Positions 1 to 64,000 of a stretch of DNA of 64,000 nt are shown here, one piece after another. This stretch comes from Chlorobiota bacterium (GTDB lineage: Bacteria; Bacteroidota; Ignavibacteria; OLB7). A program made the translations under genes and the position numbers. The stretch covers positions 310,001 to 374,000 of the forward strand of contig JAQBOZ010000027.1 of NCBI GenBank assembly GCA_028287785.1. Reading direction: 5' to 3'. The notes below the pieces were generated by a model. It saw nothing but the letters and a program-made list of their open reading frames with translations. It did no database searches and had not been told where the DNA came from. Every line of letters begins with the position of its first letter. Position 1 is the stretch's first letter.

Positions 1-47
1 GTGATATCAACTCCACGGCGTTCCGATACGAGCTTTCAGGTGTTTCC

Positions 48-464
48 ATGCTCCTCTGTCCTGTCTGCCTTCATGCCCTCGGTGACGAGGACGAACGCTG
101 CCCGTTCTGCTCCGCGGAGATAGAGAGGGATGAGCGCGAAGAGTTGGGAGAAGAGATCGACTGGGTGATTGTCCGGACGGTCAACACGGAGATCCAGGCG
201 ACGCTGATCGCCGGCCGGCTCCGCGCTCACAACATCCCGGCGTTCGTCATCTCGCAGGTCGATTCCTCGCGCGGCTTTACCATCGGCGCCCTCGCGGTCG
301 CGAAAGTATATGTCCCGGATACCCGGCTGGCGGAGGCCACGGAGATCCTGGCAACCCCGGAGATGATCGACGATCTCCCTTCAGAATCCTCCGATCCGCC
401 CGCCGCCGTTCGCGGCACCGATCCTTCCATCAACGACAATCCCGGCGATCATCGCAATGGCTGA
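48..464 (+). CDS. Zinc-ribbon DUF2007-type protein
   Basis: A 138-residue protein of unknown biochemical role. The N-terminus carries two CxxC knuckles (CPVC at residues 4-7 and CPFC at 18-21), which look like a zinc ribbon. An acidic linker follows, then a domain of about 70 residues (around 38-105, beginning IDWVIVRTV) that resembles DUF2007, called a putative prokaryotic signal-transducing domain. The last 30 residues are low-complexity and probably disordered. The stop overlaps the start of cdsA by 8 nt, so the two are likely translationally coupled. The zinc ribbon and fold are seen by motif; the DUF2007 call is from recall of the family. A role tied to the membrane or lipids is only suggested by the neighbour. 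Confidence 0.72.
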   Translation: MLLCPVCLHALGDEDERCPFCSAEIERDEREELGEEIDWVIVRTVNTEIQATLIAGRLRAHNIPAFVISQVDSSRGFTIGALAVAKVYVPDTRLAEATEILATPEMIDDLPSESSDPPAAVRGTDPSINDNPGDHRNG

Positions 465-1452
465 TACAACCTCCCCCGGCTGGCCGAGAGGCATTACGCA
501 ATTCGAGCAGCGTCACGGCAACGCCACAATGCGCGTTGTCTCGGGCATCCTCGGCATCCCGATCGTCCTTGGCGCGATATGGCTTGGCGGCTGGGCCTTC
601 TTTCTGCTGATGGCGATCATCTCCACCGGCGCGCTGCTGGAGTTCTACTGGATAACCGAAAAGCGCGGCGCGCTTCCGAACAAGAAGCTCGGCGTGATCT
701 TCGGCCTGCTGCTGGCGCTTGCCTTCATGCATGGCGTTACCGACAGGCTGCTCCTTGATATCTTCCACGTCCGGCCGGATGACCTCGCGGTGATGCTGGC
801 GCGGTTTACCCTGGCGTTCGGCGTGCTTCTCATCTTCGCCATCGCGGTGATGATCGACCAGATGTTCAGGAAGGAGGGGAGCCCGATCATCAACACCATG
901 GCGACATTGGCCGGTGTCACCTATATTTCGCTCTTCCTCTCCACGCTGATCGGCCTTCGTCAGCTTTTCACCAGCGAGCTTCCGTTCCGCCACTATATCG
1001 AGCGGTTCGATGCCACGCTGCTTTCGCGCACCGACCGCCTTGGCGCGCTGACCGTGCTGGCGATCATGGTGGCGATCTGGACATGCGATTCCTTCGCGTA
1101 CTATGCCGGGCGGGGCTTCGGCAGACACAAGCTCTTCGAACGGGTTTCGCCGAAGAAAACCTGGGAGGGATCGGTGGCCGGGGCAATCGGCGGAGCGGCG
1201 GCGATGATCGGCATGCAGCAGTGGTTTCTTCCCTATCTCACGGTGTGGGATGCAGTGGTGATCGGCCTGATCGCCGGGGTGTTCGGGCAGCTCGGCGATC
1301 TTGCCGAGTCGCACATGAAGAGAGACGCGGGGGTGAAGGATTCCTCGCAGATCATCCCGGGGCACGGAGGGATCTTTGACCGTTTCGACAGCCTTCTCTT
1401 CGTGGCGCCGCTGGTCTATATCTATCTCAACTTCATCGTCCTGACGCGCTGA
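457..1452 (+). CDS. cdsA: Phosphatidate cytidylyltransferase (CDP-diglyceride synthase)
   Basis: An integral membrane enzyme that makes CDP-diacylglycerol from phosphatidate and CTP, the branch-point precursor of bacterial phospholipids. The 331-residue protein has several hydrophobic segments and the C-terminal family signature, visible as KRDAGVKDSSQIIPGHGGIF followed by DRFDSLLF, and the upstream motif RVSPKKTWEGS. Length is in the usual range, slightly long at the N-terminus; an internal Met at residue 25 (MRVVSGILGIP) is a possible shorter start. It overlaps the preceding zinc-ribbon gene. The enzymes that use its product, pgsA and pgpA, are in the same window about 31 kb away. The identification is firm. 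Confidence 0.95.
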   Translation: MADTTSPGWPRGITQFEQRHGNATMRVVSGILGIPIVLGAIWLGGWAFFLLMAIISTGALLEFYWITEKRGALPNKKLGVIFGLLLALAFMHGVTDRLLLDIFHVRPDDLAVMLARFTLAFGVLLIFAIAVMIDQMFRKEGSPIINTMATLAGVTYISLFLSTLIGLRQLFTSELPFRHYIERFDATLLSRTDRLGALTVLAIMVAIWTCDSFAYYAGRGFGRHKLFERVSPKKTWEGSVAGAIGGAAAMIGMQQWFLPYLTVWDAVVIGLIAGVFGQLGDLAESHMKRDAGVKDSSQIIPGHGGIFDRFDSLLFVAPLVYIYLNFIVLTR

Positions 1453-1459
1453 CGCTGAC

Positions 1460-1556
1460 CGACCCCTGAACAACGCCATCCGCCGCATTGCGGAAAAACT
1501 CTCTCAAGCCCCGGAGGGGCGCAACTCCTGCTGCGCGGGGCAGCGCCCCGCGCAGC
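1460..1556. repeat. Two-hairpin intergenic repeat (family 2, copy 1)
   Basis: Lies between the convergent cdsA and the following lipoprotein gene. It contains TGAACAACGCCATCCGCCGC at the left, the core CAAGCCCCGGAGGGGCGCAA at 1505-1524, and a hairpin at 1531-1555 with 11-bp perfect arms (CTGCGCGGGGC) around an AGC loop. Two related copies occur at 11495-11574 (inverted) and 52318-52411. It probably acts as a bidirectional terminator, although there is no T-run. Confidence 0.85.
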
Positions 1557-1558
1557 CA

Positions 1559-2416
1559 TCACTTGCCGGTATAATCCGAGATTCTGTATCCCTTCGGGAA
1601 TTCGAATGTGGATGCCGGGACATCGATGTTGGCCGATATCTCCACGGGCTCCGCTATATACTCGACCTTGTCCTCGGTCGAAACAAGATGCTCCCTGATC
1701 GTGATCCCCCGCCATACCCAGTTTGTCACCGTCATGCCGCCGGAGCTTTTCCGCAGCACCTTGCAGTGATAGCCGGCGATAACCGTGTCCGGGAGCCGTT
1801 CGGCGCCGGATTGATTGAGGAGATACGCGCCGAGCGATGTGGTCGGGGCCTCCGGCGCCGCCAGATAGCGCTTGAACCCCAGGTTCGGCCTCTGCCAGCC
1901 CATCCGCGTCCTGACATCGGCGTAGGAGTTGAGCGAATCGGTGACGATCGAAACCACATTGTTGATGGCTCCATTGGCCGAGCCAAGAGGGTAGGGGATG
2001 ACATTTTCCTCCTTCCGCTCGCGGACGCCGTAATGATCGAACGTAAGGCGGCGTTCGCCCCGCCTGTTTCCCGTGAACCGCAGCACCACCCGTCCGGTCG
2101 CGATCCCATACCGGGTCGGGCCGCCGTCGGGAGCCTTCAGCGGGATGGTGTCGCTGGCGATGGCGCGGGGAGCCGGCGCCAGAGGGGTGGGAGCCGACGT
2201 GTCGATCTTGGATGCGGCCATAAGGCTGTCACCGCCCGGTAACGGCGCCGGCGTGGTCGTTGGGGCCGGCGATGCCGAATCGTTCAAGGTTGATGACGAC
2301 GTGGCGCCGGAATCCGAATGCCCGCCCGCCGGCGCGTGCCTGGAATCGCCGCAGCCAAAGGCAACAAGTAGGGAGAAGGCCGCCAGGCAGGCGCGTGCCG
2401 ATCCATGAAGGGACAT
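1559..2416 (-). CDS. Secreted lipoprotein of unknown function
   Basis: A 285-residue predicted lipoprotein. I start it at the Met at 2416 because this gives a normal signal peptide with lipobox (SLLVAFGC) about 22 residues in; the frame stays open to a Met at 2467, which would bury the signal. After the lipidated Cys comes a Ser/Thr/Pro-rich linker of about 80 residues, then a globular part (around 90-285) with the stretch VIAGYHCKVLRKSSGG and a nearby WVWRGITIREH. This resembles the DUF4412-like outer-membrane or periplasmic proteins that have an 'ILGYKCKK...WVW' signature. That resemblance is from memory and weak. It converges on cdsA with a family-2 repeat between them. Confidence 0.7.
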   Translation of the reverse strand: MSLHGSARACLAAFSLLVAFGCGDSRHAPAGGHSDSGATSSSTLNDSASPAPTTTPAPLPGGDSLMAASKIDTSAPTPLAPAPRAIASDTIPLKAPDGGPTRYGIATGRVVLRFTGNRRGERRLTFDHYGVRERKEENVIPYPLGSANGAINNVVSIVTDSLNSYADVRTRMGWQRPNLGFKRYLAAPEAPTTSLGAYLLNQSGAERLPDTVIAGYHCKVLRKSSGGMTVTNWVWRGITIREHLVSTEDKVEYIAEPVEISANIDVPASTFEFPKGYRISDYTGK

Positions 2417-2551
2417 GTCGTGTTGATCTGAATGAAAGGGGAGCCCCGAAACGGCGGGGACATTCATGGGAACGTCCCAACGTGGCTCATAGTGGACGTT
2501 CCGGCGGCCGGCATTATCAGGCCGCTGAATTGCTTCCGGGGCGGGATGCCG

Positions 2552-3814
2552 TCAGCGTATCGCGAAGAGATGATCGAGCCAGAGGCTTGAGATCTTCTCC
2601 AGCACCGTGTTGGCCTTGAGCCGCGAGTTGAGGAAATGGAAGTCCACCTCGTCGAGATGCTGATCCTGATTGAAGCAACTGAAGATAAATCCCTTCTCCT
2701 CGCCGGTGACCGGGTCGATATGGCGCTGGAGGCACTGCGCGCAGACCTCCTTCATCATGCACTGCATCGGCGAGTTGATGGAGCCGATGGCGACGTGCGG
2801 CCCCATGTACGGCGCCAGCAGCCCGTAGCGCGCCGCCTGCACCGCCGCCATCATCCTGTCGGAGCCGATGGCGACAAGGCGGGTGCCCTGGCTCAGCGGG
2901 AATGTCTGCTCGCCAAGCTCTCCCTTGGCAAATGCCACCATCGTCTCCAGGATGTTTCCCCTGAAGTATGCATCCTGCGGCCGGCGCGGGGTGATCTCAT
3001 CCCCCGTATCACTGCTCCAGATCACCTGATCGGCGGAATCCTCCACATCGCTCTGATGATAGAGATCCTCGCCTTTCTTATAGCCGGCGAAGTAGACCAC
3101 GCGGCAGCCGTTGGCGCGCATTGCCTTGCCGATCGAGAAGAGGACCGCGTTTCCCAGGCCGCCGCCGCAGAGGATCACATGCTCGTTCTCCGGGATCTCC
3201 GTCGGGGCGCCGGTCGGCCCCATCAGCACCACGCGCTCCCCCTGCTTCAGCGACGCGCAGAGCCGGGAGCTGGTCCCCATCTCCAGGACGATCGTGCTGA
3301 TCAGGCCGCGCTCCACATCGACCCACGCGCCGGTCAGGGCAAGCCCTTCCATCAGCAGCGGCGTGCCGTCGATCACCGTCGCGGTGCTTTCGTAGTTCTG
3401 AAGCCGGTAGAACTGTCCGGGACGGAACCGCTCGGCGGCGAACGGGGCGCGGATCACGATCTCCACGATCGTCGGCGTCAGGCGGATCACCTCGTGGACC
3501 GTCGCGGTCAGCCGGTCATCCAGCATCTCCGCGAAGGAATCCCACTCGGCGTCCCGCTCATGCTGCGTGGCCGGGTCAAGCGCTGCAAGTTCATCGGCGA
3601 ACAGCTCCACCACATGCGGGTAGCCGTCCTTCGCCGATGCCATCGCCTTTACCACGTTGCCGGCATAGCTCGGATGATTGTCGCCGTAATAGCTGATCAG
3701 CTTTCCATCGCGATTATACGATGTGAAGAAGCCGACTTCACCACGCTCCGCCTCGCGCAGAAGGACGTCGCGGAGTGACTGATGACCGTTGCCGTTGCTC
3801 TGTTGTTCGTTCAT
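2552..3814 (-). CDS. NAD(P)H/ferredoxin oxidoreductase, PyrK/NfnA-like subunit
   Basis: A 420-residue electron-transfer flavoprotein. Its central part has the ferredoxin-reductase fold: an FAD-binding strand FRPGQFYRL, then a nucleotide-binding loop (CGGGLGNAVLFSIGKAM). Near the C-terminus is a Cys cluster C-X5-C-X2-C-X18-C (QCMMKEVCAQC, then IFSC), the likely [2Fe-2S] site, as in PyrK and the small subunit of NADH-dependent ferredoxin:NADP oxidoreductase. The first 100 residues (YGDNHPSYAGNVVKAM) are not part of the PyrK fold. I chose the ATG at 3814; the frame is open further upstream, but that part is low-complexity and runs into the upstream gene. The GltD-like partner lies 125 nt upstream on the same strand. 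The exact physiological acceptor cannot be read from sequence. Confidence 0.85.
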   Translation of the reverse strand: MNEQQSNGNGHQSLRDVLLREAERGEVGFFTSYNRDGKLISYYGDNHPSYAGNVVKAMASAKDGYPHVVELFADELAALDPATQHERDAEWDSFAEMLDDRLTATVHEVIRLTPTIVEIVIRAPFAAERFRPGQFYRLQNYESTATVIDGTPLLMEGLALTGAWVDVERGLISTIVLEMGTSSRLCASLKQGERVVLMGPTGAPTEIPENEHVILCGGGLGNAVLFSIGKAMRANGCRVVYFAGYKKGEDLYHQSDVEDSADQVIWSSDTGDEITPRRPQDAYFRGNILETMVAFAKGELGEQTFPLSQGTRLVAIGSDRMMAAVQAARYGLLAPYMGPHVAIGSINSPMQCMMKEVCAQCLQRHIDPVTGEEKGFIFSCFNQDQHLDEVDFHFLNSRLKANTVLEKISSLWLDHLFAIR

Positions 3815-3845
3815 AGAATCTTCGTTGATGCTGCGATTTTCGTTG

Positions 3846-3882
3846 ACGCAGTTGCAGTTACAGTCGCAGTTGCAGTTGCAGT
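3846..3882. repeat. Short hexamer-like microrepeat (GCAGTT)n
   Basis: About six imperfect copies of a GCAGTT/ACAGTC-type hexamer in the gap between the two oxidoreductase subunits, directly abutting the family-1 palindrome at 3881. It may be replication slippage next to the palindrome. Confidence 0.75.
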
Positions 3883-3909
3883 CGGGGCGGGTTTCAAACC
3901 CGCCCCGAC
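3881..3909. repeat. 29-nt perfect palindrome (family 1, copy 1)
   Basis: Left arm GTCGGGGCGGGTTT, a single central C, and the exact reverse complement as right arm. It lies in the 125-nt gap between the GltD-like and PyrK-like genes. Other copies are at 6558-6586, 23599-23627, 26667-26695 and a half copy at 45557-45577. Confidence 0.95.
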
Positions 3910-3939
3910 GATCGATCGTGACGTGACGATCGTCGATAT

Positions 3940-6432
3940 CTACGCAGTCTCCATCGCTATATCGGACGCTGAGCGCGTGACGAACGGAGCGAAGAACTGA
4001 TTCCACTTGTCGTAGGCGAACGCGCCGGGATTCTCGCGTTCGATGATCGTGTTCGGCGATGTTCCGGCGGCCACCATCACCGAGCGGGCCGGCATGGTGA
4101 TCAGCTCGCGGCTTCCCCGCCACTTCCCCTGTTCGTCTATCTCCTGCCGCTCGAATACCACCGCCGCCACAGCCCCGTGCCGGTCCGCGACCGCCTCCAC
4201 GGGCGAGAGGTTCTCGATGAAGTAGATCCCCTCCTCCAGCGCCTTGATGATCTCCTCGTGGTTCAGCCGATACGCCGGCGCATCGTTCATGGTCTTCCGG
4301 TAGACCAGCGAAACGCCCCCCCAGCCGCGGATCATGTCGATGAAGTTCGGCGCGCGACCTTCCAATGCGGCATGTTTCCGCTCCGCCTCGATCGCCTCGC
4401 CATGCTCGATAAACTCCTTCAGGACCTCCGTCTCCTCATCGTTGAAGAGCTTCCAGAACTCCTCCTCGCCACGTTCGGCCACAAGCACGCGCGAGCGGTT
4501 GAGCACGCGTTCCACCTGGACCGGATAGTAGGCCATCAGCTCGGTCGTGGTGTCGATGCCGGTCAGCCCTCCGCCGATGATCACGGCCGGCAGGCGCACC
4601 TGAAGATTGGCGAGCGCCTTCGGCTTGAACGCGCCGGTGAGCTGAAGCGCCATCAGGAAATCGGATGCCTGGCGGACGCCTCGCAGCAGGTTGTTCTTCA
4701 TCGGGACGATGGTCGGTTTTCCCGCGCCGGTGGCGATGGCGATATGATCGAATCCCAGCTTCCACGCGTCCTCGATGGAGATGGTCCCGCCGAAACGGAC
4801 GCCGCCATAGAACCTGAAGCGGTTCCGCCGTGCCAGCGTGATATAGATCACCTTCAGAAAATTCTTATCCCAGCGAACCGTGATCCCATACTCCGAAACC
4901 CCGCCGAAGCCAAGCAGCACGCGGCTTTGAAGCGAATCATAGATCTCCGCGCGCCAGTCCGCAACCGGCTCCGGCGCCGAGCTTCCGGTGCCGGTCAGAT
5001 GCTCCGCCAGCGGCTCGATCTTCAACCCGTCGATCCCCACCACGCCAAACCCCTCGTTGATCAGATAGTGGGCCAGCGTATATCCGGCCGGGCCCAGGCC
5101 CACCACCAGGATCTTCTTGCCGTTGTAGGGGAGCGCGTGGGGACGGCGGACGTTGAGGGGGTTCCAGCGGGTGAGGAGGGAGTAGATCTCGAAGCCGTAG
5201 GGATAATCCAGCACCTCGGTCAGCACGCCGGTCTCGATCTGCGGGATGTTCACCGGGTCCTGCTTCTGGTAGATGCACGCCTTCATGCAGTCATTGCAGA
5301 TGCGATGTCCCGTGCCGGGGCACATCGGGTTGTCGATCATCACGATCGCCAGGGCGCCCAGGCCGTCGCCATTATGCTTCAACAGGTGCATCTCGGAGAT
5401 CTTCTCGTCCAGCGGGCAGCCGTGCAGCGCAACGCCCAGCGGGTTCCGCTTCTTGGTGCCATCCTTCTCGCGCAGCCCCTTGGAGCAGGAGTCCTTGTCG
5501 CGGTTATGACAGTAGATGCAATACTCCACCTCGTTCATCACCTCGCGATGATCGTAACGATCGTCGGTCAGCTCGAATCCATCGCGGTAGCGGAGATGCT
5601 CGGCCGGGCCGATCCTGGCGCCCGGCGGCATGTTCTCCGGGACGCGGATCGGAACAAGATGCGCGTAGTCCAGGTTGTGCGGCGTGCGGAGCGAAACCCA
5701 GTTGTGGACGCCGGTGGCGATCATGTAATGCTCCACGGCCACCCATCGCTCGTACAGCTCCAGCAGCGCGACCACAAGCGTCTCCGCCTGCGCGGGTTCG
5801 GTGATCTCCGGCAGCAGCCCGGCCAGCAGCGGGGAGGTGTTGCGGGCTTCCTTTACGTTGGCGATCAGATCGGCCGCGTCCCGTTCCAGCTCCCCCGCTA
5901 TCTCCGTGGCCCCTTTCAGCGACTTCTCCATGTTGAGGAGATCCACCACCACGGTGGCCGTGGCCCGCTCCGGATCGCCGGCCGCGAACGCCGCGCCGAA
6001 TGCGAGCCGGTTGAGCGCATCGACCCCTTCACGGACGGCGGCGATATCGATGGCGCCGACGTTCGGATATTTCCTCAGCGCCCTCCGCGCCACGAACTCC
6101 CGTTTGAAGATGAAGATCACCGTCTCCGCCTCCACCGCGTGCTTCATCCTGCCATGCTGGTCGCGAACCTGGAACAGCTCGGAGATAAAGGCGGAGAGGT
6201 GAGGGGTGATATCGACGATAACCTCGGAGACATCCTCCGGCTTCATTCCATCGCCAAGCGTCTCGCGATAGCGATCGAAACGCTCCCACAGCGCCGCGTC
6301 CGACTCGCGGACGGAGCTGTAGAAGCGTTCTGTAAGTTCGCGAAGCCTGTCCGGGACGTAGAGATCGGCGTAGGTGAAGCCGGGTATGCCGATGAGCAAC
6401 TGCGTGCCCGCGGCGGTGGGGTTCTGATTCAT
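3940..6432 (-). CDS. GltD/NfnB-like FAD-dependent oxidoreductase with Fe-S clusters
   Basis: A roughly 830-residue cytosolic flavoprotein related to the glutamate synthase small subunit. The first 250 residues are helical and unassigned. A Cys-rich segment follows: C-X2-C-X7-C (YCIYCHNRDKDSC), LHGCPLDE, then C-X7-C-X2-C-X3-C (NPMCPGTGHRICNDCMKAC), which should bind two [4Fe-4S] clusters. An FAD-binding motif (ILVVGLGPAGYTLAHYL) and a NADPH-binding motif (AVIIGGGLTGIDTTTEL) complete the GltD-type core. The start at 6432 (MNQNPTAAG) is preferred; 6477 is an in-frame alternative. Its partner is the PyrK-like gene downstream. I infer a soluble NAD(P)H-dependent electron-transfer complex working with ferredoxin rather than true glutamate synthase, because no gltB large subunit is present. 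Confidence 0.85.
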   Translation of the reverse strand: MNQNPTAAGTQLLIGIPGFTYADLYVPDRLRELTERFYSSVRESDAALWERFDRYRETLGDGMKPEDVSEVIVDITPHLSAFISELFQVRDQHGRMKHAVEAETVIFIFKREFVARRALRKYPNVGAIDIAAVREGVDALNRLAFGAAFAAGDPERATATVVVDLLNMEKSLKGATEIAGELERDAADLIANVKEARNTSPLLAGLLPEITEPAQAETLVVALLELYERWVAVEHYMIATGVHNWVSLRTPHNLDYAHLVPIRVPENMPPGARIGPAEHLRYRDGFELTDDRYDHREVMNEVEYCIYCHNRDKDSCSKGLREKDGTKKRNPLGVALHGCPLDEKISEMHLLKHNGDGLGALAIVMIDNPMCPGTGHRICNDCMKACIYQKQDPVNIPQIETGVLTEVLDYPYGFEIYSLLTRWNPLNVRRPHALPYNGKKILVVGLGPAGYTLAHYLINEGFGVVGIDGLKIEPLAEHLTGTGSSAPEPVADWRAEIYDSLQSRVLLGFGGVSEYGITVRWDKNFLKVIYITLARRNRFRFYGGVRFGGTISIEDAWKLGFDHIAIATGAGKPTIVPMKNNLLRGVRQASDFLMALQLTGAFKPKALANLQVRLPAVIIGGGLTGIDTTTELMAYYPVQVERVLNRSRVLVAERGEEEFWKLFNDEETEVLKEFIEHGEAIEAERKHAALEGRAPNFIDMIRGWGGVSLVYRKTMNDAPAYRLNHEEIIKALEEGIYFIENLSPVEAVADRHGAVAAVVFERQEIDEQGKWRGSRELITMPARSVMVAAGTSPNTIIERENPGAFAYDKWNQFFAPFVTRSASDIAMETA

Positions 6433-6677
6433 CGAATGCAAAAATTCGTTCGAGGGACGATGCGAGTCTGCAAACATAAGGAAATGAATTGTCGCGGACG
6501 TTGGATGTGAGTTGTGTCAGTCGCGTTGTATCAGTGGCGTTGTGTCAATCGCGTTGAGTCGGGGCGGGTTTCAAACCCGCCCCGACTCCGCCGACTCGTT
6601 AAAAGTTATGTCTCGCGAGAAAACGGTTGCATTCCCCGAAGTTTAGCGCTTATTTTTGTGTCCCTTTCGAACGGGTC
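6433..6677. other. Intergenic region upstream of tRNA-Ala and of the oxidoreductase operon
   Basis: A divergent promoter region of 245 nt. It contains GTGTCA(A/G)TCGCGTTG-like short direct repeats around 6513-6556 and the second family-1 palindrome. No coding sequence is apparent. Confidence 0.5.
6558..6586. repeat. 29-nt perfect palindrome (family 1, copy 2)
   Basis: Identical over all 29 nt to the copy at 3881-3909 (left arm GTCGGGGCGGGTTT, central C). The two identical copies flank the GltD-like gene. Confidence 0.95.
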
Positions 6678-6750
<73 letters not shown>

Positions 6751-6810
6751 CGCAGATCGTCGATGGAAGCCGCAGGATTCAGCATCCGCTCGACGTTCGA
6801 ACATTCTCTC

Positions 6811-6885
6811 GGGGTGGTAGCTCAGTTTGGTTAGAGCGCCTGCCTGTCACGCAGGAGGTCGCGAGTTCAAGTCTCGTCCATCCCG
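6811..6885 (+). tRNA. tRNA-Asp (GTC)
   Basis: A 75-nt cloverleaf. The acceptor stem GGGGTGG pairs with CCATCCC, the discriminator is G73 as expected for Asp, and the anticodon loop CTGTCAC carries GTC. The CCA is not encoded. It lies 60 nt downstream of tRNA-Ala and is probably co-transcribed with it. Confidence 0.97.
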
Positions 6886-6891
6886 CCTTCA

Positions 6892-6930
6892 ACCGATGCC
6901 GATCTTCATGCAGTGATGATCGGCATCGGT
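6892..6930 (+). terminator. Hairpin terminator after the tRNA pair
   Basis: 13-bp perfect arms (ACCGATGCCGATC and its complement) around a 13-nt loop, starting 6 nt after tRNA-Asp and followed by GTTTCT. It probably ends the tRNA transcript. Confidence 0.7.
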
Positions 6931-7042
6931 GTTTCTATGCCCTTCTCCTGTCCGGGAGCGTCCCGTTCAGGGGAGACGATCCAGTCCCCGCGCCGGGCCG
7001 GGGCGCATGCGACAACTACCGTAGAACCAGCATCAGATCTTC

Positions 7043-7591
7043 ATGGCGATTCTACCCATCTATACCTACGATCACCCGATTCTCCGCCGGAAGCTTCGCC
7101 CTGTCGCGGAGATAACCGACGACGTGATCCGCCTTGCTCTGGACATGCACGCCACGATGAAGAATGCCGACGGGATCGGCCTTGCCGCCAATCAGGTCGG
7201 CGTGGATCTGGCGATGACCGTCATCGATCTCCGGGGCGTTGATGGCTACGAAACCGCCGCGCCGCTCACGCTGATCAACCCCGTGGTGGAGCATCACTCC
7301 GATGAGGAGGAAGCCTACGAGGAGGGATGCCTCAGCCTTCCGGATCTTCGCGCCGATGTTGTCCGCTCCACCGGAGCACAGGTCCGGTTCTACGATACCG
7401 CCATGCGCGAGCAGGTGATGGAGGTGGACAAACTGCTTGCCCGCGTGATGCAGCATGAGATCGATCACCTCAACGGCATCTACTTTATCGATCATCTCAA
7501 GCCGATGCGCCGCGCAATCCTGAAACGTCGCCTCCTGGAGATCAAGCGGGGAGATGTGGAGACCGATTATCCGCTGCATACCGAAGGGTAA
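7043..7591 (+). CDS. def: Peptide deformylase
   Basis: A cytosolic metalloenzyme that removes the N-formyl group from nascent proteins. All three family motifs are present: GIGLAANQVG (around residues 45-54), EGCLSLP (around 93-99, with the metal-ligand Cys) and QHEIDHLNG (around 137-145, with two metal-ligand His and the catalytic Glu). At 182 residues it has the usual length. The start ATG is preceded by TCTTC and has no clear Shine-Dalgarno sequence, which is common in this phylum. It stands alone between the tRNA pair and alaS; no fmt gene is adjacent. Confidence 0.97.
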   Translation: MAILPIYTYDHPILRRKLRPVAEITDDVIRLALDMHATMKNADGIGLAANQVGVDLAMTVIDLRGVDGYETAAPLTLINPVVEHHSDEEEAYEEGCLSLPDLRADVVRSTGAQVRFYDTAMREQVMEVDKLLARVMQHEIDHLNGIYFIDHLKPMRRAILKRRLLEIKRGDVETDYPLHTEG

Positions 7592-7916
7592 TACCCGGCA
7601 GATAGCCATCGATCGTCTCTGTTGACACCAGCATCAGGCCGAAGCCGGCGCCACCGCGATCACCAGTGCCGGATGGATCGATGCCATCCGCGCCGCGGAA
7701 GTCCAGCGCGCCGGGTCCGGCGGTCGGCAGATATTCAGCCCGCCCATCACCAGCGCGGTCCCCATGCCCATCGCGATGAGAATGCCGGGAACCGCCAGCC
7801 TTTGCTATCTTTGAAATTCCTCTCCACGCGCTTCCGCGGTTTCGGGAAGGTGAACCGCGGGGCATGTATCGCGCCGCCGGTTCGGAACGACATTCCATTT
7901 TCTTTCGATATACGCA
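7592..7916. other. Intergenic region between def and alaS
   Basis: 325 nt with no convincing gene. On the minus strand, 7771 to 7634 encodes a 45-residue open frame (beginning MGMGTALVMGGL, ending IAVAPASA). Its hydrophobic reading continues upstream of the ATG (LAVPGILIA), which looks like a decayed membrane-protein fragment or chance. I see no tRNA or hairpin. Confidence 0.4.
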
Positions 7917-10724
7917 ATGACTTCGCGCGAGCTCCGCCAATCGTTTCTCGATTTCTTCCGTGAACGTGGACATACCATCGTCCCATCCGCCCCGGTCATC
8001 CCGCACGGCGATCCGACGCTGCTGTTCACCAACGCCGGCATGAACCAGTTCAAGGATATCTTCCTCGGCTCCGGCAAACGGGACTACGTCCGCGCGGCCG
8101 ACACGCAGAAGTGCATCCGCGCGTCCGGCAAGCACAACGATCTGGAGGATGTCGGGCACGATACCTACCATCACACCTTCTTCGAGATGCTCGGCAACTG
8201 GTCGTTCGGCGACTACTACAAGGAGGAGGCGATCTCCTGGGCGTGGGAGCTGCTGACGAAGGTATGGGGGCTGCCGCCGGAGCGCCTGCACGCCACGGTC
8301 TATCGTTCGGATGATGGAAGCGAGCGGGATCAGGAGGCGTACGATATCTGGGCGAAGCAGCCGGGGATGCGCCCCGATCATATCCACTGGTTCGGCGGCA
8401 AGGACAACTTCTGGGAGATGGGGGAGACCGGCCCGTGCGGTCCCTGCTCGGAGATCCATTACGATCGCACCCCGGACCTCTCCGGCGGGCCGCTTGTGAA
8501 CGTCGGCGTGCCGGAGGTGATCGAGATCTGGAACAACGTCTTCATCCAGTACAACCGCCGCTCCGATCGCGGCCTTGATGAGCTTCCGGCGAAGCATGTC
8601 GATACGGGCATGGGCTTCGAGCGGATCTGCGCGGTGATGCAGGGGAAGGAGAGCAACTACGACACCGATGTCTTCATGCCGATTATCAACGAGGTCGAGC
8701 GGATCTCCGGCATGACCTACAGCGGGAGCCTGACCGACAGGCCGAGCATCGCCATGCGCGTTCTCGCCGATCATATCCGCACGCTCTCCTTCGCCATCGC
8801 CGATGGCGGCGCTCCCGGCAACGCCGGCCGTGGCTACGTCCTTCGCCGCATCCTCCGCCGCGCCGTCAAGTACGCGTTTATCGACCTGAACATCAAGGAG
8901 CCGGTCTTCTACAAGCTCCTCCCGGTTCTCGTCGAGACGATGGGGGATGTCTTCCCGGAGATCAGGACGCAGCAGGCGTATATCGAGAAGATCATCAGGT
9001 CGGAGGAGGAGAGCTTCCGGGCGACGCTGGAGCGGGGAATCTGGGAGTTCGACAGCCGCGCTCGGGAAATCATAAAGGCCATTCCTTCGATCTCCAACGG
9101 CTTGCATGACGTAACGATTGACCGGAAATCCGGATCGATATGCCTGGACTATGATCTGCACCCCGGCCCACAGACAAAAGATGGTCTTGAGTTTTCCGAG
9201 AGAGATGCTGGTGCTTCTCCGGCAATCATAAGCCTCGCAAATCCCTGGCCTATCAGCAATTGGAAACTCCGTAACGGAGAGCCGGTTGCCCCGCCGGTCA
9301 TGCCGGGTTCCGATGCCTTCTTCCTTTACGATACCTGCGGCTTTCCGCTGGATCTGACCGAGCTTCTCGCGCGCGAGCTGGGCATGACCGTGGACACCGA
9401 GGGCTTCAACCAGCTCATGGCCGATCAGAAGCAGCGTGGCCGCGATGCCCGCAAGGCGCACTCGCAGGAGGCGCTCGGCGCAACGTTCGGCGGGACGACG
9501 GAGTTTATCGGCTATCATGACTGGAGCACCGACTCGAACATCATCGCGGTCGGGGAGAGCGGGGTTGTGCTGGACCGCTCGCCGTTCTACGCGGAGATGG
9601 GAGGCCAGCAGCCGGATCATGGCGAGCTGGTGATCGGCGGCGAGCGATATCATGTGAGCGATGTTCGGAAGGTCGGCTCGGCGTTCGTCCACGTCATCGA
9701 CGGGGATATCGCGGCCTCGGTCGGCGAGCGGGCGCACGCGGAGATCGACAGGATCAGGCGAAACGCCATCCAGCGGAATCACTCCGCCACGCATATCATC
9801 CATGAGGCGTTGCGGCGCACGCTGGGAACGCATGTGCAGCAGGCCGGATCGCTGGTGGCGCCGGGATATCTCCGCTTCGACTTCAATCATTTCGACAAGG
9901 TCGGTGAATCGGAGATGCGGGATATCGAGGCGATGGTCAACGCGAAGGTGCGGGAGGGGATCGTTGTGCGGACCGAGGAGCTTCCGTACGATGAGGCCCG
10001 GACCATCCCGAACGTGAAGATGTTCTTCGCCGACAAGTACGGCTCCAGGGTCCGCGTGGTGACGATCGATCCCGATTTCTCCGTGGAGTTCTGCGGCGGC
10101 ACCCACGTGGTCAACACCGCCGATATCGGGCTGGTGAAGATCGTCTCCGAGGGGAGCGTGCAGTCCGGCGTGCGGCGCATCGAGGCGCTGACCGGCACCA
10201 CGGCCGATGAGCTGCTGCTTGGGCGGTATTACGAGATCGAGCGGCTTTCGAAGCGGCTTGGCGTGCCGGACAGGGAACTGTACGAGCGGGTGGAGGCGTT
10301 GCTCGAGGAGAAGAAGCAACTGGAGAAGGATCTCGCCGAGGCGCGCGTTGCAAAGGCCGCCGGCGGGCTGGACGCCCTCCTCTCATCGGCGGTGGATCGC
10401 GATGGCGTCCGTATCGTCTCCGGCCGGGTTGCCGCGAGCGACGTGGAATCGCTCAAATCGATCGGTGACGATCTGCGGAACCGTCTGAAGAACGGCGGCG
10501 TCGGGATGCTGGGCGCGGAGATCGACGGCAAGGCCACGCTGGTCTGCGTGGTCACCGACGATCTGGTCGGCCGGTTCAGCGCCGGGAAGATCGTCGGCGC
10601 GGCGGCGAAGCTGGTGGGCGGCGGCGGCGGCGGAAAGGCGCATCTGGCGACAGCCGGCGGAAAGCTGGTGGAGAAGCTCGATGAGGCGCTCGCGGCCGTT
10701 CCCGATCTGGTCGGCGCGGCGTGA
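7917..10724 (+). CDS. alaS: Alanyl-tRNA synthetase with an in-frame insertion
   Basis: Charges tRNA-Ala and edits mischarged Ser or Gly. The 935-residue protein has the class II aminoacylation core at the N-terminus (EVGFxxG-like LFTNAGMNQFKDIFLG), the editing-site HxxxH (HSATHIIHEAL, around residue 622) and the CGGTHV zinc motif (around 726), then a C-terminal coiled coil and a Gly-rich C-Ala domain. Between the conserved EEESFRATLERGI and GSDAFFLYDTCGFPLDLTE there are about 72 more residues than in E. coli AlaRS (around 388-459, nt 9079-9292). That stretch is visibly less GC-rich and uses codons unlike the rest of the gene. No frame is broken, so the enzyme is probably functional. Confidence 0.96.
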   Translation: MTSRELRQSFLDFFRERGHTIVPSAPVIPHGDPTLLFTNAGMNQFKDIFLGSGKRDYVRAADTQKCIRASGKHNDLEDVGHDTYHHTFFEMLGNWSFGDYYKEEAISWAWELLTKVWGLPPERLHATVYRSDDGSERDQEAYDIWAKQPGMRPDHIHWFGGKDNFWEMGETGPCGPCSEIHYDRTPDLSGGPLVNVGVPEVIEIWNNVFIQYNRRSDRGLDELPAKHVDTGMGFERICAVMQGKESNYDTDVFMPIINEVERISGMTYSGSLTDRPSIAMRVLADHIRTLSFAIADGGAPGNAGRGYVLRRILRRAVKYAFIDLNIKEPVFYKLLPVLVETMGDVFPEIRTQQAYIEKIIRSEEESFRATLERGIWEFDSRAREIIKAIPSISNGLHDVTIDRKSGSICLDYDLHPGPQTKDGLEFSERDAGASPAIISLANPWPISNWKLRNGEPVAPPVMPGSDAFFLYDTCGFPLDLTELLARELGMTVDTEGFNQLMADQKQRGRDARKAHSQEALGATFGGTTEFIGYHDWSTDSNIIAVGESGVVLDRSPFYAEMGGQQPDHGELVIGGERYHVSDVRKVGSAFVHVIDGDIAASVGERAHAEIDRIRRNAIQRNHSATHIIHEALRRTLGTHVQQAGSLVAPGYLRFDFNHFDKVGESEMRDIEAMVNAKVREGIVVRTEELPYDEARTIPNVKMFFADKYGSRVRVVTIDPDFSVEFCGGTHVVNTADIGLVKIVSEGSVQSGVRRIEALTGTTADELLLGRYYEIERLSKRLGVPDRELYERVEALLEEKKQLEKDLAEARVAKAAGGLDALLSSAVDRDGVRIVSGRVAASDVESLKSIGDDLRNRLKNGGVGMLGAEIDGKATLVCVVTDDLVGRFSAGKIVGAAAKLVGGGGGGKAHLATAGGKLVEKLDEALAAVPDLVGAA

Positions 10725-10848
10725 TCGCGATCGGCTTTCGGGGCGTTGATGTTCGCAGTGGAGAAGTATCGTTAATTGATGTGTTATATCGTTCGAATCA
10801 GGCTCATCGACGGGAAACGATGTCTGCGATCTCCTTCAATATCGGATC

Positions 10849-11487
10849 GTGCCCGAATTCTTCATGCCATATCCGGCGTTTATCGCGGGGTGGCCGATGA
10901 TGGGGCGCCAACCGAGCGGCACCGACCCGATCCGGCAGCTTATCGATGAGCATGAGATCTTCATGGAAGCCCTGAACGATCTCGCTGCCGCGATGCTGCT
11001 TGTGCCGGAGGGGGCGCGGGAGCTTCCGCCCGGCGTGTTTGCCACGGCCGAGGCGATCTGGCGCGCGGTCAACGAGCATCTGAACGTCCATTTCGTGAAG
11101 GAGGAGGAGGTCTTCTTCCCCTACATCGAGCGGATGATCCCCGGCGCCCGCGTCAAGTTCCAGTTCCTTCACGTCGATCACGACCGGCTTCGGGAGAACT
11201 TCGAGGAGTACACGGAGGCGCTTCAGAACTACCGGGCGTTCGGCGGGAGCATGGGAGGGGTAAGGACGATACGGCTGGTGGCCGGTGAGATGATCCGGTG
11301 GTTCTACTACCATATCATCGCCGAGGACGCAGTCTATTTCGATATCGCCGAGCGGACGATGTCGCCGGAGGAATCGCGCGAGGTGCTGGGGAGGATGCGG
11401 TCGATCGAGGCGCGCCTCCGGGAGCAGGTTGCCCCGTTCGTCGAGAAGCGGGAGGATTTCCGCCCGCCGACGCCCGCCGATCTCTGA
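10849..11487 (+). CDS. Hemerythrin-like HHE domain protein
   Basis: A 212-residue predicted four-helix-bundle diiron protein. Candidate metal ligands are spread in the hemerythrin order: DEHEIFMEAL (around 33-42), HLNVHFVKEEE (around 76-86), VDHDRLREN (around 103-111) and YYHIIAEDAVYF (around 150-161). This arrangement matches the HHE cation-binding family, whose members bind O2, NO or iron or sense them; which applies here cannot be told. Starts at 10864 (MPYPAF) and 10894 (MMGRQ) are possible, since the first residues precede the domain. It is a single gene that converges on a substrate-binding lipoprotein. Confidence 0.85.
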   Translation: MPEFFMPYPAFIAGWPMMGRQPSGTDPIRQLIDEHEIFMEALNDLAAAMLLVPEGARELPPGVFATAEAIWRAVNEHLNVHFVKEEEVFFPYIERMIPGARVKFQFLHVDHDRLRENFEEYTEALQNYRAFGGSMGGVRTIRLVAGEMIRWFYYHIIAEDAVYFDIAERTMSPEESREVLGRMRSIEARLREQVAPFVEKREDFRPPTPADL

Positions 11488-11494
11488 GAGACGT

Positions 11495-11574
11495 GCACAG
11501 GGTATTGCCCTGTGCGCCAGATATTGCGCCCCTCCGGGGCTTGGGGAGATGCCGCGGATGAGGTTGTTCAACAG
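11495..11574. repeat. Two-hairpin intergenic repeat (family 2, copy 2, inverted)
   Basis: The reverse complement of the family: TGTTGAACAACCTCATCCGC, then the GCCCCGGAGGGGCGC core at about 11526-11540, and a hairpin GCACAGGG...CCCTGTGC at 11495-11515. It lies exactly between the convergent hemerythrin-like and substrate-binding protein genes. Confidence 0.85.
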
Positions 11575-11575
11575 A

Positions 11576-12577
11576 CTACATCCCTGATCCGGGGACGATC
11601 TCGGCGCCGTACTTCTTCAGCAGCGCCTTCGGCTCCGCGCCGTGAAGCGCCTCGTAGATCGCCTTCATCCCCTGGCCGATTCTCGGGCCCGGCCTGATGG
11701 CGATATCGAGCGGGATGATATAGATGCGGTTTGCCTTGACGGCCCTCAGATCCTTCCATTCGGGATAGTCCGCCAGCAGCGCCGGAACCGCGTCCCACGA
11801 TGTGGCCGGCATCAGAATCACATCGGGGTCCTGGAGGAGCAGCTCCTCCCGGTTGTACTTCGGATAGTTCTCGGTGGCCCCGGCGGCGATATTCCTACCC
11901 CCGGCCAGCTCTATCTCCTCGGCCAGAAATCCCCGGCTGGCGGTGATCAGCGGAGACTTGTCGATCACGATAAACGTCGAAACCTTCTCCCCCTGCCTCG
12001 CGAGCCTCGTGATGGAATCGATGGTTTTCCGCAGTTCCGCGGTCATCTGCCGGGCCTGAGTAACTTTTCCGAGCAGAATCCCAATAGTATCAATGGTCGC
12101 GAGGGTATGGGCCACGCTGTCCTGCCGCATCACATAGGCCGGGAGCTTCAGGTCGCGGAGCTTGTCGTAGTTGCCGTTGGTGTTGCCAACCTGTGTCATC
12201 AGGATCAGATCGGGCTTCAGGCCGATGATCTTCTCGAAATTGATCGAGAGCATATCGGCCACCGGCGGCAGGCGAAGCGCCTCGGGGGGATAGTTGCAGA
12301 ACGATGTCCTCCCTATCAGCCTCTCCCCGGCGCCAAGCGCGTAGACGATCTCCGTCAGGTTCGGGGCAAGTGAAATCACTCTTTGGGCGGGGCCGTTCAA
12401 CACGAGCCGTCCCCCCATCACGTCAGTAAGGCGAATTGCGCCGGTGGAATCGGTCCGCGTGGAGGGAGTGGATGGCTCCCGCCGGTTGCAGCCGCCGGCC
12501 AGCAACAGTGCCAGCATCCCGCCGATCAGGAGATGGAAGCCGCCGATGCGCGGATGAGTGATCGTGTGTGTAGACAT
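11576..12577 (-). CDS. Periplasmic substrate-binding lipoprotein (BtuF/FhuD-like)
   Basis: A 333-residue lipoprotein of the helical-backbone metal-receptor class (ABC uptake of iron-siderophores, haem or cobalamin). I start it at 12577 (MSTHTITHP), which places the lipobox LLLAGGC about 29 residues in. The core begins with RVISLAPNLTEIVYALGAGERLIG, then DFEKIIGLKPDLIL-like (NFEKIIGLKPDLIL) and PDVILMPATSWDAVPAL, all typical of BtuF-type receptors. No permease or ATPase gene is near, so it is an orphan; its transporter must be elsewhere. The ligand cannot be decided: the sequence pattern fits cobalamin and ferric siderophore receptors alike. Confidence 0.88.
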   Translation of the reverse strand: MSTHTITHPRIGGFHLLIGGMLALLLAGGCNRREPSTPSTRTDSTGAIRLTDVMGGRLVLNGPAQRVISLAPNLTEIVYALGAGERLIGRTSFCNYPPEALRLPPVADMLSINFEKIIGLKPDLILMTQVGNTNGNYDKLRDLKLPAYVMRQDSVAHTLATIDTIGILLGKVTQARQMTAELRKTIDSITRLARQGEKVSTFIVIDKSPLITASRGFLAEEIELAGGRNIAAGATENYPKYNREELLLQDPDVILMPATSWDAVPALLADYPEWKDLRAVKANRIYIIPLDIAIRPGPRIGQGMKAIYEALHGAEPKALLKKYGAEIVPGSGM

Positions 12578-12669
12578 GGAAAATATTGATAGAGGGCAAA
12601 GATACGGCCCTCCCTGAGTCCCTCCCATAGCTCGTCAGATCTTCGTTCGTATAACTTTTCTGAACCGAA

Positions 12670-15600
12670 ATGCGATTGTTACACCCCTTCTCAGTGCGGA
12701 TGGTCCCCGGTCGCGGTCTGGCGATCACTCTCCTCCTCCTCGTTTCCTCCATTTCCCACGCATTTGCCCAGGGGCTTCCGAAGGAGAATCCCCAGGAGAC
12801 GATCCGGCAGCGGGATGAGGAGTATCGCGAATCGCTCGAACGCTCCAAGGAGGAGGGCTTCGAGGAGGATGTGCGCGGTCGTGATGAGTGGTTCACGTTT
12901 CAGCGCCGGTTTCCCTACGATGTGATCCCCGCCGGCGCCCATGCCGCGGCGATCCGCGAGACCAGGTCCATGGAGGACCGGCTCCAGGCATCGCTTGGCA
13001 GGAAGGGGCTGCCATCGCTTCTTTCCACGACCCAGTGGGAGTCGATCGGGCCGATCAATATCGGCGGGCGCATCCCGGCGGTGGCCTATCATCCCACCAA
13101 GAAGGGGGTGTTCCTGATCGGCTCGGCATCGGGGGGCATCTGGAAAACCACCGATGAGGGGGCCACCTGGATCTCCACGTTCGACAAGGAATCCTCGATG
13201 TCGATCGGCGCGATCGCCTTCGATTACTCCCACCCGAACATCGTCTATGTCGGGACCGGGGAGAGCTGGGCGGCCTCGGCCGATTATTTCGGCGACGGCA
13301 TGTTCAAGTCAACCGACGAGGGGCTCACCTGGAAGAACATCGGCCTGAACGATGTCAGCGGCTTCGCCAAGATCTTCGTCAACCGGCAGAACCCCGATAT
13401 CATCTACGCGCTCGGCGCCAAGGGGAATGTGGGGTTCTATCGCTCCACCAACGCGGGGGCCACCTGGAGCCGGACGCTCAGCATCACCGGCATGGATATG
13501 TCGGTCGATCCCAAGAACTGCAATACGCTCCTCATCTCGTCATCATCATCGGTCATGCGCTCCACCGATGGCGGCCTCACCTTCAAGACCGTCAACACCG
13601 GCCTGACGCTCAGCAACGCCAGCCGCATCAGCGTCGCGCTTGCCCCATCCGATGCCACCCACGCCTATGCGCTGGTTGCGCGTAACAAGGGGCAGGGGCT
13701 CTACAATTACGCCGAGATGTATGCCTCGACCAACGGCGGCACAAGCTGGACGATGACGAAGAACATGGGAGGGGAGTTCTTTCACGAGCAGGGTTTCTAC
13801 GACAATTTCCTTCTGGGCCATCCCACCAACCCCGATGCGGTGCTCGAGGGGGGAATCGACGTGTACCGGAGCGATGACGGCGGCGTGGTGGCGCTCAACC
13901 TTACGAACTCCTATTCCAGCCTTGGCGATCCGAACACCGTGCATCCCGATCAGCACGCCGTGGAGTTCAACCCGAACGATCCCGATGAGATTCTGCTGGG
14001 GAACGATGGCGGGCTCTACATCTCGAAGGATGGCGGCTCCTCCTGGGCGCATATCAGCCTGAACCTTCCCATCACCCAGTTCTACAAGATGGATGTCGAT
14101 GCCAATGTCGCCACGAAGGTGTACGGCGGATCGCAGGACAACGGGAGCAGCGGATCGCTCAATACCGGAAAGGCCAGCCGCAACTGGAAGTCGATCTCCG
14201 GGGGCGATGGCTTCTACGTTGCCGCCGATCCGTACAACCCCGGCATCGTCTATTCGGAGATCTACTACGGCACGCCGATCTACCGCGTGAACACCGACAA
14301 CCTCAGCGACGTTCAGGTTATCGATCAGGGGATCACCGATCAGGGGGGGGAGAAGGGGGACTGGTCATCGCCGCTTGCGGTCAGCATCGCCGATGGGAGC
14401 ATCTACAGCGGGCGTCGCAATCTCTGGCGCTCCTCCAACGGCGGCGGCTCCTGGGACCGGCTTGCTCCCGGCGTCAGCGGGTTTATCTCCGCGATCGGCC
14501 TCTCCCTCACGGAGCCCGACAAGATGCTGGTTGGAAGCAACAACGGCGAAGTCCGTTACTCTCTGAACGGCGGCCAGACATGGGCGCGCTCCACCGGCTT
14601 CACGACACGGCACGTGACCGATATCCGGTTCGATCCGGCGATGCCGAACCGGGTCTATATGACCCTCTCCGGCTTCGGCGTCCCGCATGTCTACCGTTCC
14701 GACGATAACGGCGCCACGTTCACCAGCATCTCCTCCAACCTGCCGAACGCGCCGGTCAACTGCATCGCCATCGATCCGCTCGACGTTACCCATCTCTTCA
14801 TCGGCACCGATGCCGGCGCGTTCGTCAGCCTGGATGGCGGCGGGACGTGGCTTCCCTTCAACGAGGGGCTTCCGCTGGCGCCGGTGGTGGATATGAGAAT
14901 TCATCTCGACGGCCATGTGCTGATCGCCGCGACGCACGGTCGCTCGATGTACAAGATCCCCATCGACGTGGTTCAGCCGCAGCCGACGATGATCACGCCG
15001 ATCGGCAATGAGACGTTCGCCACCCCCGCCACGATTCCGGTGACGTGGCTTGGCCTTACGCCGCCGGTCCGTGTCTCGATCAGCTACGATGGCGGAACAA
15101 CCTACATGCTGGCGGCCGACAACGTAACCGGCACCACGGTATCCATATCCGTTCCCACCATCCGTACAACCACCGCCAGGGTGAAGGTGGAGGAGATCAA
15201 CGGCAACCGCTCTCTGGCCAGCGGCGACTTCTCGCTGACCGCGCCGACCAATGGCTCCGAGGTAAACGCCAAGACCTTCGTTGCCGAGGCGATCGAGGTG
15301 CGTAAAGGCTATATCTGGGCCACCGTCCGTGGAAGCGATTCGCTCTACAAGCTCAAGCTGCCGTTCCTGGCAACCCGTCAGGGGCTTGTCAGGATCAATG
15401 TTCCGGGGCATGTCCGCGATATGGCCTATGACTCCACATTCGATCGGTTCTACATGCTGGTGACCGGCGATGACTTCAAGAGCCCGAAGCTCTACATCAT
15501 GGATACCACCGGGGTGGGACAGGGAGAGATCCATCTGCCCACTGGTCTGGACAGCGCGAGCGGCGTTGCCATGTATCAGGGATCGATCGCGATCATCTCC

Positions 15601-16266
15601 CCCGGCGCGCAGGGGGAGATCGTGCTGATCGATACCGCCGGAACCCTTATCAGCAGAACAAAGGGGTTGCAGGGAACCACCGAGCCGGATCGGCGCGGGC
15701 TTGCGTGGGATGGTTCGGGACTGTTGCAGGGGATCGTCGTGAAGGATACCACCTCGTGGTTCGGAAGCCGTCTGGAGCGGGTCATCTTCGCCGACAGGCC
15801 GACGGTCGGATCGGTGACGCCGGTGGTCCTTCCATCGATCAAGACGCTTCAGTTCTACGGCATTGCCACCGAGTTCGCGAGCGCCGGCGCCGGGAAGCTG
15901 GTGGTGTGGACAACCGATACCAGCGGCGCCTTCTACAAGTTCATTCAGGATGCCAGCGGCGTGGATTACTCCATGCCGACGGCGGTCGGCGGACGGTCGC
16001 GCGTGGTTGCGATCGGCGAGATCTCCCCGAACCCGTTCCGGGGCGAAACGCGGGTCAGCTTTACGCTGAGCAGCGGAAGGGATATCTCGCTGGACCTGTA
16101 TCGTCCCGATGGTTCGCTCGTCGCCAATCTTCTCTCCGGGTCGGTCGAGGCCGGGGAACACAGCGTGACGGTGGATGGGATGCTGCTTGCCAGCGGCATC
16201 TATTACGCCGTGCTTCGGGGGAATGCCGGCGAGCGCGATGTTCGTCCCGTGGTGGTGGTCAAATAA
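12670..16266 (+). CDS. Giant sortilin-like beta-propeller protein with T9SS sorting domain (A)
   Basis: A 1198-residue secreted protein. It has a signal peptide (residues 1-34, ending SHAFAQ) and a charged linker with RRFPYDVIPAG. A long beta-propeller region (around 120-765) carries about ten Asp-box/BNR motifs of the form S-x-D-x-G-x-T-W, for example TTDEGATW, STDEGLTW, SKDGGSSW and SLDGGGTW. An Ig-like domain (around 768-855) and a second propeller-like part (around 870-1100) follow. The C-terminus ends in a Por-type sorting domain (EISPNPFRGETRVSFTL ... SGIYYAVLR, around 1113-1198). It should be exported by Sec and type IX secretion and attached or released at the cell surface. It resembles the VPS10/sortilin-related glycosyl-hydrolase-like family; no catalytic residues can be assigned. 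Protein B follows as a tandem paralogue. Confidence 0.9.
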   Translation: MRLLHPFSVRMVPGRGLAITLLLLVSSISHAFAQGLPKENPQETIRQRDEEYRESLERSKEEGFEEDVRGRDEWFTFQRRFPYDVIPAGAHAAAIRETRSMEDRLQASLGRKGLPSLLSTTQWESIGPINIGGRIPAVAYHPTKKGVFLIGSASGGIWKTTDEGATWISTFDKESSMSIGAIAFDYSHPNIVYVGTGESWAASADYFGDGMFKSTDEGLTWKNIGLNDVSGFAKIFVNRQNPDIIYALGAKGNVGFYRSTNAGATWSRTLSITGMDMSVDPKNCNTLLISSSSSVMRSTDGGLTFKTVNTGLTLSNASRISVALAPSDATHAYALVARNKGQGLYNYAEMYASTNGGTSWTMTKNMGGEFFHEQGFYDNFLLGHPTNPDAVLEGGIDVYRSDDGGVVALNLTNSYSSLGDPNTVHPDQHAVEFNPNDPDEILLGNDGGLYISKDGGSSWAHISLNLPITQFYKMDVDANVATKVYGGSQDNGSSGSLNTGKASRNWKSISGGDGFYVAADPYNPGIVYSEIYYGTPIYRVNTDNLSDVQVIDQGITDQGGEKGDWSSPLAVSIADGSIYSGRRNLWRSSNGGGSWDRLAPGVSGFISAIGLSLTEPDKMLVGSNNGEVRYSLNGGQTWARSTGFTTRHVTDIRFDPAMPNRVYMTLSGFGVPHVYRSDDNGATFTSISSNLPNAPVNCIAIDPLDVTHLFIGTDAGAFVSLDGGGTWLPFNEGLPLAPVVDMRIHLDGHVLIAATHGRSMYKIPIDVVQPQPTMITPIGNETFATPATIPVTWLGLTPPVRVSISYDGGTTYMLAADNVTGTTVSISVPTIRTTTARVKVEEINGNRSLASGDFSLTAPTNGSEVNAKTFVAEAIEVRKGYIWATVRGSDSLYKLKLPFLATRQGLVRINVPGHVRDMAYDSTFDRFYMLVTGDDFKSPKLYIMDTTGVGQGEIHLPTGLDSASGVAMYQGSIAIISPGAQGEIVLIDTAGTLISRTKGLQGTTEPDRRGLAWDGSGLLQGIVVKDTTSWFGSRLERVIFADRPTVGSVTPVVLPSIKTLQFYGIATEFASAGAGKLVVWTTDTSGAFYKFIQDASGVDYSMPTAVGGRSRVVAIGEISPNPFRGETRVSFTLSSGRDISLDLYRPDGSLVANLLSGSVEAGEHSVTVDGMLLASGIYYAVLRGNAGERDVRPVVVVK

Positions 16267-16422
16267 CTTTCTCTCCCGGATACGGCATGTAACGCGATGG
16301 GGGCCGGTGCGCGGTCCCCGTCGCGCTCCTCCTTCCGCCACGCCCGTGGTCCCTCCCATCTTGTTGCCTTGGCTTCCGGTGGCTATCTTATGCATCCTCA
16401 GTATCCGTTCAATCTGTTTCCT

Positions 16423-19400
16423 ATGACTTCTACTCTTTCTCCGGCGGCACGGTCGGGCGCTTCGTTCCGCACGGGCCGTCGCTTCCGCCTGATACTCCCA
16501 TGTCTGTTCATGTTCCTGGCCGCCGCGGTGGTATCGGCGCAGCCCCAGCCTCAGCCGGTGTACGATCCGGAGGGACAGCTCAAAAAGCTGGAGGAGATCA
16601 ACCGTCAGGGGCGCATCGATCGCGAGGAGACGGGGTCCGATGAGGATGTGCGCGGACGCGAGGAGTGGTTCAGCTTTCAGCGGCGCTATCCGTACGACAT
16701 GATCCCGGCCGGCATCAGGGCCTCGGCGATCCGGGAGATGAAGGAGCAGAGCGAGCGGATTCAGGTGGCGCGAAGCAAGAAGAACGGCGCGGCCTTCCTC
16801 TCCTCGGTCAGTTGGGAGAACGTGGGGCCCGTCAACTTCTCCGGTCGCACGAAATCGATAGCCATCGATCCCCGGACGCCCAACACGCTCTTTATCGGCG
16901 CGGCCGCGGGGGGAGCCTGGAAAACCGTGGATGGCGGAAAGGTCTGGACCACGACGTTCGATACGCTTTCATCGCTTGCGATGGGGGCGATCTGCATCGA
17001 TCCGATCGACCCGAACATCATCTACGCCGGGACCGGCGAAAACGTGGCGAGCGTCGATGTCTATCTCGGCGATGGGATCTTCAAATCGACCGATGGCGGG
17101 CTTACCTGGAGGAATGTCGGCCTGGGGAGCGTCAGCTCGTTCTCCAGGATCGAGGTGAACCGGCAGCATCACAATATCGTCTATGCCGCGGCGGCGCGTC
17201 CAACCTCCACCGGAGGGAGCGGCGCCGGCGGGTTCTATCGCTCCGATGATTTCGGGGAAACGTGGAAGCAGATCGTCACGGGGCTTGTCTTCGATATGTC
17301 GGTCGATCCCAACAACGGCGACAAGATCTACCTGGCGTTCAACAACTCCGTCCGCCGCTCCACCGACGCCGGGCTGACGTTTGCGACCGCTACCACCGGA
17401 ATCGACACGGTGAGCAAATCGGTCAGGATGAGCATCGCGGTGGCGCCATCAGAGCCAAGCCGGATCTATCTTTTCATGGCGCGCGATGCCGGCAGCGGCA
17501 ATCAGACGGCCGATGTCTATATCTCCACCAACAGCGCCACCACCTGGACGCGGAAGAAGAGTTTTCCCAGTTCGTTCTTCAACAAACAGGGCTGGTACGA
17601 TAACTGCCTCGCGGTCAATCCCGACGATCCCGATATCGCGCTGATCGGTGGAATCGATGTCTACCAGACGGTGGATGGCGGCGACAACTGGCAGAACACC
17701 ACCCGTTCCTACAGCGGCGGAAGCACCCATCCCGACCAGCAGACGCTTGCCTACAGCACCTCCAGCTCCGATATCGCCTACCTCGGAAACGATGGCGGCG
17801 TCTATCGTTCGACCGATGCCGGTGGGAGCTGGACGAAGGTGAGCACTGCCCTTCCCACCTCGCAGTACTACGCGCTGGATGTGGACCAGACCAAGCCGTT
17901 CCGCGTGTACGGCGGCACGCAGGACAACGGTTCCCACGGCTCCTACGGGACTGACGGGCCCACCCCGAACTGGGTATCGATTCTCGGCGGCGACGGCTTC
18001 TACGTGCTTGTCGATCTTGCCGATCCCGGCATCATCTACGCCGAGAACTTCAACGGCACGCCGCTCTACAAGATCGACGCGAACAACCTGAACTCCCGAT
18101 CCCGTATCGACGGATCGATCTCTTCGGATGCATCGACCGGCGATTATGGGTACTGGTCCACGCCGATCGCGATGAGCCCGAAGGATAAGAAGACGCTCTA
18201 CACCGGGCGGACCGGCCTTTATCGCACCACGAACCGCGGGAGCAGCTGGCAGAAGCTGGTGCCGGGGAATTCCGCCGGGGATCAGGGGAAGATCTCCGCC
18301 ATCGGGCTCTCGGTGGTGGATGCCAAGAAGATGATGATCGGCACGGTCTCCGGCGATGTCCGCTACTCGGTGAACGACGGCGCGGCGTGGGCGAAGTCCA
18401 CGGGGGTGCCGGGTCGGTATGTCACCGATATCGTCTACGATCCCACACTCCCGGAGCGCGTCTATATCTCCGTCTCCGGCACGAGCAACGGGCATGTCTA
18501 TCGCTCGGATAACAGCGGGGCCACGTTCGTGGATATCAGCGCCAACCTTCCCAAGGTGCCGGCCAACGCGCTCGTGGTGGACCCGCGAAACATCAACCAT
18601 CTCTTCGTCGGCACGGACGTGGGCGTCTTCGTCACCTTCGATGCCGGCAACTACTGGTTTCCGTTCAACGACGGCCTGGCCCTTTCGCCGGTGATCGATA
18701 TGAAGCTGCATGAGAGCGGCAGGTTGCTGGTGGCCGCCACGCACGGGCGCTCGATGTTCCGGGTGAACATCGATGGCATCACCATCACGCCGGGTCTTCT
18801 CTCGCCGCTCGGCGGCGAAGTTGTCAACACGCCTGGCCCGCTCGTGGTCCGCTGGGCCGGGTTTATCGGGCCGGTCGATATCTACATCAGCCTTGATGGC
18901 GGGGCGCATTATCAACTGGTTGCCCCCGGCATCGACGGCAATATCGACACGCTGAACCTTCCGCTTTCGGTAACCACCAACGCCCGCATCCGGGTGGTGG
19001 AACAGGGAGGGGATAAACGCTCGGCCGAATCCGGCGATTTCACGTTGAAGGCGCCGGTCAACGGCGCGGAGCTGACCGCGAAGGCGTTTATCGGGGAGGC
19101 CATCGAGGTGCGCCGTGGGGCGCTCTGGTGCACGGTGCGCGGGAGCGACTCCCTCTTCAAGCTGAAGCTGCCGCTGCTCAACTCGGGCGTCGCCCTGAAG
19201 CGCGTCAACATCCCCGGCCGTGTCCGCGACATGGCGTACGACTCGCTCGCGGACATCTTCTACATGCTTGTCACGGCCGATGACTACGGCAGCCCGAAGC
19301 TCTACAAGATGGACAGCCTCGGCGTTGGGCTGGGCGAAGTCACACTCCCGGCCGATCTGACGCGGATCAGCGGCGTGGCGATGATGGGGCCGCGGATAGC

Positions 19401-20088
19401 GCTGATCACCCCCGGTGCGGACGCGCAGATCGTTCAGCTTGATACGGGCGGCACCGTCATCTCGCGGAGCGGGCATCTTACCGGAGCGCAGGATGACGAC
19501 CGTCGCGGGCTGGTGTGGGATGGGCAGGTCTTTGTGCAGGGGGTGATCGACAAGAACGCGGGGGCGCTCTTCCAGAGCAAGCTGGAGAGCATCACGGGGA
19601 GCGATCCGCTTCGCATCCGCGAGTCGACGCCGGTGGTGCTCAGCCCGATCAAGAAGCTCTCATTCTTCGGGCTGGCGATCGATGCCTCGGATTCCGATAT
19701 CAACCGGCGGACCTACTGGGCCACCGACACGAACGGCATCTTCTACAAATTCACGCGCGCGGGGATATTCACAAGCGGCATCGCCGAGCTGGCCGTTGCC
19801 GGCGGCGCCTATACTGCATCGCAGGTCGCCATTGCCGATGTCTCCCCCAACCCGATGCGCGGTGCCGCCACCGTCCGCTTCACGCTCCGCAGCCGTCGCG
19901 ATGTGACGATGGAGCTGTACGACGCGGCGGGAGTCCGGCATCTGATGGTGCTGGATGGCATATCGATGGATGCTGGCGAGCACACGGCGACGCTGAATGC
20001 CGGCGGCCTTGCAAGCGGCATCTACTATGTGGTGCTGAGCGCCGGCGCCGGCCAGCGGGATATTCACCCGGTGGTGCTGGTGCGCTGA
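16423..20088 (+). CDS. Giant sortilin-like beta-propeller protein with T9SS sorting domain (B)
   Basis: A paralogue of protein A placed directly after it on the same strand, about 1221 residues. I start it at 16423 (MTSTLSPAARSG), which gives a signal peptide ending VVSAQ; the frame is open further upstream but without a signal-like sequence. The N-terminal linker repeats A closely (EDVRGREEWFSFQRRYPYDM), as do the propeller with Asp-box motifs (STDGGLTW, STDAGLTF, STDAGGSW, TTNRGSSW), the Ig-like domain (around 787) and the second propeller. It ends in a Por sorting domain (DVSPNPMRGAATVRFTL ... SGIYYVVL, around 1134-1221). A and B look like a tandem duplication that has since diverged. The role is unknown: surface adhesion, or binding or processing of an extracellular polymer. 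Confidence 0.9.
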   Translation: MTSTLSPAARSGASFRTGRRFRLILPCLFMFLAAAVVSAQPQPQPVYDPEGQLKKLEEINRQGRIDREETGSDEDVRGREEWFSFQRRYPYDMIPAGIRASAIREMKEQSERIQVARSKKNGAAFLSSVSWENVGPVNFSGRTKSIAIDPRTPNTLFIGAAAGGAWKTVDGGKVWTTTFDTLSSLAMGAICIDPIDPNIIYAGTGENVASVDVYLGDGIFKSTDGGLTWRNVGLGSVSSFSRIEVNRQHHNIVYAAAARPTSTGGSGAGGFYRSDDFGETWKQIVTGLVFDMSVDPNNGDKIYLAFNNSVRRSTDAGLTFATATTGIDTVSKSVRMSIAVAPSEPSRIYLFMARDAGSGNQTADVYISTNSATTWTRKKSFPSSFFNKQGWYDNCLAVNPDDPDIALIGGIDVYQTVDGGDNWQNTTRSYSGGSTHPDQQTLAYSTSSSDIAYLGNDGGVYRSTDAGGSWTKVSTALPTSQYYALDVDQTKPFRVYGGTQDNGSHGSYGTDGPTPNWVSILGGDGFYVLVDLADPGIIYAENFNGTPLYKIDANNLNSRSRIDGSISSDASTGDYGYWSTPIAMSPKDKKTLYTGRTGLYRTTNRGSSWQKLVPGNSAGDQGKISAIGLSVVDAKKMMIGTVSGDVRYSVNDGAAWAKSTGVPGRYVTDIVYDPTLPERVYISVSGTSNGHVYRSDNSGATFVDISANLPKVPANALVVDPRNINHLFVGTDVGVFVTFDAGNYWFPFNDGLALSPVIDMKLHESGRLLVAATHGRSMFRVNIDGITITPGLLSPLGGEVVNTPGPLVVRWAGFIGPVDIYISLDGGAHYQLVAPGIDGNIDTLNLPLSVTTNARIRVVEQGGDKRSAESGDFTLKAPVNGAELTAKAFIGEAIEVRRGALWCTVRGSDSLFKLKLPLLNSGVALKRVNIPGRVRDMAYDSLADIFYMLVTADDYGSPKLYKMDSLGVGLGEVTLPADLTRISGVAMMGPRIALITPGADAQIVQLDTGGTVISRSGHLTGAQDDDRRGLVWDGQVFVQGVIDKNAGALFQSKLESITGSDPLRIRESTPVVLSPIKKLSFFGLAIDASDSDINRRTYWATDTNGIFYKFTRAGIFTSGIAELAVAGGAYTASQVAIADVSPNPMRGAATVRFTLRSRRDVTMELYDAAGVRHLMVLDGISMDAGEHTATLNAGGLASGIYYVVLSAGAGQRDIHPVVLVR

Positions 20089-20130
20089 TCGGATCGATCG
20101 ATGCGCCGACGCGGGGGATGCTGCCCGGCG

Positions 20131-22566
20131 TCAATGACTGGATGGGAGGATCGTGTGCCCCCGCAGGAACTCAAGAAACCTGCCGGCCTCGGTCCTCCTT
20201 TCGTTTATGTAGGCGGCCGAAGCGAGAATGCCCGCCTGGGAATGCGATCGCAGGAATCGATCATCCTGATTTCCCATCATCGCCACATAATCGGCCAGGT
20301 CATCGCGATGCCCGCCGTTGCGGAGGAGCAGCACGTACGTCCCCGCGTCCCGCATCCCGAGCGCAATGCTCTGTTCGAGAAACCCGAAAAGGCCGGCCTG
20401 ATCGAGCTGATTGGATGAACGCGACGGCAATGCCACAACCTCCGGCGGATGCTCTCCGAGCACGGTCCGCGGATACTGGTTGACACTCAGCGATGCGCGC
20501 ATCAACGTCAGAATCCGCCGGAGATGCCACTCGGGCGCGACCTCCAGGGCGTGATCCAGCACGCGGATGCGCTGAATTGCCGGAAGCGGTTGCGTGAAAT
20601 ATTCGCGCATGACGGCCCCCAGCGTATCGGGGGCGACCATGAAAAAGATCCGCAGCGCCGCCCGCGTGGCGATATCATCCCCGATATTCATCGCAAGCAC
20701 GGAATCGTAGAGGCGGCGCGCGCGCGCCGTATCGCCAAGCGCCCACCATGCATCTCCCCGATCGATCAGGAAGGGGAGGAGGGGATAGCTTGCGGTGTCC
20801 CGGTCGTAGACGCGGCCGGAATCGAGCAGGCTCCTGAAATCGCCGCGACCGGAGAGGGTCCGCAGGATGCCGGCGCGCGCGCTGTAGTTGGTCCCCTCGT
20901 CCAGCGATTCCCGGAACCTCTGAAGGGCATCATCATATCGTCCCTCGGCGAGAGCCGCGTAGCCCCTGCTGTTGAGCGTCCCCATCCGCCTGAGGCATTT
21001 CTGTAGAAAGAAGGAGCCGCCCCCGAAGAGGTAGCGCATCGCGGGGCCGTAGGCGATGGAATCGGCGGGGGGGATCGAATCGATGAACCGGCGATATTCC
21101 CCGGAGAGCTGGTGGAGGCTCCTGCCGTAGGCGTTATCGAAATCGCTCGATGGGAACGCCTTCAGGAACTTCGGCATGCCGTAGCTGTCGATCAGCCATT
21201 TGCAGAAGGAGCCAGCCTCCACGTACGCCACCGACGAGCCGTGTGAGCTGAATCCGCTGGTGCTGATGATCCCCTCCGCCGGCGGCGCCATGGTGAACTG
21301 GAAGAGATAGCGCGCGTGCTCGTGGAGCGTGCGCCAGCCGCGGTTGTTTTCCATCGCCATCGCCGACCCCTCGATCAACCCCTGCGATGACGAGATGCCG
21401 AGGATGTTTCCGAACGGCGCGATCATCACATGCGCCAGCTCGTGCCGGAGCGTGCTGCCCACCCCTCCGAACGGCATGCTCAGCTTTCGCGCCCACGGCT
21501 TGGTGAACGATGCCGATGCCGTCCCCACCAGCCTCTTCTCCTCGCCGGAGCTGGAGTAGAGATAGAGCGTGACAGGCTCGATATCCTTCCGGGCGATGCC
21601 GAGCGCCAGCGCATGCTCGGCGATGTAGAAATCGGTCAGGTTGGCCGCGCGCCAGAGGTCCACCGAATCCGCGGAGGGAGCGTGGTAGTAGATGGTGGCA
21701 AAGCGGGTTGTAAGGGAATCACCCAGCTCCGCGCGGAGCCAGCGGTCGGTGCGGGTCAGCCCCAGATCGGAGCGATGGAGCAGCAGCGGAATCACCGCAA
21801 GCGCAAGGAGGGTGGCGATCACCGGCACCGGGCCGGGAAGGAAGTGACGCCCGACGTTGGGCTCCGCGGCATCGGCCACGCGCGCGCGCGTCCGCGGGAA
21901 CCCGGCCACCAGCGCGGCCAGCACCGCGGCGATCAGCAGATGCGCGGCGCGGTAGATGATCAGCGTGGTTGTGATGGGAAGCTCCGCATCCCAGGAGCCG
22001 CCGGGGAAGAAGCCGATCTGCCACGCATACATGAAGATATGCGGCCCGGTAAGCGCCTCGTATGCCCCACGGAACAGCGAGCCGGACCAGAGGAGAAGAA
22101 AGATGAGGCACGCCAGCCAGCGCCGTCCGGTGATCCTCCCGGCGACCGCCGCCAGCACCACGCTGATGGCCGCCGATGCGGGAACCAGCAGGAGATACCA
22201 GGATATCCCCTCCCACAACCCGCAGCTTTCCATGAAGAGCGAGCGGACCAGCGCCACCGCGAGCGGGATCAGCGCCAGCACAACCGAGACCACGATGTTA
22301 CGCCAGATCCTCCGGCCTGAAGCAGCGTCGGCCCCGGTCGCGCTCATCGTATCGCCGTCGTCAGATGCGAGCGTATGCGCCCGCCGGCGGAGGAGGATGG
22401 AGAGCCCCGCCAGAAGGCTGGCGACAAGCGCAGCCAACGCGGAGAACTCGTAGTGGAGATCGTTCACCAGCGGGAAGAACCCGGCCGTGATGCCGAGGAT
22501 CAGGTAGAGAATCGCGACGATGATCCGGGAAAAACCGGGGATGCGAGGGAACGAGCGGGTCAGCAC
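20131..22566 (-). CDS. Membrane-anchored HExxH metallopeptidase-like protein with TPR-like tail
   Basis: An 811-residue protein with about seven hydrophobic segments in the first 265 residues (around 14-34, 40-60, 90-110, 122-144, 150-166, 200-222, 243-262). A domain with a gluzincin-type zinc motif follows: TLRHELAHVMIAPFG near residue 374, with a downstream GLIEGSAMAME that could supply the third ligand Glu. The C-terminal part (around 545-790) is helical with an AALAEGRYDDALQRFRESL repeat typical of TPR. The layout resembles peptidase MA-like proteins. Topology suggests that the peptidase and TPR parts are on one side of the inner membrane after the last segment. Its substrate is unknown. 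It converges on protein B and diverges from the DUF309 gene. Confidence 0.75.
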   Translation of the reverse strand: MLTRSFPRIPGFSRIIVAILYLILGITAGFFPLVNDLHYEFSALAALVASLLAGLSILLRRRAHTLASDDGDTMSATGADAASGRRIWRNIVVSVVLALIPLAVALVRSLFMESCGLWEGISWYLLLVPASAAISVVLAAVAGRITGRRWLACLIFLLLWSGSLFRGAYEALTGPHIFMYAWQIGFFPGGSWDAELPITTTLIIYRAAHLLIAAVLAALVAGFPRTRARVADAAEPNVGRHFLPGPVPVIATLLALAVIPLLLHRSDLGLTRTDRWLRAELGDSLTTRFATIYYHAPSADSVDLWRAANLTDFYIAEHALALGIARKDIEPVTLYLYSSSGEEKRLVGTASASFTKPWARKLSMPFGGVGSTLRHELAHVMIAPFGNILGISSSQGLIEGSAMAMENNRGWRTLHEHARYLFQFTMAPPAEGIISTSGFSSHGSSVAYVEAGSFCKWLIDSYGMPKFLKAFPSSDFDNAYGRSLHQLSGEYRRFIDSIPPADSIAYGPAMRYLFGGGSFFLQKCLRRMGTLNSRGYAALAEGRYDDALQRFRESLDEGTNYSARAGILRTLSGRGDFRSLLDSGRVYDRDTASYPLLPFLIDRGDAWWALGDTARARRLYDSVLAMNIGDDIATRAALRIFFMVAPDTLGAVMREYFTQPLPAIQRIRVLDHALEVAPEWHLRRILTLMRASLSVNQYPRTVLGEHPPEVVALPSRSSNQLDQAGLFGFLEQSIALGMRDAGTYVLLLRNGGHRDDLADYVAMMGNQDDRFLRSHSQAGILASAAYINERRTEAGRFLEFLRGHTILPSSH

Positions 22567-22656
22567 CGATGTTATTCTCCCGAAGAAAAAATGCCTATCG
22601 AGACTTAATATACATAACGCCCGATCCCCTTCCGGGGAGATGATAATTTTTCATCA

Positions 22657-23061
22657 ATGAGTTACCGAAAGCAGTTCGAACTGGGAATAGACGAGTTCAA
22701 TGAAGGTCGGTATTTCGAATGCCATGATACGTTTGAAGACCTCTGGATGCAGGAGCGGGGGGAGCGGAAGCGATTCCTTCAGGGATTGATTCAGGGGGCG
22801 GTGGGGGTTTTTCATGCCACGCGGCACAACTATACCGGCGCCGAGAGCCAGCTCACGAAATCGCTCACGAAGCTTGTCGAGTATCCCGACAGGTTCCTCG
22901 GGATCGATGTGGGAGGGTTTCGGCAGGGGCTGGAGGCATTCAGGGAATTCATCCGGCGAAGCATGGCAGGCGGCCATCCGACGTACGATCCCGATCTGAT
23001 CCCCCGCATGGAGTACAGCTACGATCCCTCGACGATGTCCGATCTTTCCACGGAGGATTGA
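22657..23061 (+). CDS. DUF309 domain protein
   Basis: A 134-residue cytosolic protein. The segment GIDEFNEGRYFECHDTFEDL followed by RKRFLQGLIQGAVGVFHATR is the DUF309 signature: an alpha-helical domain with conserved FxxGxYFExHE-type and QGLIQxA motifs. The last 35 residues (SYDPSTMSDLSTED) are acidic and probably disordered. The biochemical role of the family is not established. It is followed after 75 nt by a ferredoxin gene on the same strand, so the two may be co-transcribed. Confidence 0.88.
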   Translation: MSYRKQFELGIDEFNEGRYFECHDTFEDLWMQERGERKRFLQGLIQGAVGVFHATRHNYTGAESQLTKSLTKLVEYPDRFLGIDVGGFRQGLEAFREFIRRSMAGGHPTYDPDLIPRMEYSYDPSTMSDLSTED

Positions 23062-23136
23062 CCGGCTCGTGGTTACAAAACAGACATTGCGATAAGACTT
23101 ATCAAATATTCATCTCATTCTTAGGGAGTCTCGACA

Positions 23137-23490
23137 ATGGCAATCTATATCACAACCGACTGTATCAACTGCGGTGCGTGCGAGCCGGAGTGCCCGAACA
23201 CCGCCATCTACGAGGGGGGCGCCAACTGGACCCTCTCCGGCGTTACCTATGGCGGCGCTGATGACTCCCCAGGGGGCGCCCCGGCATCCAGCTTCTGGTC
23301 CGCCGATTACTTCTACATCGTCCCGGACAAGTGCACCGAGTGCGTCGGCTTCCACGATGAGCCGCAGTGCGCCGCTGTCTGCCCGGTGGATGTCTGCCTT
23401 CCCGATCCGAACCATGTGGAATCGCGTGAGGAGCTGGAGTTGAAGAACGAATATCTGAACATGATCGATGCCGAGCGTCTGCGCGGATAA
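23137..23490 (+). CDS. 2x[4Fe-4S] ferredoxin
   Basis: A 117-residue electron carrier. The first cluster site is C-X2-C-X2-C-X3-CP (CINCGACEPECP, around residues 9-20). The second is C-X2-C-X8-C-X3-CP (CTECVGFHDEPQCAAVCP, around 67-84), with the longer loop known from YfhL-type ferredoxins. A Gly/Ser-rich insertion (around 42-56) separates the halves. The C-terminus is a Glu-rich helix. The start is supported by AGGGAG about 10 nt upstream, a good Shine-Dalgarno sequence for this genome. It may serve the ferredoxin-dependent oxidoreductase elsewhere in the window, but this is speculation. Confidence 0.93.
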   Translation: MAIYITTDCINCGACEPECPNTAIYEGGANWTLSGVTYGGADDSPGGAPASSFWSADYFYIVPDKCTECVGFHDEPQCAAVCPVDVCLPDPNHVESREELELKNEYLNMIDAERLRG

Positions 23491-23512
23491 TCTCGATTGC
23501 GTTCATGAGGAG

Positions 23513-23566
23513 ACAAACACAACAGAGTCCCTCCGGCGAATGCCGGAGGGACTCTGTTGTGTTTGT
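23513..23566. terminator. 54-nt perfect hairpin after the ferredoxin
   Basis: Two perfectly complementary 25-nt arms (the 5' arm begins ACAAACACAACAGAG and ends CCTCCGGC) around a GAAT loop. It is an unusually long stem for a terminator and no T-run follows. It starts 22 nt after the ferredoxin stop. Confidence 0.85.
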
Positions 23567-23598
23567 TGTGTCGTCGTGTACGTTGCGCGCGTCGGGGC

Positions 23599-23627
23599 GT
23601 CGGGGCAGGTTTGAAACCTGCCCCGAC
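23599..23627. repeat. 29-nt perfect palindrome (family 1, copy 3)
   Basis: Left arm GTCGGGGCAGGTTT with a central G. It differs from the 3881 copy by a compensated pair of changes (GCGGG to GCAGG with the matching change in the right arm). A partial GTCGGGGC duplicate directly precedes it at 23591. Confidence 0.95.
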
Positions 23628-23755
23628 AAACAGCGCTGACAATGCACTGACAAATGCGCTGAAACGCTCCGTGACCATTCCTTTGTTCCGTTCTCCGTAG
23701 ATTTGTTTTCTTGTCAGATCAATCCTTGCCGAGAACCAGACTAACGACACTACGA

Positions 23756-26644
<2,889 letters not shown>

Positions 26645-26666
26645 ACGCAGCGGACTGTCATGGACC

Positions 26667-26695
26667 GTCGGGGGACGTTTGAAACGTCCCCCGAC
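26667..26695. repeat. 29-nt perfect palindrome (family 1, copy 4)
   Basis: Left arm GTCGGGGGACGTTT with a central G; again fully self-complementary. Relative to the other copies the arm changes are matched on both sides. It lies between the convergent gcvP and Cdd1-like genes, so it may act as a bidirectional terminator. A degenerate piece (TTCAAACGTTCCCTGAC) follows at about 26702-26718. Confidence 0.95.
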
Positions 26696-26701
26696 AGTTC
26701 T

Positions 26702-27010
26702 TCAAACGTTCCCTGACAACGGTGTGTCCTTCCAGTTCCACCATTTCAGCAGCTCGGGGTCGTGCTTTGTCTCGGTGGCGAAGTAGACGGCGCAGCGATA
26801 GGTGTAGAGGAGGCAGCGGTCGATCCGCACGCCGGCCAGATCGCAGCTCTCGCGATAGAGCTGCTCGGGATCGCGACCGCGGAGATCGCCGACCGAGCGT
26901 ACCCCCAGATTCCAGAGATCGATGGCGATGCTTTTACCGATTCCGGGGATCACCTGGAGATCCTTCAGGGCGCTCTGCCTGTCGATGCCGTTCATGGTGT
27001 TCCTCGCCAT
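26702..27010 (-). CDS. Helix-hairpin-helix protein, Cdd1-like
   Basis: A 102-residue small cytosolic protein. A helix-hairpin-helix segment (LQVIPGIGKSIAIDLWNLG, around residues 18-36) is followed by RDPEQLYRESCDLAG and DRCLLYTYRCAVYFA. This pattern matches the 'pathogenicity locus' (Cdd1) family, whose molecular role is not known but whose fold suggests nucleic-acid binding. The last gene of a small operon: AraC-type regulator, VOC protein, this gene; it starts 3 nt from the VOC stop. The end of the protein overlaps the decayed repeat tail at about 26702-26718. Confidence 0.85.
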   Translation of the reverse strand: MARNTMNGIDRQSALKDLQVIPGIGKSIAIDLWNLGVRSVGDLRGRDPEQLYRESCDLAGVRIDRCLLYTYRCAVYFATETKHDPELLKWWNWKDTPLSGNV

Positions 27011-27013
27011 CGC

Positions 27014-27403
27014 TCAGTTTCCTCCGCCGGCGAATGTGAGGTAGAAGCCGGACGGGTCCACGATCGTGAACTCCCGCGTGCCGTAGAATGTGGCCTCCAG
27101 CTCCTTGACGACCTCCGCCTTCCCCCGGACGCTCGCCAGCAGCGCATCCACATCATCCACGTCGATGTAGATCGTGAGGCTTCCGCCGGAGCGGTTCTCC
27201 TTCAGCGGCGCCAGCGTGTCGTCGATCGACCCGCGCGTCTGGAACATCATCTCCACGCTCCCCTGGGTCATCTGCGCGAAGACGAACTCCCCGGCATCGG
27301 GAACGGTGGCGACGAGCGTGAAGCCGAGCACATCGCGATAGAAATCGACCATGCGGTTGACATCCCCGGAGATGAGAACGGGGGTGAGCTTGCTGAATGT
27401 CAT
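27014..27403 (-). CDS. VOC (glyoxalase/bleomycin-resistance) family protein
   Basis: A 129-residue protein with the paired beta-alpha-beta-beta-beta VOC fold: LTPVLISGDVNRMVDFYRDVLGF at the N-terminus and FTIVDPSGFYLTFAG at the C-terminus, with the acidic residue pattern of the metal-binding type (VEMMF and Asp/Glu in the second half). The family includes dioxygenases, glyoxalases and drug-binding proteins, and the substrate cannot be assigned. It is flanked by the AraC regulator upstream (82 nt) and the Cdd1-like gene downstream (3 nt), so it probably belongs to a stress-responsive operon. Confidence 0.88.
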   Translation of the reverse strand: MTFSKLTPVLISGDVNRMVDFYRDVLGFTLVATVPDAGEFVFAQMTQGSVEMMFQTRGSIDDTLAPLKENRSGGSLTIYIDVDDVDALLASVRGKAEVVKELEATFYGTREFTIVDPSGFYLTFAGGGN

Positions 27404-27484
27404 GATGATCGTCTCCTGCTGATAGGGAAGGGTTTCGGTTGCGGCGGCAACGTACGGGCTCTGAGGGAAGTGGGATTGTAGAAA

Positions 27485-28285
27485 TCAGACGCGCCCCGCC
27501 ATCTCCCGTCCGAATTGCGTCGGGGTAAGCCCGGAGAGGGAGCGGAACTCATGGATGAGATGCGGTTGATCGTGGAAGCCGCAGTGATGGACAAGCTCGT
27601 GCGGGTCGATCGCGGAACCCCTCCGCAGCAGCGCGGCGGCGTTCTGAAACCTGACGATCCGGGCCAGCATCTTCGGCGCGAGCCCGACCTGATCGTTGAA
27701 CCGCCGCGCCAGATGGCGGCCGCTGACGCCGAGCGATTTCTCCAGCGCGCTTATCGCTATCCGGCCGCCGCTTCTCCCGATCAACCCGAGCGCCCCGGCC
27801 ACCGAACGATCCGGGACGGGCGCGGAGCCCAGCCGGCGCGCCAGAAGCATGTCGAAGCGTTCGAGCCTCCGCGCGATGGTCGCCCCATCGTCAAGGGGCA
27901 TCGCCACGTCCCGGATTCCATCTCTCCAGAGATCCGACAGCGCGATCGAGTAATCCGCCAGCTCGCTCATCGGCACCGGGAAGAAGATGCGGCCGCAGCC
28001 GGGGCGGAAACGGACGGCGATCAACTCCAGCGGCCCGCCGAGCATCACCACCCTGGGGCGGCGCATGACGCCGATGACGGTGCCGCGCGATGGATCGAAC
28101 GCGGAGGCCGGTTCCGTTGCGTCGAAGATGATATCGACACAGCCGTCGGGCAGGACGCGGTTGGGCGTGGGAGTGCTGCTTCCGGCGGCGCGCATGGTCC
28201 AGTAGCACTCCACGTATGGAGCGAGTGGAGGGGAGGGGGGGAATTCCCGATAGACCGGGAGGATATGGTTCGATGCATCGCTCAT
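27485..28285 (-). CDS. AraC-family transcriptional regulator (DUF6597-type N-terminus)
   Basis: A 266-residue DNA-binding regulator. The N-terminal half (from PSPPLAPYVECYWTM) matches the sensory domain often found in this subclass. The C-terminal AraC helix-turn-helix pair runs from about 165, with ISALEKSLGVSGRHLARRF as the first helix-turn-helix and HHCGFHDQPHLIHEFRSLSG as the second. I start it at 28285 (MSDASNHILP); upstream the frame is open but not family-like. It heads an operon with the VOC protein and the Cdd1-like gene. Similar AraC-VOC pairs are common and often self-regulating; the inducer is unknown. Confidence 0.88.
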   Translation of the reverse strand: MSDASNHILPVYREFPPSPPLAPYVECYWTMRAAGSSTPTPNRVLPDGCVDIIFDATEPASAFDPSRGTVIGVMRRPRVVMLGGPLELIAVRFRPGCGRIFFPVPMSELADYSIALSDLWRDGIRDVAMPLDDGATIARRLERFDMLLARRLGSAPVPDRSVAGALGLIGRSGGRIAISALEKSLGVSGRHLARRFNDQVGLAPKMLARIVRFQNAAALLRRGSAIDPHELVHHCGFHDQPHLIHEFRSLSGLTPTQFGREMAGRV

Positions 28286-28337
28286 CGTCGGGTCAGATTG
28301 CGTGGAGATATGCGGCGGGCGGGACCCTGCTCGCAAA

Positions 28338-28371
28338 AAAGCCCCGCGTCGTGATACCGAGGTGGGGCTTT
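28338..28371 (-). terminator. Rho-independent terminator of the efp-acc-gcvH transcript
   Basis: On the minus strand AAAGCCCC pairs with GGGGCTTT around an 18-nt loop and is followed by a run of T (the plus strand has six A at 28335-28340). It starts 26 nt after the gcvH stop. Confidence 0.8.
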
Positions 28372-28396
28372 GCAATGTTCTTCGAGCGTCGGGAAG

Positions 28397-28780
28397 TTAG
28401 TGTCCCTGACCGACCATGCCGGCGTAGGCGGCGGAATCCATCAGGTTTGCCCCCTTGTCCTCGGTCACGATCCTGATCATCCAGCCATCGCCGTAGGGAT
28501 CGGAGTTGACGGTTTCGGGGGTGTCGATGATCTTCTGGTTGATCTCGGCGATCTCACCGGTCACCGGCATGTAGAGATCGGAAACCGTCTTCACCGCCTC
28601 GATCGTCCCGAAGACGCTCCCCGCCTCCACCACATCGCCGACGTTGACGCTGATATCCACGAAGACGACATCGCCAAGCTCGGACTGCGCGAAGTCTGAT
28701 ACGCCGATATAGCCGGTAGTGTCTTCAAGGCGGAGCCATTCGTGGCTCTTCGCGAACTTGAGATTCTCTGGAAAGTTCAT
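28397..28780 (-). CDS. gcvH: Glycine cleavage system H protein
   Basis: A 127-residue lipoyl carrier of the glycine cleavage system. The N-terminus FAKSHEWLRLEDTTGYIGVSD and the lipoylation loop GTIEAVKTVSDLYMPVTG (modified Lys in EAVKTVSD, around residue 65) are standard, as is NSDPYGDGWMIRI at the end. It is the last gene of the run efp-accB-accC-gcvH, 63 nt behind accC. The pairing of a lipoyl protein with the biotin carrier genes may simply reflect operon history. Confidence 0.97.
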   Translation of the reverse strand: MNFPENLKFAKSHEWLRLEDTTGYIGVSDFAQSELGDVVFVDISVNVGDVVEAGSVFGTIEAVKTVSDLYMPVTGEIAEINQKIIDTPETVNSDPYGDGWMIRIVTEDKGANLMDSAAYAGMVGQGH

Positions 28781-28843
28781 GTCGATGTCCGTAGTTGAAT
28801 TGCTTGGGAAAATGCCGATGGAGCGATGCTCCGAGCAAAGCGA

Positions 28844-30198
28844 TTACTCCTTCGGGAGCCGGTCCAGCCAGTTGTGCGTGTCCACGAACTGCGTGTCGAA
28901 CCGTCCGCTCAGGAACACCTCGTGCTCCATCATCATCTTGTGGAACGGGGTAGTGGTCTTTACGCCTTCGATCACCAGCTCATCCAGCGCGCGACGCATC
29001 TTCGCGATGGCGCTGCCGCGCGTCTCGCCGAATGTGATCAGCTTCGCCAGCAGGGAGTCGTAGTTCGGCGGAACGGTGTAGCCCTGATAGATATGGGAAT
29101 CGACGCGGACGCCGTGGCCGCCGGGGAAGTGGAGCGTGGCAATCCGTCCGGGGCTTGGGCGGAACTCGTGATACGGGTCCTCGGCGTTGATCCGCACCTC
29201 GATGGCATGCTTGCGGGGAGGCCCCTGGCGAAGCGTAAGCCGTTCGCCGGCCGCCACCGCGATCTGCTCCTTGATAAGATCGATCCCGAGCGATTCCTCC
29301 GTCACGGGATGCTCCACCTGGATGCGGGTGTTCATCTCCATGAAATAGAAGTTCCGGTGTTTGTCCACCAGGAATTCCATCGTGCCGGCGCCGCGATAGT
29401 TCACATGCCGGCATCCGGCCATCGCCGCCTCTCCCATCTTCATCCGAAGGGCTTCATCCACCACGGGGGATGGTGATTCCTCGATCAGCTTCTGATGGCG
29501 GCGCTGGATGGAGCACTCGCGCTCGTTGAGGAAGGTATGGTTGCCGTGCATGTCGGACATGACCTGGATCTCGACGTGCCGCGGCTCCTCGATAAACTTT
29601 TCGATGTAGAGGCTTCCATCGCCGAATGCCGCCAGCGCCTCGGTCTGCGCGGTCGTAAAGGCGCGCTCGATCTCCGATTCCTCGCGCACGACCCGCATTC
29701 CCTTGCCGCCACCCCCCGCCGATGCCTTCACGATCACCGGATAGCCGACTTCCTCGGCGATTCTCCGCGCATCGGCGATATCGTCGACAGTGCCGGGGCT
29801 TCCGGGAACAACCGGCACGCCGGCCTCCCGCATCGTATCCTTCGCCACCGACTTATCTCCCATCCGCCTGATGGCGCCTGGTTCCGGGCCGATGAACGTA
29901 ACGCCGCTCTCCGAGCATATCTCGGCAAAGCCCGCGTTCTCGGCGAGAAATCCGTATCCGGGATGGATTGCGTCGGCGTTGGTAATCTGTGCGGCGGAGA
30001 TGATGCGTGGGATGTTGAGATAGCTCTCGCGACCGGGAGGAGGTCCGATGCAGACCACCTCGTCGGCAAACTTGACGTGAAGGGAATCCTTGTCGGCGGT
30101 CGAATAGACGGCGACGGTGCGGATGCCCATCTCACGGCAGGCACGGATAACGCGGAGCGCGATCTCTCCCCGGTTGGCGATCAGAACTTTTGTAAACA

Positions 30199-30199
<1 letters not shown>
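28844..30199 (-). CDS. accC: Acetyl-CoA carboxylase, biotin carboxylase subunit
   Basis: Carboxylates the biotin on AccB with ATP and bicarbonate, the first half reaction of acetyl-CoA carboxylation in fatty-acid synthesis. It has 451 residues from [20 protein letters not shown]. The ATP-grasp loop [13 protein letters not shown] (around residues 163-175) and [16 protein letters not shown] (around 286-301) hold the catalytic residues. The ATG at 30199 overlaps the accB stop by 1 nt (TAATG), so translation is coupled. The usual length. Confidence 0.97.
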
Positions 30200-30705
<506 letters not shown>

Positions 30706-30726
30706 CGGTAGCCCCCAGGTAATGGA

Positions 30727-31290
30727 TCAGTTCTTGACGCGATCGAGATATCCGCCGGTGCGGGTATCCACGCGGATCACATCCCCCTCATTCACGAAGA
30801 GAGGAACGTAGACCGTGGCTCCGGACTCCACCGTGGCCGGCTTCGTTGCGCCGGTCGCGGTATCACCCTTGATTCCGGGCTCGGTGTAGGTAATGAGGAG
30901 CGTAACATGCGGCGGGAGTTCCACGGTGACAACGTCGCTGCCGTTGAACGCGATTGTCGCCTCGCCCGATTCCTTCAGCAGGCCGGCCTGATCGCCGAGG
31001 ATGATCTCCGGGACATGGATCTGATCGTAGGTTTCCGTATCCATGAACACCATGTTGTCGCCGTCGCGGTAGAGGAACTGCATCGGTTTCCGCTCCACAC
31101 GCACGATTTCGATCGCCTCGCCGGAACGGAAACGGTTCTCCAGCAGCTTGCCGGATTTGATGTTCCGCATCTTGACCTGGTAAAAGGCGCGAAGATTTCC
31201 GGGCGTTCTGTGGGTGCTTTCGAGAACCGTGCAGAGCTCGTTGTTATAGCGAATCACAAGCCCTGGACGAAGATCGGACGTATCGGCCAT
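30727..31290 (-). CDS. efp: Translation elongation factor P
   Basis: Relieves ribosome stalling at polyproline stretches. 187 residues with the KOW-like N-terminal domain and two OB-like domains, ending DTRTGGYLDRVKN. The tip of the domain I loop reads HRTPGNLRAFYQVK: the position aligned with E. coli Lys34 (PGKGQAF) is Asn32 here, so neither the lysine (EpmA-type) nor the arginine (EarP-type) modification site is present at the tip, although Arg34 is two residues on. No modification gene is near. First gene of efp-accB-accC-gcvH, 43 nt behind tRNA-Cys. Confidence 0.96.
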   Translation of the reverse strand: MADTSDLRPGLVIRYNNELCTVLESTHRTPGNLRAFYQVKMRNIKSGKLLENRFRSGEAIEIVRVERKPMQFLYRDGDNMVFMDTETYDQIHVPEIILGDQAGLLKESGEATIAFNGSDVVTVELPPHVTLLITYTEPGIKGDTATGATKPATVESGATVYVPLFVNEGDVIRVDTRTGGYLDRVKN

Positions 31291-31333
31291 ACGATGTAGG
31301 AGAGAATAGTCTGAGGTTTGATAACGTTATGAG

Positions 31334-31404
31334 AGGTGCCGAACGGATTTGAACCGTTGTACAAGGTTTTGCAGACCTTTGCCTAACCACTCGGCCACGG
31401 CACC
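31334..31404 (-). tRNA. tRNA-Cys (GCA)
   Basis: A 71-nt cloverleaf. The acceptor stem GGTGCCG pairs with CGGCACC; the discriminator is T73, the identity element of tRNA-Cys. The anticodon stem AAGGT/ACCTT encloses CTGCAAA with anticodon GCA. It lies just upstream of efp on the same strand and may share its transcript. Confidence 0.97.
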
Positions 31405-31520
31405 ATCGTCTTCAGTGGAAATCTGTTCGCGGTGTCACCGAAGAGCGCCAAAGATATCCTCAGCGGGGGTACTTATGCAAACGGAATACGTGGCGAGAGT
31501 GTAACGGAGTTGTGCGCCCG

Positions 31521-32519
31521 CTACCGGTTCGTCGATCCCAAACCATCGCCGGGCAACTGATTTCCCTTTGCGTCGAACCACTGTTCATCCACCAGAATCC
31601 CGTCGAACTCGCGATAGATTTTCCTGGTCACCGCCACGCCGTCCCCACGTCGCCCCTTCGGATTCCCCTTCAGATCGAACGCGCTCCAGGCGATCATCCG
31701 CCCGTTGGTGTCGTACTCGAACGTCCTTGTGGCAACGCCGTCGCTGTCGGCCATCGGATTTCCCCCGGTATCGAGGAAGATTATGCGGGTCGGCTGGCCG
31801 CAGGCGTTCAGCTCGTAGGCATGGGCGAATTCTCCATTCGGGTAGGGAAGGGATTTCTTGTCGAAGCCGCGGACCTCCTCCCGTACCAGTTCGCCGGCGG
31901 CGTTCACCACCATCTTCCTGTAATACGTCTGCTCCGGCATCGCCGCGAACGGATGATACGGGCCGTCGGAGCCGGTGCCGAAGTGGAGTTTCCTGTTGGA
32001 GAAATACCATTCCTGGGAGATCGCCTCGCCGACCGGGAGGTAGAGCGTCCAGCTTGTGCCGACCAGATCGTTCACCGGCTTCCCGTCCGCGTCGACGTAT
32101 TTCCGCATCAGTATCCCGCCGTTCCTCCGATAAATAATTTCCACCGCGAAGCCGGTCAGGGTTGTTAACGGCACTCCGCTTGCCCCATAAAATGTCCGGC
32201 GCTGGACGATCGTGTTGTTCGTCTCGACCGGCGTGTAGGCTATCCGCATGGTGGTCCATTCCCCCCGCGTGTCCGGGTTGCCGAAGGTGAATCGGGTGAT
32301 CCGCGTCGGCCGGCCGGCCGTATCGCGATCCACGCCGTAGACGATCGGTTCATCCAGCGGTTTGGCGCTGGGATAGCAGGGGACCACTTGCTCCGTGGCA
32401 TTGATGCGGAGAAGGCGGTAGAATTCCCTGTAGTCGTTGATGGTCTGTGCGTCCGCGATCGCGGGGGAAAGGAGCAGTGCCCCGAAGAGGGCAAGACCGA
32501 GGAGGAGAGATCGTGTCAT
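31521..32519 (-). CDS. Secreted protein of unknown function with tandem YD-like strand repeats
   Basis: A 332-residue exported protein. The signal peptide (MTRSLLLGLALFGALLLSPAIADAQ) ends near residue 25. The rest is a series of short beta-strand units with 'F-D-x-x-G-x-P' or 'Y-D-x-N-G-R' turns, for example FEYDTNGRMIAWSAFDLKGN and QWFDAKGNQLPGDG near the C-terminus. These resemble MORN/RHS-type strand repeats found in surface proteins. There is no T9SS sorting domain and no lipobox. The protein stands alone; the function is unknown. Confidence 0.75.
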   Translation of the reverse strand: MTRSLLLGLALFGALLLSPAIADAQTINDYREFYRLLRINATEQVVPCYPSAKPLDEPIVYGVDRDTAGRPTRITRFTFGNPDTRGEWTTMRIAYTPVETNNTIVQRRTFYGASGVPLTTLTGFAVEIIYRRNGGILMRKYVDADGKPVNDLVGTSWTLYLPVGEAISQEWYFSNRKLHFGTGSDGPYHPFAAMPEQTYYRKMVVNAAGELVREEVRGFDKKSLPYPNGEFAHAYELNACGQPTRIIFLDTGGNPMADSDGVATRTFEYDTNGRMIAWSAFDLKGNPKGRRGDGVAVTRKIYREFDGILVDEQWFDAKGNQLPGDGLGSTNR

Positions 32520-32844
32520 GTATCAGCGAAGATGAATCGTATCGGCCCGGATCGGTTCCGTGCCGGCTCCGTTGCCGGATGGGCTCGGAATCCTTGGATG
32601 GGATTGACGATGAAGTTGGTGAAAAGTTGAGTCATATGTCCCCGGTACGCATCGTACTCGGCGGATAATCCTTAGTTTTAGCCGTTCCCCGGATGGATAT
32701 CAGGATCGTGCATGGCGGATTCCGGCTGATGATGCCGCGTCGCGCTGGCTGAACCCCTGGGAAACGGCAAGGTTTCGTGGTACTGGAGATGGATGACATA
32801 GCGTATAGAACGAACATCGTACGCCGGCAAACAGCAATCTGCCG
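32520..32844. other. Intergenic region between the secreted protein and pgsA
   Basis: A divergent promoter region of 325 nt. I see no tRNA, terminator hairpin or repeat family member, and no open frame with family resemblance. Confidence 0.5.
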
Positions 32845-33471
32845 ATGAAGCCCGAATTTAACTTCCCCAACCTCATAACGGCGTTACGCATTCTGCTGAC
32901 GCCGCTCTTCATCTGGCTGATGCTGAGCGAGGATTCGGTGCGCGTCCAGCTTTCCGCGGCCATCTTCCTGCTGGCGGCCGTCAGCGACTGGTACGATGGC
33001 TGGTACGCCCGTCGCTATAACGCGATGAGCGCGTTCGGTCGCTTCTTCGATCCCCTTGCCGACAAGGTCCTGATCTCCGCCGCCTTCTTCGTCTTCGTCT
33101 CCCTGGATATCTTCCCGCTCTGGATGGTCCTTCTGATCGTCGGCCGCGACGTGCTTGTGACGATTCTCCGCGTGGTTGCCGACCGGAAGCATCAGCCGGT
33201 GGTGACCAGCCGACTTGCCAAATGGAAAACCGCGATGCAGCTTGTCTTCCTCTGGTACGTGGTGGCGATCTTCACATTGAAAAATATCGAGTGGCTCCGT
33301 CTCCGGCTGGATGGCGGAACCATCGGAACGCTCCTCTCTCCCTGGATCATCCAGACATCCATGATCCTCCTGACGGCCCTTTCGCTGATCACGGCCGTTC
33401 AGTACCTGATCGAAAATCGACACATCCTTCGCATCCTCACCAATGGTAGTCTCGCCCGCACAACTCCGTAA
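32845..33471 (+). CDS. pgsA: CDP-diacylglycerol-glycerol-3-phosphate 3-phosphatidyltransferase
   Basis: Makes phosphatidylglycerophosphate from CDP-diacylglycerol, in the inner membrane. 208 residues with hydrophobic segments. The CDP-alcohol phosphatidyltransferase motif DG-x2-AR-x8-G-x3-D-x3-D is complete: DGWYARRYNAMS then AFGRFFDPLADK (around 50-74). The last 29 nt overlap pgpA, whose product takes the phosphate off in the next step. It uses the CDP-diacylglycerol made by cdsA at the left end of the window. Confidence 0.95.
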   Translation: MKPEFNFPNLITALRILLTPLFIWLMLSEDSVRVQLSAAIFLLAAVSDWYDGWYARRYNAMSAFGRFFDPLADKVLISAAFFVFVSLDIFPLWMVLLIVGRDVLVTILRVVADRKHQPVVTSRLAKWKTAMQLVFLWYVVAIFTLKNIEWLRLRLDGGTIGTLLSPWIIQTSMILLTALSLITAVQYLIENRHILRILTNGSLARTTP

Positions 33472-33955
33472 GCGGGGCCTTCCAATCTGGAAGCAGATCC
33501 TGGCCGGCGGACTCTATACCGGCCTTTCCCCGATCGCTTCCGGCACGGTGGCGAGCGCGGTGGCGGCCCTCATCTATCTCCTCCCCCACGGTTCCAATCC
33601 CCTTCTGCTGGTCGGGCTTTCGCTGGCGGCCTTCATCGGCGGCATTCCGCTGGCCCGCGACGCGGAGAATGTGATCGGTCACGATCCCAGCTTCGTCACG
33701 CTGGATGAGTTCGCGGGAATGTGGCTGGCGATGGCCTCCCCGCTCGTGATCTACGATCCGTACTGGGCCGTTCTCTGCTTCTTCGTCTTCCGGATCTTCG
33801 ATATCGCCAAGGTGTGGCCGGCAAGCTATTTCGATGAACAGAAGGGGGGGCTCGGCATCATGGCCGATGACATGGTCGCCGGCTTCTACACCAACATCGT
33901 CTGTCACCTCATCTGGTTCGCGCTGATGTTCGTTCACGGATTTCTCGGCCTCTGA
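33443..33955 (+). CDS. pgpA: Phosphatidylglycerophosphatase A
   Basis: Dephosphorylates phosphatidylglycerophosphate to phosphatidylglycerol. 170 residues with several membrane segments. The PgpA family marks are present: GLSPIASGTVAS, LDEFAGMWLAM, and FRIFDIAKVWPASYFDEQK followed by GIMADDMVAG. The start overlaps the end of pgsA by 29 nt (ATGG within the pgsA reading frame), so both are probably made from one transcript. Downstream mqnD begins after 107 nt on the same strand. Confidence 0.95.
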   Translation: MVVSPAQLRKRGLPIWKQILAGGLYTGLSPIASGTVASAVAALIYLLPHGSNPLLLVGLSLAAFIGGIPLARDAENVIGHDPSFVTLDEFAGMWLAMASPLVIYDPYWAVLCFFVFRIFDIAKVWPASYFDEQKGGLGIMADDMVAGFYTNIVCHLIWFALMFVHGFLGL

Positions 33956-34062
33956 ACCCGTTGCCCGGAATGTCCCCCGATCGGCGGTTCGGCCGCGTGA
34001 TCCGCGACGACATCCTCCGGCCGGCATGCGATTCTCTTCTCGATATTTTGCAACGACCGATC

Positions 34063-34929
34063 ATGATTTCCCCCGATACCAATACCACTCTCCGCCTGGC
34101 CTACAGCCCCGATGCCGATGATGCCTTCATGTTCCGCGCCGCGCTGGAAGGGCTGGTGGATACCGAGGGGCTCAGCTTCCAGCCGGTGACATCGGACACG
34201 CAGAACCTGAACGATATGGCGGAGCGTGGGGAGATTGATATCTCCGCGGTCTCCGTCGCCGCCTATCCCCATATCGCCGATCGCTTTGTGATGTTCGCTC
34301 ACGGCGGATCGGTCGGCATGGGCTATGGCCCGGTGATCGTCGCGCGGGGGGCGTTTCCGGTCGATGAGCTGAATGCCAGGCTGATAGCAACTCCCGGAGC
34401 CAGGACCACGGCCCATCTCATCACCCGGCTGATCGCCCCCGATGCCCGGATGACCACGGTGCCGATCACCCCGTACGAGGCGATCTTCGACGCGATCGAT
34501 GCCTGCGGCGTCGGCGCGGGGATTATCATTCATGAAGGGCGGCTTACCTACGAGCGCCACGGGCTTGTGAAGATCGTCGATCTGGGGGAGTGGTGGTGGG
34601 AGCAGACCGGCCTGCCGCTGCCGCTCGGTGCCAACGTGATCCGTCGCTCGCTGGGCCCGGAGACGATCGCCCGCGCCAGCCGCGCCATCCAGCGCTCCAT
34701 CCGCTGGGCTCTCGACCATCGCGAGGAGATGATCCGCTTTCTGATCGATCATATCCATCGTCCCGAGGAAGTTGCCACGCCGGAACTGCTCGATAAGTAT
34801 CTGGGGATGTACGCGAACGAGGAGACGTACAGCTATTCCCCCGCATCGCTTCAGGCGGTTCAGCGGATATTCGATCTCGGCTTCGAACGCGGCCTGCTGC
34901 CGGTGAAGACCGTCGCGGAGTTCGTATGA
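34063..34929 (+). CDS. mqnD: 1,4-dihydroxy-6-naphthoate synthase (futalosine pathway)
   Basis: Converts cyclic de-hypoxanthine futalosine to 1,4-dihydroxy-6-naphthoate in futalosine-type menaquinone synthesis. 288 residues from MISPDTNTTLRL; the frame is open 34 codons further upstream but that part is not family-like. Characteristic stretches are LAYSPDADDAFMFRAAL, TSDTQNLNDMAERGEIDISA and LPLPLGANVIRRSLG. It has the periplasmic-binding-protein-like fold known from MqnD and is followed after 7 nt by mqnB. mqnA, mqnC and mqnE are not in the window. Confidence 0.93.
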   Translation: MISPDTNTTLRLAYSPDADDAFMFRAALEGLVDTEGLSFQPVTSDTQNLNDMAERGEIDISAVSVAAYPHIADRFVMFAHGGSVGMGYGPVIVARGAFPVDELNARLIATPGARTTAHLITRLIAPDARMTTVPITPYEAIFDAIDACGVGAGIIIHEGRLTYERHGLVKIVDLGEWWWEQTGLPLPLGANVIRRSLGPETIARASRAIQRSIRWALDHREEMIRFLIDHIHRPEEVATPELLDKYLGMYANEETYSYSPASLQAVQRIFDLGFERGLLPVKTVAEFV

Positions 34930-34936
34930 CCGGCGC

Positions 34937-35575
34937 ATGGAGGAACCGATGATGGGGCCGGAGGGGAGGCTCTATCTCTTCTCGTCGGAGCTGGAGCGGT
35001 CGGCGGCGTTTCCGGACGGGCCGCCGGAGGGGATAGCCACGGCGATCACCGGCGTCGGGTTGATCGATGCCGCCGCCGGTACTGCTCGCGCCATCGACAG
35101 GAAAGGGGCATCGGAAATCGTCTTCCTGGGCACGTGCGGCGCGCACCGGGCCTCCGGCCTTGAAATCGGCGATATCGTGCTGGCATCCGATGTGTCGCTC
35201 GGCTCCGGCGATGTCGCCTCCGGTGAGATGCGCGTCCCCTCGCTGATGCCCTCGTCCATTCCCGCGGACGGACGGCTGACAAACCTGATCGCCGAGGGGT
35301 TTGCGGGACGCGGGATCGGGACGCGACGCGGGAGGATATCCTGCACGCTCGGCATCACCGAGACCGACCGGCTGGCCGATGTTCTCTACGGGTTCGACCG
35401 GAGCGATGCCGAAAACATGGAGGCGTTTGCCGTGCTCCGCGCCGCGGCCGATATCCCGGTCGCCGTTGCGCTCGGCGTCACGAACATCGTTGGAGCGGGG
35501 GGGGGGAAGGGCTGGCTGGCGAACTTCCGCGCGATGATGCGGCGGGTCGCGGAGATCATCGATCCCGGAGAATAA
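34937..35575 (+). CDS. mqnB: Futalosine hydrolase
   Basis: A nucleosidase-family enzyme that splits hypoxanthine from futalosine in the alternative menaquinone pathway. 212 residues; a start at 34949 (MMGPEGRLYLF) is also possible. Visible are GVGLIDAAAGTARAI, FLGTCGAHRASGLEIGDIVL, the purine-nucleosidase-like motif NMEAFAVLRAA (Glu ligand of the ribose, around residue 162) and IVGAGGGKGWLANFRAMM. It follows mqnD at 7 nt. The call is supported by sequence and by the neighbour. Confidence 0.9.
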   Translation: MEEPMMGPEGRLYLFSSELERSAAFPDGPPEGIATAITGVGLIDAAAGTARAIDRKGASEIVFLGTCGAHRASGLEIGDIVLASDVSLGSGDVASGEMRVPSLMPSSIPADGRLTNLIAEGFAGRGIGTRRGRISCTLGITETDRLADVLYGFDRSDAENMEAFAVLRAAADIPVAVALGVTNIVGAGGGKGWLANFRAMMRRVAEIIDPGE

Positions 35576-35693
35576 ACCGCGCCATGCGGGAATGAACTAT
35601 CCGTCCGCGATGTTATCATAAGCGAACCGGCCCGGAGAAGCAATCGATCACGTTTATTCAGATTCGCCCACGGCGAACGAGCCAACTGGAGCA

Positions 35694-37019
35694 ATGATAG
35701 AAACAGAGTCCATTATCGCCGAGCTTGAACGGATGTTCAGGATGGCCCCCGATCTCCCCAAAGAGGCGATCATCAAGCAGGATATTCTCCGGCAGGGGCT
35801 GGCATTTTCGCAGGCCGCGTTGCAGGTGGCATCGGGATACAAGCCGAAGGATTATTTCATCTTCTCGTTCGACCTGGTTCCGCTGAAGGAGATGGAGACC
35901 TTCGAGGCGTATCGTTCACCGGAGGAGATCAAGATGACCGGCGGCGTCTACGAGCTTCGCCCCACCATCGTCTCGGTCCGCGTCAACCCGGCATCGCCGT
36001 ATCGCGTGGAGCTGCGCGATGGGTTGATCTCGCTCGTGTGCGAGGATGTGCTGCTGGCGCGTCTGGAGTTCCCGCCGATCCCTGAATATTACAGCCACAA
36101 GCTCTCCAGCGGGAAGAAAATATCGGAAATAGCCCCGGCCATCGAGTGGGGATATCTCGTCTATCTCACGGTCTACCGGCTCTGCCAGTACTGGGGGAAG
36201 ACGGAGGAGTGCCGCTTCTGCGATCTCAACGAGAACTATCGCCAGCAGCGGGAGGAGGGGCGCGAGTACACGGCGGTGAAGGGGATCGATGATATCGTGG
36301 AGGCGATGACCCTCATCAACCAGTACGATACCGTATCGAAAGCCTACACCGTCACCGGCGGCTCGATCACCACCTCGCTGCAGGGGATGAAGGAGGGGGA
36401 ATGGTACGCCCGTTATGCCGACGCGATCGAGAGCCGTTTTGCCGGACGATGGATTCCAAAGGCGGTGGTGCAGGCGCTTCCGAAGGATGAGGTGAAGATG
36501 CTCCACGATGCCGGCTACAGGATCTATCACCCGAACTACGAGGTGTGGGATCGTGAGCTGTTCAACTGGATCTGCCCCGGCAAGGAGCGCTATGTGGGGC
36601 GCGATGAGTGGATGAAGCGGATCGTGGACGCGGCGGAGATCTTCGGGCCGGAACGGGTGATCCCGAACTTCGTCGGCGGCGTCGAGATGGCCCGCCCGCA
36701 CGGCTTCACCGATGTCGATCGCGCCGTTGCCTCCACTACCGAGGGGCTCGACTATTTCATGAGCAAGGGGATCATCCCCCGCTTTACCGCCTGGTGCCCG
36801 GAGCCCACGTCGGATCTGGGACGGCAGGAGGGGCCGCCGCTCGAATATTTCGTGAAGCTCCTGCTGGCGTGGCGGAACACGTTCGAGCACTACAACCTGT
36901 CGGCGCCTCCCGGCTACGGGCGGCCCGGCGTGGGAAGCGCGGAGTTCTCCGTGAGCGCCTTTATGGATGTGATCCGCGTGGAGAAGCTGCCAAAGGGAAG
37001 GGAGATCGCCACGGTCTAG
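35694..37019 (+). CDS. Radical-SAM-like protein of unknown function (CX8CX2C)
   Basis: A 441-residue protein with a Cys triad that looks like the iron-sulphur site of a radical SAM enzyme, but with spacing C-X8-C-X2-C (YRLCQYWGKTEECRFCDLN, around residues 163-181) instead of CX3CX2C. Barrel-like segments follow with TVTGGSITTSLQ (a GGE-like turn), RWIPKAVVQALPKDEV, YHPNYEVWD and VIPNFVGGVEM. Further Cys occur in NWICPGKE and TAWCPEPT. The first 150 residues are unassigned. It lies between mqnB (118 nt upstream) and aroA (75 nt downstream) in one same-strand run, which links it by context to menaquinone or chorismate metabolism. It is not MqnC or MqnE, which have a CX3CX2C motif. Function unknown. 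Confidence 0.75.
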   Translation: MIETESIIAELERMFRMAPDLPKEAIIKQDILRQGLAFSQAALQVASGYKPKDYFIFSFDLVPLKEMETFEAYRSPEEIKMTGGVYELRPTIVSVRVNPASPYRVELRDGLISLVCEDVLLARLEFPPIPEYYSHKLSSGKKISEIAPAIEWGYLVYLTVYRLCQYWGKTEECRFCDLNENYRQQREEGREYTAVKGIDDIVEAMTLINQYDTVSKAYTVTGGSITTSLQGMKEGEWYARYADAIESRFAGRWIPKAVVQALPKDEVKMLHDAGYRIYHPNYEVWDRELFNWICPGKERYVGRDEWMKRIVDAAEIFGPERVIPNFVGGVEMARPHGFTDVDRAVASTTEGLDYFMSKGIIPRFTAWCPEPTSDLGRQEGPPLEYFVKLLLAWRNTFEHYNLSAPPGYGRPGVGSAEFSVSAFMDVIRVEKLPKGREIATV

Positions 37020-37094
37020 GCGTGTCCATCGCACATGAGATTTTCCGGCGGAGGCGATCCTCTCCCTCCGCCGGGTTCCACCGATCGCAATCCG

Positions 37095-38420
37095 ATGATC
37101 GTTCAACCAGCCTCCGGGCCGCTCGCCGGCTCCATCCGCACCTCACCCGACAAGTCGATCACGCATCGCCTTCTCTTCTTCGCCGCCATGAATCGCGGCC
37201 GGACCATCATCGGCAATCCCTCGCTCGCCGCCGACTGCGCCTCCACGCTGGGGCTGCTGCGCTCGGCGGGGTACGGGTTTCAGTCGGAGCCGGGAAGAAT
37301 CATCTGCGATGGCTCACCCTCCCCGCGGGATGCGTGGAGCGGCCGTTTCGATTGCGGCAACTCCGGCACCACCGCCCGGCTCGCGGCAGGCTTTCTGACC
37401 GGCGAGCGTGGGCGGTTCCTGCTGGATGGTGATGAATCGCTCCGCCGCCGACCGATGGAGCGTGTCGCCGGTCCATTGCGTCTCATGGGGGCGGAGATCG
37501 CCACGGCCGGCGGATCGCTCCCGCTCACGATCGATGCCGCTCCGCCGCTCGCCGGCCCGCTGCCGGGAACGATGCTCGACGTTTCCTCCGCGCAGGTGCA
37601 TGCCGCGCTGGTCATCGCCGCCATCCGCTCCGCGCTTCCAGTCGCCATCCGTCGCGTGGCCCCGATGCGCGATCACACGTTGAGAATCGCCCGTCTGTTC
37701 GGGCTGGAGATCGGCACGGAGGAGGTGGCCGGTTGCGCCGTCGATACGCTGGAATCGTTCGAGATGCGACGTGATATCGACTTCACCATCCCCGGCGATC
37801 TCTCCTCCGCCGCGTTCATCATCGCCGCCGCCATGCTCGTCCCCGGCTCGCGCGTCCGGATCGAACGGGTGGGGTTGAATCCAACCCGCATCGCGCTCCT
37901 GGGTTGTCTGCAGGAGATGGGGGGAAATCTGAGCTGGACGGTCGATGACGCGGCGCGCGAGCCGGTCGGGTCGATCGACGTGTCGTACTCTCCCGGCCTT
38001 GCCGGGATTGCGCTCGGCGGAGATGATGCCTCCGTCGATATCCCCGGGATGATCGATGAGCTTCCGCTCCTTGCCCTGATTGGGTCGCAGGCCGAAGGGA
38101 TCACCACGGTCCGCGGCGCGGCGGAGCTGCGGCTGAAGGAGTCGGACAGGATCAGCGCCACCGCCGCGATGCTGCGCGGGCTCGGCATCAGGATCGATGA
38201 GCTGGCCGATGGCTTTTCAGTCGCCGGACCGCAGCGTGTTGCCGGGGGCGTCGCCGATCATCACGGCGATCATCGGCTCTGCATGACCGCGGCGGTTGCG
38301 GCGCTTGTCGCCGACGGGCCGGTGACCATTCCATCGCCGGGAGTCGCCGCGGTTTCCTATCCCGGATTCTGGGACGATCTCCGCGCCATCGGCGCACCGG
38401 CCGGTGAGGAAACCGCATGA
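37095..38420 (+). CDS. aroA: 3-phosphoshikimate 1-carboxyvinyltransferase (EPSP synthase)
   Basis: Sixth step of the shikimate pathway: transfers enolpyruvyl from PEP to shikimate 3-phosphate. 441 residues from MIVQPASGPLAG (37095); the longer frame from 37035 is a GC-rich extension. Active-site stretches are TSPDKSITHRLLFFAAM, FDCGNSGTTARLAAGFLTG, RRRPMERVAGPLRLMGA, RLKESDRISATAAMLRGLG and DHHGDHRLCMTAAVAAL. It heads the aro block and its stop overlaps the aroE start (ATGA). Confidence 0.95.
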   Translation: MIVQPASGPLAGSIRTSPDKSITHRLLFFAAMNRGRTIIGNPSLAADCASTLGLLRSAGYGFQSEPGRIICDGSPSPRDAWSGRFDCGNSGTTARLAAGFLTGERGRFLLDGDESLRRRPMERVAGPLRLMGAEIATAGGSLPLTIDAAPPLAGPLPGTMLDVSSAQVHAALVIAAIRSALPVAIRRVAPMRDHTLRIARLFGLEIGTEEVAGCAVDTLESFEMRRDIDFTIPGDLSSAAFIIAAAMLVPGSRVRIERVGLNPTRIALLGCLQEMGGNLSWTVDDAAREPVGSIDVSYSPGLAGIALGGDDASVDIPGMIDELPLLALIGSQAEGITTVRGAAELRLKESDRISATAAMLRGLGIRIDELADGFSVAGPQRVAGGVADHHGDHRLCMTAAVAALVADGPVTIPSPGVAAVSYPGFWDDLRAIGAPAGEETA

Positions 38421-39277
38421 GCCATGAACCGGCCCGCGACCCGATGCCGTCGCGGTTTGCCCCCGATCCGGATATGCGCGAACGGGTGGTGCTTATCGGA
38501 AGGAACATCGCCCATTCCCGATCTCCCCGCCTTCACAATCATCTCTTCGAACTGTACGGAATCCCTCTCCGCTACGAGCTGATGCCGCTGGAACGCGACG
38601 AGGTCGTGGCGGCCATCGTCGCGATGAAGCGTGGCGGATTTCGCGGCGCCAACGTCACATCTCCCCACAAGGAGACCGTGATGCCGGCGCTGGACGATCT
38701 GACCGATCAGGCCCGGCGAATCGGCGCGGTGAACACCATCGTGTTCGATGACGGCCGCGCAACCGGGCACAATACCGACCGCGACGGTTTTGCCCGCTCG
38801 CTTGCCGGCGAGCCGCTTGTCGATGCTCCATGTTCGGCGAACATCCTCGGCACCGGCGGCGCGGCAATGGCGGCAACCGATGCGCTGCTCGGGTTGTCCA
38901 CCATTTCCCGGCTTACGCTCTATTCGCGATCGGAAGCGCATGCCGTGGAGATCGCCTCCGGCTGGCATGACGATCGCCTGACCGGCATGCCGCTTGACGC
39001 CTATCGTCCCGCCGACCTTGTCGTTCACGCAACGCCGGTCGGGCTGGCGGGTTCCGGCGGGGCGCTGCTGACGGAGGAGCAGCTCCGCGGAACCGGATTG
39101 CTCTATGAGATGATATATTCGCCGGCGGAAACGGAGCTGATGCGGCGCGCGCGCGCGGTTGGGACGCGATGCGTCGGCGGCCGGCGGATGTTCGTCTTCC
39201 AGGCAATGCGAGCGTTCGAGATATGGACCGGCATGATGCCGAAGGAGTCCGATATCCCGGCCGATCTCTTCGCATGA
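38417..39277 (+). CDS. aroE: Shikimate dehydrogenase
   Basis: Reduces 3-dehydroshikimate to shikimate with NADPH. 286 residues; about 20 N-terminal residues precede the family start, so a later start near MRERVVLIG is possible. Motifs: IGRNIAHSRSPRLHN (substrate binding), GANVTSPHKETVMPAL (catalytic Lys), AVNTIVFDDGRATGHNTDRDGF (catalytic Asp), and NILGTGGAAMA (NADPH loop). The ATG overlaps the aroA stop by 4 nt, so translation is probably coupled. Confidence 0.93.
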   Translation: MSHEPARDPMPSRFAPDPDMRERVVLIGRNIAHSRSPRLHNHLFELYGIPLRYELMPLERDEVVAAIVAMKRGGFRGANVTSPHKETVMPALDDLTDQARRIGAVNTIVFDDGRATGHNTDRDGFARSLAGEPLVDAPCSANILGTGGAAMAATDALLGLSTISRLTLYSRSEAHAVEIASGWHDDRLTGMPLDAYRPADLVVHATPVGLAGSGGALLTEEQLRGTGLLYEMIYSPAETELMRRARAVGTRCVGGRRMFVFQAMRAFEIWTGMMPKESDIPADLFA

Positions 39278-39310
39278 ATTCAGCTCACTGTTCAACTCCA
39301 TGAACGATCG

Positions 39311-40963
39311 ATGATCATCTGGCTGCAGGGCCCCTCGGGGGCGGGAAAGACGACAGTGGGGCGCGAGCTTGCGCGGCTGCGCCGGTGGCGCTTCATCGAT
39401 ATCGATGAGGCGATCGAACTGCGCGACGGGCGGACGATATCAGCGATATTCGCCGGCGATGGCGAGGGGCATTTTCGCGCGCTGGAGCGGGAGATGATTC
39501 TATCCGTTTCCGCGGAACCCGCCGATGCGGTGATCGCGCCTGGCGCCGGAGCGCTGCACGACCCTCGCGTCCGCCGGGCCATCATGGCAAGCGGTATCCG
39601 TGTCTTTATCGATCCTGAGCCGGAGGAGGCGCTGCGGCGGCTTGCTGGGGATGCTTCACGACCGATGCTGGCGCATGGCGATCGCGCCGCGTCGTGGAAA
39701 TCGCTTCGTGCCGATCGCCTTCCCCTCTATCGCGATGCCGATATCATCATCTCCGGTCATGGCGATGCCGCCACCGTCGCGACGGAGATCGATCGTCGGG
39801 TTGAGCTTCTTGAACGCCCCGAGTGGTCCTTCAGCTCAGTGCTGAGTGGTGAGGTTTCGACCGTCTCATGGTTTCATGCTCCCCATATCCTGTTCCGCCA
39901 TCTTCGGAGCCTGGCCGGGGGATGCCGGCTCTGCGTTATCGGCGACTGGAATGTGCTGGAGCGATTTGCCGCGTTCGCTCCCGACGGCTCCGGCGATCTT
40001 ATCCTGCCGATCGATCCGGGCGAGGCGAGCAAGTCCCTTGCGACGGTGGAAGGACTGGCGGCGCGCATGGCCGAACATGGCTGCACGCGCGACGCGATCA
40101 TCGTCGGGATCGGCGGCGGCGTGGTTACTGATCTTGCAGGCTTTCTCGGCTCCATCTACATGCGCGGCGTCCGGACAATCTGCATCCCCACGACGCTGCT
40201 GGCGCAGGTCGATGCGTCGATCGGCGGGAAGACGGCGGTGAACGCCGCGGGCGTCAGAAATCTGATCGGGACATTCAAACAGCCCTCCGATGTGCTGATG
40301 TGCGGCGCGTTTCTCCGATCGCTTCCGCCGCGAGAGCTTCGCTCCGGCTTCGTCGAGTCGTTGAAGATGGGGATTGCGAACTCCGCTGATCTGGCGCGGG
40401 CCGTGGAGGATGCGATGCCCGCGATCCTGGATGGCGCGCTTCCGGAAAACCTTGTCGATCTGGTCCGCCTCAGCGTTGGGACCAAGCTGGATGTGGTGGA
40501 GAGGGATACGCACGATACATCGCTGCGGCTCTCCCTCAACTTCGGGCATACGTTCGGTCACGCGCTGGAGGCGGTGGCGCCCGGCGTTTACGCTCACGGC
40601 GAGGCCGTGGCATTCGGGCTGGTGGCCGCCGCGCTGATGGCGCTGGAGCTTGGCGTGGCGGGGGATGATCGGTGCCGGTGGATCATCGATCGATCGCTGC
40701 GGCTGACGCATGATCCCGGCATGGAGCAGGACGCGGCGGCGATCATCACGGCGATGGACTCCGACAAGAAACGCGTCGGCGCGGATATCCGCTTCGTCCT
40801 TCCGGCCGGGACCACCGGCGTGGTCATCAGGGAAATCGGCGACAGGGAACTGGTGATGGGGATTGTGCGGCGGGCGTTGGAGCTGGTGCGGGAACATCAC
40901 CGGCGGGGCTTCAGGCCGTTCAGCAACGGCGGCATCACAGGAATATCGATCGGAACATCATGA
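39311..40963 (+). CDS. Shikimate kinase / 3-dehydroquinate synthase fusion
   Basis: A 550-residue bifunctional enzyme. The first 170 residues are shikimate kinase (AroK): Walker A GPSGAGKTTVG (around residues 7-17), FIDIDEAIELRDG and a lid-like RPMLAHGDRAASWK. From about 190 on it is 3-dehydroquinate synthase (AroB): GIGGGVVTDLAGFLGSIYMR, PTTLLAQVDASIGGKTAVN, SLNFGHTFGHALEAVAPG and HGEAVAFGLVAAALM carry the NAD- and metal-binding residues. No stop or frameshift lies between the domains. It works on the second and fifth steps of the shikimate route. It starts 33 nt after aroE and overlaps aroQ by 4 nt. Either domain could be compared with the separate enzymes. Confidence 0.93.
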   Translation: MIIWLQGPSGAGKTTVGRELARLRRWRFIDIDEAIELRDGRTISAIFAGDGEGHFRALEREMILSVSAEPADAVIAPGAGALHDPRVRRAIMASGIRVFIDPEPEEALRRLAGDASRPMLAHGDRAASWKSLRADRLPLYRDADIIISGHGDAATVATEIDRRVELLERPEWSFSSVLSGEVSTVSWFHAPHILFRHLRSLAGGCRLCVIGDWNVLERFAAFAPDGSGDLILPIDPGEASKSLATVEGLAARMAEHGCTRDAIIVGIGGGVVTDLAGFLGSIYMRGVRTICIPTTLLAQVDASIGGKTAVNAAGVRNLIGTFKQPSDVLMCGAFLRSLPPRELRSGFVESLKMGIANSADLARAVEDAMPAILDGALPENLVDLVRLSVGTKLDVVERDTHDTSLRLSLNFGHTFGHALEAVAPGVYAHGEAVAFGLVAAALMALELGVAGDDRCRWIIDRSLRLTHDPGMEQDAAAIITAMDSDKKRVGADIRFVLPAGTTGVVIREIGDRELVMGIVRRALELVREHHRRGFRPFSNGGITGISIGTS

Positions 40964-41394
40964 AGATCATCATCATCAACGGCCCCAACCTCAACCTTCT
41001 GGGGCGTCGCGAGCCCGAGGTTTACGGTCACGACACGCTTGAGGAGATCGAGCGGAAGATACGCATGGAGGTGGAGGAGCCCGGCCTTGTGCTGAGCTTC
41101 TTCCAATCGAACGGCGAGGGGGAGATCATCGACGCCCTCCATGCCGCGCGGTATCAGGATGAGTGCGATGCCGTGGTGATCAACCCCGGCGCCTACACCC
41201 ATTACTCGATCGCCATTCGCGACGCGATCGCATCGATTCAGATCCCGGTGGTGGAGGTGCATCTTTCCAACACGCACGCGCGGGAGGCGTTCCGTCAGGT
41301 CTCCGTGGTTGCCCCGGTCTGTCGCGGGAGGATCGAGGGGCTTGGCTGGCGGGGCTACGTGGCCGCCATCCGCACGCTCGCGGCGATGGGATAG
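40960..41394 (+). CDS. aroQ: 3-dehydroquinate dehydratase, type II
   Basis: Dehydrates 3-dehydroquinate to 3-dehydroshikimate. 144 residues, the usual type II length. Signature: INGPNLNLLGRREPEVYGHD (residues 6-25), QSNGEGEIIDALHAA and VVINPGAYTHYSIAIRDAI (catalytic Asn and His region), then VEVHLSNTHAREAFR. Its ATG overlaps the stop of the AroK-AroB fusion (ATGA). aroC follows after 44 nt. Confidence 0.97.
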   Translation: MKIIIINGPNLNLLGRREPEVYGHDTLEEIERKIRMEVEEPGLVLSFFQSNGEGEIIDALHAARYQDECDAVVINPGAYTHYSIAIRDAIASIQIPVVEVHLSNTHAREAFRQVSVVAPVCRGRIEGLGWRGYVAAIRTLAAMG

Positions 41395-41438
41395 CGCGCG
41401 GTCGGAGCCTTTCCTTCACACTCAGGATTCATTGACTG

Positions 41439-42524
41439 ATGGCGAATACATTCGGCACCCTCTTCCGGCTTACGACATTCGGCGAATCGCATGGCGCGGC
41501 CCTGGGAGCCGTGATCGACGGATGTCCGGCCGGCGTGGAGTTCGATATCGATCTGCTTCGTCGCGATCTGGCGCGTCGCCGGCCGGGGCAGGCGCTTACC
41601 ACGCCGCGCAACGAGGCGGACGAGCCGGAGCTGTTGAGCGGTGTCTTCGAGGGAGTTACCACCGGCGCTCCGATCGCGGTGATCGTGCGGAACACCGACC
41701 AGCGTTCGAAGGATTATTCCGCGCTGCGCGATCTGTTCCGGCCATCGCATGCGGACTTCACCTACGCCGGGAAATATGGCGTGCGTGACCATCGCGGCGG
41801 CGGACGCTCATCGGCGCGGGAGACGCTTGCAAGGGTGATCGGCGGCGCCGTGGCCCGGATGCTGCTTGCACGGGAGACGAGCATCACGATCCGCGCGGCG
41901 GTAACATCGCTGGGCGGCATCCGGTCGCGCACCGTCGATGAGATGGATGCCGATGCGGTTTATCGCTCACCCGTCCGCTGCGATGATCCCGATGCCGAGC
42001 GGAGGATGGCGGCATATCTGGAGGAGCTTCGCGCCGCGGGGGATTCCTCCGGCGGCATCGTCTCCGCGCGGATCGATGGCGTGCCGGCCGGGCTTGGGGA
42101 GCCGATCTACGACAAGCTGAACGCGCGCCTTGCGGCCGGGATGATGTCGATCAACGGCGCGATGGGCTTCGACGTTGGCGCGGGCTTCGGCGTGGCGGAG
42201 AGGCGGGGCTCGGAGAACAACGATCAGTTCATTCCGGCGGCGGCGGGGCCTGGCACGTCGAGCAACAATTCCGGCGGGATTCAGGGGGGGATATCCAACG
42301 GAATGCCGGTGATCTTCCGCGTCGCGTTCAAGCCGCCGTCATCGATTGCGACGGCGCAGCGGCACGGCACGGCGAGCGGGGATGTGGTGGAGCACAGAGT
42401 GGAGGGACGGCACGATCCCTCGATCGTGATCCGCGCGGTGCCGGTTGTGGAGGCGATGGCGCTGATGGTGCTTGCCGATCACTGGCTGCTGGATCGCGCA
42501 TCGCGCGGCGCCGGGCGGAGATGA
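41439..42524 (+). CDS. aroC: Chorismate synthase
   Basis: Last step to chorismate, needing reduced FMN. 361 residues; start at MANTFGTLFRLTTFGESHG, the classic family N-terminus. Other marks: GCPAGVEFDIDLLRRDLARR RPGQ-like region, RPSHADFTYAGKYGVRDHRG and GGGRSSARETLARV, GSENNDQFIPAAA, NNSGGIQGGISNGMPV and RHDPSIVIRAVPVVEAM. It ends the aro block; a strong hairpin follows at 42554-42586. The chorismate made here can feed the mqn pathway encoded upstream as well as aromatic amino acids. Confidence 0.97.
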   Translation: MANTFGTLFRLTTFGESHGAALGAVIDGCPAGVEFDIDLLRRDLARRRPGQALTTPRNEADEPELLSGVFEGVTTGAPIAVIVRNTDQRSKDYSALRDLFRPSHADFTYAGKYGVRDHRGGGRSSARETLARVIGGAVARMLLARETSITIRAAVTSLGGIRSRTVDEMDADAVYRSPVRCDDPDAERRMAAYLEELRAAGDSSGGIVSARIDGVPAGLGEPIYDKLNARLAAGMMSINGAMGFDVGAGFGVAERRGSENNDQFIPAAAGPGTSSNNSGGIQGGISNGMPVIFRVAFKPPSSIATAQRHGTASGDVVEHRVEGRHDPSIVIRAVPVVEAMALMVLADHWLLDRASRGAGRR

Positions 42525-42553
42525 TATCGACCGGGGAGATCAGTTATAACAGG

Positions 42554-42586
42554 CGAGGGGAGAAGCTTCGGCAGCTTCTCCCCTCG
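42554..42586. terminator. Bidirectional hairpin between aroC and the next gene
   Basis: 14-bp perfect arms (CGAGGGGAGAAGCT and its complement) around a TCGGC loop, between convergent genes. No T-run on either side, so a bidirectional or Rho-assisted terminator. Confidence 0.8.
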
Positions 42587-42618
42587 ATGCATTCAGACGA
42601 TATCGCGCGGGCAGTGGA

Positions 42619-44022
42619 TCAGTGAACCACCGTCATGCTCCGCGTCAGGTTGACGCCGCCGCTCCGCATCTGATAGATATAGATCCCGTTCTCCAGCGTT
42701 GCGGCGTTGAACGTCACCGAATGAGACCCGGCGGCCATCGTCTCATCGACAAGCGTCCTGACCGATTCGCCACGGAGATTAAAGAGGCTGATCGTCACGG
42801 GCCCGCTCTCCGGGAGCGTAAAGCCGATCCGTGCCACGCCCGCGGCCGGATTCGGATAGCTCTGCGAGACAAGGTAGCCGGCGCGTCCCGTGGTCCCCTG
42901 CTCGTCATCGACGCCGGAGATCTGAGCGATGGCGTGTACCGGGATCTTCAGCGTCCGGCTGCTGTCGCCCGCCGCGTTGATCGTGTAGGAGATCACCACC
43001 GAATCATCGATCGTCTCGCCGCTTGTCGGGGCAAATCTCAGCCACACTTCGTGCGTCTCGCCCGGCGCCAGCGAGAAATAATCTCCTCCCTGAACCAGCG
43101 AGAACCCGCTGTTGGCCGGAGGGGTGATGGTGCCGGTCCGTTCGGAGGACGAATTGTTCATCACCACGATCGGCTGCATTCCCACCTGCCCGCTGGTGAG
43201 CGTGCCGAAGTTCAGCATATCGGGAAAGGCGAGGATAAGGGTGGAGTCCGCCTTGCCGGGGCCCGTGGTGCCACGGCCGGCGAGGAGGACGCGGCTGATG
43301 CGCCTGGTATCATCGCCCGGCTTCGAGGAGTCGCCGGAATTGGCGGTCACCAGGATTGAATCGATATAGCCACCGGGGGTTCCCGGCGCGAAGCGGATGG
43401 CGACCGTGCGCGTTGCGCCGGGGGTGAGCTGGAACTGACCGCCGCCGGAGATGATATTGAACGGCGCTCCCGCGTTGCTGACGGTGCCGCTGATCACCCG
43501 CTTGCTGGACTGGTTGGTGATCGTGATGTTCTTTTCGATGGAGCCGCCGGCCGCCACATTGCCGAACGCCAGCGGCGACGGATCGATCTGGAGCGAGACG
43601 AACTCGCTCGGCTGATCGATAATGGTGGCGTGGAGCTTGTATTCGATCGGGCTTGGCTCATCGAGCGCCGTGTTGTCTATCGGGAGCGTTGCATCGGCCA
43701 CGCCGATGGAGAGCGGGGCCGTAAAGGTGACCGTCACCGTCTGGCTATCCCCCTTGGCGATGGCGAACTGGCGGCTGGATTCCACGATGAACGTCGGGTT
43801 GTCTGGGTCGCCGATGGTGATCAGGATCGGAACTGACGATGTCGTGTTCCTGATCGTGAACGACTTCGTCACGGACGAGCCCATCACCACGTTGCCGAAA
43901 TCGAGCATGGCCGGGGTGAAGGAGAGCGTCGTGGCTCCTGTCGCCGCCGTGATGCAGGTGATGCCGAGAAACGTCAGGAATGTGAGCAGGGCAAGGCGGC
44001 GTGGTTGTGCGGAAGATGACAT
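42619..44022 (-). CDS. Secreted protein with Hydin-like Ig domains and T9SS sorting domain
   Basis: A 467-residue exported protein from the Met at 44022 (MSSSAQPRRLALLTFLTFLG), with a signal peptide to about residue 28. At least three repeats of the ASPM/SPD-2/Hydin-like beta-sandwich follow, each starting '(L)xFGNVxxGxSxxKxxTIxN': LDFGNVVMGSSVTKSFTIRN, LAFGNVAAGGSIEKNITITN and LNFGTLTSGQVGMQPIVVMN. The C-terminus is a Por sorting domain (SQSYPNPAAGVARIGFTLPE ... LENGIYIYQMR). Such proteins are exported by type IX secretion and attach to the surface. The ligand is unknown. A hairpin ends the gene at 42554-42586 opposite aroC. Confidence 0.88.
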   Translation of the reverse strand: MSSSAQPRRLALLTFLTFLGITCITAATGATTLSFTPAMLDFGNVVMGSSVTKSFTIRNTTSSVPILITIGDPDNPTFIVESSRQFAIAKGDSQTVTVTFTAPLSIGVADATLPIDNTALDEPSPIEYKLHATIIDQPSEFVSLQIDPSPLAFGNVAAGGSIEKNITITNQSSKRVISGTVSNAGAPFNIISGGGQFQLTPGATRTVAIRFAPGTPGGYIDSILVTANSGDSSKPGDDTRRISRVLLAGRGTTGPGKADSTLILAFPDMLNFGTLTSGQVGMQPIVVMNNSSSERTGTITPPANSGFSLVQGGDYFSLAPGETHEVWLRFAPTSGETIDDSVVISYTINAAGDSSRTLKIPVHAIAQISGVDDEQGTTGRAGYLVSQSYPNPAAGVARIGFTLPESGPVTISLFNLRGESVRTLVDETMAAGSHSVTFNAATLENGIYIYQMRSGGVNLTRSMTVVH

Positions 44023-44394
44023 GGTAGTGGGTAGCCTCCAACTGATCATCGATCGTTGATTTCGTGAATAAGTTCGGTTGCCAATTCCATCTCTCCATGG
44101 CGGACGAAACGGCGGGAGGGCGCTCCGCGCGAAAGCGGGGCGATGCGGCGCCCGGGAGGATGTAATAACGTGTGGAAGTATACGGATAAGGGGGCAGCTA
44201 TACAACGTTCGGACGGTCGGAATCGCCCCGTTCCCTCACGGTTGAGCCTGTTCCGGCCGTTCAGCCGGCGGAATCGCTCGCGCGGCGGCGGTTTGCGCTC
44301 CTCCTGTCCGGTACCACGGCAACGGGCCGGAGTGCATTACCCCGGCCCGCCTGAATCCTCGGTTCGATCGTGATCCCGGATTTTCCGTTGAGGG
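44023..44394. other. Intergenic region between asd and the Hydin-like T9SS protein
   Basis: 372 nt. A hairpin with 8-bp arms (CGGGCCGG at 44323-44330 and CCGGCCCG at 44342-44349, 11-nt loop) lies downstream of asd on the minus strand and may terminate it. The rest is the promoter region of the Hydin-like gene. No gene or repeat family member is seen. Confidence 0.55.
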
Positions 44395-45411
44395 CTATCG
44401 CATCGCGTTGCGCGCAATCAGCAGCTCCGCGATCTGCACTGCGTTGGTTGCCGCGCCCTTGCGGACGTTGTCAGCCACCACCCACATGTTGAGCGTGTTC
44501 GGTCGCGAGGCATCCTTTCGAATCCTTCCCACATACACCTCGTCGTGATCGCCCGCGTCCAGCACCGTTGGATAGAAGTTGGAGGAGGGATCATCCCAGA
44601 CGATCACGCCGGGAGCGCGCTCCAGCAGCTTCCGCGCCCTCGCCGGGGTCACGGGGTTTTCAAACTCCGCGTTCACCGATTCCGCGTGGGCCGCCATGGT
44701 CGGTATCCGCACGCAGGTCATCGTGGCGGCCAGCTTCGGCAGCCCCATGATCTTCCGCGTCTCGTTGATCATCTTGATCTCCTCCTCGGAGTAATCCTCC
44801 CCCTCGCCGAACCCGTGGAAGATGGTGTTGAACGCGGCGGTATGGGGGAACTTCGGCTTCTCCGGGATGCGACCCTTCAACTCCGCGGTCAACTGATCGA
44901 TCCCCGCCTGTCCCGCTCCGGAGACGGCCTGATAGGTGGAGACCACGATCCGCCTCAGCGTAAACGCGTCGTGGAGCGGCTTCAGCGCCACCACAAGCTG
45001 GATGGTGGAGCAGTTCGGGTTGGCGATGATCCCGCGATGCTTCAACGCCGCGTCAGGGTTCACCTCCGGCACCACCAGCGGAACCCCCTTCTCCATTCTC
45101 CACGCGCTGGAGTTGTCGATGGCGACGGCGCCGGCCTCCGCCGCTATCGGCGCGTACTGGCGGCTGACCGATGCGCCGGCGGAGAAGAGAGCGATATCGA
45201 TCCCCTTGAACGATTTCCTGTTCAGCTCTTCCACCACCAGATTCTTTCCGCCGAAACGGACCTTGCTCCCCGCGGAGTTCTTCGATGCAAGCAGCCTGAT
45301 GCTCGATACCGGAAGCCCGCGCTCCTCGAGGACGCGAAGCATCGTCCGCCCCACAAGCCCCGTGGCGCCTACGACGGCGATTGCATAGCCGTCCTGGTTC
45401 TGTTGATCCAC
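44395..45411 (-). CDS. asd: Aspartate-semialdehyde dehydrogenase
   Basis: Reduces aspartyl phosphate to aspartate semialdehyde with NADPH, the branch point to lysine/diaminopimelate, threonine and methionine. 338 residues with the NADPH motif VVGATGLVGRTMLRVL (residues 14-29), ALFSAGASVSRQY, the active-site Cys in IANPNCSTIQLVVAL (around residue 133) and VSTYQAVSGAGQAGIDQL. A single gene with no aspartokinase nearby. Confidence 0.96.
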   Translation of the reverse strand: MDQQNQDGYAIAVVGATGLVGRTMLRVLEERGLPVSSIRLLASKNSAGSKVRFGGKNLVVEELNRKSFKGIDIALFSAGASVSRQYAPIAAEAGAVAIDNSSAWRMEKGVPLVVPEVNPDAALKHRGIIANPNCSTIQLVVALKPLHDAFTLRRIVVSTYQAVSGAGQAGIDQLTAELKGRIPEKPKFPHTAAFNTIFHGFGEGEDYSEEEIKMINETRKIMGLPKLAATMTCVRIPTMAAHAESVNAEFENPVTPARARKLLERAPGVIVWDDPSSNFYPTVLDAGDHDEVYVGRIRKDASRPNTLNMWVVADNVRKGAATNAVQIAELLIARNAMR

Positions 45412-45556
45412 TGTTGTTGCCGATTGCTGGTACTACGGAAACGACCGGGCGCGGAAGGGAAGGGCTTTCGCGCCGGCCGGTGAGTTGTTGTGAACGCCAA
45501 AGCCGTTCCACGCATCCACGCGGCAGTTGTTACCGCGGTGCAGACTGTGGTGTTGT

Positions 45557-45577
45557 GTCGGGGCAGGTTTCAAACCT
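45557..45577. repeat. Half copy of the family-1 palindrome
   Basis: GTCGGGGCAGGTTTCAAACCT matches the first 21 nt of family 1 (left arm and central C), then stops exactly at the stop codon of the DUF4397 gene. The right arm end is missing. Confidence 0.8.
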
Positions 45578-47128
45578 CTACTGCCCTACGTGGAAATCGT
45601 CGGGGACCGCGTTCAGCTTGGTTGTATCGCCATACTTGCCGTGCGAGAGGAATATCGTGTAGATCTTTCCGGCGTCCAGCGTCAGGCTCTCGTTCTCCGG
45701 AAGAATCGATTTTCCCGTCTCATCCACCACGGTCGCCGTGACCGTGCCGGCCGGGGCATCGAAGGACATCTCGGCTCCCGGCGCCTGGCCGTAGCCCATC
45801 AGCGGGCCGGGGGTTCCGTTCAGAAGAAGTTTGAGCTGATGCCCCGTAAGGCTGTCGCGATATCCGCCGTGGAAAAACCTGACCCGCGTCCCGCCGGTGG
45901 GGGCGGGAACGTTATCGAGGAGGCGAACCGATTTCGAGATGTTCGGATTGGTCTTGTCGTACGGGCCGTAGGCCACGATGGTAAACCGCCTCCCCGGCTC
46001 ATTGACGAACGGCTGCTTCGGGACGATCACCGGCTGGGGACGGCTGCTGATGACATCGCCTCCAAGATCCAGCTCCACCCGATACGGCCACCATGTCTTG
46101 GTGAAGGTGGAGAGGAGGAAGTAGGGGCGGCTCGGGCTGTACTTCTGGATCTCGTCGATATGAAACACGCTCAGCACGGGATACTGGAAGAGGGATTTCC
46201 GGAAGTACTCGGCCGGCGCGGAGTTGGCGTCGGCGCTGTCGAGGAAGGTGATATCGATCGCATCGTTGGTTCCGGTCGGCAGCAGGCTCACCGCCCGTAT
46301 CGCGCCGAAGTTGACGCGGAACGGCGTGCTGCCGTAGAGCCCCGCATCGTTCTTTCCGTTCTCCGGAAACGCGGAGAAGAGGGTGAACTGATCATCGCCA
46401 ACCGGCTTGGCCGTCCCGGTCAGCACGATGGTCCAGACCGAGCCGGATGGAAGCGGGATATAGGGGGGCGGGGCCGCCATCACCAGCGAATCGAGGTTGT
46501 CGAAGACCCATAGCCCGGTCCCCGAACCGATCCCGTACGCCTTGCTCGATACATAGCTGCTGGCCGTTCCGTATTTCAACCCCGTCACCACCGCGGGGTT
46601 GGTCGCCTTGTCCTGGTGGACGGAGAGGGTCGGCGTGTTGGGGGAGAGATGCACCACCCGGTAACGCGCGCCGGTCGGCTTGTCGGTCACCGTGTCGGTG
46701 GTGACAAGCACATGGTAGTCGGATTTCGTGCCGTAGAAATAGGCGGTGTAGTAGCTGTTTCGGGTGAGCGCGAGCGCCTGGCTTGCAAGCGTGGTTCCGC
46801 CTGACCTGAAGGAGATCTTCCCGGCGAGGCTGTCCACCGGATAGTACTTCGCGTCGTTGCCGGCCGAGGAGAATGTCAGATAGCCCTGCGGCGCGGCGAA
46901 GAACTTCGCGGTATCGATCAGCACATCCACCGCCGGCCCGTCCGATGCCGCGTTGATGACCCGGAGAAATGCCCCCGTCCCGCTGTAGAAGCTGCCGCTG
47001 TCGCTCTTCTTGGTCGGCACGAACGGATCGGCCGGCGAGCAGGCGGTGAACGAAAGGGCAAGGGCCACCACCGCGAGCAGCAGCATCCCCGTGCCATTCG
47101 CGGTATATCTCACTGTAGGAGTATTCAT
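45578..47128 (-). CDS. DUF4397-type lipoprotein
   Basis: A 516-residue predicted lipoprotein. Start at 47128 (MNTPTVRYTANG), giving a lipobox VALALSFTAC around residue 30. DUF4397-type repeats are seen as FLRVINAASDGPAVDVLID (around 52-70) with GYLTFSSAG, and YRVVHLSPNTPTLSVHQDKA (around 155-175); a third unit is near IRAVSLLPTGTNDAIDITF and a fourth near TRVRFFHGGYRDSLTGHQL. The C-terminus, HVGQ, abuts a broken copy of the family-1 palindrome, so it may have been reshaped by that repeat. The family is common in surface and secreted proteins; the function is unknown. Confidence 0.85.
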   Translation of the reverse strand: MNTPTVRYTANGTGMLLLAVVALALSFTACSPADPFVPTKKSDSGSFYSGTGAFLRVINAASDGPAVDVLIDTAKFFAAPQGYLTFSSAGNDAKYYPVDSLAGKISFRSGGTTLASQALALTRNSYYTAYFYGTKSDYHVLVTTDTVTDKPTGARYRVVHLSPNTPTLSVHQDKATNPAVVTGLKYGTASSYVSSKAYGIGSGTGLWVFDNLDSLVMAAPPPYIPLPSGSVWTIVLTGTAKPVGDDQFTLFSAFPENGKNDAGLYGSTPFRVNFGAIRAVSLLPTGTNDAIDITFLDSADANSAPAEYFRKSLFQYPVLSVFHIDEIQKYSPSRPYFLLSTFTKTWWPYRVELDLGGDVISSRPQPVIVPKQPFVNEPGRRFTIVAYGPYDKTNPNISKSVRLLDNVPAPTGGTRVRFFHGGYRDSLTGHQLKLLLNGTPGPLMGYGQAPGAEMSFDAPAGTVTATVVDETGKSILPENESLTLDAGKIYTIFLSHGKYGDTTKLNAVPDDFHVGQ

Positions 47129-47275
47129 CGATTCGATGATTGAAATGTGCCGTGTCCGGTATTTCCGTCGATGCCCTTCCGGGGGCAGCCCTTCCGCGCT
47201 GCCTGTCAAGCTCTTGAAAGACCGCCTCTGAAAGCCGAATGTGACCATGATACATTGTCGTCCCCCGATACGCAA

Positions 47276-47310
47276 CAGGCCCGGAAATCTTTTGGAAGAT
47301 TCCGGGCCTG
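47276..47310 (-). terminator. Hairpin downstream of yidC
   Basis: Arms CAGGCCCGGAA(A)TCTT and AAGATTCCGGGCCTG, perfect but for one bulged A, around a 4-nt loop. It lies 65 nt past the yidC stop on the minus strand; a weak T-run follows. Confidence 0.6.
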
Positions 47311-47374
47311 AACGTTTCCGGGCCGCCCGAACATCTCACCGTGGAGAGAGATCGCGTGGCCGGTCCGACGCGTG

Positions 47375-49255
47375 TTATCGCTTCTTCGGTTCGACCGGGG
47401 TACGACCATCGACCTTCTTGGAGCCGCCCGACGTGCCGGATGGGCGCTGCTGGACTTCGGCCATCTTCTGCGCTTCCTCCATCTTCTGCGCCAGCCAGCC
47501 CTTCTTTTTCGTCTTGGCGGTGCGGCGCAGTTCCTCCAGCGTCAGCGTGTTCTTGCTGAACTTCGACATGTAGATCTGCTGGCCGATCGCCAGGGCGTTG
47601 AACGTCAGATAGTAGAGGTTCAGGCCCGAGGGGAGATGGTTGAACGCCAGCGTAAGAAGCACCGGCATGAAATAGACCATCGCCTTCTGCTTCGGATCGG
47701 TCAGCATCATCTTCTGCTGGATGAAGAGCGTCGCGCCCATGATCAGCGCCAGCGCGCTCAGTTTGTCGCCGAGCAGCGGAAGGGCGAACGGCAGGTGGAC
47801 GATCTGATCGGGGATGGAAAGATCCTTGATCCAGAGCGCGAAGCTGGCCTGACGGAGATCGATCGCCGAGCTGAGAGTTCCCCAGAGCGCGTAGAGGATC
47901 GGCATCTGAAGGATCATGGGGAGGCAGCCGCCGACCGGGTTGATGCCGTATTCACGATAGAGCGCCATCGTCTCCATCTGCTGCTTCTGCTGGTCATCCT
48001 TGTGCTTCTCGCGAATCTCCGCGATGATCGGCTGGAGGAGCTGCATCTTCTTTGCCGACTTGATCTGCGGGATCGAAAGCGGCCAGAGCGGGAGCCTGAT
48101 CAGGAGCGTGAAGATGATGATCACAACGCCGTAGTTGGCGATGTACCTGTGAAGGAACCGGAAGATCGGGAGCATGAAGAACTCGCCGATCGGCCTGATA
48201 AGGAAGCGGGCGCCGAAGTCCAGCATCCCCTGGATGCCGAACGATTTCGCCACATCGTAATCGAGCGGGCCAACGAAGACGGTAAACCGCTGCGTGTTGG
48301 AGACCCCCTGCACCGGAACGTGGAGGCTGAGATCGTAGCTCTCGACGCGCCCTCCGGAATCGGCGGTGGCGGCAACGCCGGTGATCGCGGCGGCGCTTCT
48401 GGCCTGCGGGACGGCGGGGATGATCGCCGCGCCGAAATACTTCACGTGCGTTCCCACCCAGTTGACAAGCCCCGTGAATTTCTGCTCGGTCACCTTGCTC
48501 ACGTCCGATGCGTCAACCTCGGTAAGATCGCCGTTGACCACCGCGAGCGATTTCGCCTTTCCCGATTCATCGACCGAGTTATGCTCCTGATACTTCAGCC
48601 CTTTCTTCCAGGTGATGTCGTATCCCCCCTGCGACAGCTCCCCGGCCATGTTGTTCATCGCCACATCTAGGCCGATGCCATAGCTGTTGCCGCGGAAGAT
48701 GAAACGCTTTTCGATGGTCTGCGCCGGCGTTGCGGCGGCTCCGGCGGAATCGCCCGCGGAAGCTCCGCCGAGCTGCACCCGCGCGGTGATCACCACGGAA
48801 TCCTTCTCGCCGAGCGTCACATCCTGCGGCGCATCGACTGTGAAGATCATGCTCTCGGTGGGGACTTTCACGCCGCCGGCCGCCACGTATTCCAGGCCAA
48901 GCTCGCCGGGGAAGCCGACGGAATCCGAGATAAGCTGAACGGGATCGCCGTACCAGGTCTTATAATGATTCAGTGTGAAGCGGGAGAGGAGGGCGCCGCG
49001 GGTGTTGAAGATTGCCGTGTAGAGTGGGCTTTTGATCGTGATCAGGCGTCCATCCCCCTGCGTGGCCGCCAGGTACTTGCCGGTAAGCGGGACCTGTGGA
49101 ATGGCAGCGGGCGCTGGAGTGGCGGCCGGCTTGGCGACCGTATCGATCCGCGGCGTATTAACGGACTGCTGTGGCGCCTTCGGCCCGAAGTACATGTACC
49201 ACGCCACCATGATGACCGCGATGAGGACGAAGGCGAGAGTCGTGCGTTTATCCAT
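47375..49255 (-). CDS. yidC: Membrane protein insertase YidC
   Basis: Inserts and folds inner-membrane proteins, alone or with SecYEG. 626 residues from MDKRTTLAFVLIAVIMVAWYMYFGPK (one N-terminal transmembrane segment, then a large periplasmic domain to about 380). The Oxa1-type core follows with IPQIKSAKKMQLLQPIIAEI, DQQKQQMETMALYREYGINP and PVGGCLPMILQMPILYALW. The C-terminal tail is Lys/Arg-rich, as expected for ribosome contact. It follows yidD and rnpA on the same strand, the usual bacterial order rpmH-rnpA-yidD-yidC. Confidence 0.95.
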   Translation of the reverse strand: MDKRTTLAFVLIAVIMVAWYMYFGPKAPQQSVNTPRIDTVAKPAATPAPAAIPQVPLTGKYLAATQGDGRLITIKSPLYTAIFNTRGALLSRFTLNHYKTWYGDPVQLISDSVGFPGELGLEYVAAGGVKVPTESMIFTVDAPQDVTLGEKDSVVITARVQLGGASAGDSAGAAATPAQTIEKRFIFRGNSYGIGLDVAMNNMAGELSQGGYDITWKKGLKYQEHNSVDESGKAKSLAVVNGDLTEVDASDVSKVTEQKFTGLVNWVGTHVKYFGAAIIPAVPQARSAAAITGVAATADSGGRVESYDLSLHVPVQGVSNTQRFTVFVGPLDYDVAKSFGIQGMLDFGARFLIRPIGEFFMLPIFRFLHRYIANYGVVIIIFTLLIRLPLWPLSIPQIKSAKKMQLLQPIIAEIREKHKDDQQKQQMETMALYREYGINPVGGCLPMILQMPILYALWGTLSSAIDLRQASFALWIKDLSIPDQIVHLPFALPLLGDKLSALALIMGATLFIQQKMMLTDPKQKAMVYFMPVLLTLAFNHLPSGLNLYYLTFNALAIGQQIYMSKFSKNTLTLEELRRTAKTKKKGWLAQKMEEAQKMAEVQQRPSGTSGGSKKVDGRTPVEPKKR

Positions 49256-49487
49256 AATAACAGTGGCGCCCGGACGGAGCGGGCGCGGGAAAATCATTGC
49301 TGTGCGGAAGCCCTGAAAGAAACGGCGGGTCGGCGGGCATCCAGCTCCGACCTCCGCAGGATCTCTCCATCAGTCACCGGCCCATGAAAGGCGGTAACGG
49401 GAGAGTCCGAAAGCCAACCGCCTACGTGATCACCGGACCGCGTGTTGCAGCCGGCGATGGTCTGCTGTCCAACTGTTCAAGGGTCTG

Positions 49488-49745
49488 CTACGGGACAGGG
49501 TCGTAGCCGCCGGGATGGAATGGATGGCACTTGGAAATCCTGACGATTCCCAGCCCGATCCCCTTGAAGATCCCATGACGAACGATTGCCTGACGGGTAT
49601 ATTCCGAGCATGTCGGGTGAAAACGGCACGAGGGAGGTGTCAGCGGGGATATCCGCCGCTGATAGAAGCGGATAAGGCCAACGAAGATGCCGCGGGGGAA
49701 CGGGAGCCTGGGCTCCGGATCGTCATGGCTCTCCTGCGGCTTCAT
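49488..49745 (-). CDS. yidD: Membrane protein insertion efficiency factor YidD
   Basis: An 85-residue small protein that aids YidC insertion. The conserved segment is [20 protein letters not shown] then [14 protein letters not shown], with the three conserved Cys. The start at 49745 (MKPQESHDD) is in the rnpA end; the frame is open to 49781. It overlaps rnpA by 23 nt. yidC begins 232 nt later. Confidence 0.9.
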
Positions 49746-50148
49746 CGGCTCGTTTCCGTATGCGTGAAGAGATCGCGCCAAGCGCCATCCTCATATCGGA
49801 TTGTATGGAATCCAGGCTTGGGCGAAGTGCCTGTTCGCCGCTGCCGGACCAGAGAATCACCAGCCTGAGTTCCCGGCCGGCCGGAACCGACTCGGAAAAA
49901 CGATGCCGCTGCATCCGGTAGGCCTCGCGCAGAATGCGACGAAGCCTGTTCCGTTTGACGGCTGAACCGGCGTTTCGCCTGACGACGAAGCCGGCATGCA
50001 CTTCCGATGATTCCCCGGTGGAAAGCGCATACTTCACAACGAGCTGGCCCCGTCGCAAGCCATCTCCCTCGCGAAAGAGACGCCCGAAGACATCGCGTCC
50101 GCGAAGCACGGCGCTGCGCGGAAGCCGGTACCTCGTTGTTGGTTCCAT
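49723..50148 (-). CDS. rnpA: Ribonuclease P protein component
   Basis: The protein subunit that helps RNase P RNA process the 5' ends of pre-tRNAs. 141 residues, a little long. The RNA-binding signature is [20 protein letters not shown] (around residues 55-74), preceded by [15 protein letters not shown]. It follows rpmH by 65 nt and overlaps yidD by 23 nt. The C-terminal extension ([20 protein letters not shown]) is Arg-rich and basic. Confidence 0.94.
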
Positions 50149-50213
50149 AATATTTCAACGAACGGGAGGAGATCCGCCGCATGACGTCATCTCCTCACCC
50201 GATTTCGCCGAGA

Positions 50214-50372
50214 CTACCTGCTGTGACGTGGCTCGTCGCTGACGGTCAGACGATGACGTCCCTTCGCACGGCGGCGTGCGATGACCTTGCGGCCGTTCTT
50301 GGTTGCCATACGCTCGCGGAAGCCGTGTGCATTGCGGCGCTTCCGGCGGCTGGGCTGATACGTGCGCTTCAT
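50214..50372 (-). CDS. rpmH: Ribosomal protein L34
   Basis: 52 residues: [20 protein letters not shown], then [20 protein letters not shown], then [12 protein letters not shown]. The first 44 match L34; the C-terminal tail of about 8 residues is longer than usual. AGGGG lies 8 nt before the ATG. First gene of the rpmH-rnpA-yidD-yidC operon, facing away from dnaA. It was identified by reading the minus strand of the gap before rnpA. Confidence 0.95.
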
Positions 50373-50780
50373 GATACCCCTATGGATTTAGAGTGTCGGT
50401 TGTTATCGAGAACCACAAAGATACAAACGGGGGAATCATTCTCAATCACATAAGCGTTTCATCTTGCTACCGAACGCGATTCTTTACAAGGTGTGTTCCG
50501 GCGGCGGAAAAATCTTTCGTGAAACCGTGGAACTGTTGCGCCTGGTTTTCAGGGCGTCGTAACTTGGCTCCGCAACTCCGCACGGGCCACTCCTCATGGT
50601 GGCTCACTCTCCCTGGCTTCCCACGCTTGTTGGACCGATTTCTGCATCTGTATTTCCGCCTGGATGAATGACCATACTGTCCTCCATACTGTTGATCAGC
50701 GCGATGGCCTCACCGTCGGGGAGCCCGATATCCGTGGCTCGATTTTTCGCTCACAGAATCTCGAACGGTGACGTAACGAT
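50373..50780. other. rpmH-dnaA intergenic region, probable replication origin
   Basis: A 408-nt divergent gap between rpmH (minus) and dnaA (plus), the usual place for oriC. AT-richer patches occur at about 50383-50465 (for example CAAAGATACAAACG). I could not find a canonical TTATCCACA DnaA box; TTATCGAGA at about 50404-50412 is the nearest. The origin call rests on synteny only. Confidence 0.55.
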
Positions 50781-52316
50781 ATGAATGTAAGCGTAATGGC
50801 TGGCCTCACTTCTCATTTCAACAACCAGAGCCCCCGGCTCGATCCGAACGACGGTGGGACGCCGCCGCCCATCCGTGCCGATAACGCCGTGGCCGTCTGG
50901 GCGGAATGCCTTGAGATGATCCGTGGGAGCGTGACGCCCCGCGCGTTCAAAACGTGGTTCGAGCCGGCCAAGCCGCTCCGGCTGGAGGATTCCAAGCTGA
51001 CCATTCAGGTGCCCAGCCAGTTCTTCTACGAATGGATCGAGGAGCATTTCTATGCCGTCGTCCGCAAGACGCTTGTGCATGTGCTTGGCGATCGCGCTCA
51101 GTTGATCTATCATACGGTCGGTGATGAGCCGGCGGAGCCGGCGCGCGATCGTGTGGTGACGCTCCCGGCCAGGACCACCGAGCATACGTCGGACGCGCCG
51201 CAGCACAGGCAGGGGCCGGTGTTCTCTCCGCTCTCCTCGCCGACGTTTCAGGCGGCGCGGCAGGAGCAGCCGCAGCCGATTCCGGCCTATCTGAACGCGC
51301 GCTTCACATTCGAGAACTTTATCACCGGCGAATCGAACCAGCTTGCCTACGCCGCGGCCAAGGCGATCGCCGATGCCCATCCGGCCGGAACGCGGTTCAA
51401 CCCGCTGGTGATCTATGGTGGCGTCGGCCTGGGGAAAACCCATCTCGCGCAGGCAATCGGTCAGGCGATTCTCCGGAAGCGCCCGAGCGCCTCGGTTGTT
51501 TATACCAGCAGCGAGCGGTTTACCTACGAGTTCGTCAACGCCATCCAGCATAACAAGTCGCAGGAGTTCACCAATTACTATCGGTCGGTGGATGTCCTGA
51601 TCGTGGATGATATCCAGTTCTTCGCCGACAAGGAGAAGACGCAGGATAATTTCTTCCACACCTTCAACGCGCTGTATCAGGCGGGGAAGCAGATCATCCT
51701 GACGAGCGATGTCCCGCCGAAACACCTTCGTGGTGTCGATGACCGGCTGGTGAGCCGCTTCCAGTGGGGTCTGACCACCGATATCCAGCCGCCCGATCTG
51801 GAGACCCGCATCGCGATCCTCCAGAAGATGAGCAGCGACGAGGGATATCAGCTCCCCGGCGATGTGATCGATTATATCGCGCGGAACGTGACCACGTCGG
51901 TTCGGGAGCTGGAGGGATGTCTGATCTCCCTGCTGGCCGAATGTTCCCTCCGCAACCTCTCGCTGACGCTGGACCTGACCCGCGAGGTGATCAACGGCAT
52001 CGCGTCGGTTCCCGATCCGGTGATCGGCATCGAGCAGATCCAGCAGACGGTCTGCAAGCAGCTCGATATCCCCCACTCGCTGCTGGTGGGGAAGACCCGG
52101 AAGCAGGAGATCGTCTACGCGCGCCAGATAGCCATGACGCTGATCCGCGAGCTGACCAGCTCACCACTGAAGACCATCGGCAACCATTTCGGCGGCCGCG
52201 ATCATACCACGGTGATGCACGCGATCAGCACGATCGAGACGCTGAAGGGACGGGATGAGAACACGCGCAGGATTATCGCCGCGATCCGGCGTGAGCTGAA
52301 CGCGCCGGAGCGATGA
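50781..52316 (+). CDS. dnaA: Chromosomal replication initiator DnaA
   Basis: Opens the replication origin. 511 residues, with a short N-terminal extension; a start at 50796 (MAGLTSHF) is possible. N-terminal domain I (WAECLEMIRGSVTPRAFKTW) is followed by a variable linker (around 115-170), the AAA+ core with Walker A YGGVGLGKTHLAQAIG (around residue 215) and Walker B VDVLIVDDIQFF (around 275), and the C-terminal DNA-binding helix-turn-helix with IGNHFGGRDHTTVMHAIS (around 470-487). Divergent from the rpmH operon. Confidence 0.97.
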   Translation: MNVSVMAGLTSHFNNQSPRLDPNDGGTPPPIRADNAVAVWAECLEMIRGSVTPRAFKTWFEPAKPLRLEDSKLTIQVPSQFFYEWIEEHFYAVVRKTLVHVLGDRAQLIYHTVGDEPAEPARDRVVTLPARTTEHTSDAPQHRQGPVFSPLSSPTFQAARQEQPQPIPAYLNARFTFENFITGESNQLAYAAAKAIADAHPAGTRFNPLVIYGGVGLGKTHLAQAIGQAILRKRPSASVVYTSSERFTYEFVNAIQHNKSQEFTNYYRSVDVLIVDDIQFFADKEKTQDNFFHTFNALYQAGKQIILTSDVPPKHLRGVDDRLVSRFQWGLTTDIQPPDLETRIAILQKMSSDEGYQLPGDVIDYIARNVTTSVRELEGCLISLLAECSLRNLSLTLDLTREVINGIASVPDPVIGIEQIQQTVCKQLDIPHSLLVGKTRKQEIVYARQIAMTLIRELTSSPLKTIGNHFGGRDHTTVMHAISTIETLKGRDENTRRIIAAIRRELNAPER

Positions 52317-52317
52317 C

Positions 52318-52411
52318 AGACCCCTGAACAACGCCACCTGTCGCGTTGGCGGCCAAGCCCCGGAGGGGCGCAATCCCTGATGCGTGGGGCATCGCCCCGC
52401 GCGCCTGGCAT
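52318..52411. repeat. Two-hairpin intergenic repeat (family 2, copy 3)
   Basis: Same orientation as copy 1: TGAACAACGCCACCTGTCGC, the CAAGCCCCGGAGGGGCGCAA core at 52354-52373, and a hairpin GCGTGGGGC-ATC-GCCCCGCGC at about 52382-52402 (one G-T pair). It lies between convergent dnaA and the sortilin-like gene C. Confidence 0.85.
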
Positions 52412-52433
52412 CTGATCGTCATGAGCATAGAGG

Positions 52434-55931
<3,498 letters not shown>

Positions 55932-56133
55932 GAGATCAAGAGTGAGTGCATATGGAACTATGCATCGTTACTAACGGACAGGACATAAGCTATAACGGAC
56001 AAAACAAATTCGGAGTGCCAGGATTAGCAATTGGGGCAAAAGCATAGGACCATTCCGCAGGCCATATTGTTCCAAGCATGGTCCAAATGCATATAGGGTC
56101 AGGAACTGGAGGACCAGGGCCAGACGGCAAAAA

Positions 56134-56168
56134 AGAACCTCACCTCCAACTATTGGAGGTGAGGTTCT
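56134..56168 (-). terminator. Rho-independent terminator of the Cys-rich T9SS gene
   Basis: 16-bp perfect stem (minus strand AGAACCTCACCTCCAA paired with its complement) with a 3-nt loop, followed on the minus strand by six T. It starts 19 nt past the stop of the minus-strand gene. Confidence 0.9.
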
Positions 56169-56186
56169 GGTCGTGATGCCTGGATG

Positions 56187-58463
56187 CTAATGTATAACGG
56201 TCACTGGGATCATTATTACATCGCCACCATATGTCAGGCGAATGTGATACACTCCGGCGGCAAGGCCTGCCGTATTAAGATGTGCGACATGATCTCCCTT
56301 GGAGAGAAATCTATCCTCAATCTTCTCCACCACTCTACCGGCAAGATCAAATAGCTCCAGCCTTGCACTTCCATCGATTGCGAGATGATAGCTGATGGTA
56401 GTCTCACCGCGAGACGGATTAGGTCTGGCGCTGAGTACGTTCTCAATCGGGATCCCGCTAATCAGGGATGGCCTCGAGGTAACGGGGAACAGTACCGGTT
56501 TACCCGAAGGGTCTCCGCCGCCCCATACATCGATGCAATCAGGTACATCAGGATGGAAAGAGCAGGCAACATCACTTCCATTCATGAATTTAACAGTTGC
56601 TCCCCATGTTTTAATCGGGATACTTCCTATTAAATAGGAGAAGCATACAGTGCCAACTTTTTGTGGCGTTGTAGTCAGAGTTATCGGTGACGATAATGCA
56701 TCCATCGTTACCGTTGTGATATTACTCGCATCATTTGCAAAGTCAGGGATGATGTTGAAGCTCATAAAGGACTGGCACTGACTTGATGCAGTCTTTTGAG
56801 AAACCCATAGCTCGTAGCAGCATTTGATCTCCTCCGAAGGCTGACCGGAGTGATCTATCACATGAGGAAGAGGACGGAGCTCCGCCTTCAGGTTAGCACA
56901 ACATTCCGTGGTGCTGCAGAAAATGGCCGTCGAACCACCACAGATGCCCGGATCATTTTGGCTTTGAAATCCCGCGGCTGAAAATGACCAGTTTACGGAC
57001 TGGGGGGCTGTCGTAGGCTGTGAGCAAAATTGCCCAACATAAATGGATGCATGAGGGGCGACAATGCTGCTGGGCGTTGCGCCCTGATAGTTCTTGAAGG
57101 TGACAGATGACGTTGTCGTTACTGTGTGCCATGCTCCATTCGTCGCTCCAAGGACGAATCCCTGTCCGCTTACCGGCGGGATTCTAAGCCTCAATTCACT
57201 TGCGGAAACACTACATGTTCCGGGATTATCGAGGTAAACTGAATAGCAGCATCCTGATTGATTGATGTAGTCACGAACAACCCGTACTTTGAGAGAGCTA
57301 CAGTCACATTGGCACTTCAGATCCTTAATTGTTTGGCACATCGGATCTCCTCCGTCATCCAAGAATTGAACAACCACAGACTGTGAGCCGGTTATCTGAT
57401 TTACACAGAAATCACCCAGTGTTGTCAGAACTGCATCCTGAAGCGGGTTCGGTTTGCCAGGGTTGCCCGAGCGATCAAAAACGATAGGATCATTTGTTGG
57501 GGCTAGAATTTTAATCCCATACAATGGGCAAGCATTAAAACCTGGCTGAACACTGAGTGTAAAGCAGCACTTGGTTGGATCTGACGAGCTTTTCGGCTCC
57601 ATCGTTATGTCATAATTGCACTTGCATGGTTGTGTTGGACTGACCTCCGCATCGTCAATGTAATACACTGCGGCAATATCGCCGTAATCATTCTGGGATA
57701 AATTTCCGCAATAGGAATCGCCATGAGGTGTTACTGCCTCGGTGGATAATGATTCGTCGAAACAACCAATAACCAGATACTGTTCAGTTCCGGTGGCTGT
57801 AAAATATCCTATCACTTCTGTCCAGCCACCTACTACATTATATGCCATATCGGTTATGGGGTCCGCATGGGCGATTTGCGGAGAAACAGGTGAGCCACTC
57901 TCTGTATAAACAGAGCTTGTGCTTGGTACTGAAGCATCGCTTGTCAGGTATGCTCCAATACGTCGAATGCCAACCCTGCTGGCTTCAGCCAGGCTCACAA
58001 AGAACTTGACCTTATATGTCGTCCCTGATATTAGAGTGCCGGGAGCAACAGGATCGGCAGTCGGGTTCCAAAGCCGCACTTTAATATATTCGCGATAATG
58101 AGTGCTCCCGTTATCATAATTGAAAATGCTCGCATATGCATGGCCGGCGGGAGTCCGTTGGTCCTGGTATCCGTATCCGTTATACGGAACGCTACGTCCG
58201 CAATTGCCCGTGACATCACAGCTGTTATAATATTGAGGATTGCCGCCGGTTGTACCGTTGAACCAAGTGTCTACGAGGCCATTAAACCCGTGGTTGAAGG
58301 TTGGGCATTCCGAGTAACTCTCAAACCCTGGGTTCGGCACCCAGTTGTGAACTTGAGCAAAAAGCGAATGCCCCGTACACAGAAGTAATAAAGAAAGTGC
58401 GAAAAATCGCATCAGGTGGCCGTGTGTTCGGCCTGATAAGGAGCCTACTGAAGAAGTGTTCAT
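56187..58463 (-). CDS. Cys-rich repeat protein with T9SS sorting domain, lower GC
   Basis: About 758 residues from MNTSSVGSLSGR (58463); MRFFALSLLLLCTGHSLFAQ at 58412 is an alternative start that keeps the signal peptide. After the signal comes a module of roughly 250 residues of a kind seen in Bacteroidota surface proteins (VHNWVPNPGFESYSECP, REYIKVRLWNP, YLVIGCFDES). Three tandem Cys-rich domains follow, each with a CC pair (KCCFTLSV, GCCYSVYL, KCCYELWV), a later GxFC/GxVCF motif and a short spacer Cys. The C-terminus is a Por sorting domain (ARPNPSRGETTISYHL ... AAGVYHIRLT). GC is visibly lower and codon use is unlike the rest of the window, which suggests transfer. Function unknown; exported by type IX secretion is likely. 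Confidence 0.85.
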   Translation of the reverse strand: MNTSSVGSLSGRTHGHLMRFFALSLLLLCTGHSLFAQVHNWVPNPGFESYSECPTFNHGFNGLVDTWFNGTTGGNPQYYNSCDVTGNCGRSVPYNGYGYQDQRTPAGHAYASIFNYDNGSTHYREYIKVRLWNPTADPVAPGTLISGTTYKVKFFVSLAEASRVGIRRIGAYLTSDASVPSTSSVYTESGSPVSPQIAHADPITDMAYNVVGGWTEVIGYFTATGTEQYLVIGCFDESLSTEAVTPHGDSYCGNLSQNDYGDIAAVYYIDDAEVSPTQPCKCNYDITMEPKSSSDPTKCCFTLSVQPGFNACPLYGIKILAPTNDPIVFDRSGNPGKPNPLQDAVLTTLGDFCVNQITGSQSVVVQFLDDGGDPMCQTIKDLKCQCDCSSLKVRVVRDYINQSGCCYSVYLDNPGTCSVSASELRLRIPPVSGQGFVLGATNGAWHTVTTTSSVTFKNYQGATPSSIVAPHASIYVGQFCSQPTTAPQSVNWSFSAAGFQSQNDPGICGGSTAIFCSTTECCANLKAELRPLPHVIDHSGQPSEEIKCCYELWVSQKTASSQCQSFMSFNIIPDFANDASNITTVTMDALSSPITLTTTPQKVGTVCFSYLIGSIPIKTWGATVKFMNGSDVACSFHPDVPDCIDVWGGGDPSGKPVLFPVTSRPSLISGIPIENVLSARPNPSRGETTISYHLAIDGSARLELFDLAGRVVEKIEDRFLSKGDHVAHLNTAGLAAGVYHIRLTYGGDVIMIPVTVIH

Positions 58464-59019
58464 TGTCTTTTGACAGGGGTGAGAGAAAAACCTGTGTTGC
58501 AGGTACGATAGTATTGCGATTATCCTATTAATGATGAAGCCAGTCAATAGTCAATCATGCAGCAGTTTCGATGACCGTAGGCTCCAGCTTAACCTTCTAA
58601 GCCAAGGCGTACTATGATTGCCATGCAAGGGAATCGAGGCTTGTTTCGAATTAACACGGTTAATAGTAACGGATCACGCTGCCTCCCGCACTTGTGGGGA
58701 TTTATTGAGCCTTACTGCTATCTCTTAAATGCAAAGCCAATTTTAGTCATTTAGAGCACGAATTTCATTGCTCCGACATAGGGAAATTGCTGTTGCTGAC
58801 TGGCACATGAGGTTCACTTTATAGGTGATTTACTATTTGTAGCAATGTGTTGGCCAGCTTCGACACGTCCCGGACTTCGCTTCTCTTAAATCAATTCAAC
58901 AATTGATGCGGCCATATGACCTATCTGAAAAAAATATTACAGGATGTCGTCCTGATATTGGAGTGATAATCTTAACAGCCCATTCATAACGCGGCGGCAG
59001 GCACGAACTATACATAAAA
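58464..59019. other. Lower-GC intergenic region
   Basis: About 550 nt of AT-richer sequence between two minus-strand T9SS genes. I see no open frame with family resemblance, no tRNA and no family-1 or family-2 repeat. A short inverted repeat TCAATT...AATTGA lies around 58891-58906. It contains the promoter of the Cys-rich protein. It may hold a decayed gene, but I cannot name one. Confidence 0.5.
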
Positions 59020-59051
59020 AAAAGCCTGTAGCTGATTTGCTACAGGCTTTT
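59020..59051 (-). terminator. Rho-independent terminator of sortilin-like gene D
   Basis: 13-bp perfect stem (AAAAGCCTGTAGC and its complement) with a 6-nt loop, followed on the minus strand by a run of eight T. It starts 27 nt past the stop of gene D. Confidence 0.92.
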
Positions 59052-59078
59052 ACGAGTATTAAAAAGTAGGATGTTCGC

Positions 59079-62000
59079 CTACTTCAGATAGACCATCGTC
59101 CCGGTCCGCGTGGCGCCGTTATCCAGCACCAACGAATAGCGGTAGACGCCGGAGGGGAGGCCGCTCGGCGTAAACTCCACCACATGCTCGCCCGCGTCGA
59201 ATCGCCCGTTGGCGATGGCCGCCACCAGCTTGCCTGTTGCGTCATAGACCACCACCTTCGCGCCGGTCGCGCCGGGGAGGGTGAAGCTGATCGATGTGGT
59301 TCCGGAGAATGGATTCGGCGAGTTCTGCGCCAGCGTCATTCCCCCCGTCTCCGCCGTCCGTGGCGCATCGGCCTGTGGCGGTGGCGGGATGCTGGCCCGG
59401 CTGTCGCAGCTCACCATCTTGTAGATGTTGCCGCCGAAATCGCTGACCCAGATGTTGCTGTCGCGTGGGTCGAACTCCAGGCCGCGCGCGTTGATCACGC
59501 CGGACTGAACGAACGGCGATGAAAGCGGGATCGTGCATTCCAGGCTCTGATTCTCGATGTTCCGCTTCTCCGCCGTTGTTGCCTGGAGCGCGCCGCCGCT
59601 GAAGTCCGTGATGGCCTGGTAGAAGGTCTTGCCGTCCGGTCCCTCCGTTGCCCCACGCGGTCCGTAGAGGACATGCGGGAGGGTCCGGTCCTTGGTCTCC
59701 ACCGGGTTGGTCATATCATCTGGGTTGTAGAAGTAGAGCTTCTGATCGCGATTACGGTCGGTCACCAGCAACTGCTGACGCGTGCTGTGGGGGCCGCCGA
59801 GCCACGCCACGCCGATCGGATAGGCGCACGGCGATGTCCACTGTCCCACCAGCTTTCCGGCCTTGTCGATCTCGATCATCACGCCCCCCGGATTCGTCTG
59901 TACCGTGTTGTTGAGCTTGTTGATGAAGAAATGCCCCTTCGTGGGGACGTAGGCCAGATCGGTAAAGAGGCTGTCCAGCCCCTTCGGCAGGTCCATTGTT
60001 ATCACCGCGACCGTCTGGAGCGTATTCGGATCGAGCTTCAGCAGGGTCTTGCTCCCCCAGTCGGTGGACCAGAGATATTCGCCATCGAACGCGATTCCGT
60101 AGGGAGTTGCAGTGACGCCGTTGGTGTTCAACAGGCCGCCGATCGCGTAGTTGGTGATGGTGAAGGAGCGACTGGTTGCCACCTGGCCCGCCGTTCCCAT
60201 CGACGTGATGCGGATGCGGGCGTAGCTCACGGCCGTGTCGAAGATGTTCCAGCGGAAGGAGTTGCCGGTCACGTTATCCTTCAGCTTCTGCCAGCGGACG
60301 CCGTTGTCGAGCGAGAACTCGATGATCACCGGGCCGGGGTTGAAGCCGCTCCAGGAGATAAGCTGTCCGGTGCCGGCCATCCAGATCTCTCCACCGGCGG
60401 GGGAGGTGATCGACGGCTGGATCGACGGCTTCTCCAGGGAGATCTCCCACATCGAGCGACCGTGCGAGGCCATCACCAGGGAATTGCTCTTCTTGTGAAC
60501 TTCAAGATCGGCCACCGCCACGCGGGGAAGGCCCTGGTTGTACGTGGCCCACGACTCGCCGCCATCGGTGGTGATGAACATGCCGATATCGGTTCCGGCG
60601 TAGATGATCTTCTCATCATCCGGGTGGATTGCCAGGGCGTTCACCGGGATGTCCGGGAGCCCTGGGCTGATCGATTTCCAGCTTGCGCCGTAGTCGGTGG
60701 TCTTGTAGACATGCGATGTATAGAACCCGGAGACGCCCATGTAGGCGGTCGCCGGATCGGTGTTGGATGTGGCAAGATCGGTGATGGCGCGGTTCGGCAG
60801 GCCGGACGCGCGCGACTGGTTGGTCCAGTTCTCACCGTTGTCGGTTGTCACCTGCAGCTCGCCACGATCGGAGCCGATATAGACCACGCCGGTGTTGGCC
60901 GGGGAGATGCCGATGGCCGAGCCAAGCCCGTTGAAGACCGCCTTATCGGAAACGCGGAACCAGGGATCGCCCCCCGTCAGCGTGGTGTAGATATAGTGCC
61001 GCACATGCCAGAGAATCTCGGGACTCTGAGGATCGATGGCGATCGGTGCCGCCCATGCTGCCGCATCAGTCGGTTTGCCATTGTTGTCTACCGGAATTCC
61101 GTCCATGATCGGTGTGCGGATGCCGTTGTTCAAATCGACCCGTGAGATACTGTTCCCTTCCTGGGTTTCACAGTAAACGAGATTCGGATGTTGAGGATCA
61201 ACCGCGACGTAACCGCCATCACCCTTCAGTAAATCTCCCCAATCACTTGAGCTGTTGGAAACGGTTCCGTTATCCTGCGCGCCGCCATAAGCAACTGAAT
61301 TCTGCGCCTGAGGGTTGATCGCCATTGCATAGAACTGCGTGATCGCGAGGCTGTTGTTGATGCTCTGGAAGGACTGTCCGGCATCCTCACTTATTAACAT
61401 ACCTCCGTCGCAACCAGCATAGATTCGATTCGGGTTCGTTGGGTCAAATGCAATTGCATGTTGATCGGGATGGAGCCCAAGGCCAGGGTTGTATGTGTCA
61501 AGATAGTACCAGTCCGTTCCGCCGGCATTTCCGGCGTTGGTGGTCTTCACAATGCTGACGCCCCCGGCGATCACCGTGTTCGGGTTGGTCGGGCTGACGG
61601 CCAGGGACTGGTTGTACCAGCCCTGATCGTTCATAAAGTTGTTCGGGTCATCGTTGTTGATGTTCGACCAGTTGGCGCCGCTGTTGCTGGAGCGGTAGAT
61701 ACGGGCGTGATAGATCGGCGGCGTGGCATCCTCGCTCTCGCCGGTCAGCGCGTAGAGAATCGTCGGGTTGGTGGGGGAGACCGCAAGCGAGATGCGGCCG
61801 ACCGTGGCGCCGAACGGGGAGATATCCGGGCTGGATGGGTTGAACGTCTTGCCGCCGTCGGTCGAGTGGTAGATCCCCTTGGTCATCGTGCCGATCCATG
61901 CTTCCTTTTCATCCTTCGGGTTGACCACGACATCGGAAGTCGGGAAGCCGAACGCTCTGGTCCAGGTTGCGCCGCCATCCTCGGAGCGGTAGACGCCGCC

Positions 62001-62639
62001 GTTGTTCTTGGTGGCGGCCGCCAGCACCAGATTTCCGTTCTTCGGATGGACGGCGATGCGGGAGAACGCTCCAACGCTCGTCAGGCCGATCGGCGTCCAT
62101 GATCCGCCGCCATCGGTGCTTTTGAAGACCCCCGCGCCGCTGTAGGCATCGGAATTGGAGCTCATCTCACCGGTGCCGGCGTACAGAACGTTCGGGTTGG
62201 TCGGGTTCACCGCTATCGCTCCCATCGCTATCGCGTTTTCGTTGTCCATGATGGCGGTCCAGTTCCCACCGCGATCCGTGGATTTCCAGACGCCGCCATC
62301 GGCCGTTCCGATCCAGACGGTCTTGCCATCGGTCGGGTGGACGGCGATGCTTGTCACGCGACCGCCAACCGCGTACGGGCCGATCGATTTCCATTCGTTC
62401 AGGCTCTGGAAGCCGTCGCCGTCGTGGAATGGCTTCATCTTCGCCTCGCTCTGGAGGAGGGCATTGAGCCTGGCATTCTGCGGGATCTTGCCGAACGGAT
62501 AGGAGCGCATTCCGTAGAAATAGAGCTCCCGCTTCTTCGGCGTCATCGTCGGTTCCGCGGTCTGATAGATCATCTGCGCGGAAGCCGCGACGGGGAAGAT
62601 CAGCATCAGCAGGGTAAGCAGTCGGGCTTGCATGTTCAT
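59079..62639 (-). CDS. Giant sortilin-like beta-propeller protein with T9SS sorting domain (D)
   Basis: A 1186-residue paralogue of protein C. Signal peptide ending AASAQ near residue 22 (start 62639 or MQARLLTLLM at 62633). The N-terminal block QTAEPTMTPKKRELYFYGMR and RSYPFGKIPQNARLNALLQS mirrors C. Asp-box motifs in the propeller: STDRGGNW, STDGGGSW, SEDGGATW, STDGGKTF, SEDAGQSF and TTDGGESW. An Ig-like domain begins near 738 (ITSPAGGEIW), then a second propeller-like part and a Por sorting domain (NSPNPFSGTTSISFTL ... SGVYRYSLV, from about 1105). Nucleotides of roughly 61120-61520 (residues about 373-506) are visibly lower in GC than the rest. The Cys-rich gene lies between C and D. Confidence 0.9.
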   Translation of the reverse strand: MNMQARLLTLLMLIFPVAASAQMIYQTAEPTMTPKKRELYFYGMRSYPFGKIPQNARLNALLQSEAKMKPFHDGDGFQSLNEWKSIGPYAVGGRVTSIAVHPTDGKTVWIGTADGGVWKSTDRGGNWTAIMDNENAIAMGAIAVNPTNPNVLYAGTGEMSSNSDAYSGAGVFKSTDGGGSWTPIGLTSVGAFSRIAVHPKNGNLVLAAATKNNGGVYRSEDGGATWTRAFGFPTSDVVVNPKDEKEAWIGTMTKGIYHSTDGGKTFNPSSPDISPFGATVGRISLAVSPTNPTILYALTGESEDATPPIYHARIYRSSNSGANWSNINNDDPNNFMNDQGWYNQSLAVSPTNPNTVIAGGVSIVKTTNAGNAGGTDWYYLDTYNPGLGLHPDQHAIAFDPTNPNRIYAGCDGGMLISEDAGQSFQSINNSLAITQFYAMAINPQAQNSVAYGGAQDNGTVSNSSSDWGDLLKGDGGYVAVDPQHPNLVYCETQEGNSISRVDLNNGIRTPIMDGIPVDNNGKPTDAAAWAAPIAIDPQSPEILWHVRHYIYTTLTGGDPWFRVSDKAVFNGLGSAIGISPANTGVVYIGSDRGELQVTTDNGENWTNQSRASGLPNRAITDLATSNTDPATAYMGVSGFYTSHVYKTTDYGASWKSISPGLPDIPVNALAIHPDDEKIIYAGTDIGMFITTDGGESWATYNQGLPRVAVADLEVHKKSNSLVMASHGRSMWEISLEKPSIQPSITSPAGGEIWMAGTGQLISWSGFNPGPVIIEFSLDNGVRWQKLKDNVTGNSFRWNIFDTAVSYARIRITSMGTAGQVATSRSFTITNYAIGGLLNTNGVTATPYGIAFDGEYLWSTDWGSKTLLKLDPNTLQTVAVITMDLPKGLDSLFTDLAYVPTKGHFFINKLNNTVQTNPGGVMIEIDKAGKLVGQWTSPCAYPIGVAWLGGPHSTRQQLLVTDRNRDQKLYFYNPDDMTNPVETKDRTLPHVLYGPRGATEGPDGKTFYQAITDFSGGALQATTAEKRNIENQSLECTIPLSSPFVQSGVINARGLEFDPRDSNIWVSDFGGNIYKMVSCDSRASIPPPPQADAPRTAETGGMTLAQNSPNPFSGTTSISFTLPGATGAKVVVYDATGKLVAAIANGRFDAGEHVVEFTPSGLPSGVYRYSLVLDNGATRTGTMVYLK

Positions 62640-62924
62640 GGCGTAAAGATCGGTTCGTCAGTGAATGTATGCTGTGAACGCGTTCAACCTTATAATATTA
62701 CCGTAACCGCCGAAAGTTCTCACCGGGCGGACGGCGATATGAAGGAACCGGGTTCCCCGCCGGATGGATTGTCCGTCCGGCCGGTCATGGAACGTGCCGT
62801 TCGGGAGAACGGAGAATGTCTTCGTGGAATTGAGGGATGAAGTCGAAATCAGGTCGAAAGATAGCGACTGGAGAGCAATTATTTCAGAGAGAACATCGTG
62901 CCGCCGGCTGTCTCCGTTTCCGGG
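62640..62924. other. Intergenic region upstream of sortilin-like gene D
   Basis: 285 nt. It contains TTATAATATTA at about 62691-62701, a possible promoter element of gene D, and the sequence between it and the end of the PBP4-type gene. No gene is apparent. Confidence 0.4.
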
Positions 62925-64000
62925 TCAATTCTTCCTGGAGAAGCTGGCGAGACGCATCACCATCAGATCCTGAGCGGTGTTGACCACGCTGGTCGGAACC
63001 GAATAATTGTTGGCGATGATCGCAAAGGCCAGCAGCTCGCCATCGCGCGTGCGGACGTACCCGCTCAACGCCCGGATGCCCCCCAGGAACCCGGTCTTGC
63101 CGATCACGTTGTTCTCCGCAAGCGTCCCCCTGAGCCGGTTGGCAAGCGTTCCGTCGCGACCGGCGATTGCCAGGGATGCGAGATAATCATCGGCGATATG
63201 GGAGCGCTGCGCCCATCGGAGGAGCGTTGTGATATCCGCCGGCGCAATCATATCCTGCCGCGAAAGCCCCGAGCCATCGTAGAGCCGCACATGCTCGATA
63301 TCGATGCCGGCAATCGTCAGCAGCCGCTTTACCACATCCACGCCCGCCGCGGTCGATCCGGTTCCGCCGAACTCCCGTCCCAGCTTCTTCGCCAGCATCT
63401 CCGCCGAGAGGTTGAGGCTCTGCTTGTTGGTGGCCGCCACGATATCCCGCAGGGGAATCGAACGATGTTCCGCCACCGGCCGCAGCGCGCCGTAGGAAAT
63501 CCCTCCGCGATATTCCGCCGACGCGCGCGCGGTGCCGTGCACCACGATGCCGTTCCGCTCCAGCTCCTCCCGCACGATCGTCGCGAAGTAGAGCGAAGGG
63601 TTCTCCACGCTGACATGCTCCACGTACGGCTCCGCCCCGGCCGCGATGTTGCCGTGCACCACGATCGTCCGCCCCCCACGCTCCCGCCGTATATCGATGG
63701 TCGATGCCGAGTCCGGGCGGGAGGTAACGGCCATCACCTCCAGCGTAACGTAGGCGGTGGGGGGGGAGATGTCGATCGAAACCGGCGCGTTCGGCGTCTT
63801 TCCCGGCGTCACCGTCACCTGAATGCTGTTGTCGTAGATGGCGGCGGCGCTGATCGGCGTGTTGAACCCGTACGATTCATCATCCCACGCCCAGCCCGGC
63901 CCGTACGGGATATCGTCGAAACAGGAGGCGTCCACCACGATATTCTGCACCGATCTGATGCCGAGCGAATCGAGCTTCCGTCCCCATTCCCGGATCAGCT
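62925..64000 (-). CDS. D-Ala-D-Ala carboxypeptidase/endopeptidase, PBP4 type (5' end beyond the window)
   Basis: The C-terminal 358 codons of a peptidase S13 family protein. The frame is open across the right edge, so the start, the signal peptide and the SxxK active-site motif lie outside. Seen here are the SxN motif (QSLNLSAEMLAKKLG), YDGSGLSRQDMI and the KTG motif (NVIGKTGFLGGIRALSG), the family's substrate-binding elements, followed by FAIIANNYSVPT. Members trim peptidoglycan cross-links and stem peptides in the periplasm. Ends after FSRKN. Identity is clear; gene name dacB would fit but is not confirmed without the N-terminus. Confidence 0.92.
   Translation of the reverse strand, partial: LIREWGRKLDSLGIRSVQNIVVDASCFDDIPYGPGWAWDDESYGFNTPISAAAIYDNSIQVTVTPGKTPNAPVSIDISPPTAYVTLEVMAVTSRPDSASTIDIRRERGGRTIVVHGNIAAGAEPYVEHVSVENPSLYFATIVREELERNGIVVHGTARASAEYRGGISYGALRPVAEHRSIPLRDIVAATNKQSLNLSAEMLAKKLGREFGGTGSTAAGVDVVKRLLTIAGIDIEHVRLYDGSGLSRQDMIAPADITTLLRWAQRSHIADDYLASLAIAGRDGTLANRLRGTLAENNVIGKTGFLGGIRALSGYVRTRDGELLAFAIIANNYSVPTSVVNTAQDLMVMRLASFSRKN

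Follow-up and report, generated by a model that had tools for sequence, protein, structure and literature searches.

The window analysed here is a stretch of 64,000 nucleotides from contig JAQBOZ010000027.1 (genome G000 hereafter). Its + strand carries a run of genes separated by short gaps, in the order pgsA-like, pgpA-like, mqnD, mqnB-like, a radical SAM gene, aroA, aroE, aroKB, aroQ and aroC. The mqnD, mqnB-like, aroA and aroE genes were assigned with Pfam or NCBIfam profiles, the other genes of the run by eye. The mqnD-like gene (33961..34929) matched PF02621 (VitK2_biosynth) with 211 bits and is followed by a nucleosidase gene of the futalosine hydrolase/MTAN type (34937..35575; PF01048, 61.5 bits). 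The product of this mqnB-like gene scored 55.9 bits against the futalosine hydrolase profile TIGR03664, below the cut-off of 124.7, and a PDB search matched it to MTA/SAH nucleosidases at E 5e-8. Downstream of the radical SAM gene lies aroA (EPSP synthase, 37035..38420; TIGR01356, 315.8 bits), whose true start is likely the in-frame ATG at 37095. The remaining shikimate genes occupy positions 38417..42524: aroE was recognized by NCBIfam, and the aroK-aroB fusion, aroQ and aroC by eye and by synteny in a related genome (G001). In this part of the run, aroK and aroB are apparently fused in a single ORF of 550 amino acids (39311-40963). The position between an mqnB-like gene and aroA was thus found as given in the preliminary description.

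The radical SAM gene itself extends from 35694 to 37019 on the + strand, exactly as first delimited, and codes for 441 amino acids. It contains a cysteine motif, C164-QYWGKTEE-C173-RF-C176 followed by DLN (36183..36221), i.e. a CX8CX2C arrangement instead of the canonical CX3CX2C. This spacing had been noticed beforehand together with its RFC-DLN context, and both were recovered here. All three cysteines, presumed ligands of a [4Fe-4S] cluster, were invariant in the 74 aligned homologues, as were G223, E283, P295, G296, K297, W306 and G329. The first spacer measured X8 in 158 of 179 homologous ORFs, with X6, X7, X9 and X16 also encountered (range X6-X16). The invariance of the triad and the prevalence of X8 indicate that the motif is not due to chance, and a loop free to vary in length between three fixed cysteines is what would be expected of cluster ligands. 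A second signature of the family is formed by C294-P-G-K297 (36573..36584) together with E283 and W306; C294 was kept in 72 of the 74 homologues. Among the six cysteines of the protein, conservation is limited to C164, C173, C176 and C294; since C116 and C368 vary, nothing points to a second (auxiliary) cluster. The GG turn said to follow the cysteines corresponds to G222-G223 within T221-G222-G223-S224 (36354..36365), a presumed SAM-binding element placed after the second barrel strand (modelled strand 217-222).

Conservation of the radical SAM protein is at the level of the housekeeping genes of the region. Between two genomes of the genus, its value was 86%, compared with 84% for an AccC-like protein, 86% for an EF-P-like protein, 75% for mqnD, 55% for the mqnB-like protein and 54% for aroA from the same region.

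An AlphaFold2 model built from the alignment of 74 homologues (mean pLDDT 94.5, pTM 0.93) displayed a radical SAM barrel of the partial (beta/alpha)6 type. The matches listed by Foldseek and VIA-align were radical SAM enzymes, with Z values of 16.8 for LIAS, 16.5 for HydE, 15.9 for PylB, 15.5 for MqnE, about 15 for BioB and 14.9 for NifB; such scores are too close to name a nearest relative. At the sequence level, the alignment profile matched biotin synthase (E 8e-6) and, at E 0.067, aminodeoxyfutalosine synthase. Pfam Radical_SAM was matched individually by 46 of the 74 homologues. The window protein alone reached neither this nor any other Pfam domain at E 1, and found no direct match among PDB sequences when searched singly. 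A class B (cobalamin) radical SAM methyltransferase was also considered and is ruled against by the absence of a B12-binding domain from the window protein (Pfam, E 1) and from the 74 homologues. Judged on its sequence and on the modelled structure, the ORF is real and encodes a radical SAM enzyme. The class put forward in the preliminary description, which had called for a structural prediction, is thereby upheld by the barrel, the invariant cysteine triad, the GG motif and the family score reported below.

The protein belongs to NCBIfam NF045502 ("variant_rSAM"), a domain-type entry to which no function is attached; it scored 185.5 bits over residues 89-390, the curated cut-off being 125 bits. 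It shares with this family the cysteine motif, the GG motif and the CPGK signature, yet its 185 bits contrast with the 330-490 bits of BciD-like or most Chlorobiaceae members. Among 296 genomes of the phylum, members above the cut-off occurred only in the bacterial family of the window and in Chlorobiaceae (f29), and CX8CX2C was common to those examined in both. Chlorobiaceae carry them in tandem, with up to seven matches per genome in our table. Tandem paralogs at three loci of this group (L038, L039 and L041) include several that adjoin nifHDK-like genes, an SDR gene and sulfonate-type transporters. One Chlorobiaceae genome possesses a single copy (L042:9121-10329, 402 amino acids, 331 bits to NF045502) next to a BchF gene (TIGR02020, 200.5 bits) and an ORF that resembles a carotenoid cyclase by eye. 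We take this copy to be bciD since its neighbours match the cruB-bciD-bchF2 arrangement described by Harada 2013 (PMC3613366).

In green sulfur bacteria, BciD equips bacteriochlorophyll e with its C7 formyl group via two hydroxylations, a radical oxidation of methyl to formyl (PMC7242693). The Rhodobacter capsulatus protein rcc02237 was listed among bciD paralogs (24/44%; PMC3613366) and is IsrB of the isethionate reductase system IsrBHDK, required with IsrHDK for isethionate assimilation (PMC11423573). Family NF045502 includes BciD and, by published BLAST, IsrB. The initial observation was sound. The family as such is real but already catalogued, and the CX8CX2C motif is in itself not new; the remark that no assigned function was known is wrong for the family and holds for the clade of the window protein. 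BciD and IsrB were the only two members with a role in the literature that we found; literature searches covering NF045502, the CX8CX2C spacing and menaquinone in Kapabacteria returned nothing useful. A further profile, TIGR04043 (the MSMEG_0568 / Nit1C-cluster radical SAM protein), was matched weakly (30.6 bits, far below its cut-off of 303.7), and the window, unlike the Nit1C system, contains no nitrilase cluster.

In a tree computed by a quick method (support values are SH-aLRT only), the window protein grouped with those of three genomes of its bacterial family (support 99). Next came one protein from a Deltaproteobacteria MAG and two from Streptomyces plasmids (7 rows, support 100), the plasmid proteins being 56-57% identical to the window protein. 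The wider clade of 20 rows (support 97) further comprised the archaeon Metallosphaera javensis, Chloroflexi, Tectomicrobia, Desulfotomaculum and others, a taxonomic spread that suggests horizontal transfer. The surroundings of the two homologues on linear Streptomyces plasmids (L194 and L195) differ, and a search for neighbour genes shared between them found none; viral contigs contained no relative of the window protein. BciD-like rows formed a clade of their own on a long branch, outside of which the window protein was found, and type-a members were likewise separated by long branches. On account of these branches, the chemistry of BciD and type-a members is not transferable with confidence. 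Although BciD and the window protein share the NCBIfam family, CX8CX2C and a similar length, the BciD-like row L023 was only about 20% identical to the latter, no tetrapyrrole or carotenoid genes lie close to the gene, and no bch or carotenoid gene was seen among those of the window. No assay of a member of the window clade was found in the literature. This clade is a strongly conserved, uncharacterised branch within a family of radical SAM proteins whose cluster motif is non-canonical.

Examination of the related genomes of the bacterial family (G000 to G004) revealed a recurrent pairing of the mqnB-like and radical SAM genes. It was present in four of the four related genomes that cover the locus, and at two different genomic places. 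The order was mqnD, mqnB-like, an acyl-CoA synthetase-like ORF, radical SAM and aroA in G001, and UbiA-like, aroF-like, mqnD, mqnB-like, a GxxExxY ORF, radical SAM and aroA in G002. In G004 the pair stands alone, mqnD being on a different contig. Genome G003 displayed neither gene; the flanks of the G004 locus fall there at contig starts (C11:5 and C13:1), and this apparent co-loss was dropped as evidence for the pair since it reflects an assembly gap. A short stretch of G004 (L036:7537-7734) matched about 50 places in G003 and is a dispersed repeat.

Outside this bacterial family, the surroundings were of another kind. Thirteen near-clade loci (L097-L106, L109, L194 and L195, from Streptomyces plasmids, Metallosphaera, Deltaproteobacteria, Chloroflexi and others) and the fragment L164 were searched with the mqnD, mqnB, aroA, aroE, aroKB, aroQ and aroC proteins of the window, and no mqn or aro match was obtained, some of these loci being short (L097 ends 99 bases past the gene). 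Their neighbours were varied: HyuA in L099, L105 and L109, AMP-binding ligases in L106 and L109, UbiD in L099, a CoA transferase in L105, and B12-binding and MtmB-type genes in L102. No nucleosidase was found beside homologues outside the bacterial family. The quinone link is therefore local to one bacterial family. The neighbourhood comparison suggested in the preliminary description consequently gave a divided answer: the mqnB partner held in all four covered genomes within the family, and an mqn or aro association was observed in 0 of the 13 near loci beyond it, an outcome that the preliminary description had itself named as refuting its proposal.

We propose that the window protein is an NF045502 (BciD/IsrB-type) enzyme that directs a 5'-deoxyadenosyl radical at a small molecule; our confidence is good as regards the class of enzyme, its family and the general type of radical chemistry. 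C164, C173 and C176 would hold one [4Fe-4S] cluster, whose fourth iron would be chelated by SAM. Cleavage of SAM would then yield the 5'-deoxyadenosyl radical, which would abstract a hydrogen atom from a small molecule, much as a methyl group is attacked by BciD. More speculatively, the adjoining nucleosidase might, in this bacterial family, remove 5'-deoxyadenosine or a related nucleoside product.

As for the substrate, no class is likelier here than a naphthoquinone or aromatic compound belonging to the mqn-aro run, its probability being well under even. The protein might modify menaquinone, or an intermediate from either the futalosine or the shikimate pathway, for example by a BciD-like oxidation of a ring methyl. 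This tentative role is favoured by the operon-like mqnD-mqnB-radical SAM-aroA order in the window, similar in G001 and G002, by the retention of the mqnB-radical SAM pair in G004 despite the displacement of mqnD, and by the housekeeping-level conservation of the protein. Against it stand the 13 near loci, where HyuA, AMP-binding ligases, UbiD, CoA transferase and corrinoid methyltransferase-type genes take the place of mqn or aro genes. The quinone or aromatic role advanced in the preliminary description thus keeps its local basis and loses its generality. A broader formulation, which we regard as unlikely, would have the enzyme act together with the mqnB-like protein encoded next to it, modifying menaquinone or else a futalosine/shikimate intermediate by an as yet undescribed reaction that needs no oxygen; this Chlorobiota/Bacteroidota family would have recruited the enzyme from a BciD-type clade subject to wide transfer, whose other members (Streptomyces plasmids, archaea, Chloroflexi) would act on related small molecules. 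The identity of the substrate would reveal the reach of BciD-type chemistry and whether family NF045502 performs anaerobic quinone modification. A rather less probable alternative is an IsrB-like reaction that frees the sulfur of sulfonates or of other organosulfur compounds. IsrB is also a radical SAM protein and a published bciD paralog, is essential for its pathway (isethionate assimilation, PMC11423573), and several sister clades adjoin nifHDK-like genes, SsuABC-type transporters and PNPOx-like genes, surroundings consistent with a function of those clades in sulfur metabolism. However, the window clade is separated from them in the tree, none of these genes lies beside the window gene, and a NifH-like gene or motif was absent from the near loci and from the window genes examined. 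The NifHDK-like partners of IsrB are thus lacking near the window gene, and the kinship of IsrB to bciD is taken from published BLAST.

The constant mqnB-like neighbour (four of four genomes, two genomic places) also brings to mind an MqnE-like pair, in which 5'-deoxyadenosyl would be added to the substrate and adenine removed by the hydrolase. MqnE shares with the window protein the radical SAM barrel type (Z 15.5) and, in this bacterial family, the link to mqn genes. It differs by its canonical CX3CX2C motif and by being encoded separately in the sister genomes; the fold scores hardly separate MqnE from HydE, LIAS and BioB, and such a nucleosidase partner was not seen near other homologues. 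Moreover, the ordinary pathway probably requires the nucleosidase in any case as its (amino)futalosine hydrolase, since the further PF01048 proteins inspected in these genomes (a subset) were PNP-like, except for one MTAN-like protein in G001. The mqnB-like protein may hence be an ordinary pathway hydrolase and merely a neighbour of the radical SAM gene, and we consider the paired reaction improbable. Outright replacement of MqnE or MqnC, one form that the new precursor step of the preliminary description might take, is very improbable indeed. It would account for G000 having no MqnE and no MqnC match, neither being recognized among its 13 canonical radical SAM proteins. Yet the radical SAM gene coexists with an mqnA-mqnE fusion and an mqnC-like gene in G001, G002 and G004, which contradicts such a replacement, and the 10-kb mqn locus of the genus-mate has just a 55-base match in G000 (completeness 95%). 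An assembly gap is likelier than replacement for this missing locus, and replacement was dropped on these two grounds. TIGR03700 and TIGR03699 (MqnE and MqnC) were likewise not among the NCBIfam families of the window protein, and the gene was unmatched in the G000 searches.

Two further observations were made in the course of this work. In four related genomes, mqnA and mqnE occurred in one open frame of 689-738 amino acids (e.g. L091:7167-9164 and L092:4653-6680). Finally, the - strand of the window carries two large ORFs of 1165 and 1186 amino acids (52434-55931 and 59079-62639), whose products display very similar starts (YQTAE..MTP.KRE.YFYG.R.YPFGKIPQ) and are probably paralogs.
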